From positions 5,738,592 to 5,802,591 of the forward strand of contig NC_049981.1 of the NCBI RefSeq assembly GCF_000003815.2: a DNA stretch of 64,000 bases, written 5' to 3'. This DNA comes from Branchiostoma floridae. Taxonomy: Eukaryota; Chordata; Leptocardii; Amphioxiformes; Branchiostomatidae. The position numbers and the translations under genes are program-made. Below are positions 1 through 64,000 of the stretch, in pieces (position 1 is the stretch's first letter; each line of letters starts with the position of its first letter). The notes beneath the pieces are model-generated. The model did no database searches. It saw nothing but the letters and a program-made list of their open reading frames with translations, and was not told the DNA's origin.

Positions 1-560
1 GCGCCAAGGTAGGAGTCTCAATGCGCCAAGGCAGGATTCTCGTCGCGCCAGGCAGGGTTCTCAGCGCGCCAAGGTAGGAGTCTCACCGCGCCAAGGCAGG
101 ATTCTCGCCGCGCCAGACAGGGTTCTCCACGCGCCAAGGCAGGAGTCTCACAGCGTCAAGGCAGGATTCTCACCGCACCGGGCAGGGCTCTCACCGCGCA
201 AAGGCAAGATTCTCACCGCGCAAAGGAAGGTTCTCACCACGCAAAGGCAGGATTCTTACTGCGCAAAGGCAGGATTCTCATCGCGCAAAGGCAAGATTCT
301 CACCGCGCAAAGGCAGGATTCTCGCCGCGCAAAGGTAGGAGTCTCACTGCGCCAAGGCCAGGCAGGGTTCTCAGCGCGCCAAGGTAGGTTTCTCACCGCG
401 CCAGGCAGGGTTCTCACCGCGCAAAGGCAGGATTCTCGCCGCGCCAAGGCAGGATTTTCACCGCGCAAAGGCAGGCTTTTCATCGCACAAAGGCAGAATT
501 CTCACAGCGCAAAAGCAGGTTTCTCACCGCGCAGAGGCAGGATTTCCGACCGCACCCAGG
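1..560. repeat. GC-rich minisatellite, about 22-bp unit
   Basis: About 25 tandem copies of a unit close to TCTCACCGCGCAAAGGCAGGAT. Variants swap CGCAAAGG for CGCCAAGG, or lose a few bases to give shorter units. The array starts before the window and decays near 560. Short open frames inside it simply read the repeat and are not credible genes. The unit is G-rich on the plus strand in a GGCAGG pattern. Confidence 0.9.
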
Positions 561-967
561 TAGGCCAGGATTTCTAACGGGCGAAATGTCGCGGATACGA
601 CATAGTGTTCTACATCCAATATCAAAAGTAACGCTCAATTTTTAAATCAGGAAAAATGCTAATTTCAGTAATGGTGTAGCTCTCACTATCTACACATAAG
701 CATGTTGTTTCAATCAGGAACGACGGGGGTTTATTCAGTGTTAATACAAAATCTGAATTTACATATGCATTTTAGTAAATAAGAAACTGTACTAATAGAA
801 CAAAATGCAATCTGCGTTGTTTTCAACCGCAAAAGCTCTCCATCAGTTTATATACACAGCTTGAAACACCTTGCTCCTCTAATACTGGTCGTCAGATGTT
901 TTGTGGTTAGACAATAGACTATATTCAGAACATTAAATATACAAAGTTAATAGCTGTGAGCACTTAC

Positions 968-1390
968 CTTGAAAAAACTTGATCTCGAAAATCTCACGAC
1001 GATTCCCACTTGCAAATTCCAAACGCCAGGACTGTCCTGTTCGGAGAAGCCCAGTTATGATCAGGTCGAATGCTAACTTTTTCCCTTGTTCAATCACTTC
1101 GACATTTTGACTTATGGATGACACATCCGCCCACTGAGATCTTGAAACCTTGCGCTGTACTGAAACGGCTGGAGGGTCATCGTAAACTTTCTGCTCGCGA
1201 ATGTGGATCCGAGAGAGCGTCATGGACGTTTGCAGGTCAAACTCAAGTCGCCAGGTGTCGTCCTCATCTCTCCATCTCCAACCCGATCGGAGGTTGGAGT
1301 CCAAGACGTACCCGGAGACCCGTTGAGCGCCGTCGCCATCTTCCCATTCATCCGGTATCACCCATGTCGGGTCGGTCTCCACCCAGCCAC
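968..1390 (-). CDS. Internal exon encoding a galactose-binding-like (F5/8C-like) domain
   Basis: Read on the minus strand, an acceptor (ccggcag) precedes base 1390 and a consensus donor (CAAG/GTAAGTG) follows base 968. The 423-nt exon is open throughout and phase 1 at both ends, the usual signature of a shuffled extracellular module. The peptide alternates hydrophobic strands and Trp residues (SGWRWRDEDDTWRLEFDL near the N-terminal part, SWRLEFASGNRREIFEIKFF at the end), like the jelly-roll of discoidin/F5-8C domains. No flanking exons of this gene were found in the window. Assignment to the galactose-binding superfamily is by pattern and could be wrong; that it is a real coding exon is more secure. 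Confidence 0.6.
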
Positions 1391-2741
1391 CTGCCGGTTA
1401 CATTCTTTCATTAATATTTCACGAAGGTATGTAGAGTAGAAACATCATCACGCAGTAGGCTGTGGGCCCTCGTTCTCAAAAAGGCATATTTGGCAGTTTA
1501 GTAATATTGTCGATAGAATGGGGGATCTTAAGATTTCTGTCTAATCATCTTGCCGACAAGCCAAAAGCGTTGAGCGCCATATGCGCTTTTCACGCAGATT
1601 TTACGACTTCGGAAAGGCAACTACGAAGCAAATATGGCCTTTTTGCTTTGTAAATATATTTTGGTAATAATTGTTCCATGATCCTGCACACTTTAAAACT
1701 TCGAAAAAGCAACAAAAAGAAAAATAAAACAATTTTGTCTGAGGCCAGGTTAGCGCTTGTACGGAACGGACTGGACGCAGAAAGGCTGAAGTCAATTATG
1801 AAAATGTAATCCTTACAGCAAACTTTATTTATAGATATCATGGAAGAGTATGGTGTGTTTTGCATATGTTGGATTTTAACGTGTTCAAAACAGGTCCTGG
1901 CTAAAGGTACTTAAGCAACGTACGTTACCAACATTATGCTGTCTTTTAGGGTCTCATTCATGTGTTACTCCAATTGGGTAAAATAGATACAAGCAAAAAA
2001 CTGAGTGACTGCTTAAATGTGTGCTTTAGAGGCCCCTGCACACAAGAGCAAGATGAACCAGAATGCCCTAAAAATGAAAACTATTTTCTATTCCTGGGAA
2101 TTCGTAGTGTATTCTAGAAAATCCCACCACATTAAAGATTTTTGCCCGTTTATTTCGCAGGCCCAATAATGTTTGACCAGCTAAAAACTCTTTCGAAATG
2201 CATTTGAAGTGGAATAATATCGAGTAGCATTCAAAGTGTGTTCTACCTGTGTATTTCAACTATTCTAACTTCAGTATGATTGTATTCTACGGCATTCAGC
2301 ATGATTCAAAACATTATTATTCGATGGAGAACCGAAACGACATGGCACTCCGAATATGGTCACAATGTAGCCAAAAATATCTGGAATGCAGTAAGAGTTT
2401 CTAGAATACACTACGAATTCTAGGGAATAGAAAATATATTTCATTTTGACGGCATTGGATTATTCTTTCTCGTGTGAAGGGGATAAAAGTTCCATCTGGA
2501 ATTTTCACGCGAATGCGGGACAGATTTTTGCGAATACTTCATTCTGGCTGGTTCTGCTTGAATCGTGCTGGTTGTAGTGTGAAGGCCCTATTAGCGGTGA
2601 GAAATTCAATTTTATCCAGCCAAACTGATCTCAAAAGTTAGATTGGTGAAAGTTTGTTTGTAACTGAAGATATTAGCCGTAAAGATTGGCAGCCACGCGC
2701 TAGGTCGGATGTACACAGTCCTGGGTTATGAGTGGTGGGGT
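1391..2741. other. No gene recognised
   Basis: AT-rich sequence with only short random open frames. No exon, RNA gene or clear repeat was identified. Confidence 0.5.
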
Positions 2742-2745
2742 TTAA

Positions 2746-3582
2746 CCCTATCCAGACTGGGCTTTTCAAAAAGGCTTACTGTACGATCACCAAATTTGCA
2801 GGGGCGGGGGGGGGGGTGTTGTGCTCATTGAGTTTTATAATTCCTAAAAATTTTCTATTATTATGACGTAATATGACGTAATAATGACGCCATAAATTGA
2901 TATTTTTTGCTAAAACGGGGAATTCCCATAATACTTAAATATCTCACTCAAAAAGTTACCAATAAACGTTTATTATTAATATTTAAGTGTTACAAGACTT
3001 CTGTTGTCAAAATGGCGTCATAGAATGACGTCATCTGTAGTTAAGCTATCCGCCATCTTGGATTATGAACCTTAAATTTTTCAAGATACATTTTTTTTCA
3101 ACATATAACGCTAAAACCCCATGGAAATGGATTAAAAACGTTCACATGAATGTTTTCTGTGAGAAAATACCACGTAGTGATGAAATCTGAGTGAAAATAA
3201 GCTTGTTATACTTTAAATCATGATATTGTCGGCAATCTTGAATTTTGACCAATTACGTCATTCCATTAGCATAATTTATGACTATTTAATTATAAATGTT
3301 TAACTAAGATGTGTTGGATATCAAGTATATATGAAAAGAAGTTTAGTTTACCAAGAAAATCTTAAAATCCCATTGTTTTAACCAAAATTTGTGATTTTTG
3401 TAAAATTTGCATTTCAGAAACCCGTTGCCATGGCAACACGAAAAATCATTAACTTAGCCATCTTTTTTTTTTAAATTGTTGCCAACAATATTTTAAGAAA
3501 ACTCACCAAGTTGGCCGTTTGGGAGGTCAAAGTCGGCGCGGGCATTTTTAGCCCCCCCCCCCCCCCACCAGTCCGGATAGGG
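2746..3582. mobile_element. PiggyBac-like non-autonomous element (MITE), copy 1
   Basis: The element runs from CCCTATCCAGACTGG to CCAGTCCGGATAGGG and is flanked on both sides by TTAA (2742-2745 and 3583-3586), the target site of the piggyBac superfamily. Next to the inverted ends lie a G tract on the left and a C tract on the right. The 837-bp interior has no transposase frame. It carries several TGACGTAA/TGACGTCA-type motifs and a GTTGCCATGGCAAC palindrome shared with the copy at 25032. Superfamily assignment rests on the TTAA duplication plus CCCT ends. Confidence 0.75.
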
Positions 3583-3586
3583 TTAA

Positions 3587-6109
3587 CAGCGAAAAAGCAC
3601 TTCTTGCAAAGACCGGCTAATTGCAAGATTTTCAATTGCTATAAACAACAAACGTACGGTTGATTGTCATTGGCAATTCATTTCATGATCTAGGCACAAT
3701 GTGCTCAATAAGGAATGAATGATATGGGTATAGCTTCATTTTAAAAGCGCACACGTAAAACACGCATTATATTATATAAAAAACATTTATGAATGAGAAT
3801 GACACAGTAACCACCTCATACTGCCGGCATGTAGAACAGAGCGTCTCAGAAAATTATTCGTCTATCAGGCTATATCACTACTGTGCAATCAAAATTCGCA
3901 GATATTCATTCAGTGACAATTACTTTTCATAATTCCAACAATATTGCGCCATTTTATTATTGTACCAAAACAGCAAGCGTTTGTTTTCTTGTCAGAATGT
4001 AACACTCTTGTATTATATGAAACTTTATTTTACGATGTTCACTTTTTTCAAGATGTTCTGACGAGCGTATGATTTTGTAATACGGTTTTCGTTTTTAACT
4101 GCCAAGACAAAAAAAATGCCTCCTCTTATTTCAGTCATCAAAGATTGAGAACTAGGAACGTTGCAGTCACTACAAAAACTACGGGGCAGGAGACATATGA
4201 AGATCTAGAAAGACCGCAAGGTGTTTAGACCACTGCAGCAGCAGAACACAGTGGACTACAACTACTACAGTATATGTAGACAACAATGTTCCATCAATTG
4301 TGTACCCAAGTCGTTCAATGGGATGATCGCCACAAAGTTGCTTTGCATAACATACTATTAGTTACTGGTAGAAAGTTCGCCTCAGAATCAAAAGGCCCAG
4401 AGTTAGAAACACTCCATGCCTTGACCATGTGTCCTGCGTATACTTCTTTACGGTGGAGAGACACTTCTTCGACTAACATGCATGTTTGCCAAAACACACT
4501 ACATGTACGTATATGATGACCAATGTGCCAACATTTACACATTGACTCTCACCTTAACCTTAACTTATTTAATATAACTGTGGCGAGATTGCCCCCGCTA
4601 TTAATACAGTACTGTAGAAATTGACACAGAATATTAGTAGAAATTGTATAGGTAGTTACTTACCCGTCATTGCAGATGCACCTGACAGACAGTGGCACAG
4701 ACCCCAGAGTAGGAAAAATGATGTTCTGGTTGAAGATTCAGTTCTCATTTTGCTTGCTCGATCACAATTCCTACACAAAGCGAAGTCCTACATACACCTT
4801 CGCTACTGTAGCCTGCTGCATAACAGTTTTGTCGTTCAAAATTCAGCAAGGTGCGTCTGACAGAGACTTTTTTTTCATTCCCGACCGATACAACGATGGC
4901 GAAGCAGTGAGTGGCCTTCCTATTTTCAGCTTGGAAAACCACGTGATAAGCAGGGAATGTATACGTCATCAAATATCTGTAGCTGTTTTGTAGCTATATT
5001 CTAACTCGTCCTCAAAAAATGTGTAACCAGTTGGCCATTCGAACTTCACGAAATTCTAACATCATCACCGTCCAAAAGGATCTCGGTTTATTACACAAAA
5101 TAATAATTTTGAGATTTGTCCCATGGAAGAATGGATTATTCTAAAGCTGGCATATGCAAATTTGTATTTGCGTGGCCTCGTTAGAATTGGGAATGGAGAC
5201 ATGCAGGTGCATCGTATACTTGTCTGATTGCCTTCCTATAAACTGCGTATTCTAATTAGCTTGGGAGATGAACACACGCATACTTCAAACTGTCAACAAC
5301 TTTGATGACCTATGACCCCGATAACATACTGAAGGCAGGCAATCGTAGCCGTACAAGTCACGTGATGTGTCACTCAACCGTCATAGTAATTTACCCATAA
5401 GAACCCCAAACTTTTCCCTACTTTTTTTTTAAAAATCCAACATGGTCATTCTGTTTTCCTAAAGTTAATTTCTTTTTACATTTTTTTCTTCTTTCTGTTG
5501 TGACTAGCCACATTTCACTTAGCAGACATCCGCCTGGATAATACTACCGAATTATTGTTTCTAAAATCCGCAGCCTAACTTAAATAGAATGACAATCTTC
5601 TTCTAAAGCCATTTTAGCTAAAAGCTTAGTTCTGACTGTAGATGCCTCTAATAATCTTTAAACTTACAATCCTGCATATCTAAAGTTATTCTATTCACTA
5701 CCTTATTTCCTAAAACAATGTCTCCGATATTTTTCTTCCGGTTCAGATCAACCACTAAATTACGTAAAAATACACAAAAAGATGACCATGCTTTTATAAA
5801 TTAGTTGCTGAGCTGAAAATTATTTACTAATAAAAATAGTGTCATCTGCATGACTATTGTGCTAAAGCAATAGGTAATAATATTTCAAGCACAATCTTTC
5901 TCACGACCACCTTTCAAAAGAAAACTGTGGGAATGTCTAGGCAACCCTTACGCATGGTAAATTAGTCATACACGTGTATATACAGACCCTGACCTCTCAT
6001 TGCAAATATTGTTGTCGATGATATGATGTTATACACTCCATTTTAGACGATATGTAAGTTATCCTACACCATGTACATACAAATGTTCTTTTTTTTAATT
6101 TGTATTGTT
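3587..6109. other. No gene recognised
   Basis: AT-rich intergenic DNA with short open frames on both strands that lack domain patterns. A splice-donor-like site on the minus strand near 4664 follows a short Cys-containing peptide, but it was too weak to call an exon. Confidence 0.45.
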
Positions 6110-6215
6110 TATGTGTTTGTCAGCAGGGCTAGCCCTTTGTAATAGCCATAGGCTAGTTGGGCAGCCCTGGCTGTGTGTTCGGTGCAGCCAAACCAATAAA
6201 TAAAAGCACAATCTT
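6110..6215 (+). repeat. Retroelement 3'-tail-like repeat
   Basis: The stretch contains CAGCAGGGCTAGCCC, CTAGTTGGGCAGCCCTGG and an AATAAATAAA end. This resembles the 3' ends of CR1/L2-type LINEs that terminate in a short tandem repeat. No coding part is visible next to it. Confidence 0.4.
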
Positions 6216-6930
6216 TCTATTTGTTATTGCTTTTTTTTTTTACTTTCAGTATTAGGTTGGAGCAGCTGAATAGTTTGATGTATTATTTATCACAACAGAA
6301 AGATGCCTTCTCCTGTATTGTCACGCATCCTGTTGAGCCTGCTTGCACCTGGTCTTAACTTAAGGCACGTCCTATCCTGTATACCCAACACTGCTTATTA
6401 CTGCGTTACACACCACTGTACCAGGTCTAAGCCCCGAAACATTGTAACGTAAGGCCAAATGTATTTGTTGCTTCTCGTATTCATATTCTGCAAAAAAATT
6501 AAGTTCTGAGAAAAAAATGATACAGATTTTGCTATACCAACTCTCAATATCTTCGCTACAAACCGTAGAAAAATCTGAAGAAGATATGTGAATAAAATGT
6601 GTGAATAAGATGTGTGAATAAGATGTACGAGTAGATGTAAGACATAACGTAGATGAAGCGCAATTGCATCGGAAACACAAGAAACTGTCCCATCTTATAA
6701 AACCAAGTGCTCTTTTTCTTTTTAATCTTTTTAAGGCCCTTTTCATAACATTAAAATAATGATCATTTTAAGTCCACCATGACATTTTTGCCAATCAGAA
6801 GTTTCATTTTGACTTTTGAAGGTTTATCTCGCCCGATATACTTAAATAGTTTTATTCTTATTTTTCGACCTATCGGTCAAATTTCTTTATAAAAAAATCC
6901 AATAATCAACAAATAAAGGGGGCGTGGTAA

Positions 6931-7228
6931 GCCCAAACCTGTACAAGCATACCCTAACGCTGTTGATTACTACTACAAGAGAATTTCAGTAATCAAGCAT
7001 ACCTTCTTTCGCATCGTCACGAGTTGGTACCAATCTGTTCCAGGAGAGACTGGGCTCCGTCCCTCGTAAATCAAGGTATGCCCAAACCTGTACACGCATA
7101 CCCTAACGCTGTTAATTACTACAACAAGGGAATTTCAGTAATCTTGCGCATGCATACCTTCTCCCGCATTGCCACAAATAGGTACCAGTCTGTTCTAGGA
7201 TGACTAGGCTCCTCCCCCTTGTAAAATA
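6931..7228. repeat. Direct tandem duplication of about 149 bp upstream of the LDLa gene
   Basis: Two copies (6931-7079 and 7080-7228) both start with CCCAAACCTGTACA and share the blocks CATACCCTAACGCTGTT, AATTTCAGTAATC and GGTACCA. They differ by scattered substitutions and small indels. The second copy ends about 115 bp before the chosen start codon, so the repeat lies where a promoter or 5' UTR is expected. Confidence 0.8.
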
Positions 7229-7342
7229 ATACTTTTGCAAACCAGTACAGGCTGTTGTTTACTTGCCGGCGCACACCACCGTGTGAGGTGGATCCAACAC
7301 AAGCAATGCATGTCGGCTAAATTTTCCCACCAAAAGTCAATC

Positions 7343-9707
7343 ATGGCTACCGGCTTGCTCCTGTTTCTGTGCCTGATGTCAGTCGACTACGTCTCTCTTG
7401 AGAGTACTGACGGGGGCATTGAGTGTACGGCGTTTGAATCTGAGTATGAGTTGTTTAGGTGTGGAAGTAGCGGAACCTGTGTCTTACCACAGGAAGTGTG
7501 TGACGGCCGTAATGACTGCGCAGACGGCTCAGATGAAGAAGATTGCTGGAACAAAGAGTGCCCCCAATCGTCACCCTTCGACGTTCCCGTCAGGTGTGAA
7601 AGTAGTGGAGCCTGTGTTAGTGAGTGGGAAACATGTAACGGGTACGATGATTGTCCTGACGGATCAGATGAGAAGGATTGCTCGGGAAAAGAGTGTCCCA
7701 TTCCCGGCGATTTTAGGTGTGAAAGTAGTGGAGCCTGCGTCCGTGGGTGGGATACATGTAACGGTGTCGATGATTGTCCTGACGGTTCAGATGAGAAAGA
7801 TTGTTCGGGTGGCGAGTGTCCCAATCCAGACGATTTCAAGTGTGCAAGTAGCGGTGCCTGTGTCAGTGAATGGAAGGCATGTAATGGTGTCGATGACTGT
7901 CCTGACGGTTCAGATGAGAGGGATTGCTCAAGCGAAGAGTGTCCGAATCCAAGCTATTTCAGATGTAAAAGTAGCGGAATATGTGTCTCTGGCTTTAAAA
8001 TATGTAATACCGTTGCTGACTGCACAGACGGTTCAGATGAAGAAAATTGCTGGAGGAAAGAGTGTCACTTTCAACTTGGCAGCCAAGTCAGGTGTGAAAG
8101 TAGTGGAGCCTGTGTCTCTGCATGGGACACATGTAACGGTATCGATGATTGTCCTGACGGTTCAGATGAGAGGGATTGCATGGACAAAGAGTGTTTCCAC
8201 GATTTGTTGTTCAAGTGTACGAATGGAATATGTGTAGCTAAACTTGGCGTATGTGACGGCGATGCTGACTGTACCGACAGCTCAGATGAGGAAGATTGCT
8301 TGAGAGTAGAGTGTCCCGAACCAGATGATTTCAAGTGTGAAAGTAGTGGAAAATGTGTCCGTCATGATCAAATATGTGATGGTGCTAGTGACTGCGCAGA
8401 CGGCTCAGATGAAGAAGATTGCTGGAGCAGAGAGTGTCCTCAAATACCAGGCTTTCCCCAAACGTTTTTCAGGTGTAATGGTAGTGGAGGATGTGTTCAT
8501 GAATTGAAGGTATGTAACGGCGAAACAGACTGCACAGACCGTTCAGATGAAGAAGATTGCTGGAGCAAAGAGTGTCTTCAATCGTCACCCTTTGACGTTC
8601 CCTTCAGGTGTGAAAGCAGTGGAGCCTGTGTAAATCAGTGGGATACATGTAACGGTATCGATGATTGTCCTGATGGTTCAGATGAAAAATCTTGCTCGGG
8701 TGGAGAGTGTCCCAATCCAGACGATTTCAAGTGTGAGAGCAGTGGAAGATGTGTTGATGCCTATAACATATGTGACGGCAATGCTAATTGCGCAGACGGT
8801 TCAGATGAGAGGTATTGCATGAGCGAAGGGTGCCCCGATCCCAGTTATTTGAAGTGTGAAAGTAGCGGAACATGTGTCCCTGAATACCACATATGTAACG
8901 GTTATGCTGAATGTCCTGACGGTTCAGATGAACAGGACTGCTGGAGCAAAGAGTGTCAAATATCAGCACATTTCGGTATTTTCAGGTGTGAAAGTAGTGG
9001 AGTTTGTATCCCAGAAGTGTTCACATGTGACGGGAGCGATGACTGTCCTGACCTTTCAGATGAGAGAGATTGCATGGACAAAGAGTGTTTCTCTGATCAA
9101 TTTCAGTGTAGAAGTGGAATATGTGTAAGTAAACTTGACGTATGTGACGACAATGCTGACTGTGCCGACGGCTCAGACGAGGAAGATTGTTGGAACAAAG
9201 AGTGTCCTCAACTGTTATCAGCGGACGAGTTATTCAGGTGTGAAAGTAGTGGAGCCTGTGTTACTCCATTGCAAATGTGTAATGGTGTCAATGACTGCGC
9301 CGATGGTTCAGATGAGGGTTGCTGGAATGAAGACTGTCCCTATGCTGACTTTTTCAAGTGTGCAGGCGGTGGAAAAACCTGTGTCCATCCGCAAAAACGT
9401 TGTGACGGCCGTACGGATTGTCAAGACGGTTCAGATGAGAATTGCGTGGTCACAGAGTGTCCAATCAACGATTTCATATGTGAAAATTACGAAGCCTGCG
9501 TCAACCGAGAACAACAGTGTGATGGGCACGAGGACTGTTCAGACGGTTCAGATGAGGGTGAATGCTGGGATAAAGAGTGCCTTTTGTCGGACAGTTTCAA
9601 GTGTAAAAGTAGCGGAAAATGTGTCAACGAAACGACGAATCGCTGCGATGGCGTCGTCGACTGTCACCACGAAGGCGTCCACGACGAGTCCGATGAGAGT
9701 GGCTGCG
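7343..9707 (+). CDS. Exon 1: signal peptide and 18 tandem LDLa modules
   Basis: A single 2.36-kb exon encodes the secretion signal and 18 consecutive LDLa repeats of about 40-46 residues. Most have six Cys and a Cys-x-DGSDE-x-x-Cys end. The repeated Glu-Cys-Pro spacing and near-identical DNA blocks (gatgattgtcctgacgg; gaaagtagtggagcctgtgt) show expansion by tandem duplication. The last module is altered in its acidic loop ([14 protein letters not shown]). The donor GGCTGCG/GTAAGCT ends the exon in phase 1. Reading through would stop after [10 protein letters not shown] at 9739, so a secreted short form is possible if the intron is retained. Confidence 0.93.
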
Positions 9708-12700
9708 GTAAGCTGACGTTTAATAATTTGAATTATTAAATACTTGGCGAAGTTGGCATTTTATTGTGTGATTTGATTTTTATATGCACACTTGATAGTA
9801 GCAATGGTATTTCTTACAAAACTACATAGAGAAAAATGTTTTGAGGTATAACGGAGATAATGTTAACAGATTTTATTTTCCTAGAAAAAATGGTATTTAA
9901 AATAGATGCTATAAGAAATCTAAAAAACAAACAAACAAGACACCCAAGTAATGAACCAAACATTGTGTCGCAAGCAAGGAAGTCCGAATTGTTCGAATCA
10001 AACTAGGGAGTCCAGGGTAAAATCGTATATACGGTCAGGACACCGATATAAAACGTAAATACGGCCCGAATATGATATGAAATAGTGTAAACAACATAGG
10101 GGTATTTGAAAAGCTCTATGTGTATATCGACGACAAAATTCCTAGTTTCCATTTTGGTACTGAATACTTTTAACTATCCTTGCTTGTCAGACACAGAAGT
10201 TGGCTAACGGGATAACTACACTAAGCACCCTCTGTAGACTCTAACAAGGCTGGCTTTTGTTTTTCTTTGCTGGGTTGGGGCGACCAAGACTTAAAGAAAA
10301 GTAGTATTACATACATATGCTCGTAATATTGGATTGCTTTGCCGCACCGGCCCTGATGAAACTTCGGACACTTTTCGCACTACGAAAAGCACACGAAATA
10401 CTTGTAATTTTGTTTTCCACATGCTGAATTTTGGGTTAGAAATACACAAATTGCTATCTATTTCATTGGTCTATGGACAGCTAAAAGAAAAGAAAAAACC
10501 TCTTAACTGTGAATGGGTTGGGGGTGGGTTTGCTCGCGATTTTTAGAAGTGACTTAAGGTCTCTAATGTAACTAGTGTTTGCCTTGAAAGGTATTTGCTC
10601 AGAAAGGTATTTTGCTGCCAAAGGAGTTTTGAAAGGCAGTATTGCCCCGCAGGACTCGTCATTTTTTGACAGGCAAGCTTGCGTGGCTTAGTGCCTGGTC
10701 TCAGCATTCCAGTCGCATGTCGGGCTGCATGCCTGGATGCCTTCCAGTTCGTGCGGCATGCAGATAGCCTGTGGATCACATGAGGGCGCGTTTGTTGCGG
10801 CATGCATTGCGCGATACTTCTGTGGGATAGTTGGGGAGGGGGGTGCTGGTTCTGACGCCATGTAATTTGCACAAATTGTACAAATTTGCTTTCAATAATT
10901 AGTGTTGATTTTTATGTGATGGGAAGGATTATGGCGGATGTTGATTTGCTGTGAATTTCAGCCTTGTAGCTGTTTGTTGTAGATCAGCAAGAGTACTTGT
11001 TTTGTGAATGTTTGTGTGTTCGGCGAACATCTTAGGAAGCTGTGGAAGTTTTGCGCTGAGATGTAACGTGGTTAGATATTGTGATCGTGAAGGGCTTTAT
11101 GCACTATTTGGTAAGACAGGTGTTTTATGTTGTAAGTAAAGATGTGTGAAGTGGCTTAGGATGAAGTACGATGATTGCTGATGTGTTAGATTGTGAATAA
11201 TTTGCATATTGTAAACATGCATGAAAGTCAGGATATAAGACTGCAATAAGCATGCATTTGTTAGGTCACCCTCTGAGGCGTTACATTGATATGTGCTTTT
11301 CATTAACTTCCTACACAATACTTTAGCTAAGGGATATATCAGTTACATTGGGTATGTGCATAATTAATGAGGATATCGCGTGATGCCATTATGCCTTGTG
11401 TTTGTTGCAATCAGAGGCATTACATTGAATTGTGCATCTCAAGGCTACAGGAAACGAGGTACCTATTAGTTACACTAGCAATATGTGCCGGCTCAGAGTT
11501 GTGTCATGGTGGGGTATTGTGGGATAATGTTTTGTTGTTGTTTTGTATGAAGCCTCTTAGTACTATTCTCTGTATAGCTATTAGTTGTTATTGGTTGCCA
11601 TGCATTGTACCTTGTACGATTTTTGAGCAATAAATTCATTCATTCATCCAAATAATACAGTCTCAACGTCGATACAATCCTTCACCACATTTTGCTGTTC
11701 ATGAAATAAGGCTTTTTGGCTAATACTGCCCCCCCCCCCCCCCCCCCATGAAATGAAAGACCGTTATATTTGCGAAGGAGGCCATATACGACACCAAGAT
11801 ATAGATATTTACCAGATAGATTAATACAATTGAATAAAATAGTAAACGGTAAATGGTTTTAGAATCATAACGGGATAGGTATATAAAAGGTAAATAGATT
11901 GAGATTGATACGAATTTATCCATATCTCTACCTATCCATCTATCTGTGCAGAGAGAGGGGAGACGTCGATAGTTAGAGATGCGCACGTACTCAATATCTT
12001 GACAAATAAATAAATATACAGGAGTGCCGTTTTTAACAAAAAGTTGTGTCCACGACATGTAGTTAAATTATTCAAATGTAAATACCTCAGCCACCTGTTT
12101 GTGACATGTTTCTACATGACGTGTTTCTAGACTGTTTGATTTTACTTTTTAAAACGTCTTACGCTGAAACCGTATGTTATTGCAGGGACACTTCATTTTT
12201 TAATTACATTTTTAGAGTGGGGTGATTATTCAACTCCTTTTAAAAGGAACAGTTTCTGGATTGCCCCACTTTACCTAGGGGTGTTGCTGAAAGATTTAAT
12301 TCTTGCAGGGAGGCAGGAATTTATTTTTACAATTCAAGTTTTGGACGGGGGTGGTGAAATTGATTTTTTGTCCCTTTTTGTAGTAGTATTTCAAACAGTA
12401 TATGCCTCAATAAAAGTTTCCTATTTTTGCATTCGTTTTTCAAACAGTTCATTCTGCATGAGGTGGTAGATGGTTGAAATATGCTGTAATTGCTCGCAGA
12501 TGTTGCCTGTATTCCCATTTGCATGGTTTAGTAAAAGACTTATTTTCTTCAGTTTTGTTTATTTTTAAACCTGGATCATTGGAATGGTCATTTCGAAAGG
12601 TAGATACGTGTAATAAGTGTGGATACTTATGCACAACTAACATGACCACAATTTGTAAAAAAAAACAAAAAAACTAGACGTTACATCTTGTTGTACAGTG

Positions 12701-15700
12701 TGTACCAGTGTCGAGTTCCGCTGTGAAAACAGCTGTGTGGCACCATCTGAAGTGTGTGACGGGGTTTCTGACTGTGGTGACTCATCGGACGTGTGTCGTG
12801 AGTTTGACACAAATTACAATTACTACAGTGCATGCATTAGGGACATTATTTAGCTTAGCACAAGTGTATTTGTGTAAGGAAACCCTACAGAGGTACTAGG
12901 TCAACTTTCAGAAGCTTGAAAATAAATATGAACTGAACAAGGGATGATAAAGCAAAGAAGAGTTAATCAACCTCAAACTTCTCTAGATGATACAATTTAT
13001 TTAGTAATAAATAGTATAACTTTATGTGAGTTATTATAAATATGTTGCAATGATTTTGCAAGTTTGTATCTTATCTGCCCATTTTGCCTCAGTAAATAAC
13101 CTTCTTTACTCAAAAAATGTATGGTTTAAAATATGAAAGTATAATATCTAAGCAAATAAAGCTTTCTGGTGTATCCTCATCAATGATATAAATGATTTCA
13201 TTATCTAGGTCTGACACACCTTCGAAGCTTCTCAGAGCTTTGTAAATGCTGAAAGAAGACAAAATCCCATAAATTACCACAGTGGAATTGTAATGCTTTC
13301 TCATTGATAACCTTTATTTGTATTATAGATTTTTTTTATTACATGGAAATCGTAGCGTTAGTGCCTTTCCAATCACCGTTTCTGTAGAATCCTGTGAAGA
13401 GAAGGGACTGTGGCAGTGTGACAGCGGTGAGTGCATCAACAACGCCTCGGTGTGTGACGGAGACAAAGACTGCTCTTCTGGGACAGACGAAGAGAACTGC
13501 AGCGGTAGGTTCTCTTATATTTACCCAAGATTGCCTTGCAGGTACCTTCAGTCTAGATTACCCTTAAACAGACAAAAGGGAGTAGGTATAATTGACCTTT
13601 GTGAAACAGCTGGGAAAAGGGCCTGACAGTGAAAATTGATTGCACATCATGGAAAGGTTTAAAACAATTGAAAACAATTTAAACGATATGATTACCGTGT
13701 TTAATATTGTTTTTTGTACAAACACAATACTTTTTTTTTTAAAGCTGCGTGTTCCACACCATCTGCATTTTGCTGTGTGAAATATCCTGTGGTTGTTTGT
13801 TGGTGATTTTGTTTTTAAACACTTATTGATGCGTCCACACTTTATTTCTCATAGCTCCCTGCAACGGTCTACAGTTAGAGTGTGACGGGGAATGTCTGCC
13901 GAAATACCGCTCCTGTGACGGCTTGGTGGACTGTGCGAACGGGGAGGACGAGATAAACTGCACTGTTGGAGGTGGGAACAAGTTTACGTCTTTTTATGAT
14001 TAACTACCCATATGAAGTATAAAGTATTTTCAAATCAATAATGTTTTTGAACATTTTAATTCTCAAATGTTAAGAAACTGTTGATGAAATTAGTGCAACA
14101 ACTGTGATGCAACTACATGAAAACACACACACGTCAAACTGTTGCCAAACATTCATTTACTAGTAATTGTACTAAAAAGAGAGCAAAATGCTAGATGCAT
14201 GTACCGTATCAAGTTCAACACAGCTTCCAGTATCAAGACCTATATGCACCGGACATGAACCATTTCAACGCAGTGTCCACTTTTCTGTATTTAATCTCAC
14301 CGAATCAGTGTCAGGGAGTAAGACCCATCATACCTACACCACATCTAGTTTTTTTTTTTTTTTCAAGGCTTTATTAGTAAAAAACAAATAATACATTTGT
14401 CAACAACAGAGTATCTAAGCTACTATTGTACATGGAGTAATTTGAAGTACTAGTGAAATACACAATAGGTAATGCGCATGGAAGAGGTATCATTGTCTAT
14501 ATAAGCATTTCTCTCATGTACTTATACAGGCTATTATGTATAACCAATATACACCACATGGTTGCCACAATTGTCATGGAATAATTATGATACATGTAGA
14601 TGGTTATCAAAAACAACAAGTTACTTTTAACATTCGGAACTTTTTCTTTCATAACAAAGTATAGTTTACAGTATGTTATAACACAGTAGATCTAGACTGG
14701 ACTAGAACTATAGTTTACATACTATGGGTTTAACAGTTGTTGTTGCTTTTTATGAGCTTAAAAATCATTATTTAAGTACATTGTACATAGAAGTAAACAT
14801 TACAGAACATGAAGCCTGTTTTTGAGTTCACAATTGAAGATGTTAGATAAGTTATGGCCTGAAATTGGCCGTGGGCACTTTCTAGAAAAAATCCATGTTT
14901 TAAAGATAACCCACTTTGCTATAGATATTATTCGTATTCTTTTCTTCAGGATATTTTCGTTTATTGGCTGGTTTACCTTTCCCAGTATAATCTCTTCAAA
15001 ATCAATATAAGGGTTACCGGGGCTAAATGGTACAGAAGTATGTACCAAATTCCACAGGTTAGTTAGCCTTTTACATTCCAGGAACATATGTTTATAATTG
15101 TCAACATGACCACTGTCACATAATTTACATACAGGATCAACTACTTGACCATCTTCATCTTGTATTCTCCATTTGCTTAATTTCTCACCACATGGTAAAA
15201 TTTGATGAAGTAGTTTGTAATTAAGCTCTGCTATTTGTGTTTCTTTACATGAAGTTGTGCCTAGCATTTTCCAAATCTTCTTCCAATTAAGTGAGTATAT
15301 ATCAAAATGTGTCTGCCATTTCTGTTGGCAGTTTGGAACTATAAATATTTGTAACATAAGGTTTCGGTATATCACAGAAGTTTTTGGAAAATCTAAGGCT
15401 GGTGTTTCTAACGTTTCTCTTTCGATACAACAATTTTTACGTATGGCTCTTTTTACAATGAGCAATTCACACATCCAGTTATGTTTCTTGGTAAGTTTTC
15501 GGAACACCTCTCTGTCACTTATAAAAGTACCATTTTGTAAAATATCCTGTATATAAACAAAACCAGAGTTAATCCAATGTGGGTACAAGAGTGTTTTCCC
15601 CCCTGATACAATATGCTTGTTTCCCCAGATAATCTGGTTTGTGTCACAATTGCTTTTAGCTTTGTACCATGCATAAATAACTTGCTTATAAAAGAGGGGT

Positions 15701-18700
15701 ACATTACACAGGTATTTGTCTTCAATGCAACTCATTTGAAACACAAAATTCAAGTCTATATCTAAGGAAGATAAGTAGTGTAGAGGGATATGTCTCCAAG
15801 AACCCTTACCATTAAGCAGACGTTTAACCCAAGACGCCAAGAGAGCATCTTTCACACTATGTATGTCTAGCATTTTTAAACCTCCCTGTTCATAGTTGCC
15901 AATGAGGGTTTTCCGTTTAATTTTGTCCTTTTTTCCACTCCACACAAAGTTAAAAAAGGCAGCATTTAGCTCCTTTAACACTATTGTTGGTGTTGGAAGA
16001 ATGTTCATTACATATGTTACCTTTGCAGCTGCCAATGCCTTTACAATGGTTATTTTCCCAAATAAAGTAAGATTCCTTTGGCACCATGTATTGAGAACTG
16101 TTTTAACTTGTTTTACCTTGTCATCCCAGTTTAATTTCATTAATTGTTCCTTGCTATGAACAAAATTTACACCAAGTGACTTAATTACAGAAGGCCATTG
16201 GATACCTGCTATTTCATCTTTTCTGTGTTTCCATATACCTAGCCACAGTCCTTTTGTTTTAGCTTTGTTTAAGTTGGGTCCAGCCACATTAGAGAATGAG
16301 CTAAGGCACTCAAGTGTTTCATACAGTGAGTCTTCAGTGGACAAGAAAACAGTGGTATCATCTGCCACCTGGCACATCTTAATTTCTGCTTCGTCTACTG
16401 TGACACTTTGATATTTTGGTTATTTTGTATGCTATAAAATAGGATCTCTGCTACAAGAAGAAACAGTAGAGCACTTAATGGGCATCCTTGTCTTATACCC
16501 CGCTGCAGTTGTATACTAGCGGCTTTCCAGCCGTTGTTGATGACTGAGGCCAGACAGTCAGAATACATGATCTTTACCCAGTTTACAAAATTTGGGCCAA
16601 AGTTAAATTTCTCTAATACCTTAAACATAAAATTGTGCTCCACACAATCAAAAGCTTTCTCAAAATCTATGAATAGTACAATACCTGTCTTATTTTTGGA
16701 ATCACAGAAGTCAATTATATCTTGAATTAATCTAACATTTTGTCCTATGAAACGTCCTTTTATGTAAGCACACTGGTCCTTATTTATTAGATCTTTCAGG
16801 AGAGGTTTAATTCTATTTGCCATGACAAAAGCAAGTATCTTATAATCGGTATTTAAGAGGCTTATAGGTCTCCAATTGCTAAGTGATTCCATGTCTCCAT
16901 TTTTGTGTATCAATCTTAGTAGGGCCTTTCTGAAGGAGGGTGGTAGTTTTCCTTCACTGAGTGCATTGCAAATAACAGAGTACACTAAAAATCCAATTGA
17001 AGGCCAGAACAGTTTGTAAAATTCAGGTGGAAGCCCATCAGGGCCAGGTGTTTTACCTTGTTTCATGCTTGTTACAGCTTCTTCACATTCTTGTAATGTG
17101 ATTGGTTTGTCACACTCCTGCTTTTCTTGTTCAGATAGTATGTTTGGAATATTCATAGATCCCAGGAAGTCTTCAATTTTGTCTTCGGGTACCTTTTTAG
17201 AGGAGTATAGAGTTTGATAAAAGCTTCTACACTCTTTTAATATCTCTGCTTGGTCATGTATTTTTTCATTGTCTCTCACTAGCGAGGTTATACAATTTTG
17301 ACTTTGCTTCTTGTTTTCTAAGCTCAAAAAGTACTTGGATGGTCTTTCACCTTCTGCAATATATCTTGCTTTTGCTCTGATTTGTTGACCTTTGGCCTTT
17401 TCTAGGAGAATACTCTCCAGCTGCGTCTTAACACATTCATATTCAGCAAGAGTTTGAGGATTTAAATCCTTATCTATTTTCTCTTGTAGAGATTCCAATT
17501 TATTTGTTGTTTCTTTTTCTAAGGTGTTTCTCTCTTTAGTTTTAAACTTTGACCATGCTATAGACAGCTCTTTGATCTTCATTTTGCATATTTCCCATAT
17601 AAGTTCTGGTTTACACTGTTTGAATTCTATTTTGGTATCCTCAATAAGCCTTTCTATTTCGTGTTTATAGTTTGGATCATTTAAAAGATTAACATTTAGT
17701 TTCCAGAATCCATTTCCTCTTGGTGTTTCCTTAACATGCATATCTATAAACACAGCATTGTGATCACTGCAAATACTGGCATAATGGCCAGCTTCCATAA
17801 CATCAGTCAAGGTGTTTTCAACCAACCAGTAATCTAGCCTTCGTGCAGTTGTTTTTCTTCTCCAAGTGAAACTTTTCAGTGTGGGATGCATGTGCCGAAA
17901 TATATCTTGTAGGTTGAAATGGGCACAGAGGTCCCTTACGCCTTACACCACATCTAGTTTGATGTCTGTTTCTTCCCTGTTTCTTCCCACACAGAGCTCC
18001 CTATACCCAACAGCTAAATTTAGTACAGCACAGTATTATACACCCTATCTTATACGTACTTGAACCATCAGAACACAGTGTCTGGGAGCAAGACCTTATT
18101 TATACAGTCTAAGGGTAACAGACCAATGTACGTGTACAATCTCACCAACAGTCGACTATTGTTTAATCATCAGATCGTATACCAACGGGGTATTCCTTCC
18201 AGTCAACTCAGAACAGGATGTACGAGCACGGATGTTTCAGTCTTTTTAATCAGACAAGATGATATTTACTTTAGTTTAACACCAAAACTCCAACACAGGT
18301 TGCGGTGCTAAGCAGTTCCCCTGTGCGGACGGTACCTGCCTGTTGGAGTCTCAGCTGTGTGATAAATATAACCAGACGGACTGTAGTGGAGGGGAGGATG
18401 AGGAGGATTGTGGAGGTAGTTAGGGAACAGTTTACTTCAAACTTGTTATAAAACGGGGAATGGTGCGATGGTCGTTGAAAGAAAGTCATGTGTCTTGAGC
18501 TTTAGGGTAAACTTGAAGAACATCATATGAAGTAGATTCTCATGTGATGTAGAAAAACACAGCCTCTACAATACTGTTAACCTTTATGTTAACATCTGCA
18601 TGGTGTCCTGTTGTTTTGGTAGTGATAACGATGAAAAATTCTATTAAGGAAACAAATCTTGGAATGTCTTTTAAGGCATAAAATATCAAAAAATCAACAT

Positions 18701-21700
18701 TAAATATTATAAATATTAAATATTTGATGTGAGATGATTATCTCAAATTTTATCAGCTTTTGGCATTGAAATGTGTTTTTTTAACAATGAAATACATCGT
18801 ACATTACAACATGTACATGTACGGATGTTTCATATACATCATGCCAAATGGAGGGATAGCATCTAAGTTTTAAAAATTCTAATTTTCCTCACAGATGTGC
18901 CGCCTCTTGGATTTCCGCTTGGCCTGGCAAGTCGGTACATTCCCGATGTTTTCATCACTGCCAGTTCCGAGTACAAGCCGGAGTTTGCCGCCTCCCAGGC
19001 TCGGCACACGCCTCCGACTGCACCGGGGTACTGCTGGGTACCGAGTACAGTGGAGGACCAATGGATTCAGGTACACGGATTTTTATTTTTTTTACTTATT
19101 AATAGGTTCTGTTAAGTAGATCGTAGTCATGAAAAAATAATTTGTGCCACACTATGTTTAAGAAGGTTACACATCCAGGTAGACAACATCCAGATGCAAT
19201 TCATTCTCTAAAACTGGTTAAAATGGGGCCCTGCCAGTTTACTCTAGATCTAGTGACACTGATGAAGAGTGATGGATGTCACTCTAAACGTCCAGAAGTA
19301 AATATCAATTTCTTCCCAGTTGTATTGCACTTGGATATTATCTAATGATGACCTAGTTAATACGATGACGGTAAGGCCGTTTAAAAATAATTACTGAATT
19401 TTTCATTTTTTTTTTGCTTCAGGTTTACTTTGGAAAGACAACGAACGTCACGGGGGTGGTCATCAGTGGAGGTGGCTCGAACTGGGACCTGGGCAGTTGG
19501 GTGACGTCATTTAGTCTGGCCTTTAGCATGGACGGCAATGAGTGGTCCCCGTATGGAGGCACCAGCAATGATACACAGGTATAGAGAGATCATTATGTTG
19601 ATAAAAAGGACATGTTGGGAACAGGTCCAAGGACTTTGTTGCCTAGCATATGATAAGGCGTTTTGTCGAGAGACCCCGGTTTTAAAACCGCTTAATATGC
19701 ATCCCGGTGTTTTCCTTCGTAAATGCTCTTTAAAAAATCTCCTAGCTTAACCCTGGTATAAATGGATATCTAGCTTTGGTTCAGTCTGTACCTCTCATAT
19801 GACGTTAAATGGAGGTCATATGTTTAGGAGAGCCACATATCAAACGATTTAAACCATTTCTATATTTATCTAAATGTGTAGGGGTCTTTCCCGGTACAAT
19901 TATTCCTCAAATGTGGTTAAACTGAATACATTCATACATACATCCATACATGCATTTACATAGATTAAAATGTAGCTAAAGATTTATTTCAATGTACTGT
20001 AATTTTTTTTCATTATTGTCAAAAATCCTATAGCATTACATGCCTGTTGGGGCAAAGTCCCATAAGTCGTGCAGACTCAAATATTTGAAAAAAAAATCTG
20101 TTACTTTATTAATTATGGTATCTATTTCTTAAAGACTTAGTCTAGTCTAGTGACCGAACACGAGCCTTTTTATCTTCTTGCACAGGTTTTCCAAGGAAAT
20201 CGAGACCGGTACAACAAAGTAAGTCGTCCTCTCCCTATTCCTGTGAGGTCACGTTACATCCGGCTTTACCCGACAGGCTACGAGGGCTGGGTTGCCATGG
20301 TGATGGAGGTGTACGTCACTAACGGTCAGTTTTCTGAAGTTCAATAAACAGTACATATCGCACCGTGACTTAAAACACTTTACTTAGGAGGTACAGATAT
20401 TTCTGCAAGATTTATGTCTTTGGTAAGGTTAAATGAAGAATGAATGCATTCAAAGTAATTTCAAACTTGTCACTCGTATCAAATAAGGAAAATCCATCAG
20501 TATGATAAACACCTCTGAGGGATCATCAATCCGTTGACGCAAGTCATGTCAAGTCAAGACAAGGCTTATGCAAAAACGCATCCGGTACAATGTATAGCAG
20601 ATGACATACATGCATTGGTAACAACTCGAACTATACGGTCACGCTGATACAATATTTTCATCCATTTGTAGACGAAAACGCTTGGCTGGTGCAAGGCGAC
20701 TACGTCCCATTGGGGGTTGGCATCGATGTCGGCAATCCCGTGGCCGCTCCGAAGATTCCCGACCTCCATATCACCGCTTCATCGCGAGATGGAAACTTCT
20801 TCCCGTGGCTGGCACGTCTGAACAACGGGGGGAGACTGGGGTGGGGAGCGGGCTGGTCTCCCGGCGGACAGGACATTGTTCCGTGGCTCCAGGTATACCT
20901 AACTCCTCCTCTAATGCCTATTCTGAGAGGCATCCAGGGTAAATGGTTTTCACTCTCACTCACTCACTCACTTACTCACTCACTCACTCACTCACTCGCT
21001 CACTCACTCACTCACTCACTCGCTCGCTCGCTCGCTCGCTCGCTCGCTTTCTATCTCCACCAACGTTTAGGTAACCGTCTGTCACCACCCTTAGGGCAAT
21101 TCTGACTGTTTTACATTGTACCGCAGCAATATGTGTCGCCCGCGGCTTATAGTAACAGATGCTGTAACATGCGCAAGTTTTAAAAGCGCAGTGACTACGT
21201 ATGCCACATTTTAAAAATGCGGTGAAAATTTGCATCAGCAGTCACCCTGATGCAATTTTATACCGCATTTTTAAAATGTGGCATACGTAGTCACTACGCT
21301 TTTAAAACTTGCGCCTGCGACCGCATCAGTAACTACATTGCTTTTGTGCTCGCATCTGTTTCTGACACCTTGTACTGCAGTGCAATGTTGGCTAGTCAGA
21401 ATACCCTGAAGACAGTGACAAGCAGCCATTGGAACCTTAAAGTAAACAAAGCTACGGTTGTGGCAAACGAGTCTAGTCAGTGACGTTACAACCTTTTAAA
21501 AACTATCACGGACCTGAAATCAAATAGATGTACAAAAATATAATTATATATTGTGTCTTCTCTCTCTCTCTCTCTCTCACTGACAGATCAAGCACGACAA
21601 TATCTACGAAGTTGCCGGTGTCGTCACGCAGGGGGCTTACAACCTTGAACGCTGGGTGACTTCATTCACGCTGGCGTTCTCTGTGAATGGTGAAACATGG

Positions 21701-24700
21701 ACACCGTACTCACAGAGTACCTGGGACGTAAAGGTTAGTTTAACTGTATACTCTGGAATCATAATAAACAGTGTATTTAAAATGATACGATTTTTAAGAC
21801 TTTATATCCGTACACAAAAATAAAGCGCTTACCAACAAGCTTTCGATCAGTCCTCTGATCCTTCTCAAGTTGTAATGACCCAAAACCTAAGTCGCACTTC
21901 CGGAACGGAAGTGTGACGTCAGTAAAGGGTCAAAGGTGCTTGACAGTCGGTATCGGCCCCCGTCTCGGTTGATGGAAGGTTGGTGGGCTCTGATGTAAAT
22001 TAGCCTCTTTCACTCCCCTGAGAAAGTAATCCTGTACAGTGTATTGTTGCTGTAAGAATGCTCCTTACCATTTATGGGGCATGTTAGTGTTTAAGATGGC
22101 ATTCAACAGACTAACGATAGAAATACAATACTTCGAAATAATTATAAAGTTCTTTACTAAAAATAAATGTACAATAAATGCATTGCTCGCCTATATGTTT
22201 CATTCCTTTTTTGAATTATTTTTCTTCTAAATTAGGTGTTTTTTTTACAAAATTTGACATAAAAACATAACATTTTGGTCGTTACTTAACACATGGTAAA
22301 TGTTTTGTTTTAGGTTTTCACCGGAAATAGCGACAACTATCGCTATGCTCGCAACCTGTTGGACAAGCCGGTTGTTGCCATCTACACCCGGTTCTATCCA
22401 CAACCTGATCCCTTTAGGATGCCAGCACTGAGAGTTGAAATTCTTGTCAAAGATGGTAAGAAGTCGAATTTGTTTTAGCTTGAATTATTTTATGGCTATA
22501 AGTATCATTGTACTATTTTCTTACAATATCAACAAAGAATACATGTAAATAGTGTAAATGCAGGAATGTTCGCGGTGGATTAATCTTCCGGGTTTTGGCG
22601 GTGACCACTTTACCGCGAACTTAAAACCACCGCGAACATTTTTCTATTATGGTATTAGATTGCAGTCTATGGTGTTAAAACCACCGCGAAAAGTCTATTT
22701 TCCTGCTACCGCGAAATTAAATCCCCAGGAACTTAAATGCATTTACAGTAGTACAGAATATTGGGCATTTAATTTACATAACCAATAAGTTCTCTTTGCT
22801 TACGTTTTAATTTCTTTTAGATACCTTTCTTAGAGCTTCAAATTGGATTATTGTTCTTCGCCGCTATACCCCCCCCCCCTGTCAATAACTTTGTTTGGGC
22901 AGAATGAGCCGTCACTGCTGATTCCATTTCTTCTTTTCATGCATGCTGTTCTGTAGGCAGGGTTTAGAGCACAATATTGTTACAAATTGGGTGTTCTGCT
23001 TCTGTATTATGATTAAAAAAACGCTAGTGGGATAATATAAGAATTTCTGTGGCTCTACATACATGTATATGTTAAGACAACCCATCCAAAATTCCCTGTG
23101 TCATTGTGTTGAAAAATAACAGGCGCACACACCAACACATAAGCAATGATGCAGACGAAAACACATTATTCTTAGCGAGGGTAAGAAGAAACCTAAATGA
23201 GGACAAACCTTTTTTTTTAAAGTTTGTCATCGATATTTTTCAAAGGTTCGGGGTGTGCATCTGACGAGGCGTTCTGTAACGGGGCGTGTCGACCACGGGA
23301 CAGTTTCTGTGGGGCTTTTGAAGGCTGTGTGCCGCAACGCTATAACGATGGACAGATGTGGATACACTCACTAGCAACTATGCTACATTATATCATATTA
23401 TTGAAGTTGCATCCGATAAACAGATATCATAGCAGTAGTAGTTTATGACATCACTGCACATAAAAAATGACGATGAAATTTATTTCTGATTGGTCAAAAA
23501 TATTGATATTGAATAAGGCGACAGTTTTTTTACATTTTATCAGTGTATACTTTTGTGTTGGAAAAAAAGTTTAGCATTTTACTATGAATACCACCAACAC
23601 AAATGAGCTTCCATGATGACGATGGATGTTCTTAAATTAAAATCTAACAATTGTAAATAAGATCACTGCTGCACGTGTTTAGATTACAGCAATGCAATTG
23701 CATGCTGCATGGGGCTTTTTTGCCGTCAATTCCTGTATTTTAGCCAAAGATCCTTGGGTTGAATTGTTTTGCAGACAGGGAATCTCACATTTCTTTTCTG
23801 TTAGACGGGGTATTTTATGCAAACAACATGCAAACAACAGTGTATGAAAAAGGTACTAGATATCAATAATGTGACAAAGAAAGAGTCAAACTTACTGTTT
23901 TGCAGTACTGTTTGCGAAGACGTGCTGCAGATAGAATGCGGTCGACTGGAATCTACCGTCGGGTTGGAAGATCTGGGATGTTTGGGTTCGTTTCTTTACC
24001 TTCTCTATCACTGTTGATGCTATGGTCAGAAAAATGGGTTTATATACGTAGTTTTAAGGTCACATTGCCTGTAACAAACTTAACAGACTTCTGGTTATGC
24101 ATCAAGTTTCGTTGATATTTTCTTTTGATTGACTACGCTCTACTATTGTGCATATAAAGGTAAGAGAGAAAAATGTAATAATAGATAGATGGATGAAAGA
24201 ATTGAGTAATAGAAAAGTAGATTATAATTAATTCATGTCACATATACTATTAGATACAAAGAAATCAATGAATAGATGAATTGATATATTATATAAAAGA
24301 ACAAATAACTGTATGCATGAATGGATCAATTAATGAATAGATGTTGATAGATAATGTCAAAATTAAGAGGGTTTTATCGGTACCGGTAACTTGAGCGTGC
24401 CAGTACAAGTTGAAATACCTGCCATACATAAATGACTATCCATTTTTTTTCCTGTAGAAATTGACAGTCAGTACATGTCGTGTTGGGACGGAACTAGTCC
24501 CGGACGAGGGTCTGGGGTGTTTCACACATTCCAGGCCTGTGACGGCGTGGAAGACTGCTCTACAGGGAGGGACGAGGAAAATTGTGATGGTAAGAGTGCA
24601 CACTTGTTGCATCTTATTTGCAGTGGTAGAAACACACCTAAATGTAAATGTACTTTAGGACTGTTTATCTACAGAAATTAGTTATGATTCATCATGGTCT

Positions 24701-27700
24701 AAATTGCATAAAATGTAACGTTAATGTGCGTGTGTGTGCGTGCGTGTGTGTGTGTGTGTGTGTGGTTTGTGTGTGTTTGTGTGTGTGTGTGTATGTGTTT
24801 CGTATGTGTTTGTATGTGCAACTTCCTTCCTACTACAACTTGGAAGCTTTTATATTGCAGATTGTGCGTTGGAATGTCAGACGGAATTTTCCTCCTGTGT
24901 GCCAAGTAGCTGGATCTGTGATGAAATAGAAGATTGTGTGGATGGGAAGGACGAACAAGGGTGTGTAAAAGGTAGGTGTTTGACTGAGATAGCTAAAAAA
25001 AGGACAAGTTTTTTTAAAATTTTTCAAATAACCCTCAAACCACCGTATAGGGTCTAAACTGACCCAGACATATATCAATATCTGCCATTATGACATTTCT
25101 GGTTGAAAACAAATTTCCTTCTATGAATTTGTTTGTATGTATGTCTTATAACTTCTCATACGTTTTTACCGAGATTGGCTCATTGTTAATTAAGCTATCA
25201 TAGAAAGTTTATGTATGGTCCAGTGGGGTCAAAACTGACCCCATCATTTTTTAAATAAACTTTTGAGACCCATGCCTAAACTTTGTATGATCACGAAATT
25301 TTCAAAAAATGATGTAAATGTGCAATGAAATTATGGTAACAACTTTTGTGTCATTACCATGTTATATGTCATGAACAAATGTGGTTTGCCAAGAAAACCT
25401 TAAAACTTGAATGTTTAAGCCAAAATTTGAAAATTGCGTAATAAATATGCCTGTCACAATTCCGTTGCCATGGCAACTTAAAAAATGATGAACCTTTTTT
25501 ATTCACTTAAATTGCTTGCTATTAACATTTTCTGAAAAGGGACCAAGTTTGGTGGCCCTAGCATAAGCTATTCAGTGTCTATGAGACTTTGAATTTAGTG
25601 CGGGGCACTGCGGGCATAAAAAAGAAAAAAAAATACCCTGAATAGCACTAATAATGCAAATGAATCACACAACAAAACTGTATTTGTCCCAAACGTTATG
25701 GTAATGTACGTCACAAAAAAGGTACGGTGGTTTGAGGGTTAAGGTAAGCAACCTTCTTTTCTTCTCTGAAGACGTTTTGACAACATGTCTACTGTCTTCA
25801 TCAACGTAAAGATGTGAGCTTTACTTTGCACTGATGAAAAACATATGATCTAGAAACTTCTAAAGAGACAAAAGGATGGTCCGTACACACGCACACATAA
25901 AATTGATGTTGATTTTAACGACCAGATAAGATTATTTATGGAACTGGCAGACAACGTAGATCATTATTTTTTTGCATTGCCATTTTCTTTTGTTTGATTT
26001 GCTGTTGGACAGACGATGACAGTGTGGCACTGAACTCACGTTAGTAACTTATATTACCAGTTCCACACACACAGTAAAAACAAAAGGTGAATGTAGTCCT
26101 CATCGACCAAAGTCATGTGCCCATTTTTACACCTGGGTGAAGTGAACAAGGTCGCGTGAAGTGCATTTCCCAATGGCACAACGTCGAGGACTTGGGACCT
26201 TTAGTTTTCTAGCCAAACCATCTACAAGTTACGCAACACATGACGTGATGCTTTAACGAGCGGCTTTTCAATAAACCGATAACGTTTATGTTTGAGATGT
26301 ACTCTTCATCACAGGTGTGCCCAAACACTGCTTCTTCACCTGCCGTAACAACGTCACCTGCCTGCCGTCACGTCAGCTGGGGGACGGGCATCATGACTGT
26401 TCGTACGGGGAGGACGAAATACCAAGCAATGGTAGGCTGCCACTACAATTGTGAAATCAATAAATTGTGAAAATACAGCCATAGTTTATTTTGCCGGGTA
26501 TTTAGATACTTACGGGGGTACTATAAAATTGATCAGGTGATCACATTAATTAGATGCTTAAATACAACCCAATTATGGGTGTTTACCCTTAAAAACGTAG
26601 ATTGTTTACCAATTACTTAAAAAAATTCTAGATTCATATAGATAGTTTTAATTGTATGCAAATCTGTGACTACAGTTGAAGATGCAGTGAGACGCTTGTG
26701 GGGCTCATGTAGATTCAACTGTCCGGCCGTCTACGGCAACGCGTCGTGCGTTCCTGACGCGTTCGTTTGTGATGGTGACGCGGACTGCTTGGGGGAGGAG
26801 GACGAGCAGGGCTGTTCAGTCGTGGAGGAAAGACAGAATGATGATTGCGATACCGTCAGCTGTGACACGCCTGGTAACGCCATGGGTTCAATCTGTGTGC
26901 CATCTTATTGGGTCTGTGACGGGTACCCGAACTGTGCGTCAGGGGAGGACGAACAGGGGTGTGACAACGCAGATGGTGTGTCCACACAAACCAGCAGCGC
27001 ACCGAGCGACGGTCTGCAAACTGCTGCTGGGGGTCAGGAAGAGACCTGGGGGCCAACAGATGGTCAACAGCCACAGAGCGAATCAAATGCAGAGCAGTCA
27101 AGAGGCCAAGGATCACCAGGTAACAATGCCAATACTGCAAATGTTTTACAGTCTCCTTAAACAAGTAGATATTGATATACGTGGGGTGATCAATAAGTGC
27201 TCGGCCTCACCAGAAATAAGAAGATTTCGTTGCACAACTTCATATAAACAAGTCTTTTATCAATGTTTCTCCAAATTTCAAATCATTGCAGTCATTACTT
27301 TCCAGGCCCTCTTTTTTTTCTTTTTTAATTAGAAGGTGAGAAAAACAAGGATGAATTGTGATCAGACATGTGTCGGTCGAGTTCCCCATGTCGTAATTTT
27401 TTTTCATTAGGCCATGTTGATTTGATTATATGGATGACATCCTCTGGGAACCACAAAACTGATGCAAGCGAGCGAATAAAAAAAAAGTTTGGCCCCCAAA
27501 AAAAGTTGCCTTCAGTATGAGATCAAAGTGGCCAGGAAGGTTGAACATGGGACTAAACACACATAGTTTGGTATACCAACAGTTAGGTGTAGCGACCAGT
27601 ACGTCATACGGTGCAAAACATTTTTTTTTCTTCTAAGACTAATCCGAAAAAAATATGAAAGAAAAATCAGAGGAACATGTTTCGCCAATTAAAAAAATGA

Positions 27701-28771
27701 GCACACTATGTCGTCAGGCATTTGGAGTCTTATCGGGGGGCCAAGAAGACAAGAAGAGGAAGTCAAGTAGAGTTTATAGTCAATTGTACCAAGTTTCTAC
27801 AGTCAAAGGTATAGAGACAGTTCCCGGTAGCCTGTATTGTGGGAGTCCAATAACCCACCAAACAGATTCCTTTGTAGCAAAATTGACCGATTACCATAAT
27901 GATTGTTTTAATTGAGTATTGCCAATTCTCAAGTTTCCACAGACAATCAGGTTCAGGTCCGGACCTGGAATTGATCCTCGGGAGCTGAATGGGACCTATA
28001 CCTGAATTTTCTGTACTGGTACCTCCCCCTACTAACAATAGATTTTTTTTCTTTCTGTCCTTTCACATCTTATTCTTTGACTTTAGATTTATTTTTGCAT
28101 TCTATGGCATTAGGTATCTGTTTTCTGTTACTTTTTTTCAATCCACGGAATATTTGTGCTCATTTTACAGCTGCTTGGCATAATTTATTGTGTGGTCAAA
28201 ATCTTCTCTTTTTTTTGGAAACGGCCGAAAATTGGTGCGAGCGCGGATGTCATTCATATAATCAAATCAACATGGCCTTAACAAAAGACATTGTCAAAAT
28301 GTTCGATAATGATTCTCTTCCTATTTCAAGCAGAAAGAAGTTGGTGTCCGCCTTCAATCAGCGCTAGTTGACCCGAACACCTCAGATCGCAGCTCGATTG
28401 TCCAGATTTTTGTTTTTCTCCCTTACCAAACGCTACTTGTTGTTGTATGCAAAGTAATGATCACACTAAATTGAATTTGGGTACACATTCATATAAGCCT
28501 TTATACTTGACGTGAGGCCGAGGACATATTGATCACCCCTCGTATGTAAGCAGATATTATTGAATCTGCCTGCATGTTACGCAAATTATATAGTATACTA
28601 AATACTATTATTGCTTCTTCTCTGCATTAATGTCAACATTATTTATCTAAAGATATACATTTTGTTCCAGTTGGAGGGTCCCAGGCGAGTCATAGGCCCA
28701 AGGACCTGGCCCTAGTTTGGATGATAGTCGCTGGACTTGGTGGTCAGCTTTTCTATCGCCTGGTTTTCTAA
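7343..28771 (+). CDS. LDLa / F5-8C mosaic membrane receptor (about 18 exons)
   Basis: Predicted cell-surface protein of about 1,570-1,630 residues, depending on two weak exons. The order is signal peptide ([13 protein letters not shown]), 18 LDLa modules, four single LDLa exons, two F5/8 type C domains, two weak exons, then LDLa exons, a last exon pair with two more LDLa modules and a Gln/Ser-rich stalk, and a terminal hydrophobic segment. LDLa modules bind Ca2+ through the DGSDE-type acidic motif and mediate ligand binding; F5/8C domains bind carbohydrate or phospholipid. The start at 7343 was preferred over an in-frame ATG at 7235 because it opens directly into a signal peptide. Nearly all exon joins are phase 1, the hallmark of extracellular module shuffling. 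One LDLa exon (26315) carries a 1-nt frameshift, so the locus or the assembly is imperfect. Ligand and pathway are unknown. Exons are listed separately. Confidence 0.85.
9708..12698 (+). other. Intron 1 with repeat content
   Basis: No exon seen. About 11380-11645 is a retroelement 3'-end-like block that ends in an AATAAATTCATTCATTCAT tract, typical of LINEs with short terminal repeats. A C homopolymer occupies about 11728-11747. The rest is AT-rich and featureless. Confidence 0.5.
12699..12797 (+). CDS. Exon 2: degenerate LDLa module
   Basis: Acceptor TTGTTGTACAG and donor GTGAGT bracket 99 nt, phase 1 on both sides. Six Cys are kept ([17 protein letters not shown]..), but the usual DGSDE acidic motif is replaced by GDSSDVC, so Ca2+ binding may be weakened. 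Confidence 0.75.
13388..13504 (+). CDS. Exon 3: LDLa module
   Basis: Acceptor TTTCTGTAG and donor GCG/GTAGGT enclose 117 nt in phase 1/1. The peptide has six Cys with [16 protein letters not shown] at its end, a normal LDLa with Gly-Thr in place of Gly-Ser. Confidence 0.9.
13855..13971 (+). CDS. Exon 4: LDLa module
   Basis: 117 nt, phase 1/1, between CTCATAG and GGAG/GTGGGA. The core is [16 protein letters not shown] followed by [10 protein letters not shown], a complete LDLa. The next intron received the LINE at 14352-17943. Confidence 0.9.
14352..17943 (-). mobile_element. 5'-truncated L1/Tx1-type LINE, antisense in intron 4
   Basis: A target-site duplication TACACCACATCTAGTT occurs at 14335-14350 and again at 17944-17959. 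A plus-strand T run after the first copy is the element's poly(A) tail, so the LINE lies on the minus strand. The 3' UTR spans roughly 14365-14799. The body encodes the end of an APE-type endonuclease, reverse transcriptase and a C-terminal Cys/His knuckle. Its 5' end is cut inside the endonuclease domain, as in incomplete target-primed reverse transcription. Clade call (L1/Tx1) is from motif style. Confidence 0.9.
14800..17943 (-). pseudogene. LINE ORF2 remnant: endonuclease end, reverse transcriptase, zinc knuckle
   Basis: The upstream part (16395-17943) reads through the endonuclease tail ([12 protein letters not shown]) and RT motifs [33 protein letters not shown] and [13 protein letters not shown]. 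The downstream part (14800 to about 16400) has the catalytic box as [10 protein letters not shown] and a CxxC..H..C knuckle ([19 protein letters not shown]). The two frames are separated by one apparent single-base deletion near 16400-16412, between the GCP box and the ADD box. Apart from that shift and the 5' truncation the frame is open, so insertion is fairly recent. It cannot be autonomous as it stands. Confidence 0.9.
18299..18415 (+). CDS. Exon 5: LDLa module
   Basis: 117 nt, phase 1/1, between CAACACAG and GGAG/GTAGTT. The core is [14 protein letters not shown] and the end is [10 protein letters not shown]. It is the last LDLa before the F5/8C domains. Confidence 0.9.
18895..19070 (+). 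CDS. Exon 6: F5/8 type C domain 1, first third
   Basis: Acceptor TTTTCCTCACAG, phase 1 in and phase 0 out (GATTCAG/GTACAC). It contains [18 protein letters not shown] and [14 protein letters not shown], matching the A/S-S plus W-x-P-x..QWI pattern at the start of discoidin domains. Confidence 0.9.
19423..19578 (+). CDS. Exon 7: F5/8 type C domain 1, middle
   Basis: 156 nt, phase 0/0. It encodes [18 protein letters not shown] then [16 protein letters not shown], the typical V-x-G-V-x-x-QGR and Y-x-V-x-x-S-x-DG-x-x-W region of F5/8C. Confidence 0.92.
20186..20324 (+). CDS. Exon 8: F5/8 type C domain 1, end
   Basis: 139 nt, phase 0 in and phase 1 out (ACG/GTCAGT). It encodes [16 protein letters not shown] and [13 protein letters not shown], the F-x-G-N-x-D and ARYIR-x-x-P motifs that close the domain. 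Confidence 0.92.
20672..20892 (+). CDS. Exon 9: F5/8 type C domain 2, first third
   Basis: 221 nt, phase 1 in and phase 0 out. It encodes [37 protein letters not shown] and a Gly/Trp-rich end before WLQ. The three-exon layout (phases 1, 0, 0, 1) repeats that of domain 1, so the two domains arose by duplication of a three-exon block. Confidence 0.9.
20949..21049. repeat. (CTCA)n / (CTCG)n simple repeat
   Basis: Tetranucleotide tract in the intron just after exon 9, changing from CTCA units to CTCG units at its right end. Confidence 0.9.
21171..21317. repeat. Foldback (long inverted repeat) in intron 9
   Basis: The left arm (GCGCAAGTTTTAAAAGCGCA ... GTGAAAATTTGCATCAG) pairs with a right arm beginning CTGATGCAATTTTATACCGC and ending TTTTAAAACTTGCGC, around a short CAGTCACC centre. 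Arms are about 70 bp with few mismatches. No coding content. It is probably a foldback MITE. Confidence 0.8.
21587..21733 (+). CDS. Exon 10: F5/8 type C domain 2, middle
   Basis: 147 nt, phase 0/0, after a (TC)n tract and TGACAG. It encodes [18 protein letters not shown] and [15 protein letters not shown], the canonical V-x-G-V-x-TQG core. Confidence 0.93.
21887..22020 (-). pseudogene. Penelope-like element C-terminal remnant
   Basis: On the minus strand the stretch reads [16 protein letters not shown] followed by [12 protein letters not shown] and a stop at 21887-21889. This matches the end of the GIY-YIG endonuclease region of Penelope-like retroelements (A-I-Y-I-R..P-x-x-N-R-D-G-G). An in-frame stop upstream shows decay. 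It lies antisense in intron 10. Confidence 0.7.
22314..22455 (+). CDS. Exon 11: F5/8 type C domain 2, end
   Basis: 142 nt, phase 0 in and phase 1 out (GATG/GTAAG). It encodes [19 protein letters not shown] and [14 protein letters not shown], the closing strands of the second discoidin domain. Confidence 0.92.
22548..22752. repeat. Short MITE with AGTGTAAATGCA / TGCATTTACAGT ends
   Basis: The terminal 12-mers are imperfect inverted copies. The interior repeats GTTCGCGGTGG and CCACCGCGAA in both orientations. About 200 bp, non-coding, in intron 11. Superfamily not determined. Confidence 0.55.
23246..23357 (+). CDS. Weak exon 12: degenerate Cys-rich module
   Basis: After TTTCAAAG the frame gives [20 protein letters not shown] then [12 protein letters not shown], resembling an LDLa that has lost its acidic end. 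The only phase-compatible donor is weak (GACAGAT/GTGGAT). Ending here, the carry-over fits the next weak exon at 23906, and the pair together keeps the gene's phase. Skipping both exons also keeps frame. Confidence 0.4.
23906..23985 (+). CDS. Weak exon 13: Cys-containing fragment
   Basis: Acceptor CTGTTTTGCAG. 80 nt encode [17 protein letters not shown] and LEDLGCLG, then a weak donor (GG/GTTCG). It is phase 2 in and phase 1 out, so it works only with the preceding weak exon. It may be a decayed LDLa or a false exon. Confidence 0.3.
24458..24589 (+). CDS. Exon 14: LDLa module
   Basis: 132 nt, phase 1/1, between TTTCCTGTAG and GATG/GTAAGAG. It ends [16 protein letters not shown]. The first half is unusual ([20 protein letters not shown]) and has fewer Cys than a standard LDLa. 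Confidence 0.8.
24724..24818. repeat. (GT)n microsatellite
   Basis: Imperfect GT repeat in the intron before exon 15. Open frames through it are repeat artefacts. Confidence 0.9.
24861..24971 (+). CDS. Exon 15: LDLa module
   Basis: 111 nt, phase 1/1, between TATATTGCAG and AAAG/GTAGGT. It encodes [20 protein letters not shown] then [11 protein letters not shown], a complete LDLa. Confidence 0.9.
25032..25738. mobile_element. PiggyBac-like MITE, copy 2 (diverged)
   Basis: Ends are CCCTCAAACCACCGTA and TACGGTGGTTTGAGGG. The right flank is TTAA (25739-25742); the left flank reads ATAA, a one-base change from TTAA. The interior shares CCGTTGCCATGGCAACTTAA and the nearby AAAATTTG..AAAATGATGAAC context with copy 1. 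Non-coding, in intron 15. Confidence 0.65.
26315..26432 (+). CDS. Exon 16: LDLa module with a 1-nt frameshift
   Basis: Acceptor CTTCATCACAG, phase 1. The frame gives [20 protein letters not shown] and GHHDC. The expected SYGEDE ending then appears only if one T of the TGTTTCG run near 26398-26403 is removed. Length to the donor AATG/GTAGGC is 118 nt where 117 is needed. The next exon would hit a stop at once in the shifted phase. The cause could be sequencing error, a segregating null, or decay of this module. Confidence 0.7.
26676..27119 (+). CDS. Exon 17: two LDLa modules and Gln/Ser-rich stalk
   Basis: 444 nt, phase 1/1, between TGACTACAG and ACCAG/GTAACA. The first LDLa ends [16 protein letters not shown] and the second [16 protein letters not shown]. 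About 50 residues follow that are rich in Gln, Ser, Thr and Gly, without Cys. This is a typical membrane-proximal stalk that could be O-glycosylated. Confidence 0.9.
27410..28277. mobile_element. Harbinger-like MITE with TTA target duplication, copy 1
   Basis: Ends GGCCATGTTGATTTGATTAT and ATAATCAAATCAACATGGCC are perfect inverted repeats flanked by TTA (27407-27409 and 28278-28280), the TWA-type site used by PIF/Harbinger elements. It carries an internal insert from about 27700 to 28036 that matches the hAT-like element at 49762. It lies between the stalk exon and the last exon of the LDLa gene. Confidence 0.75.
27700..28036. mobile_element. hAT-like MITE fragment nested in the Harbinger-like MITE
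   Basis: Shares several blocks with the 49762-50194 element: GAGTTTATAGT.AATT, CCACCAAACAG.TTC, TTGTAG..AAATTGACC-like, CAGGTTCAGGTCCGGACCTG and ACCTGAATTTTCTGTAC, with a CCCCCTA right end. The left end is poorly preserved. Confidence 0.6.
28671..28771 (+). CDS. Exon 18: terminal hydrophobic segment and stop
   Basis: Acceptor TTTTGTTCCAG in the expected phase 1. 33 codons follow: a short [11 protein letters not shown] linker and a hydrophobic run ([16 protein letters not shown]) that ends with YRLVF and TAA. The protein therefore ends in or just past the membrane. It is either a single-pass protein with a minute tail or a GPI-anchor signal. Confidence 0.75.
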
Positions 28772-29522
28772 GCAAAACAAGGTGTCGACTGTTGTGAGCA
28801 AGGGAAATTTGGAATTCGTTGTAAGTCCACGCTGGCTTTATTTAATGGATGACATCATGTTGATACCCAAACAAATCCAGGGAAAATTTTAAAACTTAGT
28901 TCTAAACAATCAGTCCAATTTTCCCAGGCTTGGTTTGTCTGTCTTATGTTCAGCCCTAGCAAGACTATTAGAGACAAGCGTCGCCAATTCCATAATTTCT
29001 CTATTGCCATTATCATCCATTTCAAGGGCGAACAAGGGCACTGCGGCCGCATGCCCTGACCATGTGCCCCTTACTATGAGAGCATATCCTCTGGAAAGCG
29101 AATCTGATTGACCCAGGATGCGTTTGGTCATATGTGGCCGGATTTTATTTTTAGAACAGGTCAAAATTAATGCGTGTGCGGATGTCATCCATAAAATTAT
29201 GCCGGTGTTGCCTAAGATATACATGTACAAACGAGGTTGCATGAAGCATTTGTGGATTCAAGGAACATGATCCGTGTATGGATGATATCTAAGTTTTATA
29301 AAGATCTTCATAACTGCAAAAAGATCAGTCTGAATAATGGCAAGGTATTAGTGGAACACATATTTTGACAGTTTTCAATTTTTAAGCTACAAGCAAACGA
29401 TGACCAGCACAACAAACTCAAAAGTAGATTCAGTGTCCATTTCATTTTATTCAATATATTTAAGTAACCAAGATCTACAATGGTTTGGAAGCGCTTGTGT
29501 GCATTAGTCCATGTGTGTGTGT

Positions 29523-29577
<55 letters not shown>

Positions 29578-32576
29578 GTTGTGTGCGTGTGTGTGCGCGT
29601 GTGTGTGTGTTATGTACTGTATATGTATGTGTGTATGTGTGTGTGGTTGTGTGTAAGAGAGAGACAGAGAGACAGACAGAGAGAGAGAGAGTGAGAGAGA
29701 AGGAGAAAGAGACAGACAGGGAGACAGAGACAAGGAGAAAGAAACAGAGAGGGACATAAAACCTGGATAGATAGACAATGTATTTATATACATTATGTGC
29801 GAAGGCCATGCTGAGACACTGAAAGCATTACAGTTTTGGCTTGCTGTCACACTGTTGAGTTTCAGAATTCGAAAAAGGGAACAACCCAAAAAGGTGTTGA
29901 CGTATCGTCAAGATTCTGTATACTTTAAAGAATGCTGAAGTGATGCTTGATGAAATTAAAGGAAAATTATGCAAAAAAGAAAACGGTTTTATTGTAAATG
30001 TCGAAAAGCTTGTGACATCTAGAAGTTATGTGGATGTGAACATTGATGAATATGAATCGTGCAAATGAGGACGCTGAGGCAAAGTTTGATTGTACACCAC
30101 TACCCAAGGCAATGCATTACTCAGGCTTTGTAACAGTTATGTAAACGCTTTTATTTTCCAGATATTTAGTTTATAATTTGCAACTAGTTTTAACGAGTCA
30201 CAAGGCCTTTTAGCATCAATCTTCTGTAAACTAATGGCATTCTTTAATCTAAATTTCGAGGAGCCCGGCAGGAGATCAACACCATCATGCTCTGTATGTA
30301 TTTATTAGTTAACCAATGGGATTGGCCGAGATTCCGTGTACACGATGGTAAAATTTGGCCCCAAAATTTCCAGACTTCTATGTGGGGATTTAGAACACGA
30401 ATCATCTTCCATCGAACAGAACGCTGGCGTGATCGAACAGAACGGGCGTTCTACTTGGGGTCATCCGAGGTCACCCGCAGGTTGTTACAGTAAACACGCA
30501 GAAAACGCCCTCATTTTCCCGGGTGCCTTGCGTCAGAAGAAAAACAAACATTTTCACAAATATAAACCGTTATTTGGCAAGCTTGGTTTTGCTGCCGCTT
30601 AGTTTGGAACATGTGACATGTAACAAAGCTGCTGGCGTCATTATTGGTGACCTTGAATGTTACAACACTTGTTTACGGCGGTATCAATTACTCTATGTCA
30701 CTATCAGTGCGACTCGACATAGGACCAAACATGGTATTTAAATCGCTTGCAAAACGCGTGCAAATCAACTCTTTGAGGACTTAAATTGTCGACAACTAAT
30801 ATCTCCAGCTTTGTGTCTTAGGGATTTTTGGAACATGGAGGCAATTTTGAATTACGAGTCTTTGAATGTGAAAACTTGAAAAAATGACGATTTTTCGACC
30901 TTATATTGGCTATAAAAATAGTTTTAAGTAGAAGTTGAAAAATCCCTAAGACAGAAAGTTTGATCTTAATATCATTACCTATATGAAATAAAAGATTTGG
31001 ATTTTCAGTGAAATTTAGGACCAATCTAAATATGGTATTTGCTTTTTTGGCACACCGAACACCCTTTCTAAATCAACCAACTATGCACATTTCAGAAGAC
31101 ATTGAGACAAAACTGTGTAGCACACGTACACGGTAAGATTTGACGTGTACACACTGCCAGTTTTCATTTAATATCGACGAGGCACGTGCGAGAGGTTGTT
31201 TTTCAAACTATCACGATATTTTAGAAGATGTTTCAGTCACCGTCAGCCCTCCGCGGGGACCGCGCGGTAACCCGATACTCTGCGTTCGAATGGAAACTTT
31301 TCGGGCAAATTTGACCATCGTGGTATAATACCAGCCCCAACTCCGAGGGGTTTCTGGTGTCCCCGAGGGCGCAGTCCCGAGGTCTCCACAAGGTGGCGGG
31401 CCGGGCTGGTGTTATACATGGAAATCGAGCCATATACACCGTTAACTGACTTAGCCTATGGCATACTTCCCAAAAGCGTCCTTAGATCATAATATTTTTG
31501 AATAGTTCATCATCATCATCTGTCGTCCCTGGCGAGCGGGTGAGGTGTTGCACAACATTCCCCCACAGCACTCGGTCTTTCAGAGCTGCTCCCAAGTCCT
31601 CAGTGTCAATCCCAGTGTCTCTGGAGATAGTTGCTGGGTAGGTGAGGTTACATTATGTTGTCCTGAAAGATCACGATATCTAGAAGTAACACATCTTCTC
31701 ACAGCTTGCCATGCCATATTCCAACAATAATCAGGTTGATGATCGCAGACCAGACCAGAAAATTGTCTCCGGCTATTCATTTGGGTATTACTAATTACAA
31801 ATAAGCTGAGATAGGTCAGTTGCCAAGTGGAATAATTCTATTCCCAGTAGAGGGGCCTAAAATGAGAGAGGATTGGTCAGAATTGGTCAAATGCATAAAG
31901 CACCTACACTGTCAGTCTGGTAACACAACAGCTTTGCTAGAAATCAACATACCTTTTCCTCATTTTCATTAATAGCCTCCCACTTTTTTCCTGGTCCTAC
32001 ACTTTGTTGATATATCCACAGAAAATGCAACCTAATCATTGGCTAATGGGAAGTAGACATGGGCTAAATTAAAACTAATGTTAGAAATATCCAGTTCTAG
32101 TAGTGAACATCAATCCAAAGCAAATTACCGATGACTTATAGATAGACTATTGAATGTGGACTTGAAATGTATCCAAATCAATAAAATCGTTACTTGCATG
32201 GCATTTTTCTCTGTTGTGTCTCCATTTGTTGCGTTTATTTACTTGTTTTGTCACTATTTAAAAAAATTCCCGGGTCAGGTCAACTATCAGAGTGAACTCA
32301 GTGATTGAAATAAAAGGACCAAAAGATATGCAGATCAATCATCTTTTTCTAGACTAGATTTGATTGGAGTCAGAGAGTCATTGAAAACACTTATGTCACT
32401 TCAGCCATTTCCACCACACATACAACGCATGTTGATCTTAACGGTTAATGATGGAAATTATTTTCCTAATGGCTGTTCAGAATGGTCTTTCAAGGCTAGA
32501 CTTGATAACGCAAAGAATGTAAAGAGCACTGTGCCCCGGAAGGAGAATTTCGAGAAATCATACATTGGTCACATAA
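28772..32576. other. Intergenic, repeat-rich, no gene recognised
   Basis: 28840-29200 holds scattered pieces related to the Harbinger-like MITE (GGATGTCATCCATAAAATTAT). About 29510-29650 is a (GT)n tract followed by (GA)n to about 29750. The block near 31500-31780 resembles a dispersed repeat by its composition, but no element was identified. Open frames here follow simple repeats or are random. Confidence 0.5.
29510..29755. repeat. (GT)n then (GA)n compound microsatellite
   Basis: About 140 bp of GT-type repeat runs straight into a purine-rich AGAGACAGA tract. Confidence 0.9.
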
Positions 32577-32580
32577 TTAA

Positions 32581-33441
32581 CCCTATTCAGACGGGGGGGG
32601 GGGGGGGGTTGGGAACAATTTTTCGAAGTTTGACAAAATTTCCATGTTGCCAAGGCAACGTTATCTGACAGGAAGTTTTGCCAAAAATCGCTAATTTCGG
32701 TTCTAACAATGTATTGTTCACCTTTATTTGCCTTTATTTGCTACATTACTGGTATTTTGTTACATAAATAAAATCTTATGTTATTAAGCTTATCTTTCGT
32801 AATTATAAATACCTAGATTATGCCAATTTGATGACCTCCTCCGCCCCGAAACCCAGAAGGAGGACCCAATGGCCCGATCCAGAAAAACAAGCTAATTATC
32901 CCCTAAAAAGGGGAACCACCCTGGATTTTTTTAACCAAAGCCCTCTAAAAGAACGGATATAGGCCATTTCCCTTGCCCTTTGGGAATAATTGGTGCCTAA
33001 AAAGGTTTTTTTTTAATTCCAGGGGGGGGGATAAAAAACCTTATTGCCTATTCAATAAAGGTTATTATTAGTATAAAATGGCGGAGCCCCACTGGGATCT
33101 TTGATGTGCATGACGTCATTTTATGACGTCATTTTGACATCATTGATTTTGCTATTGGCAACACATGTCGTAACGAACGTTATCATTCTGTTATCTGCAC
33201 TTGTGGTTACATTTTTAGAGCAAACCTTTAAGTTTTCTGAGAATACCTTTTTTCATAGGTCTGGACAATACAATCAGATCGATGACGTCATAATCACGTC
33301 ACATTACGTCATCGTAACGTCAAACGTCTTGTTTTTATTAGATATTATGTCTATATCATTTTCTTTTAATTTGGTGACCTCACGACGCGTCGTTTAAGAG
33401 TTAAAGACTTAAAAGGGGAGGGCCTCAAAAACTGAATAGGG
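32581..33441. mobile_element. PiggyBac-like MITE, copy 3
   Basis: Ends CCCTATTCAG and CTGAATAGGG are flanked by TTAA on both sides (32577-32580 and 33442-33445). A G tract sits inside the left end. The right half is dense in TGACGTCAT motifs. No transposase. Confidence 0.75.
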
Positions 33442-33445
33442 TTAA

Positions 33446-34168
33446 GATCCCACCACACCCATTAAGAAAAATAAATTTTCATTCAGTGTGGGTGTAACAA
33501 TTATATTAGGCCTTACGCAGATAAACCTAGCAGCACAAATACGTGTGTGTTACGCCTAGTGTACAATAGTTAAACAGCAGTTCAGACATCTGTTTGAAAA
33601 GTAAAAGCACGTTTTGTTGTTGCGATCCCGGCTCACTGCTATTCTTGGCCAGACTTGATCACATTTGTTCACGTATTGCAATCAGAAAATCGATCAAAAC
33701 TTTCACCTCTGTCATTTCCACTTGGCAGAAACTATAATTTTGTATCGTCAATATTTGAAATGAACACGTTTTCTGTAAAGAATTTACGTGTAAAGTTTTC
33801 CTGCCTTTATCCCGGGGCCTGATTGAATTTGGGCACGAAACATAATCAGGAAAATATTTTTTTTTTATTTCTAACGCTTGTAAACGAGATTTTTTTTTAC
33901 AAGCCACAGTTGTCTGGAGTTTTATTAGGGCATACATTTCATACTATCTTAGAGCGAGGTGTAATGTTTTTATTGTTTTCTACCAGACTTTCGAATTCAA
34001 GAACACGACTTTTGTTGACGTAATTCAGTCAGAAAACAGCCCGGAGCGTCAACGTCTGACTCTTAAACTATGTTAAACATTGCAAAAAACGCAATTTCAT
34101 ATTGGAGATCCAGATTACATTTTGCTTGCTGCGACATTCGTCATATGTTCTATTTCCTTTTCTTTCAG
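33446..34168. other. No gene recognised
   Basis: Intergenic sequence without recognised exons or repeats. Confidence 0.45.
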
Positions 34169-34217
34169 ACTTGAGATTGAATTTGCCCTACGTTCCCAAG
34201 CAACTGCGCACTCTCAG
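34169..34217 (+). CDS. Possible short LRR-type exon
   Basis: A strong acceptor (CTTTTCTTTCAG) and a donor (CTCTCAG/GTGATA) enclose 49 nt reading LRLNLPYVPKQLRTL, the usual start of an LRR. It could be an upstream exon of the LRR gene at 34642 or a stray relic. No start codon or partner exon is proven. Confidence 0.3.
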
Positions 34218-34641
34218 GTGATATTTTCTATTTTTAAGCATTGTGTAATGCGTAGATGATCAAACCAGCAACCTACTCCACTGTAAATCGAGCACCCCCA
34301 TACACTAATGAATCGTTTCTAGATCAATGTGACGGTTTGTTTGGACCCTTGTAGTTCCTAGTGCCACATATGGCACTAGCTGCCCTTGCTGCTTCTGTAT
34401 TAGCTGCCAATGTGTACAGCTGGGATTTGCTGATCCTTCTCATTTAACTTGCTTAAGGCACCTCCTTGAACACGGAATCCCCCTTTGACAACCCTTCCGA
34501 AAGACGGGTGCAGCCCTAACCGGGGTGCATTTTTGAGTTTGGCAACTCATTGGAACCAGGAAGTCAACTGTAAGGCTGCGACCAGTTACGACTGCAGGGA
34601 CATCCCCGTTGTGACGGTACGGCGTAATAATTCACTTCAGA

Positions 34642-35700
34642 ATGAAATATTATAGCTTGCTCCTGACCTTTGGGCTGGCGTGGGATGTATGTTCTAGTCT
34701 ACCACCTGCATGTACCATGTCGAGCTCGGCCTACGTGAAGTTCGTGTTTTGTAACAACCTCAAGTTTGAGGCGATCCCCCATGACATCCCGCTGAACACA
34801 CAGCGACTCGAGGTCAGTTTAAACAACATCAGAAATGTTACGTACATCCCGGAATTGCCACTGCTGTCTACTCTAGTCCTCAGTTACAACGCCATAGAAC
34901 ACATGTCCTGGCCAGCACTTTGCGTGTTGCCAAGTTTAAAATATCTTATGCTGGGGCATAACCGACTGCGACACGTGAAGTTGGACACCGTCATCACGGA
35001 TCTGCCGAAGCTAACGTTCGTGGACTTTTCTTATAACGAGCTCGTGTCGGTTTCTCCGTACGAGTTTGGGTTGCCACAGGTTACCAACGCGATCATTCAC
35101 CACAATCCATACAACTGTGGCTGCGACATGGCCTGGCTGATTGCTAAGATGGCTTGCCTGGAGTCATGTAAGGTAGAAGACAAGACTTGTTGCTTGTCCT
35201 GTGCAGCCTGCTTTCTTATTGACAACCAAAAAAGAGAATATCTTACGTGTGGGACTCCCAGACGACTAAAAATGCGTCCTCTGTCAGACGTGTCCCACGA
35301 GATATCGGGTTGTGAGAAGGAAGGCCGTCCTCCTGCAACACAATCATGGGTGGGCATGATTCCTCTCTACCAGACTGTATTAGCGTTTGGACAGTACGAA
35401 AGAGAGCAGACTACAACTTCAACTTTTACTTCAAGCGTCACTAAAAATAATGGTCTCTTGAGCAGTTTTAGGCTCGGCATTGATGTCTACGATGTGAGTC
35501 AGTTAAATAAATCCATCGGTAACGTAACATTGGCAAACACTGTACCACCCTCTCATTCCACCACCATTATATCTCCGGAACAACTTCGCACCGCGATAGC
35601 TGTGGCTATAAGCATTGCTGTGATGATCATGATATTCTGCAATCTTCTGTGCAAGGTAATGATTAAGAAAGCTCAAGGTGTCAGAGAAGAGAATTGCTGA
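34642..35700 (+). CDS. LRR type I membrane protein (352 aa, single exon)
   Basis: Signal peptide at residues 1-19 (MKYYSLLLTFGLAWDVC), then an N-terminal Cys cap and about four or five leucine-rich repeats from residue 45 to 150 (LPLLSTLVLSYNAIEHM; LPSLKYLMLGHNRLRHV; LPKLTFVDFSYNELVSV). An LRR C-terminal cap begins at residue 155 (NPYNCGCDMAWL) with extra Cys pairs. A Thr/Ser-rich stalk leads to a transmembrane helix near 316-337 and a 15-residue basic cytoplasmic tail. The layout is that of VLR/Toll-ectodomain-like recognition proteins, but there is no TIR domain. Ligand unknown. An acceptor-like CACTTCAG abuts the ATG, so an upstream non-coding or LRR exon (34169) is possible. Confidence 0.85.
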   Translation: MKYYSLLLTFGLAWDVCSSLPPACTMSSSAYVKFVFCNNLKFEAIPHDIPLNTQRLEVSLNNIRNVTYIPELPLLSTLVLSYNAIEHMSWPALCVLPSLKYLMLGHNRLRHVKLDTVITDLPKLTFVDFSYNELVSVSPYEFGLPQVTNAIIHHNPYNCGCDMAWLIAKMACLESCKVEDKTCCLSCAACFLIDNQKREYLTCGTPRRLKMRPLSDVSHEISGCEKEGRPPATQSWVGMIPLYQTVLAFGQYEREQTTTSTFTSSVTKNNGLLSSFRLGIDVYDVSQLNKSIGNVTLANTVPPSHSTTIISPEQLRTAIAVAISIAVMIMIFCNLLCKVMIKKAQGVREENC

Positions 35701-35754
35701 ACTGATTGAAGACAAGTTATCAAAAGCCCGTAAGTTTACCTAGAAATGATTACC

Positions 35755-35925
35755 TTTTGTTAGGGCGTTCGGCCGAGAACCAAGAGGTCCTGGGTTCGAA
35801 ACGTATGTGTTTTGAAAACAGTGATAATGAACAACCTACAGTCCCCTGCGCCTTCGAAAAGCCTATGGCACCGCAGCATTCCAATCTTTAATTTAGTCAT
35901 CGGGTTAATACTGAATGAATGAAGA
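35755..35925 (+). repeat. tRNA-derived SINE-like repeat
   Basis: TTCGGCCGAGAACCAAGAGG followed by TCCTGGGTTCGAAAC resembles a tRNA body with a GGTTCGAA B box. It is followed by CTATGGCACCGCAGCATT, a block also seen in the repeats at 38780 and 39300, and an AATGAATGAAG end. It does not fold as a full tRNA. Confidence 0.5.
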
Positions 35926-36041
35926 CATTAATTAATAATTTTTTGAACAAGCTAAGTACAGTTCAGGTTGAATAGGATACATCTCCTAGTGAATCTAAGT
36001 ACAATCTACTAGGGTGTGATACATGACTGAGACTACAAAGT

Positions 36042-36371
36042 CTAAACTATACTAGTATCCACAGGTTCAATTTCTTCTCGCTTCTTAATACAGTTGTAAA
36101 TGTAGTTGTAGGTGAAGTTTAGAATACATGGTTGGTCTAATTGCATTAGAAATGTTAATTTTTCAGTGTTATCTAAATGCAGAAAACATGAAAAATTATC
36201 TTGTACACATTTGAAGAAAATATTTCTCTCATTGTTGTATAGTGTACAGTCTACGATAAAATGGCACTCGTCTTCTACCTTGTTCAAGTTACAATATTGA
36301 CAAATTCTTTGCTGGAGAGGAATGCAATTATGTCTACCTTTTTCAACATGCAGTTTGTGTGAACTGCTCAC
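36042..36371 (-). pseudogene. Non-LTR retrotransposon C-terminal remnant
   Basis: A 109-codon open frame contains RICQYCNLNKVEDECHFI and DCTLYNNERN, the Cys-x2-Cys..Glu-His-x..Cys..Tyr..Arg pattern found at the C-terminus of many LINE reverse transcriptases. No RT core is adjacent, so this is a 5'-truncated copy. Confidence 0.65.
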
Positions 36372-36492
36372 CTATCACGACGTAAGTACCATTGTAATAT
36401 ACATAAAAAAACACAGAAAGTACAAACCTTTAATCAATCTTATTTTACCTGTAACAAATTACACTAGAACCTTTCATAGAATTGAGTCTTAA

Positions 36493-37325
36493 CCCTATCT
36501 AGACCGGGGGGGGGGGGGCTAGGACTACGAAACTTGGTGACTTTTCCTAAAATATTGTTGGCAACAATTCTGCGAAAAAAAATTTAGTTTGTGATTTTTT
36601 ACCAAATTTACTAATTTCAGTTTGAATTATGGGATTTCAAGGTTTTATTGCTAGACCAAACTTCTTTATCTATATCATTAAGATCCCGTGTAATTTAAAG
36701 TTACATTTCTAATTAAATATTCATAATTTATGCTAATTGGATGACGTCATAGGTCAAAATCCAAGATGGCGGACAATGACATTTTCAATGATAAATACAT
36801 GTTATTTTTACTCAAATACCGTCAAAATCTTTTATTTTCTTACAAAACACAATTACTTGAACCTTTTTAGTCCAGTTTTATTGGGTTTTGTGGTTATATG
36901 TAGAAAAAATCGTATTTTAGAAAATTCAAGCTTGTCGATCCAAGATGGCGGACAAATGACGTCATTTTCTGACGTCATATAGGCGTCATTGCCGTCGTCA
37001 TTGGCAACAAAAGACTTGGCAGACTTAGACACCAATAATGTAACCTTTATAGTAATCGTTTTGTTTAATCCCTGTAAGTATAGCTGAAATTTCATATTTA
37101 GACGATTTTAGCCCAAAATATGACATTATGACGTCATAATTACGTCATATTACGTTATAACGATACAAAACTTACAGAAAATATAAAATTTTACTAGAAC
37201 ATCATTCCCTCCAAATTTGGTGATCGTAATCCAAGCCGTTTTGAAATTACGAAGGGGGGGTCAAAAGAGCCCCCAACCCACCCACCCCGTCCCAGGTATA
37301 CCAAAAAAGCCCGGTCTAGATAGGG
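36493..37325. mobile_element. PiggyBac-like MITE, copy 4
   Basis: Ends CCCTATCTAGACCGGG and CCGGTCTAGATAGGG, flanked by TTAA (36489-36492 and 37326-37329). The interior has G and C tracts near the ends and multiple TGACGTCAT palindromes. It is the best preserved of the copies in the window. Confidence 0.8.
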
Positions 37326-37939
37326 TTAAAAGACAGTCTATATTTAGAAGAAATAGAGAGTGGATATTATGAAAAAGTAACATTATATTGATAGTAGATT
37401 CCTATTTGGCAAATTAGTAGTGGGAGTTTTGTTTGTGATTACAAAAAAAATATATAGTGATATAGAATGTAGTGCTAAGAGCAATTTACGTAACATACGT
37501 TATACCCTTTTTTTCTCACAGAATGTGGGCAACAGGATAAGTGTATCAATTATAAGGCCGATACCCACAGAGTACTAAATTGTAATAATCATGCGAATAG
37601 CAACTAATAAATGAATACATTTTAAGAAATGGCAACAATAACAGAATAAAAGTTTATGTGCAGAAACAGCTTGCTTAAAGCGTTTGATTGCTGAATGCGG
37701 TATTAGCCCGAGGTGTCTGATATCTGGTGTATGTAAAGTACTTTCTCTAACATGGTTAAATACTACAAGCCTGATCTGATATGATATTTTAAAGTAAAGG
37801 AAATTGAAATGGTTGAATAGATTGATGAATGGAAGATCGAAGAATGAATGAATGGATGGGTGAATAAATATATTTCTATTCCTACCTCGAATTGTTTCCT
37901 CAAGATCCTACCGCGAAGCAGGAAATAAAAATAAAAATG

Positions 37940-37981
37940 TTTTCGCTGGTGATACACGAAGTTGTACCTCATTTTTAGCAT
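37940..37981 (-). pseudogene. Possible relic of the HypX-like last exon
   Basis: Minus-strand reading gives KMRYNFVYHQ, close to the end RRHNFVYH of the HypX-like gene at 39454. The DNA GTGATACACGAAGTTGT is shared exactly between the two places. The match is short, so chance or a small local duplication are both possible. Confidence 0.3.
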
Positions 37982-38088
37982 GCAACCATTTACACATCAA
38001 TACTAATGGTTGCATGGATGAACAGATGAATAATCAGTTGAGTCAATCGATAGCTTGATAGATAAATGGCTAGATAAACATAATCTCT

Positions 38089-38277
38089 ACCAGACTCCGG
38101 ATCGCTGGAAAAATCGTAGAAATGAAACAAATAGAGGAGTAAACTGGCCAGAGGAATATAACGGGACAGGGAACAGCACGCGATCTACTAGCATCGCGAG
38201 CTGTTCCCTGTCCGGTTTATATCCCTCTCTATTTGTTCCATTTCTACGATTTTCCAGCGATCCGGAGTCTGACAGAG
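38089..38277. repeat. Long near-perfect hairpin (foldback element)
   Basis: The left arm begins CCAGACTCCGGATCGCTGG and the right arm ends CCAGCGATCCGGAGTCTG. Arms of about 80-93 bp pair through GGGACAGGGAACAGC and GCTGTTCCCTGTCC, around a short GATCTACTAGCATC loop. The left arm has one extra block of about 14 nt. No coding content. Confidence 0.85.
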
Positions 38278-38704
38278 ACTAAGATAAACAAATGAATTGA
38301 CAAATGGTGAACGAATGAATTGAGTTAAAAACGACGGAATGAATCAATTGATTAATTAATTTTTGCTGCAGTACCTTAGGAAGCCGCTAGGGGGCCTATT
38401 ATAAATCTTGACCTTCGTTTTTTCTGACCCCCACCCACCTACCAAATATCATCAGGATCCATGTAAGAGTTCTCAAGTTATCCTGTTTACAAGAAAGCGG
38501 ACGCACACATTCGGCCCGCTACCGCCCTGACGGAAAAAGGCTACACCAACCACTTTCGAACACGACCTTCGTGTTCGCAACCGCTACTCAAATACTAAGT
38601 ATCATTAAAATCCAATCCCAGCTTCTCTAGTTATATGCTGTTGACCTACATATTGGGACACAACATGAGGCCTTAACCAAAATAACCTTCTCGGCGAAGG
38701 TAAT

Positions 38705-39365
38705 GAATGAACTTCTATTTTAGATGTGCTACTGATGCTGTGCTATTACAAACTCACTACCTCTGCGGCCTCGGGTGGGCTTTGGCACCACAACATTTTA
38801 TCCTTTATTCACAAATAAATGAGTGAAAGAACGAAGGAATGAACGAATTAAGGCCATCGCGTGCAGGAATAACTACTACAGGCTCTCGTTCTTCCCTCGT
38901 ACCATCAGAGAGTGGAATGGGCTTGAGCCTGGTGTGACGGAGGCGGAGTCTCTCTCCCAGTTCAAAACTGAGCTGGGGTGGGCCCTGCTGCATTGAGCCA
39001 CCCCCACACGACTTGTATATATGTAAATATATTTTCTATTAACTCACTTAACTCACTTGTCCTGTCCTTTCACACAAAAATTCAGTTTGTTTTCATTTCA
39101 ATTAGCGTTTTATATTATTTCCCCTTGTCTATTTGTACCGGGCACTTGTGTTGTAACTAACTCATGCGCAATCTGCCGTTAATCTCTAGAATTAGAGGCT
39201 TGGCAGAAGGGAAGGAAAAATAAGAATGAATGGACTTCTATTTTAGATGTGTTACTGATGCAGTGCCATTACTAACTTACTGCCTCTGAGGCCTCGAAAA
39301 GGCTTTGGCACCGCAACATTTTATCCCTTATTCATGTATGAATGAGTGAAAAAGCGAATGAATGA
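38705..39365 (+). mobile_element. CR1-like LINE 3' end flanked by repeated tails
   Basis: 38871-38998 reads NNYYRLSFFPRTIREWNGLE and AESLSQFKTEL then a stop, the conserved C-terminus of CR1/jockey-group reverse transcriptases. Two copies of an approximately 135-bp block (38705-38840 and 39231-39365, sharing ACTTCTATTTTAGATGTG and GGCTTTGGCACC) flank it, as if two tails were inserted in series. About 38380-38700 is a further dispersed-repeat-like block ending CTTCTCGGCGAAGGTAATG. Confidence 0.7.
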
Positions 39366-39453
39366 ATAAATTGATGAATGAATGGACTAATATGTTTGAG
39401 TTAAAATCACTTTAGCCGATCAAAAAGCAAAAAAAAAAATCCTTTGTTTCTAT

Positions 39454-39686
39454 CTAGTGATACACGAAGTTGTGCCTCCGTTTGTGGTACTCCTTATCAT
39501 GGAAACATTTCCACATGCGCGCCAGCTCCTGGTGACGATGCTCCTCCAGGGTGGACCAGAGGGATGACGTCTCGGACTGCTTCTCTCGCAGAATCTCGCG
39601 AGACTCTAACTGCAGGCGCCGACACATCCGCGGGATCTGCGCGTTCAGCTCTTCAGCGTTGTACCCGATGACGTCATCTATCATGC
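39454..39686 (-). CDS. hypX: HypX-like exon 9: C-terminal helices and stop
   Basis: Phase 1 in; it opens GMIDDVIGYNAEELNAQIPR, continues through a charged helical region (EKQSETSSLWSTLEEHRHQE) and ends RRHNFVYH with TAG at 39454-39456, like the R-x-x-FVY-K end of bacterial HypX. Confidence 0.92.
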
Positions 39687-42600
39687 CTAGGAAAAACAGA
39701 ATGAGAAGAGGATAAGAACTGTATTTTTTTTTTCTTTTAAAGAACTAAGATAGTACAAGGCAGAATAAGACTTACCCCTGTCCCAACCTACCTTTGTTGC
39801 GTTTGGTATTTGATCCTTTAGACAACGAATCTCAGAATCTATCACTATTACCAGGGCACAGTTACCAAACGTACTCGCCTGACCTACCTGGAACATCTTT
39901 ACACATGAGCCAGACCCATCTGAGCTCCATTCTTGTGACTTATTCATTCAGCAGACCCACGATGCTAAGGACCCAAGTTTGACATCTATTCATCCATCCA
40001 TCCATTCATTCATTGATACGCACTCCACAAAATCACCCATGATTTAGACCCACACGTGCCTCACACCAGACACACCCCTGTCCCACAACAGACCCACCCA
40101 TGCCACGAACACACCCATACCCAACACTAGACCCACCCTTGTCCCAGAACAGCTACTCGGGTAAGTTACGGCCTGTGATTCGATGAAGCTTGCCGAGGAG
40201 TGAAAAAGGGCGCGGTCCCTCAAGGTTACCAGGGCGATGGAACGGAACATGAAATTCGAACCACTACGTGTCCGCAGTTGACCCCGCTTGACCACAACGT
40301 AGCAGAACGGTCCAATGTCATAATGTAACGATACATTGCGAAAATAGGAACTCACTATGTATGGGGCACACTCACCACTTTTGGTAAAACGTCAAAATTC
40401 TAACCGTATTAGATATTGATGAAGAATGTATCAAATATTGACATAATTCGATGCCTATGACAAAAAGAGGCCCTCGCGGAAGCCGCAAAATGGTACCGTC
40501 CGAGCCCGTTCGATCGAACGGCCGAACCCTTGGGTTGTGAAATGGCGGGAAAACGACAGCGGCGCTGGCAGCGGTTCTGAAGGACTGTTACCATCGCATT
40601 TACGGGCTTCGTCCTCGGTGACAACAGTACTTTTGCTGACAATATAGACAAATTCGTATTTATAATCCCTTTTAAAAGAAATTTATCCATCGCTATTTGT
40701 TTTGATCATGAAAGGATTTCCTCTAGAGCGGATTATTGACCAAAAATTAGAAAAAAAAATCCATTTTACCTATTTTTTACCCAAAAAAAGTTATGATGAA
40801 TTAATATACAACAAAATAGCGACGGACAAACTAAATCAACTTGATTTTATCTGTCATCCTGTGAAATATGAGGGTCCAGAACGTTGTCTCCACCGAGGAC
40901 AGGGCACATGAAATGAACCTAATATTTTTTAACCAAAATGTGTGTTTTTTAACCCAAAAATCTATCATATCAACATAATTTGTCCGGTGTTTTATTTCAT
41001 TTAATTACTACTAGCACCTTGTGAAATTTCATTGCAATACGACAATGCTATCGAATTTTACAAGCATGTACCCATTTTACCTCGTCTACCGCAGTGTCAC
41101 ATGCCGTAATTGACCAGAGGAGACCCACCCATACCACAAACACCCCCTTGCCCCCATTTGAGACGTACCTTTGTCCCGGGCTTCCGTAGCCAGCAGTGGC
41201 TGCAGCTCATTGGTCAGTTCCTCTGATGCGGAGCTTCCCACCCTACGGGGCAGGGAGTATGTCCAGTACTCGGACCCGAAGAGCGCCATCTTGCGGTAGT
41301 GCGGATTCAGCACCACCCCCGCGTGACTCCAAACCTGTAACATTAGTTGGAAGACATAATATCTCGATGACATATTCCGAATATGCAAACGAGCGCCACA
41401 TTTCCATAATCTATATTTGGTTATAAGCACCTTCAAATAACTCACACATGTCATTTTCCTTTCTAACTTACTTAGACTTCATCGCAAAACAATGCTCACG
41501 GAGTCACTCAAGAGCTTTGGGTTACAGTACTGTATTGAGAAGAAAGATGTCTGTTAAACCTTGGCTTAAAATGTTTCAGATTGTACCCCACAGGGAAGCA
41601 AGTCCGTGCAAGCTTATTCAATAACGATGTAGTTCTAGGAAAGAACTGTAGGCCGTAGGCAACGTTTGAAGTGCTCAAAATTCCAAAACTCTACCTTGTC
41701 AGCAGCGAGCGCCATCATGACCCCTCCGGCCCCTGCGTTCCCCTGCAGCGCTGCCACTGTCACCTTACTGCGCATGCTGAATATCGCCTTCACTACGTCA
41801 TCGATGGCTGTGATGTTAGCCCACGATTCGGTGGCGGCACATTCGGAGTTCTCGATGACGTTGAGGTGGATCCCGTTGCTGAAGAAATTGTACCTGTAAA
41901 TAAGATTTCGAACAAAAAATGTTTTCTTCCATTATGAACTTTGTCAGAAGTTGCAAGTAAGCTAACATCCAAGGCGGTCCCAATATGCTTGTAAACCATG
42001 CGACAATACTCTAGCTATAATATCATTTGATAAGCACTTGTCACATGTCAAGGCGACCATATAGTGGTCAGGGTTTCTTTTTCTTTGTTAATTATGTTTA
42101 GAATTAATAAGTTACCAAAATGGATTTAAGTTATCAAAATTAATAAGCTTCAAGTTATCATCCAGATACGGACGATTGAACAGTCTAGAATCAGCTCTTC
42201 ACCCCAAAAGTCAGGTTTATACGTTAGCCAACTTATTGATAAGTTAGTAAAGTTGATAACGGTGGCCGCCCTAAGATGCCGACTTTTTTACGCGCTCGAT
42301 CTCACGGCGCTCCATTACTAGTTGCCAAAGAGTGGTCAAGTTTTGATCAATAAATTTTTAGCACATTCATCTAGAGACCATACTTGAATAAGGAAGGCAT
42401 CCATACTGTTCATGAACCCTTCACCCTTTGCGTTACAACTGGCAAACACCGATGACGATATCGTGAATATAACTTCCGATTTTGAGCCGCGTTAAACAGT
42501 GCGCCCTAACTTGCCCCGCGCGCTTTTGGAATTTTCTCTCTTCGGAAGCTGGTGACCAATTTAGACAAAAATAAATAAAAATTCTAATTTTATGATATAT

Positions 42601-45600
42601 TAGCTTTCTTTTTACAGTAGATTGTGATTGTGTGTGCTTCTTGTCTCCCGCGAGGAGGGCTAAATCTTTCAAAAAACGACAACGCCAAAATCAGAAAAAA
42701 AAACTCTGTGTACGTATTGGGAAACATATTTGACATCACTCTGTGAAATTTCATTTTTATAGACGGTGCGAATCATTTGTTAGAGTAACAATTCTTTTGG
42801 GCGTTTGCTCGTCTGCCACCTGCGGGGCCACGCTCCCTGGGGAAAACAACGGCGGTGATGCTTATGTTGTTTTTTTCTATGGCCGGTCTTCTACTCAACA
42901 AACATTTGAAGACCAATATTTGTAGTGTTTTGTGAAGCTTTATTTCTTATGTGTATGACAGTTGTGTGGCTGTTTTTTACTGGTTGTTTATTTATGGACA
43001 CGAGACACCAATATCTAGTAACAGGTGACCACAGTTATTCGGCGCCATCAACATTATTGTGAAAATTCTATCTTCAAAAAAAGGGAAGTGAATATGTATT
43101 AAAAAAAATTAATAGAAAAAAAGCTGTTTGTTTGGACTTACTTTATTTACCTTTCTAATCGTCATAGTCAGTGGCAACAAACACGGCGTACTTATGCATA
43201 ATAAGATCAGCAAAAATCCGGGCATCTTAGGGCAGGGGGGCATCTTAGGGCGGCCCCCGTTAGGTTAGTTCTTACCCTCCCATCAAGACGACCATAGTAC
43301 AGTCTGGGTCCGCCTCTACACCACACAGAACCTTCTCCAGCCTCTTACACTGGTTTGTGCTCATGGCGCCGTTGTAGAAGTCGAAGTGCACGTAGCAGAC
43401 GCCGTCTTGGCGCGTCGTCCAGACGTCTTGGAACGTCTTGGGCCTGGTGCCGTAAGGAAGGGGCTCGCAGTGGTCGATGGGAAGGGACGTGACGTCAACT
43501 GAAGGGAGGACGGACGTGGCGGGAAGCTTCAGACTGGTCTTCTTGGGGGAGGCCTGGTAATGAATGGTAAAGCGGGGGATACTAGTATATCACAAGCATA
43601 GTGGCTGTGATGTCCGTGCTGTTGTATCCTTAAGATGAGGTTTAATTCCAGAAATTAATTTGCGCGTTTCATCTTCTATGCTATGTATAGAGCGACATGT
43701 ACTATATACTGAACTTTGTGTAGCACACTTTTTATGAGTATTGTGCCAGATTATAGTACTTTGTGTGGCTACAAACTTGACCCAGACAGTTGAAAACAGT
43801 GATGGGCGTTAAGTTGTGGTCCACTGTTTATCGTACATGTGGAAAAGAGTTAGGGGAGTTTCCAGAAGATAAAAACTGTACACAGCTGATGTCTTCTTTG
43901 ATACCACTGGAGGAATTAATCTTTTTATCATTCCTTCCTTCCGTCCCTATTTCTTCACTTTCTACTTCTTTACATCCTCCCTGTTCCTTTTTCTTTCTTT
44001 CCCAATCCCTTTTTCCTTCCTTCCATCTTTTCTTACTTTCCCTATTCAACCACTTGTCCTTACCTTAAGATGTGAGATCCACACGGCAGTGTCCTGTCCA
44101 CAGGCCACTAGTACGGCACCGTTTCTCCTGCCAATGACGTCACCAGGTGTGACGTCACGCTCTTTCTTTAGATCCCACACCATGCCAGGGTCACCTTCAA
44201 CGCATGCGCCGAACAACGCAAACTCGTGCTTCAACTGCTGACCTTTGTTTGGGATAAAAAAAAAGATTATCAAAACATATTGTCGTAAATTGAAAATAAA
44301 AACACAAAGCAAAACAAAATAAAACAAAAAAATAAATATCAGCTCTAATCCTACAGCTTTTGACACTCTTACTTCATCATGCTTTATTTTTCGTATTTTA
44401 GGTTTAAAGGTTCTTTTTTATCTGAATTATTTCTAAAAATCGGCGAAAATTAAACAACAGTGACGGAGATTAAATTGAGTTGAGTTTAGATTTATTGAGA
44501 TGCCCTTTAGCTGATATTGAGCCCAATCTTCCAGGGTTCATACAATAAAAGTGTGAACAAACATGCATCCGAAAATAATTTCACCAGGTTGGTAGAATAT
44601 AGGTGATAGGAGAATTCTTATACACAACCAGGTAAAACTTATTTACTTACCGGGATGAAGGGGAATACAAACTTAGCCAGTGTTCTCGCAGCGAAAGCGC
44701 CACCTACATCAGCCACACATATCTGCAAGAAGCAGAACTCCAATCAGAAACTCTGAGGAAGGTGTCTAATAGACACCGAAACGTAAGCATGTTTTACATG
44801 GTTGTGTTCAAGAATTCTCCTATAACCAAACAAACATACATGCAGTATGTACAAAAAGATACTCCTTCATTTAGCCCAAACTAACCTTGCACGGCCACAC
44901 GGAGTGTACCTAACGCGCCCGGCTGGGAGTCGCAGGCCCGCACGGCCCGCGCCACATCCTCCGCCGACAGCGCCCAGTCAACCCGACGGTCCTCCACCGT
45001 CAACTTTCGCTTCAGCTCACCTTTCACCTAAAAATTATGGAAGAGCTTTTACTTATAATCCAACAGTCCAGGGTTCAAGACTGTATTTCTTTGGATTTAT
45101 TAAATATCAAAGTTGCCAATACACTTGCGCAGGTGTCTAAAGGTAGCGCTGATCTTCATTTTCTGTAGCCTTTGGGCCACACATTTGTGCAAGCCACTAC
45201 AGTGTTGTGTTGTGTGTTGGTGTTGAGTGCTAAATAAAGAATGCAGCATATGCCATTTTAAAGTCTTAGGTATGACTCGGCCGGGGATCGAACTCACGAC
45301 CTACAGAATGCAAGGCAAGCACTCTACCCAGTCGGCCATTCACACGTTGTGGAGCGAAATAAAGTCTTATCTAATCGTAGGATGTCGTAGGATTTTGCGA
45401 TTTCCAAAGATGAGTCAATCGTTGATAGAGATCCAGGATTTTGTACGACAGGTGCATGATCATCTAAAGAATGCCTGCAGTTTCGAAGATCGTGCGCATT
45501 TATTGACTTTTAAGCAAAAACTTCCATGGCCTTCCATCAACATACCTCTGGGTGCCCATAGTCCAGTGGTATTGGAGGTACTCCTTGCTCCCAAGCGTCT

Positions 45601-45899
45601 ATCGCTTTCAAAACAGAGACAATCGCTGCCTGTGTCACTTCCTTGCCATACAGACTAGACTTGGTCGCCTGGCGGTTCACTTGGAATTTGCAGGTGGCCC
45701 AAATATCCCCCGAGTCCATCGTCTCTGCTGCCTGCAGTACCGTTACTCCCCATTCGGTGGCGCCCTCCTATAGTGCAAACAATTAACTAGAACTCTATAT
45801 GTTTAACTTATAAATACCAGTGACCAAAATGGTATTGGATATACAGAGAAAGAGAGAGAGGCATAAAGAGAGAGAGATAGAGAGAAAGAGGGAGGGAGG

Positions 45900-45944
<45 letters not shown>

Positions 45945-47753
45945 TTATAGCATGCAAAATATTAGCAGAATAAAATGGAAATCGCATCAGAGAGTTTAAA
46001 AATAAAAGATAACTAGAAAGGTAATATTTGCAAGCAAATACAGAATGTTACCTTCACATGTTGTAGTCTAACACTGGCAACTGTTTTGTTCATTCTTATT
46101 TGAACACATTTCTAAATGTAGTGACCCGAGCCCCTCTAGATCTGACATTTGCTACATTATGTAACCGAACACCACATGGTGCCTGCTACTTTACCGGTTA
46201 CCATGGTGACAGCCGTCTGATCCAGGTCGTTGACCTTATTTGTGCGGAAAAGAAGAAGAAACAAAGCAAAATAATATGTTCCCTTCTGTGAAGGTAACAT
46301 AAAAAGAAAAAAAGGAAAGAAGGGAGCAGGTGAGACAAAAAGAAGGATCATAGAAAGAAAAGGGAGAGGGAGAGAAAAGGGATAGAGATAGAGATGGGAG
46401 AGAGAGAGAGGGAAAGAGAGAGAAAGAGGGACAGACGAACGTTTATGTGAAAGCAGTACACGCTCACCTTGAGCGCCCAGTCAATTGAGGAGGGCCCTTC
46501 GTCTCCTGGGATACCCGGATGTACAATTAGAACGGGTCGAGCGGGATTGTTGAACAGGCTGGCGGGAACTCGGCGGGTCAGGAACGGGCACACCACCTAA
46601 TAAGGTAGAGATAGCAGACTTCACCCCTTCACTGACTGTAAGCGCAATCAATAAAACACTGCCGTAAAGAAACCCCTCCAACATAGTAGCCTCCATAGCA
46701 GGCTCTTTGGGGCCTTTTTTGGCTCAAAATACACTTTTGCTGGACATTTCTATTTTGTACTCGGTCGCTGATAGCTAGCGTTTTCTGATTGCCGGCCTCC
46801 AATCAGAAAACGCCAGCAATTAGCGACCGATTGCATATAGAAATGGCCAAAAGTGTACTATGAGCCAAAAAAAGGCCCCAAAGAGCCTGCTATGGAGGCT
46901 ACCAACATAGCGCCTTATGACTAAAGGCAATCAAGAGACAGCAGACTCTCTAATTTTACATTTACTGTGAGCAGCTTCTGGCGGTTAAGATGGAAACTGC
47001 AGCACTTTGACCCCTTCCGTTTGCCACTTAGGCCACGTTGATTTGATTATACCGATCCGATGGTATCCTCTTGTAACTGCAAAACGGATGCGATCGTCGA
47101 AATAAAAATAAAAAAAAAGTTTGGTCAACGTGGATATACATGTATTTGCTCATTTTGCAACTGCTTTGTACGATATACTGCAATTCAAAACTTTTTTTTA
47201 TTCTTTGGGGGCGGTAGAAAATTTATGCACGAGCGGATGTCGTCCATATAATCAAATCAACATGGCATTATGGCAACTTGGCTTCTAGAACTGCGACTTC
47301 AGAGAAAATATAATGTCTGCCTACCAAGTCCGGTTGGTCCGTTTCTACCACCTCCGTCATCTTCTCGCCACGTGGGTTGTCATGCACCATCACGTGATGG
47401 CCACGTGACAGCAACTCCAGGTACAGCCGTTGGGACAGCCCGTTAAAAGAGTTGCAAAGGAAACTAATTTTGAGAGGTTTTCCCGCCGTTTTTGTAAGAT
47501 TTGGGGCGGCAAAATCAACCCACGGGAGAGGTGAATACTCCGATGATTGCTGGGATAGCTGGCGCATTGGCTGATGGGACGCCTGTCCTAATGGCTGCTG
47601 GGAAGGTGATCGTTGCTGCAGTGACGATACGGCAGTTCCCCGAGTGGCAGACTTCTGCAGATACAGCATGGATCGCCAGGCGGGGCGGTTGATCATGACG
47701 GCTCTACGCATCAGCATCTTGACATATGGGAAAACGAATAGTGTGAACTGCAA
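39454..47753 (-). CDS. hypX: HypX/HoxX-like formyltransferase-crotonase fusion protein (9 exons)
   Basis: Nine exons join in consistent phase to a protein of about 646 residues (658 from the first in-frame ATG). Bacterial HypX is about 550-580. The extra N-terminal stretch of about 85 residues is Arg/Ser/Gln-rich and starts MLMRRAVMINRPAWRSMLY, a plausible mitochondrial presequence. The N-terminal half is a formyltransferase domain (ISFLCNSFNGLSQRLYLEL; VHPGIPGDEGPSSIDWAL; MDSGDIWA). The C-terminal half is an enoyl-CoA hydratase/crotonase domain (FFSNGIHLNVIENSECAATE; GNAGAGGVMMALAADK; LNPHYRKMALFGSEYWTYSL). In bacteria HypX takes a formyl group from N10-formyl-tetrahydrofolate to CoA and releases CO for the [NiFe]-hydrogenase cofactor. 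The role in an animal is unknown. All exons are intact and all donors and acceptors fit GT/AG. Confidence 0.93.
41169..41334 (-). CDS. hypX: HypX-like exon 8: HypX-specific crotonase segment
   Basis: 166 nt, phase 0 in and 1 out. It encodes VVLNPHYRKMALFGSEYWTY and SLPRRVGSSASEELT. The LNPHY-K-M-x-L-x-GSEYWTYxLPRRVG block is diagnostic for HypX against other crotonases. Confidence 0.95.
41695..41893 (-). CDS. hypX: HypX-like exon 7: CoA/oxyanion-hole core
   Basis: 199 nt, phase 2 in and 0 out. It encodes FFSNGIHLNVIENSECAATE, SWANITAIDDVV and ALQGNAGAGGVMMALAADK. The SNGIHLN and GNAGAGG loops correspond to the two oxyanion-hole segments of crotonases in their HypX-specific form. Confidence 0.95.
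42262..43262. repeat. Possible 1-kb element with inverted ends in HypX-like intron 6
   Basis: AACGGTGGCCGCCCTAAGATG on the left is matched, inverted, by CATCTTAGGGCGGCCCCCGTT on the right; the right end repeats GGCATCTTAGGGC a second time. The interior is non-coding. No clear target duplication was found, so an element is suggested but not proven. Confidence 0.45.
43276..43553 (-). CDS. hypX: HypX-like exon 6: start of the crotonase domain
   Basis: 278 nt, phase 0 in and 2 out. It contains a Pro-rich linker, then VCYVHFDFYNGAMSTNQCKR and CTMVVLMGG, the first beta-alpha unit of the crotonase fold. Confidence 0.9.
44064..44242 (-). CDS. hypX: HypX-like exon 5: end of the formyltransferase C-terminal subdomain
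   Basis: 179 nt, phase 1 in and 0 out. It encodes FALFGACVEGDPGMVWDLK and VIGRRNGAVLVACGQDTAVW, corresponding to the H-L-Y-x-A-H..G..R-x-G-A-V-x-V-A-T-x-D-G-A-V-W-I element of HypX. Confidence 0.9.
44635..44720 (+). pseudogene. Possible Penelope-like remnant in HypX-like intron 4
   Basis: The plus strand reads YRDEGEYKLSQ, similar to the NRDGGRYxLS motif of the Penelope-like remnant at 21887. GACACCGAAACGT follows, a sequence style often found at 3' ends of such elements. The match is short. Confidence 0.35.
44886..45027 (-). CDS. hypX: HypX-like exon 4: linker region
   Basis: 142 nt, phase 0 in and 1 out. It encodes RRVDWALSAEDVARAVRACD and SQPGALGTLRV, the conserved I-D-W..R-x-x-D-S-Q-P-G stretch between the two enzyme domains of HypX. 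Confidence 0.9.
45121..45345 (-). mobile_element. tRNA-derived SINE in HypX-like intron 3
   Basis: On the minus strand a tRNA-like head has an A-box-like GGCCGACTGGGTAGAGTGC and a B-box GAGTTCGATCCCCGGCC. The body continues with AGTCATACCTAAGACTTTAA and a non-tRNA tail. The head differs from a functional tRNA, and the downstream body marks it as a SINE of the tRNA-derived class found across invertebrates. Confidence 0.7.
45546..45767 (-). CDS. hypX: HypX-like exon 3: end of the catalytic formyltransferase core
   Basis: 222 nt, phase 0/0. It encodes EGATEWGVTVLQAAETMDSG then DIWATCKFQV, with the Asp-x-Gly motif that supplies the catalytic Asp in the fold. SSLYGKEVTQAAIVSVLKAI follows, matching the bacterial KSSLYR-E-V-T-x-A-A segment. 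Confidence 0.93.
45846..45941. repeat. (GA)n purine tract
   Basis: Imperfect AGAG repeat just upstream, in gene orientation, of HypX-like exon 3. A second GA tract occupies about 46346-46437 beside exon 2. Confidence 0.9.
46468..46596 (-). CDS. hypX: HypX-like exon 2: formyl-folate-site motif
   Basis: 129 nt, phase 0/0. It encodes VVCPFLTRRVPASLF then VLIVHPGIPGDEGPSSIDWA, the HypX signature that replaces the N-x-HPSLLP loop of ordinary transformylases. The His-Pro pair is kept, but the Asn two residues before His is Ile. Confidence 0.93.
46687..46901. mobile_element. Foldback MITE with 9-bp target duplication (Mutator-like)
   Basis: A 215-bp palindromic element starts TAGCCTCCATAGCAGGCTC and ends GAGCCTGCTATGGAGGCTA, with arms of about 100 bp around GATTGCCGGCCTCC. 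CCAACATAG occurs directly on both sides (46678-46686 and 46902-46910). A 9-bp duplication is typical of the Mutator/MULE superfamily. It sits in HypX-like intron 1. Confidence 0.85.
47031..47267. mobile_element. Harbinger-like MITE, copy 2
   Basis: Ends GGCCACGTTGATTTGATTAT and ATAATCAAATCAACATGGC, flanked by TTA (47028-47030 and 47268-47270). About 237 bp; same family as the copy at 27410 but without the nested hAT-like insert. Its edge lies about 58 bp from HypX-like exon 1. Confidence 0.75.
47325..47753 (-). CDS. hypX: HypX-like exon 1: presequence and start of formyltransferase
   Basis: Open from an ATG at 47753; a second in-frame ATG at 47717 gives a better mitochondrial-type presequence and is my preferred start. 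A Gln/Ser-rich linker precedes KPLKISFLCNSFNGLSQRLY, the first strand and helix of the HypX formyltransferase domain. It ends at GACTTG/GTAGGC in phase 0. An acceptor-like CATATGTCAAG just before the second ATG leaves open a non-coding upstream exon. Confidence 0.85.
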
Positions 47754-49761
47754 TCATAGACATGAAGTAGCGTAATTCAACGTAACCCAGGTCTTTTGTG
47801 AAGAACCACGTTGCTATAAGTATAAACTAAGTCAATGGGTACATTTGATATGACAAGAAATCAAAGGCAGCTCTCAACAACGTTTATGTATTGTGATAAG
47901 GAAAAACAGCTTCCCTTAGCCAAGAATGCCATGTTTTCAAGATGTGTGCGTACTTGTGTATTTCTGACGACACGTAATTTACGTAATCTATTGAAAACGA
48001 TAATTCCTAATCTGTTTATGACGGGAATTTTCTTTTAATACCCTTTGGAAGTCAAGTAAATGTGTAAATCAAATGAGTGTTACATTTACGTAACACACGA
48101 TGAAGACTCAATAGAATATAAAACAAGAAATAATATATAGCTAGAATAGATGATCAACTATAATCATAAACGGTGCAAATGTACGTATTGATACGTCATT
48201 CAGAAAGGTGAAAGTTATTTGGCGACTGTATAAGGTCGTGGAACTCTACCCGGTCAAGGGCGGTCAGTCCACGTTCAAAGCCAAGCACGTTTAACGATGA
48301 ATGATGGCGTACGGAATGTCTGAGGTTGGAATCCGAGCCAATCTTTATGTACCATCCCTTCAAGAGGTTTCGTTGATAAAACACATATGGCTCTTGTTTG
48401 TCATGTGACATACCCCAGGATTTGGGGGGGGGGGGGGGGCAATGTTCGTGTTTAAACCTCAGGGGCAAGGACATAGGGCCCTCCTCCTAACTTAGGTAGA
48501 CTTATGTTTTAAAAGCACAACCTTTGTCTTTGACCACTTGTCCTTGAGGAAAGAGCTCAATACACGATCCCCGACTCCACTATATGTCAATGGTTACTGT
48601 CGTTAAAGTTATAAGACGGTCAGGCTATGCATTTTCTAACCCTTTTCCGATGATTGGGGGAGGGGTGTGTGTGTTGGGGTTGAGGCCCTCCCCATGACGC
48701 AGTTTCATGACGTCAATTTGACGTAGTTAATGTTGCTATTAACAACAGAAGTCAAAGCAGACATTACACTTAGCTTAACTTGCTGTTACAATTATAATGT
48801 ACTTTTTAGCTTAAATCGAAGATTTCTGAAAATACCCTTGTTCATGGTTCCAGCCGATACAATCACACTGATGAAGTCATAATATTACGTCACTTTGACG
48901 TCAATTACCTTACAGTAATGTAAGATAACTTCTGACTCCTGTAGCGGGCCCCAAAAGAGCCCCGGTCCATATTGCTTTAAAAAGCTCGGTTGGATTAGAC
49001 ACAGTACTACAAGTGGATAACAACATACAATGTTCGTGGCATTTATGACCTCAGAAAGACCAGAAAACTAACAAAATTACTACTAGGAAAATGGAAACGT
49101 GGCTTTTTTCGACGTGCCTACCACACTAACACACTTGTGGCACCTACCCATTGGACAAGTAGTCCCTTTTTGCCAATGTAGCGCTTTGTTTTAAATGTTA
49201 ACTCTGTAAGCAACTCTGTAAAACCAACAAATGCCGCTTCAATGACACGACACGATCATACTATTTCCTTGTAATCTGCACGTAAAGTTAAATGTAAAAA
49301 AAAAAAAATTAGGTTTGTGTTCAGTAATATGTCAACAAAACTAACTACGTATGCGTCTTTTCAGTACCAGCCTGAAAGTGTTAGAACACAGTCAGAAACT
49401 ATGAAAATCTGCAAGCTTAAAATGCCGGCCTCAGCTAGGGTCTGACACTAACTGTTACCTCTTCACAAGTGTCTTCCTACGCCTAGCACAACTTCCGAAA
49501 AAATGAGAAAAGAAAACGAGAACGTACCTTGTGTTGCTTCACCTACAGTGTCTAGAGCCTGACCTAAGGAATGCTTGTCTGACCTTGGTCGTTTTGTTTT
49601 CCGATACGGTCAACGGGGTGAAAGGGATCGAGTAGTGCGCACAGTAAACCATCCGTCTTTAGATGGGCTTCCTTGATAAGATGACATTTTGTTGGCTGTG
49701 CAAGTGACCTTGACGTACGAACAACAGCTGTGTTGCGTTTCAAGCCTTCAAGCGTTTCATG
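47754..49761. other. Intergenic upstream of the HypX-like gene; MITE fragment inside
   Basis: About 48640-48975 is a diverged piggyBac-like MITE fragment (TGACGTCAATTTGACGTAGT and CCGGTCC near the right end) without clear TTAA flanks. A G homopolymer lies at about 48424-48439. No exon recognised. Confidence 0.5.
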
Positions 49762-50194
49762 TAGGGCTGGGTATCGGTACAGCGTACCGGTACAAAACCG
49801 GTTTTTCTTATTGGACCGGTCCAGAAAAACCGGACCTGAAAACTTTAGGTTGACCGGATGTTGGACCGATTAGAAAATAAACAGATTATTTTATCAGGCA
49901 TTCATACGTTTTGGCGCTTGCAAGTGGAAGAAAATAACAAGAGTGAAGTGGATTAGAGTTTATAGTAATTTGTGCCAAGTGTTACAGCCAGTCGCACAGG
50001 TGTAGTTAGCGTTGTAGGATTTGAAGACGCCAGTGTGAGTCAAATAGTCCACCAAACAGGTTTCTTTGTAGTGAAATGGACCATTGGTATGAGTCATACT
50101 GAATCAGGTCCAGGTTCAGGTCCGGACCTGAACCTGATCCTCTGGACCTGAACCGTACCTGGACCTGAATTTTCTGTACCGGTACCCACCCCTA
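49762..50194. mobile_element. hAT-like MITE with 8-bp target duplication
   Basis: Ends TAGGGCTGGGTATCGGTAC and GTACCGGTACCCACCCCTA are imperfect inverted repeats of the hAT type. GTTTCATG flanks both sides (49754-49761 and 50195-50202). The 433-bp interior has repeated GGTCCAGGTTCAGGTCC-type palindromic blocks and no transposase. Confidence 0.85.
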
Positions 50195-50284
50195 GTTTCA
50201 TGATAAGCATATAAGGTTCCGACTGCGTGCATGCTTTCTCGTTCAAGTAATCGCTTATAAATGTTGAAGGTTAAGACGGAATTT

Positions 50285-50545
50285 ATTACCTCCATGAAAT
50301 TTCATTGTAACACATGTAAATTATGATAGGTGGAACATAAACAAATACCAATATGCTTATGATGCTAACTGATTTATATAATATATGCAAACATTGCAAA
50401 ACTGATTAATAATTAATGATGCTAATTTCATACTCGTGACATGTGAATGTCAGTCAATGATGATCATCACCACGCATAAATTATGCTAATGTGTAAGTCA
50501 TTTGCATTGAGTTTACAAAAGCTCTAAATATTTCATGGAGGTATG
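50285..50545. repeat. Possible MITE with ATTACCTCCATGAAAT ends
   Basis: ATTACCTCCATGAAATTTCA at the left is mirrored by ATTTCATGGAGGTATGAGG at the right. The AT-rich interior is non-coding. Similar ends recur near 51060, suggesting a dispersed family. Confidence 0.5.
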
Positions 50546-51599
50546 AGGTCGCCGAACTGTTGTTTCTTCATTTTTTTCATATCTGCCTGATGATTTTATT
50601 TATTTTGTTTGGCAATGTTTAGACCAAAACAGTATATTTTGCCCCTGTACCCTAGTATTACAACCGAATGACCTGAACTTTTGTAATGATGTGCCTTGAC
50701 CACATGCCCATATAGATTCAATAACACTTTTAGCATACATTACAACAAAATGCTTAATTTGCAATTTTGTGACAAAAAAATATATACAATATACTAAGTT
50801 GGGAACGAGGCTGTAGCTTGCACTGTGGAAAAAAAAAGAAAAACGGGAATTTTTTACTTTTGGCATTTGGAAGTTATGTACAGGTGAACATCGTTGAACA
50901 TGTATTATGCAAATAAGGACTTCATTTGCATAAATTATTAGATAATGCGATCAAAACATTTTTAATATAGATTGTGGATGTGTATTTATGCAAATGAGAA
51001 ACGTATTTGCATAATTAATGGCAAACACAATTAATAGAGCAGTTGTAAAGGGTAGAAACATTTGGCGAAGGTATGGGGTCGTGGAACTTTAGTTACTTCT
51101 GCACCTACTCATTTATTTTGACCGTCCTTGGTATGTATATGCTTTGATCATATATCAAACATCTACAGGTAGTCTTAGTAAGGCCTATGAAAAACATGTT
51201 GTGTCTCCTGTTTCAGTCCTGAAAAATTAGTGTCGGTAGAATTATATGTTTTTCTAGAGCCAAAACTCTAGTAATTGTGATACATACCACAATACAGTTA
51301 AACAAAGTAAACTGGAAGCATAAGGATTGTCTTTCAATGTCAAGTTTCAATTTTGTGCATAATAGATACATTTATCCTTCATTAGATAGGGCAACAGTGT
51401 TTTCACTTCAATAGGATGCAGGCTGAATAAAAATTCTAACTTGAAGCTATGGGACTCCACTACCCACCCCAAAAAAGCCTAGGGTCGGCAGGTTTTTCTG
51501 GGGTAGGTAGGGAAACAGGAAACACAACATTTTCCCTAGGCCTAATACAGCACATACGTTCTAAAGTTACAAAATAATGAGACAGAGCTGTTACTTCTG

Positions 51600-51779
51600 T
51601 CTACAAATTTATTTTGACAATCCTTGGTATGTGAGAACTGGGCCTATAGCCGTACATTCTGTGCCGCTTTAAAATGCCCTTTGAGTCCTGCATGTGGTTT
51701 TCAGAATCTTCACATCTAGACGCTTCTTCAATACGTTTGTTCTGGCTCTGTTCTCCATAAGATAAATCTAGAAGCATAA
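51600..51779. repeat. Left flank of the satellite, duplicated at 63590-63688
   Basis: GAACTGGGCCTATAGCCGTACATTCTGTGC here aligns to GGACTGGGACTATGGCCGAACATTCTGTGC in pieces at 63590, continuing through TTGAG/TTGGAGCC and an AATCTT..CATCTA-like end. On the minus strand this copy is open for about 58 codons (RHRMYGYRPSSHIPRIVKIN then stop); the other copy has stops. Confidence 0.6.
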
Positions 51780-54700
51780 AGACTTCTGTTGCTATGATCG
51801 TAAACAGTTCTGTTGCTGTTATCGTAAAGACTTCTGTTGCTATGATCGTAAACAGTTCTGTTGCTGTTATCGTAAAGACTTCTGTTGCTATGATCGTAAA
51901 CACTTCTGTTGCTGTTATCGTGAAGACTTCTGTTGCTATGATCGTAAACAGTTCTGTTGCTGTTATCGTGAAGACTTCTGTTGCTATGATCGTAAACAGT
52001 TCTGTTGCTGTTATCGCGAAGACTTATGTTGCTATGATCGTAAACAGTTCTGTTGCTGTTATCGTAAAGACTTCTGTTGCTATGATCGTAAACAGTTCTG
52101 TTGCTGTTATCGTAAAGACTTCTGTTGCTATGATCGTAAACAGTTCTGTTGCTGTTACGTAAAGACTTCTGTTGCTATGATCGTAAACAGTTCTGTTGCT
52201 GTTATCGTAAAGACTTCTGTTGCTATGATCGTAAAGACTTCTGTTGCTATGATCGTAAACAGTTCTGTTGCTGTTATCGTAAAGACTTCTGTTGCTATGA
52301 TCGTAAACAGTTCTGTTGCTGTTATCGTAAAGACTTCTGTTGCTATGATCGTAAACAGTTCTGTTGCTGTTACGTAAAGACTTCTGTTGCTATTATCGTA
52401 AAGACTTCTGTTGCTGTTATCGTAAAGACTTCTGTTGCTATGATCGTAAACAGTTCTGTTGCTGTTATCGTGAAGACTTCTGTTGCTATGATCGTAAACA
52501 GTTCTGTTGCTGTTATCGCGAAGACTTATGTTGCTATGATCGTAAACAGTTCTGTTGCTGTTATCGTAAAGACTTCTGTTGCTATGATCGTAAACAGTTC
52601 TGTTGCTGTTATCGTAAAGACTTCTGTTGCTATGATCGTAAACAGTTCTGTTGCTGTTACGTAAAGACTTCTGTTGCTATTATCGTAAAGACTTCTGTTG
52701 CTGTTATCGTAAAGACTTCTGTTGCTATGATCGTAAACAGTTCTGTTGCTGTTATCGTAAAGACTTCTGTTGCTATGATCGTAAACAGTTCTGTTGCTGT
52801 TATCGTAAAGACTTCTGTTGCTATTATCGTAAACAGTTCTGTTGCTGTTATCGTAAAGACTTCTGTTGCTATGATCGTAAAGACTTCTGTTGCTATGATC
52901 GTAAACAGTTCTGTTGCTGTTATCGTAAAGACTTCTGTTGCTATGATCGTAAACAGTTCTGTTGCTGTTATCGTAAAGACTTCTGTTGCTATGATCGTAA
53001 AGACTTCTGTTGCTATGATCGTAAACAGTTCTGTTGCTGTTATCGTAAAGACTTCTGTTGCTATGATCGTAAACAGTTCTGTTGCTGTTATCGTAAAGAC
53101 TTCTGTTGCTATGATCGTAAACAGTTCTGTTGCTGTTATCGTAAAGACTTCTGTTGCTATGATCGTAAAGACTTCTGTTGCTATGATCGTAAACAGTTCT
53201 GTTGCTGTTATCGTGAAGACTTCTGTTGCTATGATCGTAAACAGTTCTGTTGCTGTTATCGTAAAGACTTCTGTTGCTATGATCGTAAACAGTTCTGTTG
53301 CTGTTATCGTAAAGATTTCTGTTGCTATGATCGTAAAGACTTCTGTTGCTGTGATCGTAAATACTTCTGTTGCTGTTATCTTAAAGACTTCTGTTGCTGT
53401 TATCTTAAAGACTTCTGTTGCTATGATCGTAAACAGTTCTGTTGCTGTTATCGTGAAGACTTCTGTTGCTATGATCCTAAACAGTTCTGTTGCTGTTATC
53501 GTAAAGAATTCTGTTGCTATGATCGTAAATACTTCTTTTGCTATGATCGTGAAGACTTCTGTTGCAACAATTGTATACATTTCTGTTGCAATGATCGTAT
53601 AGATTTCTGTTGCTATCATCATATAGATTTCTGTTGCTATGATCGTAAATTGTTCAGTTGCTATGATCCTAAATGGTTCTGTTGCTATGATCCGAAAGGG
53701 TTCTGTTGCTATATCCCTAAATGGTTATGTTGCTATAATTTCTCAAGGGCCCTGTTGCTAAAATCCTAAAGTGTTCTGTTGCTATGATCTTAAAAGTTTA
53801 ATTCTGTTGCCATGATCCTAAATGGTTCTGTTGCTATGATTTCTAAAGGGCCCTGTTGCTAAAATCCTAAAGTGTTCTGTTGCTATGATCTTAAAAGTTT
53901 AATTCTGTTGCTATGATCCGAAATGGTTCTGTTGCTATGATTTCTAAAAGTCCTGCTGCTAATATAATAAAGAGTTATGTTGCTATGATCCTAAAGTTTG
54001 TAGTTGCTATGATCCGAAATGGTTCTGTTGCTATGATTTCTAAATGGCCCTGTTGCTAAAATCCTAAAGTGTTCTGTTGCTATGATCTTAAAAGTTTAAT
54101 TCTGTTGCTATGATCCGGAATGGTTCTGTTGCTATGATTTCTAAAAGTCCTGCTGCTAATATAATAAAGAGTTATGTTGCTATGATCCTAAAGGTTGTAG
54201 TTGCTATGATCCTAAATGGCCCTGTTGCTAAAATCCTAAAGTGTTCTGTTGCTATGATCTTAAAAGTTTAATTCTGTTGCTATGATCTTAAAAGTTAATT
54301 CTGTTGCTATGATCCAAAATGGTTCTGTTGCTATGATTTCTAAAGGGCCCTGTTGCTAAAATCCTAAATTGTTCTGTTGCTATGATCTTAAAAGTTTAAT
54401 GCTGTTGCTATGATCCAAAATGGTTCTGTTGCTATGATTTCTAAAAGCTATGCTGCTAATATAATAAAGAGTTATGTTGCTATGATCCTAAAGGTTGTAG
54501 TTGCTATGATCCTAAATGGTTCAGTTGCTATGATCCTAAATGGTTCTGTTGCTATGATCCGAAATGGTTATGTTGCTATGATCCTAAATAGTTCAGTTCT
54601 TATGATCCTAAATGGTTCAGTTGCTATGATCCTAAATGGTTCTGTTGCTATGATAATAAATGGTTCTGTTGCTATGATCCTAAAGGGCCTTGTTGCTAAA

Positions 54701-55160
54701 ATCCTAAAGTGTTCTGTTGCTATGATCCTAAAGGGTTAATTCTATTGCTATGATCCTAAGGGGTTCTGTTGCTATGATTTCAAAAAGTCCTGCTGCTAAT
54801 GTCATAAAGAGTTATGTTGCTATAATCTTAAAGGGTTCAGTTGCTATGATCCTAAATGGTTCTGTTGCTATGATCCGAAATGGTTATGATGCTATAATCC
54901 TAATAGTTCAGTTCTTATGATCCTAAATGGTTCAGTTGCTATGATCCTAAATGGTTCTGTTGCTATGATCCTAAATGGTTCTGTTGCTATGATCCGAAAG
55001 GGTTCTGTTGCTATGATCCTAAATGGTTCTGTTGCTATGATCCGAAATGGTTCTGTTGCTATGACCCTAGAGGGTTCTGTTGCTATGATCCGAAATGGTT
55101 CTGTTGCTATGACCCTAGAGGGTTGTGTTGTTATGATCCTAAAGGGTTCTGTTGCTATGA
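51780..55160. repeat. 24-bp tandem satellite array (about 3.4 kb)
   Basis: The unit is close to TTCTGTTGCTATGATCGTAAA plus CAG or GAC. Up to about 53650 it mostly alternates two variants (TATGATCGTAAACAG and TGTTATCGTAAAGAC) as a 48-bp dimer, with larger blocks of roughly 285 bp marked by a unit with a one-base loss (GTTACGTAAAG near 52157, 52371 and 52657). From 53650 to 55160 units are diverged (GATCCTAAATGG, AAAATCCTAAAGTG). Because 24 is a multiple of three, long open frames appear on both strands (for example FCCYDRKQFCCCYRKD). They shift frame at the deleted units and lack start, splice or domain evidence, so I treat the array as non-coding. Confidence 0.93.
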
Positions 55161-56349
55161 TCAGCAGAGACAACCATATCAAACCAGGCACTGTAACTTC
55201 GAAGACAGACTCCTGATAACTTTGTTTCCTGCAGAAACTTACAGTGGTCTATAAATCTACCTCACCTAAAAATGTATGCCCCACAACAAACCTTCGGTAC
55301 TGTACAGTGTCTGAAATGTTACTGACTTGCTACTGTTATCCCATTTATAACCTCTACGGTATTATACACAAGCACAAAAATATCAGTACAACAACGTGCC
55401 CGAAACGCACTGTATGTTCTCAAACCTAGTAGGAAACCAATTACATTGTAAACCATATGATACATGTAAAAAGCAGGAAGAAAACTTCAAGACCTTCACT
55501 TCGCAGTATGTTTGAGCTATTTTGAAAGGACAGCTATCTGAGACAATAATACATGTAGAAGATAAGAAAATAAATTGACTGTTCAAAACAAATCACACAG
55601 CTTTAAGACCCTAAATTCGCAGTGTGTTTGAGCTATTGACAAGGTCAGCGCTGTCGCATACATACAGTGTGGCTATGAGAAGCATACTGGTGACGTCTCC
55701 CGGTGTTTAATTACCACCCCCCACCCCCAAGGGCTGTGGAAATGTTTGCTCAGCATGACGACCATTGCAATCCCCATCAAGACTTCCAACACCCGAAAAC
55801 ATGTTATAAGTGAACCTAGTGTAATAACAGGTGCCAAATGTATCACAGCTTCTGAGTACTACGGTTGTACCAAAGGCCGAAGAATAGAAATCTGCCTTTC
55901 ACAGTGACGTGATCGTGTTTTCATGGGTCCGGTCCTAAAGACTTCTCCAGTTTGGCAAGCGTAAATGTGTCCAAACCTAGTGAGAGGTACAGGGATTTTC
56001 TATAGAAATGATCTAAGATTCCCTGGTGGAACATCATACTGTTCAGCTGTGTTTCTTGGAGGGTTTAAACAAAACTATTTGGCAACTCCTCAGGGGTGGA
56101 ATAATTATGTTATCTTTTTGACGAGTGATATTATAAAGATCGTCGATGCAGATAAAATGAGAACGGCTTTTAGAAAAATGTAGTCATAATCAACACAATA
56201 ACCACATTTGACCCTTTTTTCAAGCAGTTGAAGACGTATACAACTATTCAAAAGAGTTCAATGAAATCCGTCCATCCTCAGTTTGGTGCATCTTATCGTC
56301 AAGTTTAGATTGTTTCATATCTTCATACTGGTGATCACGACACTTCTCA
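55161..56349. other. No gene recognised
   Basis: Unique-looking sequence between the satellite and the tail of the LRR receptor gene. It may include the 3' UTR of that gene on the minus strand, but no polyadenylation signal was assigned. Confidence 0.4.
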
Positions 56350-59300
56350 CTACACCAGCTGTCTGATCATTTGGGGGGCCTACATCTTCATACGGATGGT
56401 CATGACCACACAGCAGCTGTACATGTGGTGTTTGGAGTTGGATTTAGTGATGGCTTGAGACTGGCCTTGCCCTACATCTTTATGCGAGCATTTGTTGTGT
56501 TAGTATCAGATTCAGTGTTGGGAATGACCAACGGCTTTGTAGAGGGAACATTGCATTGAAACAATCTGTCCCGTGCCATACGATGGGTTTCTAGCTTCGA
56601 TGACACCCTGAGACTGCCCCTGTCTTGTAGACTGATCATGGTCACTGGCTGTGGTTTTTGNNNNNNNNNNNNNNNNNNNNNNNNNNNNNNNNNNNNNNNN
56701 NNNNNNNNNNNNNNNNNNNNNNNNNNNNNNNNNNNNNNNNNNNNNNNNNNNNNNNNNNNNGGATGGCCTGAGACTGGCCCTGCCCTGTCTGATTGTGCTG
56801 TTTTTCTATATCTTCATACTGGTGATCATGGCCACTGGTCATTAAAGTAGCTGCAGTGTTTGGGTTGGACTTAGTGATGGCCTGAGACTGGCCCCGCCCA
56901 ATCTGATCATGTTGTGTCATATCTTCACACTTCTGGTCATGTCCACTGGTCACTACATTAGCTGTGCTGTTTGATATAGATTTATTGGTGGCCTCATACT
57001 GGCCCACAACTTTGTATAGAGAATTCTGCTGTAAGACGGTCGGCCCTGTGCCATAAGATAGATTTCTAGACTCCAAGGATTCATTGGTGGCCTGAGACTG
57101 GCCCTGCCCTGTCTGATCATCATGGTCGTCAACACCTTTATTTGGGTGATCATGACCACTGGCCACTACATAAGCAGCTGTGGTGTTTGTGTAGTGTCCA
57201 GCGATGGTCTGAGACTGGCCCTGCCCTGTCTGACCCTGACTACAGATCATTGTTGTAGATGCTTGGTCCTTTGCTGATGCTCCTACACCTACATACATAG
57301 GGTTTGGATCTAAGGCAGCTACCAACTCGTGATTTAACAGGTTTTCAACTTTCAGAGATTTCGTGTTAACCAGAGACTGGCCCTGGTCTGTCTGATCATG
57401 GTCGCTATCAGCATGTATATACTGGTGACCATGACCACTGGTCAGTACACAAGCAGCTGTGGTGTTTGTGCAATGTTCGGCGATGGCCTGAGACTGGCCC
57501 TGCCCTGTCTGATCATGATCGTTGTCAACATGTATATACTGGTGACCATGACCACTGGTCACTACGCAAGCAGCTGTGGTGTTTGTGTAGTGTTCAGCGA
57601 TGGCCTGAGACTGGTCCTGCCCTGTCTGACCCTGACTACAGATCATTGCTGTAGATGCTTGGTCCTTTGCTGATGCTCCCACACCTACATACATAGGGTT
57701 TGGATCTAAGGCAGCTACCAACTCGTGATGTAACATGTTTTCAACTTTCAGAGATTTCGTGTTAACCAGAGACTGGTCCAGGTCTGCCTGATTATGATGG
57801 TTGTCAACATCTTTATACTGGTGATCATGACTATTGGTCATTACAGTAGCTACGGTGTTTGTATTTGAGTCAGTGATGGTCTGAGCCTGGCCCTGTATTA
57901 GGTTGGTATGTCGGTCTATATCTTCATACTGGTGATCATGAGCATTGGTCACAACACCGGGTGTGGTGTTTGCGTGCGATTGAGTGATGGTCTGAGACTG
58001 ACCCTGCCCTGTGTGATAATGACAATTGGTCACTACGGTATCTGTAATGTTAAGTCTACGCAAGGCAATGTTAGAATCAGGGCCTAAAGAAGGGTTTGGG
58101 GGTGGATTCTTGGTCCTCTTCTTGCACCAGATTGTGAGAATGATGGTGCCGATCAGGGCAATGCCAGCTATCGAACCACAGACAGAGCCAATGAAAGCAG
58201 GTGTGGGAAAACTGGGAAGGGATTCTTTGGAAGAGTCCCTTTCCGGTTTTTCTGAAGTGTTTAGTTGGACTTTCTGTCGCTCCAGTTTTGCCTCTTTTAC
58301 CTTTAAGATCAGCTGGCGTGCTGTTGTAATAGTCATTAGATGTTATTTGGGTATCAGTATGGGAACTTTTGGTTTCCGGCTTGTCTGAAGTGGTTTTAAC
58401 AGTTGAACTTATTATTGCTCTTGTTTTGGCTCTTGTTGGACTTTCTGTCGAACCAGTTTTGCCTTTTTTACCTTTACGATCTGCTGTTTTGCTGTTGTAA
58501 TAGTCATTAGATGTTATTTGGGTATCAGTATGGGAAATTTTGGTTTCCGGCTTGTCTGAAGTGGTTTTAACGGTTGAACTTATTATTGCTCTTGTTTTGG
58601 CTCTTTTTTCTGCAGGACCTACTGTTGAGCCAGCTGCTGTGCAATTATGATAGTCTAAACAAGTTGCTCGGGTATCAGCGTGGAAACTGTTGCCTGTAAG
58701 GGGTGAAGCTATTGTCGGTCTTGTTTTGTTTATCTTGTTCTTGACTGTGGAGCCAGCTGTTGTACCTTTGCAACAATTGTTAAACTTTAAGGTTACTTGA
58801 ACATCAACAGGCAGTGCTGATTTGGTCGGCTCGACACATACCAAATCTTCAGGACTGACATCCGCAAGTTTCTGTCCCCGTAAGTTAGCGGGTTTGACAC
58901 ATGTTATCTGGTCTTTAAATGAAGGAAATTCAGTCGAATCTAGCCTAAAGGGAACCATCTTACAGTCACATTGCCAGGGATTCCGGTCAAGAGTTATGAC
59001 GAGATTAAATGGCAACAAGCTGAAAGCTAAAGGGGAAATGGCAGACATCTTGTTCAAGGCAAGCCCCAAATGCTGTAGCCGGGGTAGTTTTACAAATGCA
59101 CCTTCCTGAATCAATGTTATATGGTTTAACTCCAGGTACAACTCTTTTAGCTGGGCCAGATTTTCAAATGTACCTTTCTGAATCATTGTTATCTGGTTGG
59201 CTATCAGCCTCAACATCCATAGCCTGGTAAGATTTGCAAATATACCTTTCTGAATCATTGTTATCTGGGCGTTAGATAGGATCAACTCTTCTAACAAGTT

Positions 59301-59927
59301 TAGATTTGCAAATGGCTTAATCGTTCCTATCTTGCTGTTGCACAGATACAACTTTTGTAGCCCGGCTAGGTTTGCTAATTCACCTGGCTGAATCATTGTT
59401 ATCCAGTTTCCGGACAGCCCCAACTCTCGTAGCTGGGGTAGATTTGCAAATGTACCTTCCTGAATCATTGTTATCAGGTTGTGGAACAGGTACAACTTTT
59501 CTAACCAGGGTAGATCTAATATACCTGGCTTAATCGTTGCTATTTTGTTGTTGGCCAGGTTCAACTCTCGTAGCCATTGTAAATTTACAAATGCACCTTC
59601 CTGAATCATTGTTATCAGGTTGGAGCGTATGTCCAACTTTTGCAGCTGGGATAGATTTACAAATGCACCTTTCTGGAGTATTTTTATGTTGTTATCACAG
59701 AATACTAAATCTGTGGTGGATGATGGGAGGTTCAGACTAGTGCTGGTGAGGCCGAGACCTCTACAATCGCAGCGCGGTGGTGCGCAGCTGCGCAGTGGTT
59801 CGCAGCTGCGGCCGGTTTGGTGAACCGATGATCGTTCGCATCTGCGGCGCCGGCCGGCCTCTGGCATGTTGGGCTCCTTGAGGATGATGAGAAGGAACAT
59901 CAACAGGTGTCGTAGCCTTCTTCCCAT
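56350..59927 (-). CDS. LRR receptor with repetitive Tyr-motif cytoplasmic tail (apparent frameshift; gap)
   Basis: Starts at 59927 in a good context (ACACCATGGG). Signal peptide about 1-17, an N-terminal Cys cap near 41-55 (CEPLRSCAPPRCDC), ten LRRs of about 24 residues (LRELNLANNKIATIKPG; LRELGLSGNWITMIQPG) and an LRR C-terminal cap (NPWQCDCKMVPFR). A Thr/Lys-rich stalk follows with two copies of a RAKTRAIISSTVKTTSDKPE-type repeat. The reading frame then changes between about 58250 and 58310. The second frame supplies FPTPAFIGSVCGSIAGIALI with IGTIILTIWCKKR (transmembrane helix and stop-transfer) and a long tail of repeats with TGQGQSQAI and HDHQYEDI motifs. A 100-bp gap breaks the tail, and related repeat sequence continues to about 56350. 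This is a VLR/Toll-like ectodomain receptor without TIR. Whether the frame change is an indel, a short intron or an assembly error is unresolved. Confidence 0.8.
56661..56760. other. Assembly gap (100 N)
   Basis: Run of N inside the repetitive cytoplasmic-tail region, where assembly is expected to fail. Its true length is unknown. Confidence 1.
56761..58265 (-). CDS. LRR receptor transmembrane helix and cytoplasmic repeats (second frame)
   Basis: Begins around SEKPERDSSKESLPSF, then a GxxxG-bearing helix and WCKKRTKNPPPNPSLGPDSN. The tail holds repeats of 35-45 residues with HDHQYEDI, DHQYKDV, HQYIHV, NPMYVGVGASAKD (twice) and NSLYKVV. These fit Y-x-x-hydrophobic and NPxY sorting or adaptor motifs. 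The repeats are also alike at DNA level (ctgagactggccctgccctg). Confidence 0.8.
58308..59927 (-). CDS. LRR receptor ectodomain and stalk (first frame)
   Basis: About 540 in-frame codons encode the signal peptide, LRRNT, ten LRRs, LRRCT and the Thr/Ser/Lys stalk. Beyond about 58290 this frame reads into a Cys/His/Trp-rich sequence with no membrane helix and stops at 58077, which looks like out-of-frame reading. Confidence 0.85.
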
Positions 59928-60809
59928 GGTGTCTGGTTACCTGAGCGAAACAAAGAACAGGCTCCTCTGCTAAAGTATATGATAGTTTTACATTTGCTGG
60001 ACTCCCAATGATGATGCTGTGCTTGTTGGAGTTATCAGTTTCAGTGAAGCCACGTTGTTTCCCTCTAGCTCTTGTATGCCGGGTTTATATAACTATTTAT
60101 ATCATAGGGCAACTCCTAACAGCATACAAAACGTTATAAATTCATGAATAGTTACTTGAATTATGCTGCTAAACCACTGTTACACCGCTACAAACGTTAC
60201 CAAAATATGACTTAAGATAAAATGTAATAAAAGAAATGATAATGTCAATGAAAGTTCAGTTGCAAGTTCATGCCCGGGGACTAATTGCAAGTAGATGGTA
60301 GAAACATAGTTAGGTAACATACAATAACATGTGACAATGGATAGTGATTAATATTATAAAACGCAATAATCATTATCGTACAACTGCAGCAGCAGAAAAA
60401 TAATAATGGTAAACTATGTATAAAGAAAAGAATCATTATTATTATCATACAGCTAGAATTAAAAGCTAAAGTCGATAAAGTATATAGATAAGAGTTTTAA
60501 AAATGCTATTGTCATAGAGCGAAGAACCAGAACAGTAATGTCGTCAAACTATACAAAAAGAAAAAAAAATATTTTCACAATAAAACCTTTGCATACAAAA
60601 CTATAATAGAAAAACAACCAATCCGTACAATGAAGCATTATTAGCATGCACATTCTACAAAAACAACGCATCCCTACAAAGTCAAACCATGTAGAAAATC
60701 AACCGTTATCAGCATACAATTGCAAAATCTATGAAAACAATTAATCTGTACAAACTCAAAACATGCAGAATAATAATACAATATTACCATTACTTAGAGA
60801 GCGCGCCAG

Positions 60810-61982
60810 AATATTTGTTTCCCTTGTTGTGCCGAAATGTATTGTTAAAACAGCCTCAGAGTGCTCTTACTAATGTGGTTATGTTAATGGTCTGAAGCTG
60901 GCTGTTTGAATATTAATATTTAGCATGGAGGTTGTTTACTCGTTTTTATTTCACTAAAATTTTAACGACGTAGTTTAGACCAGATCAGATTAGGTCACGT
61001 CAATTTAATCCCTTGGTGCTCAAATGACGAAGGTGTGGGCGCGTGAAATGAAAGAAAACACGAAATAGGCATTCTGTTATAGACAATGCACATTCGACAG
61101 GAGCCAAAGTCAACAATTTACGCTGACAGACATTTCGAGCATAAAACCAAAAAGTTTGAGTGTATTCATGAATAGGAAAACTGAAAGAATTAGAAACAAC
61201 TTTCTTCACTGTTTTCTTCTTTCAACTCAGAAAAACGAACGAATCCAAAGAATTGGTTTTACTGACGCAATGCAATGTGCGGGAATATGAAGGCTGGTCG
61301 GTAACATGCTCTACCCTGCAGAAGTGAATATGAGCAATGTGGTTTACAGTACACGACTGTGTTCTGTTTTTATTTCTGTTTTGTTTTTGGGATACCACAT
61401 GTGTCTAGTTTTGTATCTTCCGTGCCTTTCCTTAAAGTTTGTTGATGCCTTTTGATTTTGAAAAAGGACAATTTTTTTGGAAATCATGCCCTACCCATAT
61501 TTCTAAGTGAGAATTTCTCGTAAAAAGTGCATTTTCCTATGATCTGGACCCGTCAAAGGCTTCATTCTATACTAGTTTGATCTGTTTCGTTAGTTATTTG
61601 GAAGAAATGTTGCTGTCCATGATACAAATGCAGCCATAAGGTTTTCTCTGCGACGTTTTGATAGCTTCCAGCTGCCTTCATTATGGCATAATAAAGGACC
61701 TTTCACCAGGTGATTTGATGTCTGAGAACACGCTAACCTAAATAAGTTCCTCGTAACGACGTAAGCTGGTAGGAAAATCATCAGTTGCCACGTTCTGTTT
61801 TGGGTGAGGAAGTCATGAGTGGCTGTGCTCAGTCCTCGTGTAGCACTGGTGCCTGCCAGATGCAAGCTCGACGTGACCGTTACACGACAGAGTGGGGAAA
61901 ACAATTTTTGATTAGACTAGCTAAGGTGGGCGTGTTGATTGCCTGAAGCTGACGTCACGAGTGACACGAAGGTGCTCATATA
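60810..61982. repeat. Diverged segmental duplication, unit 1
   Basis: Shares blocks in the same order with 62274-63180: GTCTGAAGCTGGCTGTTTG, CATGGAGGTTGTTTACTCG, TGATTAG and GAAGCTGACGTCACGAG, with many indels. It lies upstream of the LRR receptor start at 59927 (minus strand). Confidence 0.7.
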
Positions 61983-62273
61983 NNNNNNNNNNNNNNNNNN
62001 NNNNNNNNNNNNNNNNNNNNNNNNNNNNNNNNNNNNNNNNNNNNNNNNNNNNNNNNNNNNNNNNNNNNNNNNNNNNNNNNNNNNNNNNNNNNNNNNNNNN
62101 NNNNNNNNNNNNNNNNNNNNNNNNNNNNNNNNNNNNNNNNNNNNNNNNNNNNNNNNNNNNNNNNNNNNNNNNNNNNNNNNNNNNNNNNNNNNNNNNNNNN
62201 NNNNNNNNNNNNNNNNNNNNNNNNNNNNNNNNNNNNNNNNNNNNNNNNNNNNNNNNNNNNNNNNNNNNNNNNN
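61983..62273. other. Assembly gap
   Basis: Run of 291 N separating the two duplication units. Confidence 1.
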
Positions 62274-63180
62274 GCAACTGTTACTTGGCGAATATTATTG
62301 ATATGGTTGTGCTGATTGTCTGAAGCTGGCTGTTTGCATATTAACATTAACATGGAGGTTGTTTACTCGTTTTTCTTTCATTGACATTTTCATGACGCCG
62401 TTTGCACCAGATAAGAAGATAAGGCCACATTAATGTAACCCCTTGTTTCACAGATTGTTGCAGGATGATAACAGAGTAGTGAAATAGAAGCAAAGAAGAA
62501 ACAGACTTTTGTAGACTGAAAACTTTGCTTAGTCATTATTTTAGGCTGTTTGGCATTTCAATCATTAAATTACACATTTTAAGTGTCTCAATAACTAGGA
62601 CAATCTAAACAATTGGGAAGACAAGAGCATTATTCAATGGTGGTGCTACAATACTAGCGTTTGGTGTTCCTTCTATACTAAATGGCAAAAGTAGAAATTT
62701 TTAACTCAGAAAAAAAACAATCCAAAGAAATAAAATCGGCTAGTGAGGAACATGCCCTATCCACATGTTTTAAAGTTTGAATTTCACGTGCTCTCTAATG
62801 ATGTAGACCTGTCAAGTTATTTAGAAGCGATGCTACAGCCATACATTTTTGGCTGTAGCATCGTTTTACGTCTTGAAGGTTTCCAAATGCCTTCGTATTT
62901 TAGGTCATAATGTATTACTTTTCACCAGGGGATTTGAATTCGGAAAATTTACTTACCTTACGTTTCTCCAAACTTACCTCCAAACTTAGGCGGCCTATTT
63001 ACTTTAGTATTCTCTTGGTAACGAAGCGCTGTCCTCAGTCTTCTTGTTGCACCGGTGCCTCTCAGATGCGAGCTCGGTGTGGCTGTGACGCAACGGAGTT
63101 GGAAAAACAATGTCTGATTAGTCTTACTTACGTGGGCGTGGTGATTGTCTAAAGCTGACGTCACGAGAGTGCTCTAAGGA
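62274..63180. repeat. Diverged segmental duplication, unit 2
   Basis: Second copy of the 60810-61982 unit. The GAGCTCGG.GTGGCTGT..CGCA.CGGAGTTGG block occurs at about 63070 and again at about 63213, so part of the unit is present a third time. Confidence 0.7.
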
Positions 63181-63688
63181 ACATTAATCGGCCAAAAATC
63201 GACCAATTGCAGAGCTCGGAGTGGCTGTTGCGCAGCGGAGTTGGGAAAGCCTTATTTAGATGGGCGTGTTGATAAATGCTTTATTCGATACATTACATTA
63301 CTCTGACAGTTAGCATTTTGCATGAATTTAAAGAAAACAAACTATAAAAAAACGAGATCTACCGTCTATTTTGTTCTTCTTCATATACTGTTCCTGTCAC
63401 ACATGCTGTAACGTTACAAATAAAACATTTTCTTTACGTATAGTTTATTCATTAGTCGTGTTCACATGTCCACATGCACTCTCATCAATACAGCCCACAC
63501 GTCGTGACTCTTTTTGAAAAAAAACAGCAATGCTACATGAAGGAAAACACTGCTGTTAAATCTCTAAAAGCCCTACTCAATTCTTTTGTGTGAGGACTGG
63601 GACTATGGCCGAACATTCTGTGCTATATATTAATGCTATTTGGAGCCTTCCTGTGTTTTGTACAATCTTTAAATCTAAAGGTTGCCTA

Positions 63689-64000
63689 NNNNNNNNNNNN
63701 NNNNNNNNNNNNNNNNNNNNNNNNNNNNNNNNNNNNNNNNNNNNNNNNNNNNNNNNNNNNNNNNNNNNNNNNNNNNNNNNNNNNNNNNNNNNNNNNNNNN
63801 NNNNNNNNNNNNNNNNNNNNNNNNNNNNNNNNNNNNNNNNNNNNNNNNNNNNNNNNNNNNNNNNNNNNNNNNNNNNNNNNNNNNNNNNNNNNNNNNNNNN
63901 NNNNNNNNNNNNNNNNNNNNNNNNNNNNNNNNNNNNNNNNNNNNNNNNNNNNNNNNNNNNNNNNNNNNNNNNNNNNNNNNNNNNNNNNNNNNNNNNNNNN
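63689..64000. other. Assembly gap to window end
   Basis: N to the end of the window. It begins directly after a copy of the sequence that borders the 24-bp satellite at 51600-51779. Confidence 1.

Follow-up and report, generated by a model that had tools for sequence, protein, structure and literature searches.

HypX and its relatives

The closest described systems are the HypX (HoxX) proteins of oxygen-tolerant NiFe-hydrogenase maturation in Cupriavidus, Rhizobium and Aquifex. HypX makes CO from 10-formyl-THF via formyl-CoA, as an excerpt of PMC12134894 states. Each half of the protein has more distant kin. The hydrolase domain of ALDH1L (10-formyl-THF dehydrogenase) and methionyl-tRNA formyltransferase share the formyltransferase fold of the N-terminal half but are without a crotonase domain, and where the formyltransferase triad has Ser, HypX has Asp (PMC6802093), which is Asp163 in the lancelet protein described here. 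The enoyl-CoA hydratase/isomerase (crotonase) family shares the fold of the C-terminal half, but lacks the formyltransferase fusion and matches the lancelet protein far more weakly than HypX does. A further group of bacterial HypX lies outside hydrogenase operons (Pseudomonas, Lysobacter, Nocardia, Marinimicrobium, Peribacillus and others), with no hydrogenase genes in the flanks examined and, in some of the genomes, no HypD.

The gene of the lancelet Branchiostoma floridae has the two-domain order, the fold and the five putative catalytic residues of the hydrogenase-maturation proteins. It differs from them in its introns, in its presequence-like N-terminus, in the company it keeps (no hydrogenase machinery was found) and in sequence, with approximately 35–45% identity. 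We think it rather probable that its product is a mitochondrial decarbonylase of 10-formyl-THF and that the CO serves a purpose other than hydrogenase.

Gene structure and copies

The window, meaning the whole stretch of 64,000 nucleotides analysed, is C3:5738592-5802591, on a contig of 34.2 Mb in an assembly of 513 Mb and 431 contigs. The HypX gene occupies 47717-39454 on the minus strand, and its features are as follows (residues of Aquifex aeolicus HypX in brackets).

47325..47717, minus strand: exon 1, residues 1-131; start ATG, predicted mitochondrial presequence, beginning of the formyltransferase domain
47541..47717, minus strand: predicted presequence, residues 1-59; acidic residues 0, K/R 8
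46597..47324, minus strand: intron 1, confined to the window copy (copies 2 and 3 lack it)
46468..46596, minus strand: exon 2, residues 132-174; His157, Asp163 (His74, Asp80)
45546..45767, minus strand: exon 3, residues 175-248; Asp192 (Asp109)
44886..45027, minus strand: exon 4, residues 249-295; Ser282, Gln283 (CoA 3'-phosphate contacts Ser194, Gln195)
44064..44242, minus strand: exon 5, residues 296-355; C-terminal part of the formyltransferase, with a short insertion common to both intact lancelet copies
43276..43553, minus strand: exon 6, residues 356-447; linker, then start of the crotonase-like domain; Asn416 (Asn306)
41695..41893, minus strand: exon 7, residues 448-514; FSNGIHLN and GNAGAGGV blocks; amino acids 100% identical with copy 2
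41169..41334, minus strand: exon 8, residues 515-569; Tyr527, Glu536 (Tyr416, Glu426, putative decarbonylation residues)
39454..39686, minus strand: exon 9, residues 570-646; FVYH end, stop TAG

The nine exons and eight introns proposed in an earlier note on this DNA are borne out by translation: the exons join in frame into 646 amino acids with no internal stop, all introns are GT-AG (8/8), the exon-end phases are 0,0,0,1,0,2,0,1, and all five motif blocks quoted in that note are present. The start ATG is at 47717, position 47753 being only the end of the open frame. Intron 1 holds two MITE-like inverted-repeat elements (46686-46902 and 47032-47266).

A second, intact copy lies approximately 340 kb away, and a third is broken. 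Copies 1 (the window copy) and 2 are 82% identical, with dS 0.53, dN 0.11 and thus dN/dS 0.21, so both intact copies are under purifying selection. Exon 7 stands apart; its low dS (0.175) suggests that the identity of the two copies there reflects conversion, rather than constraint alone. Other lancelet genes with a Formyl_trans_N domain are found at three places, on C9, on C5 and at C3:15.39 Mb.

The N-terminus of all three copies is acid-free and Arg-rich, the earliest acidic residue being number 60, 71 and 43, and is amphipathic (hydrophobic moment 0.56-0.68). In the structure model of the lancelet protein the predicted presequence is of low confidence and without secondary structure. By its composition the N-terminus resembles a mitochondrial presequence, and the protein would then be imported into mitochondria.

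The protein is a HypX

With phmmer the lancelet protein matches Aquifex HoxX/HypX at E 8e-112 over residues 79-644. Its Pfam domains, Formyl_trans_N (PF00551), Formyl_trans_C (PF02911) and ECH_1 (PF00378), stand in the order of HypX. Among the 25 NCBIfam matches listed there is no HypX model, and the best are ordinary formyltransferases and crotonases, far under the cut-offs. The structure model (pLDDT 82.1, pTM 0.82) was compared with the PDB by Foldseek; the first eight matches are all HypX structures, and 6j0p is matched at E 1.7e-56, with a TM score of 0.90 (target) or 0.79 (query) and an rmsd of 2.2. The protein is therefore a HypX, as first proposed from the letters of the DNA, and neither an ordinary formyltransferase nor a crotonase; the earlier worry that only members of those two families would match is contradicted by the phmmer result and by the eight top structures.

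Residue roles were taken from A. aeolicus HypX (PMC6802093). Both intact lancelet copies retain the residues assigned to formyl transfer (His74, Asp80, Asp109) and to putative decarbonylation (Tyr416, Glu426), which in the window copy are His157, Asp163, Asp192, Tyr527 and Glu536. Among 92 bacterial HypX, four of these putative catalytic residues are invariant (92/92), and the Tyr416 position holds Tyr in 84 proteins and Thr in the other 8. Of the CoA contacts compared, Gln15, Ser194, Gln195 and Asn306 are kept, Ser194 and Gln195 being given as contacts of the CoA 3'-phosphate in an excerpt of PMC6802093. Two contacts of the CoA diphosphate are lost, Arg131 being replaced by Gly215 in copy 1 and Ser226 in copy 2, and Arg9 by Ser; the same excerpt describes the Arg9, Gln15, Arg131 and Arg542 contacts as not crucial to CoA binding. 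Copy 2 has Gln148 at the position of Leu56, which adjoins THF and is invariant in 92/92 bacterial HypX.

Bacterial HypX and the origin of the lancelet gene

A scan of genome contigs with the lancelet protein alone gave no relative, and an alignment query gave 80 loci. HypD is without a match in 16 of 80 bacterial HypX genomes. HypX without hydrogenase is thus not special to animals and also exists in bacteria. Many hydrogenase-unlinked bacterial HypX share with the lancelet protein a loop, of the MALFGSE/MGLYGSE type, that is one residue shorter.

Some of these unlinked genes have a gene for a gas sensor as neighbour. In 7 of 92 loci hypX adjoins a gene for an MHYT domain (confirmed by Pfam in 7/7), and all seven are without hydrogenase genes in the flanks examined. 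Chance would give 0.016 such loci, an expectation that rests on 44 MHYT proteins counted by hand in 30 of 35 unlinked genome-contig loci (L033, L053, L059, L061 and L085 being left out) and a statistic that is partly post hoc, as MHYT was first spotted by eye in the neighbour lists of ten loci, three of the seven counted loci had served to seed the search model and the distance limit of 1.1 kb was chosen after the farthest match had been seen at 1081 bases. The MHYT domain senses CO, according to an excerpt of PMC11347149, and the pairing suggests that these bacteria make a CO signal of their own, unrelated to hydrogenase. An exon-by-exon search of the lancelet genome, a procedure that can miss genes, gave no match to MHYT. 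The pairing is bacterial, and so it bears on a hydrogenase-free use of CO in the lancelet by analogy only.

Identity between lancelet HypX and the 92 bacterial proteins is at most 44.9%, with no close bacterial relative, and the lancelet pair sits on a long branch (1.29-1.53 changes per column; 94-row quick tree, 49-row careful tree). The 49-row tree places the pair in a set of 20 rows (99/96), in which 17 of the 18 bacterial rows are unlinked to hydrogenase genes. The AU test does not reject a constrained tree that groups the pair with the remaining 29 rows (p 0.23), and no donor or sister group is therefore claimed. Of the earlier interpretation, the HypX identity stands, conservation is supported by the purifying selection on the intact copies, and a use outside hydrogenase is favoured; on origin, the tree that it had proposed, run with bacterial HypX, sets the lancelet pair on its long branch far from any bacterial protein and does not decide between inheritance and transfer. 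An old transfer may have occurred. No report of animal HypX, or of HypX with MHYT, is among the matches listed for the open-licence PMC literature; two of the papers matched, PMC5491491 and PMC4374905, are unrelated.

A proposed mitochondrial source of CO

Mitochondrial import, the reaction and the purpose of the lancelet enzyme are inferred here. The N-terminal domain would transfer the formyl group of 10-formyl-THF onto a tightly bound CoA. This CoA would swing across the internal cavity, and cleavage of formyl-CoA to CO and CoA would fall to the crotonase-like domain at the C-terminus, for a net conversion of 10-formyl-THF to THF and CO. Since the searches turned up no hydrogenase machinery, either the CO itself or the disposal of formyl groups would meet some other mitochondrial need. 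Local CO signalling is the favoured use, with one-carbon disposal as runner-up.

In the strongest alternative, which we nevertheless regard as unlikely, the enzyme is a one-carbon valve that clears surplus 10-formyl-THF from mitochondria and so regenerates THF, CO being a mere by-product. ALDH1L2 does such work in vertebrates, mitochondria contain a pool of 10-formyl-THF, and the substrate-site residues are kept. However, CO is a poison of cytochrome oxidase, and a dedicated decarbonylation site (Tyr527, Glu536) would be costly to keep if its product were waste; by analogy, the pairing of bacterial hypX with CO-sensing MHYT genes would also mark CO as the product that matters.

It is less likely still that decarbonylation has been lost, so that the product is formyl-CoA or formate, or another acceptor is formylated. 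The absence of the Arg131 and Arg9 contacts from copies 1 and 2, the changed THF-pocket residue of copy 2 and the long branch would fit such a loss, but the five putative catalytic residues persist in both copies, two of them in the CO-forming domain, and exon 7 of that domain is identical between the copies, although conversion is suggested there.

That the lancelet enzyme matures a NiFe-hydrogenase absent from the assembly or overlooked in the searches is very improbable. The earlier note had proposed a check for hydrogenase and Hyp genes; run exon by exon for HypD and the NiFe-hydrogenase large subunit, it gave 0 matches to either in the lancelet genome, though such searches can miss genes. 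Similar searches with PF00378 and PF00551 did not have the HypX exons among their matches, so a divergent gene could escape, whereas the HypX protein query recovers those exons at E 1e-15 or better and the best HypD match is 246-542 bits in each of 64 bacterial genomes. With no match to HypD or the large subunit, a use of CO or formyl-CoA other than hydrogenase, as the earlier note had it, is the natural reading.

That the gene is a recent bacterial arrival or contaminating sequence is scarcely credible: the HypX family is otherwise bacterial in everything searched, but this member has eight spliceosomal introns, a 34-Mb contig, animal-type neighbours in the window (17 LDL-receptor A repeats, two LRR genes and one reverse transcriptase), two further copies elsewhere and a top bacterial identity of 44.9%, where even the least-connected of the 92 bacterial proteins has a neighbour at 48%.

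CO in animals and the siphonophore float

CO in animals is generally attributed to haem oxygenase. If lancelet HypX makes CO, it would be a second, haem-free animal route, one linked to serine and to one-carbon metabolism and apparently located in mitochondria, where cytochrome oxidase is a target of CO.

In siphonophores, serine is said to be the carbon source of the CO that fills the float, and no enzyme is known to make it. CO production by the siphonophore gas gland is described in excerpts of PMC6820529 and PMC3916360, and studies of 1960-62 by Wittenberg and others, cited in PMC6820529, reportedly dealt with the source of this CO and with the folates of the gland. The HypX reaction fits what a serine/folate pathway to siphonophore CO needs, as a lead only. 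One might join these threads, in a reading that is possible but rather doubtful as a whole: HypX would be a dedicated animal mitochondrial, haem-independent CO synthase, fed by serine and folate, giving a local CO signal or regulator in lancelets, while a cnidarian relative would fill siphonophore floats. It would descend from an older role of HypX in CO signalling, one that persists in bacteria as the pairing of HypX with MHYT, and hydrogenase maturation would be a single specialised application of that role. A lancelet HypX that makes CO would also open the old question of the source of siphonophore CO to test.

Gene structure and identity

The nine exons described in the earlier note as an animal HypX gene join in frame on the minus strand, from an ATG at 47717 to a stop at 39454, and encode a protein of 646 aa with no internal stops; all eight introns are GT-AG. 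Its identity as HypX was also borne out, with a match to Aquifex HypX of 8e-112 across residues 79-644 and Pfam domains arranged in HypX order. No HypX model occurs among the best 25 NCBIfam rows, every one of which is under its cut-off. An AlphaFold model (30-row alignment; pLDDT 82.1, pTM 0.82; residues 1-60 below 50) gave HypX crystal structures as its top eight Foldseek matches, 6j0p having an rmsd of 2.2 and a TM-score of 0.90 by target and 0.79 by query. Formyltransferases and crotonases followed the HypX structures, as single-domain or partial matches only.

The window is at C3:5738592-5802591 in a genome of 513 Mb (C3, 34.2 Mb), and its other genes are of animal type, comprising one LDL-receptor A gene that carries 17 repeats, a pair of LRR genes and one retroelement. 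At 51601-55254, short units repeated in tandem form a long array in which several frames remain open on each strand. The first intron is confined to the window gene (copy 1), its site being read through in two further copies (copies 2 and 3), and was either gained in copy 1 or lost in the others.

46597-47324, minus strand, intron 1 of copy 1
46686-46902, MITE-like inverted-repeat element in intron 1, 35-nt perfect arms
47032-47266, MITE-like inverted-repeat element in intron 1

Copies and selection

Protein search of the genome placed HypX exons at three sites: the window gene, C3:6124727-6131946 (copy 2) and C203:17303-24150 (copy 3). The eight exons of copy 2 form an intact frame of 657 aa. 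Identity between copies 1 and 2 is 82.0%; dS is 0.529 and dN 0.109, giving a ratio of 0.206 (Nei-Gojobori, own script), or 0.183 for the mature part alone. In exons 6 and 7 (41695-43553, compared with L012, the copy 2 locus) dS falls to 0.28 and 0.18, while outside them it is 0.37-0.88, a pattern that gene conversion would leave. L012 (C3:6123500-6133400) also holds at least one extra partial copy of copy 2's last exon, after copy 2. Copy 3, with stops and a frame step, sits on a 120-kb unplaced contig (locus L013, C203:16000-25900) and is either a pseudogene or poorly assembled.

The bacterial HypX start aligns near lancelet residue 82. The first acidic residue is at 60, 71 and 43 in copies 1, 2 and 3, the acid-free N-terminus containing 8, 9 and 6 Lys/Arg with hydrophobic moments of 0.57, 0.56 and 0.68, respectively. 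The composition of this extra N-terminus is that of a putative mitochondrial presequence.

Active-site residues

The residues named for formyl transfer in Aquifex HypX are His74, Asp80 and Asp109, and those named for decarbonylation are Tyr416 and Glu426 (Muraki et al. 2019; PMC6802093). When the two intact lancelet copies are aligned with HypX from 92 bacterial loci, the lancelet equivalents are His157, Asp163, Asp192, Tyr527 and Glu536. Four of these five putative catalytic residues are invariant in 92/92 bacteria, the exception being Tyr416 (Tyr in 84, Thr in 8). The Thr rows are all Bacteroidota (L030, L041, L060, L062, L073, L076, L086 and L087), yet they adjoin hyp genes. Among the CoA contacts compared, Gln15, Ser194, Gln195 and Asn306 are retained in lancelet, and Arg131 and Arg9 are absent. 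Leu56, a THF-pocket site invariant in 92/92 bacteria, is retained in copy 1 and replaced by Gln148 in copy 2.

Hydrogenase genes and origin

The earlier note had proposed looking for hydrogenase or HypA-F genes in the same genome. Exon-by-exon search gave no match to HypD and none to the NiFe-hydrogenase large subunit, in keeping with the note's idea of a use outside hydrogenase; the result covers these two components of the hydrogenase system. Divergent, intron-split genes can escape such a search, since those with PF00378 and PF00551 failed to list the lancelet HypX exons. HypD conservation is far higher, with best matches of 246-542 bits in 64 bacterial genomes.

The window protein is at best 44.9% identical to the 92 bacterial HypX (median 42%), and the lancelet stem is long in both trees (1.53 in the first, 1.29 in a careful tree of 49 rows). 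The latter places lancelet inside a 20-row set with support of 99/96. Unlinked rows, those with no hypD, hypE or large-subunit gene in the fetched flanks, are 17 of 18 bacterial rows in this set versus 10 of 29 in the remainder. A constrained tree joining lancelet to those 29 rows instead was not rejected (p 0.23). The origin may be either old inheritance or old transfer.

Bacterial HypX without hydrogenase

Of the 92 bacterial loci, 80 are the best among 588 confirmed matches listed, and the other 12 come from a set of 46 plasmid records. HypD is present in 64 and absent from 16 of the 80 genomes, a selection that favours lancelet-like rows; 12 of the 16 carry no MAG label. Hydrogenase-linked loci number 52/92, and the 40 unlinked loci are an upper bound because some flanks are short.

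In 7/92 loci hypX has a neighbouring MHYT-domain gene at a distance of 2 to 1081 bases, on the same strand in six; Pfam confirms the domain in all seven.

Loci pairing MHYT with hypX
L057, Cellvibrionaceae
L099, Marinimicrobium
L026, Peribacillus (neighbour MHYT-PAS-GGDEF-EAL by Pfam)
L097, Streptomyces
L070 and L092, Nocardia
L042, Methylococcaceae (neighbour an MHYT-PAS histidine kinase with receiver domains by Pfam)

These neighbours occur at 7/40 unlinked versus 0/52 hydrogenase-linked loci (Fisher p 0.002), and no MHYT match was found farther from hypX across 1.48 Mb of flank. Given a background of 44 MHYT proteins in 30 unlinked-locus genomes (176.5 Mb; at least one in 23/30), 0.016 would be expected by chance within 1.1 kb of hypX versus the seven observed, the 1.1-kb limit and the MHYT model seeds having been picked after a first look at the loci. 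The seven represent about four lineages, for which the same chance model gives P(>=4) of 3e-9. The MHYT domain of CoxC senses CO via copper (PMC11347149). The simplest account is of a bacterium making CO with HypX and reading it with MHYT, possibly as a self-made CO signal. We present this gene pairing as new.

Proposed function

Bacterial HypX converts 10-formyl-THF via formyl-CoA to CO (PMC12134894). The sites, fold and selection are shown here for the lancelet protein, and its proposed reaction, most likely inside mitochondria, is the same: 10-formyl-THF and bound CoA would give formyl-CoA, which would then yield CO and CoA. We favour CO as the wanted product, because the decarbonylation site is kept in two diverged copies, which is otherwise hard to explain. 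No paper on animal HypX was found in the open-licence literature, although automatic database names for the gene may exist.

The CO of the Physalia gland is reportedly derived from serine, on which nothing relevant was found in the open-licence literature, and the enzyme is not known to have been identified. Secretion of CO by siphonophore gas glands is described in two papers (PMC6820529, PMC3916360), the former of which also cites 1962 folate work on the Physalia gland. HypX is the activity that a folate-based siphonophore CO pathway needs, a candidate lead only.
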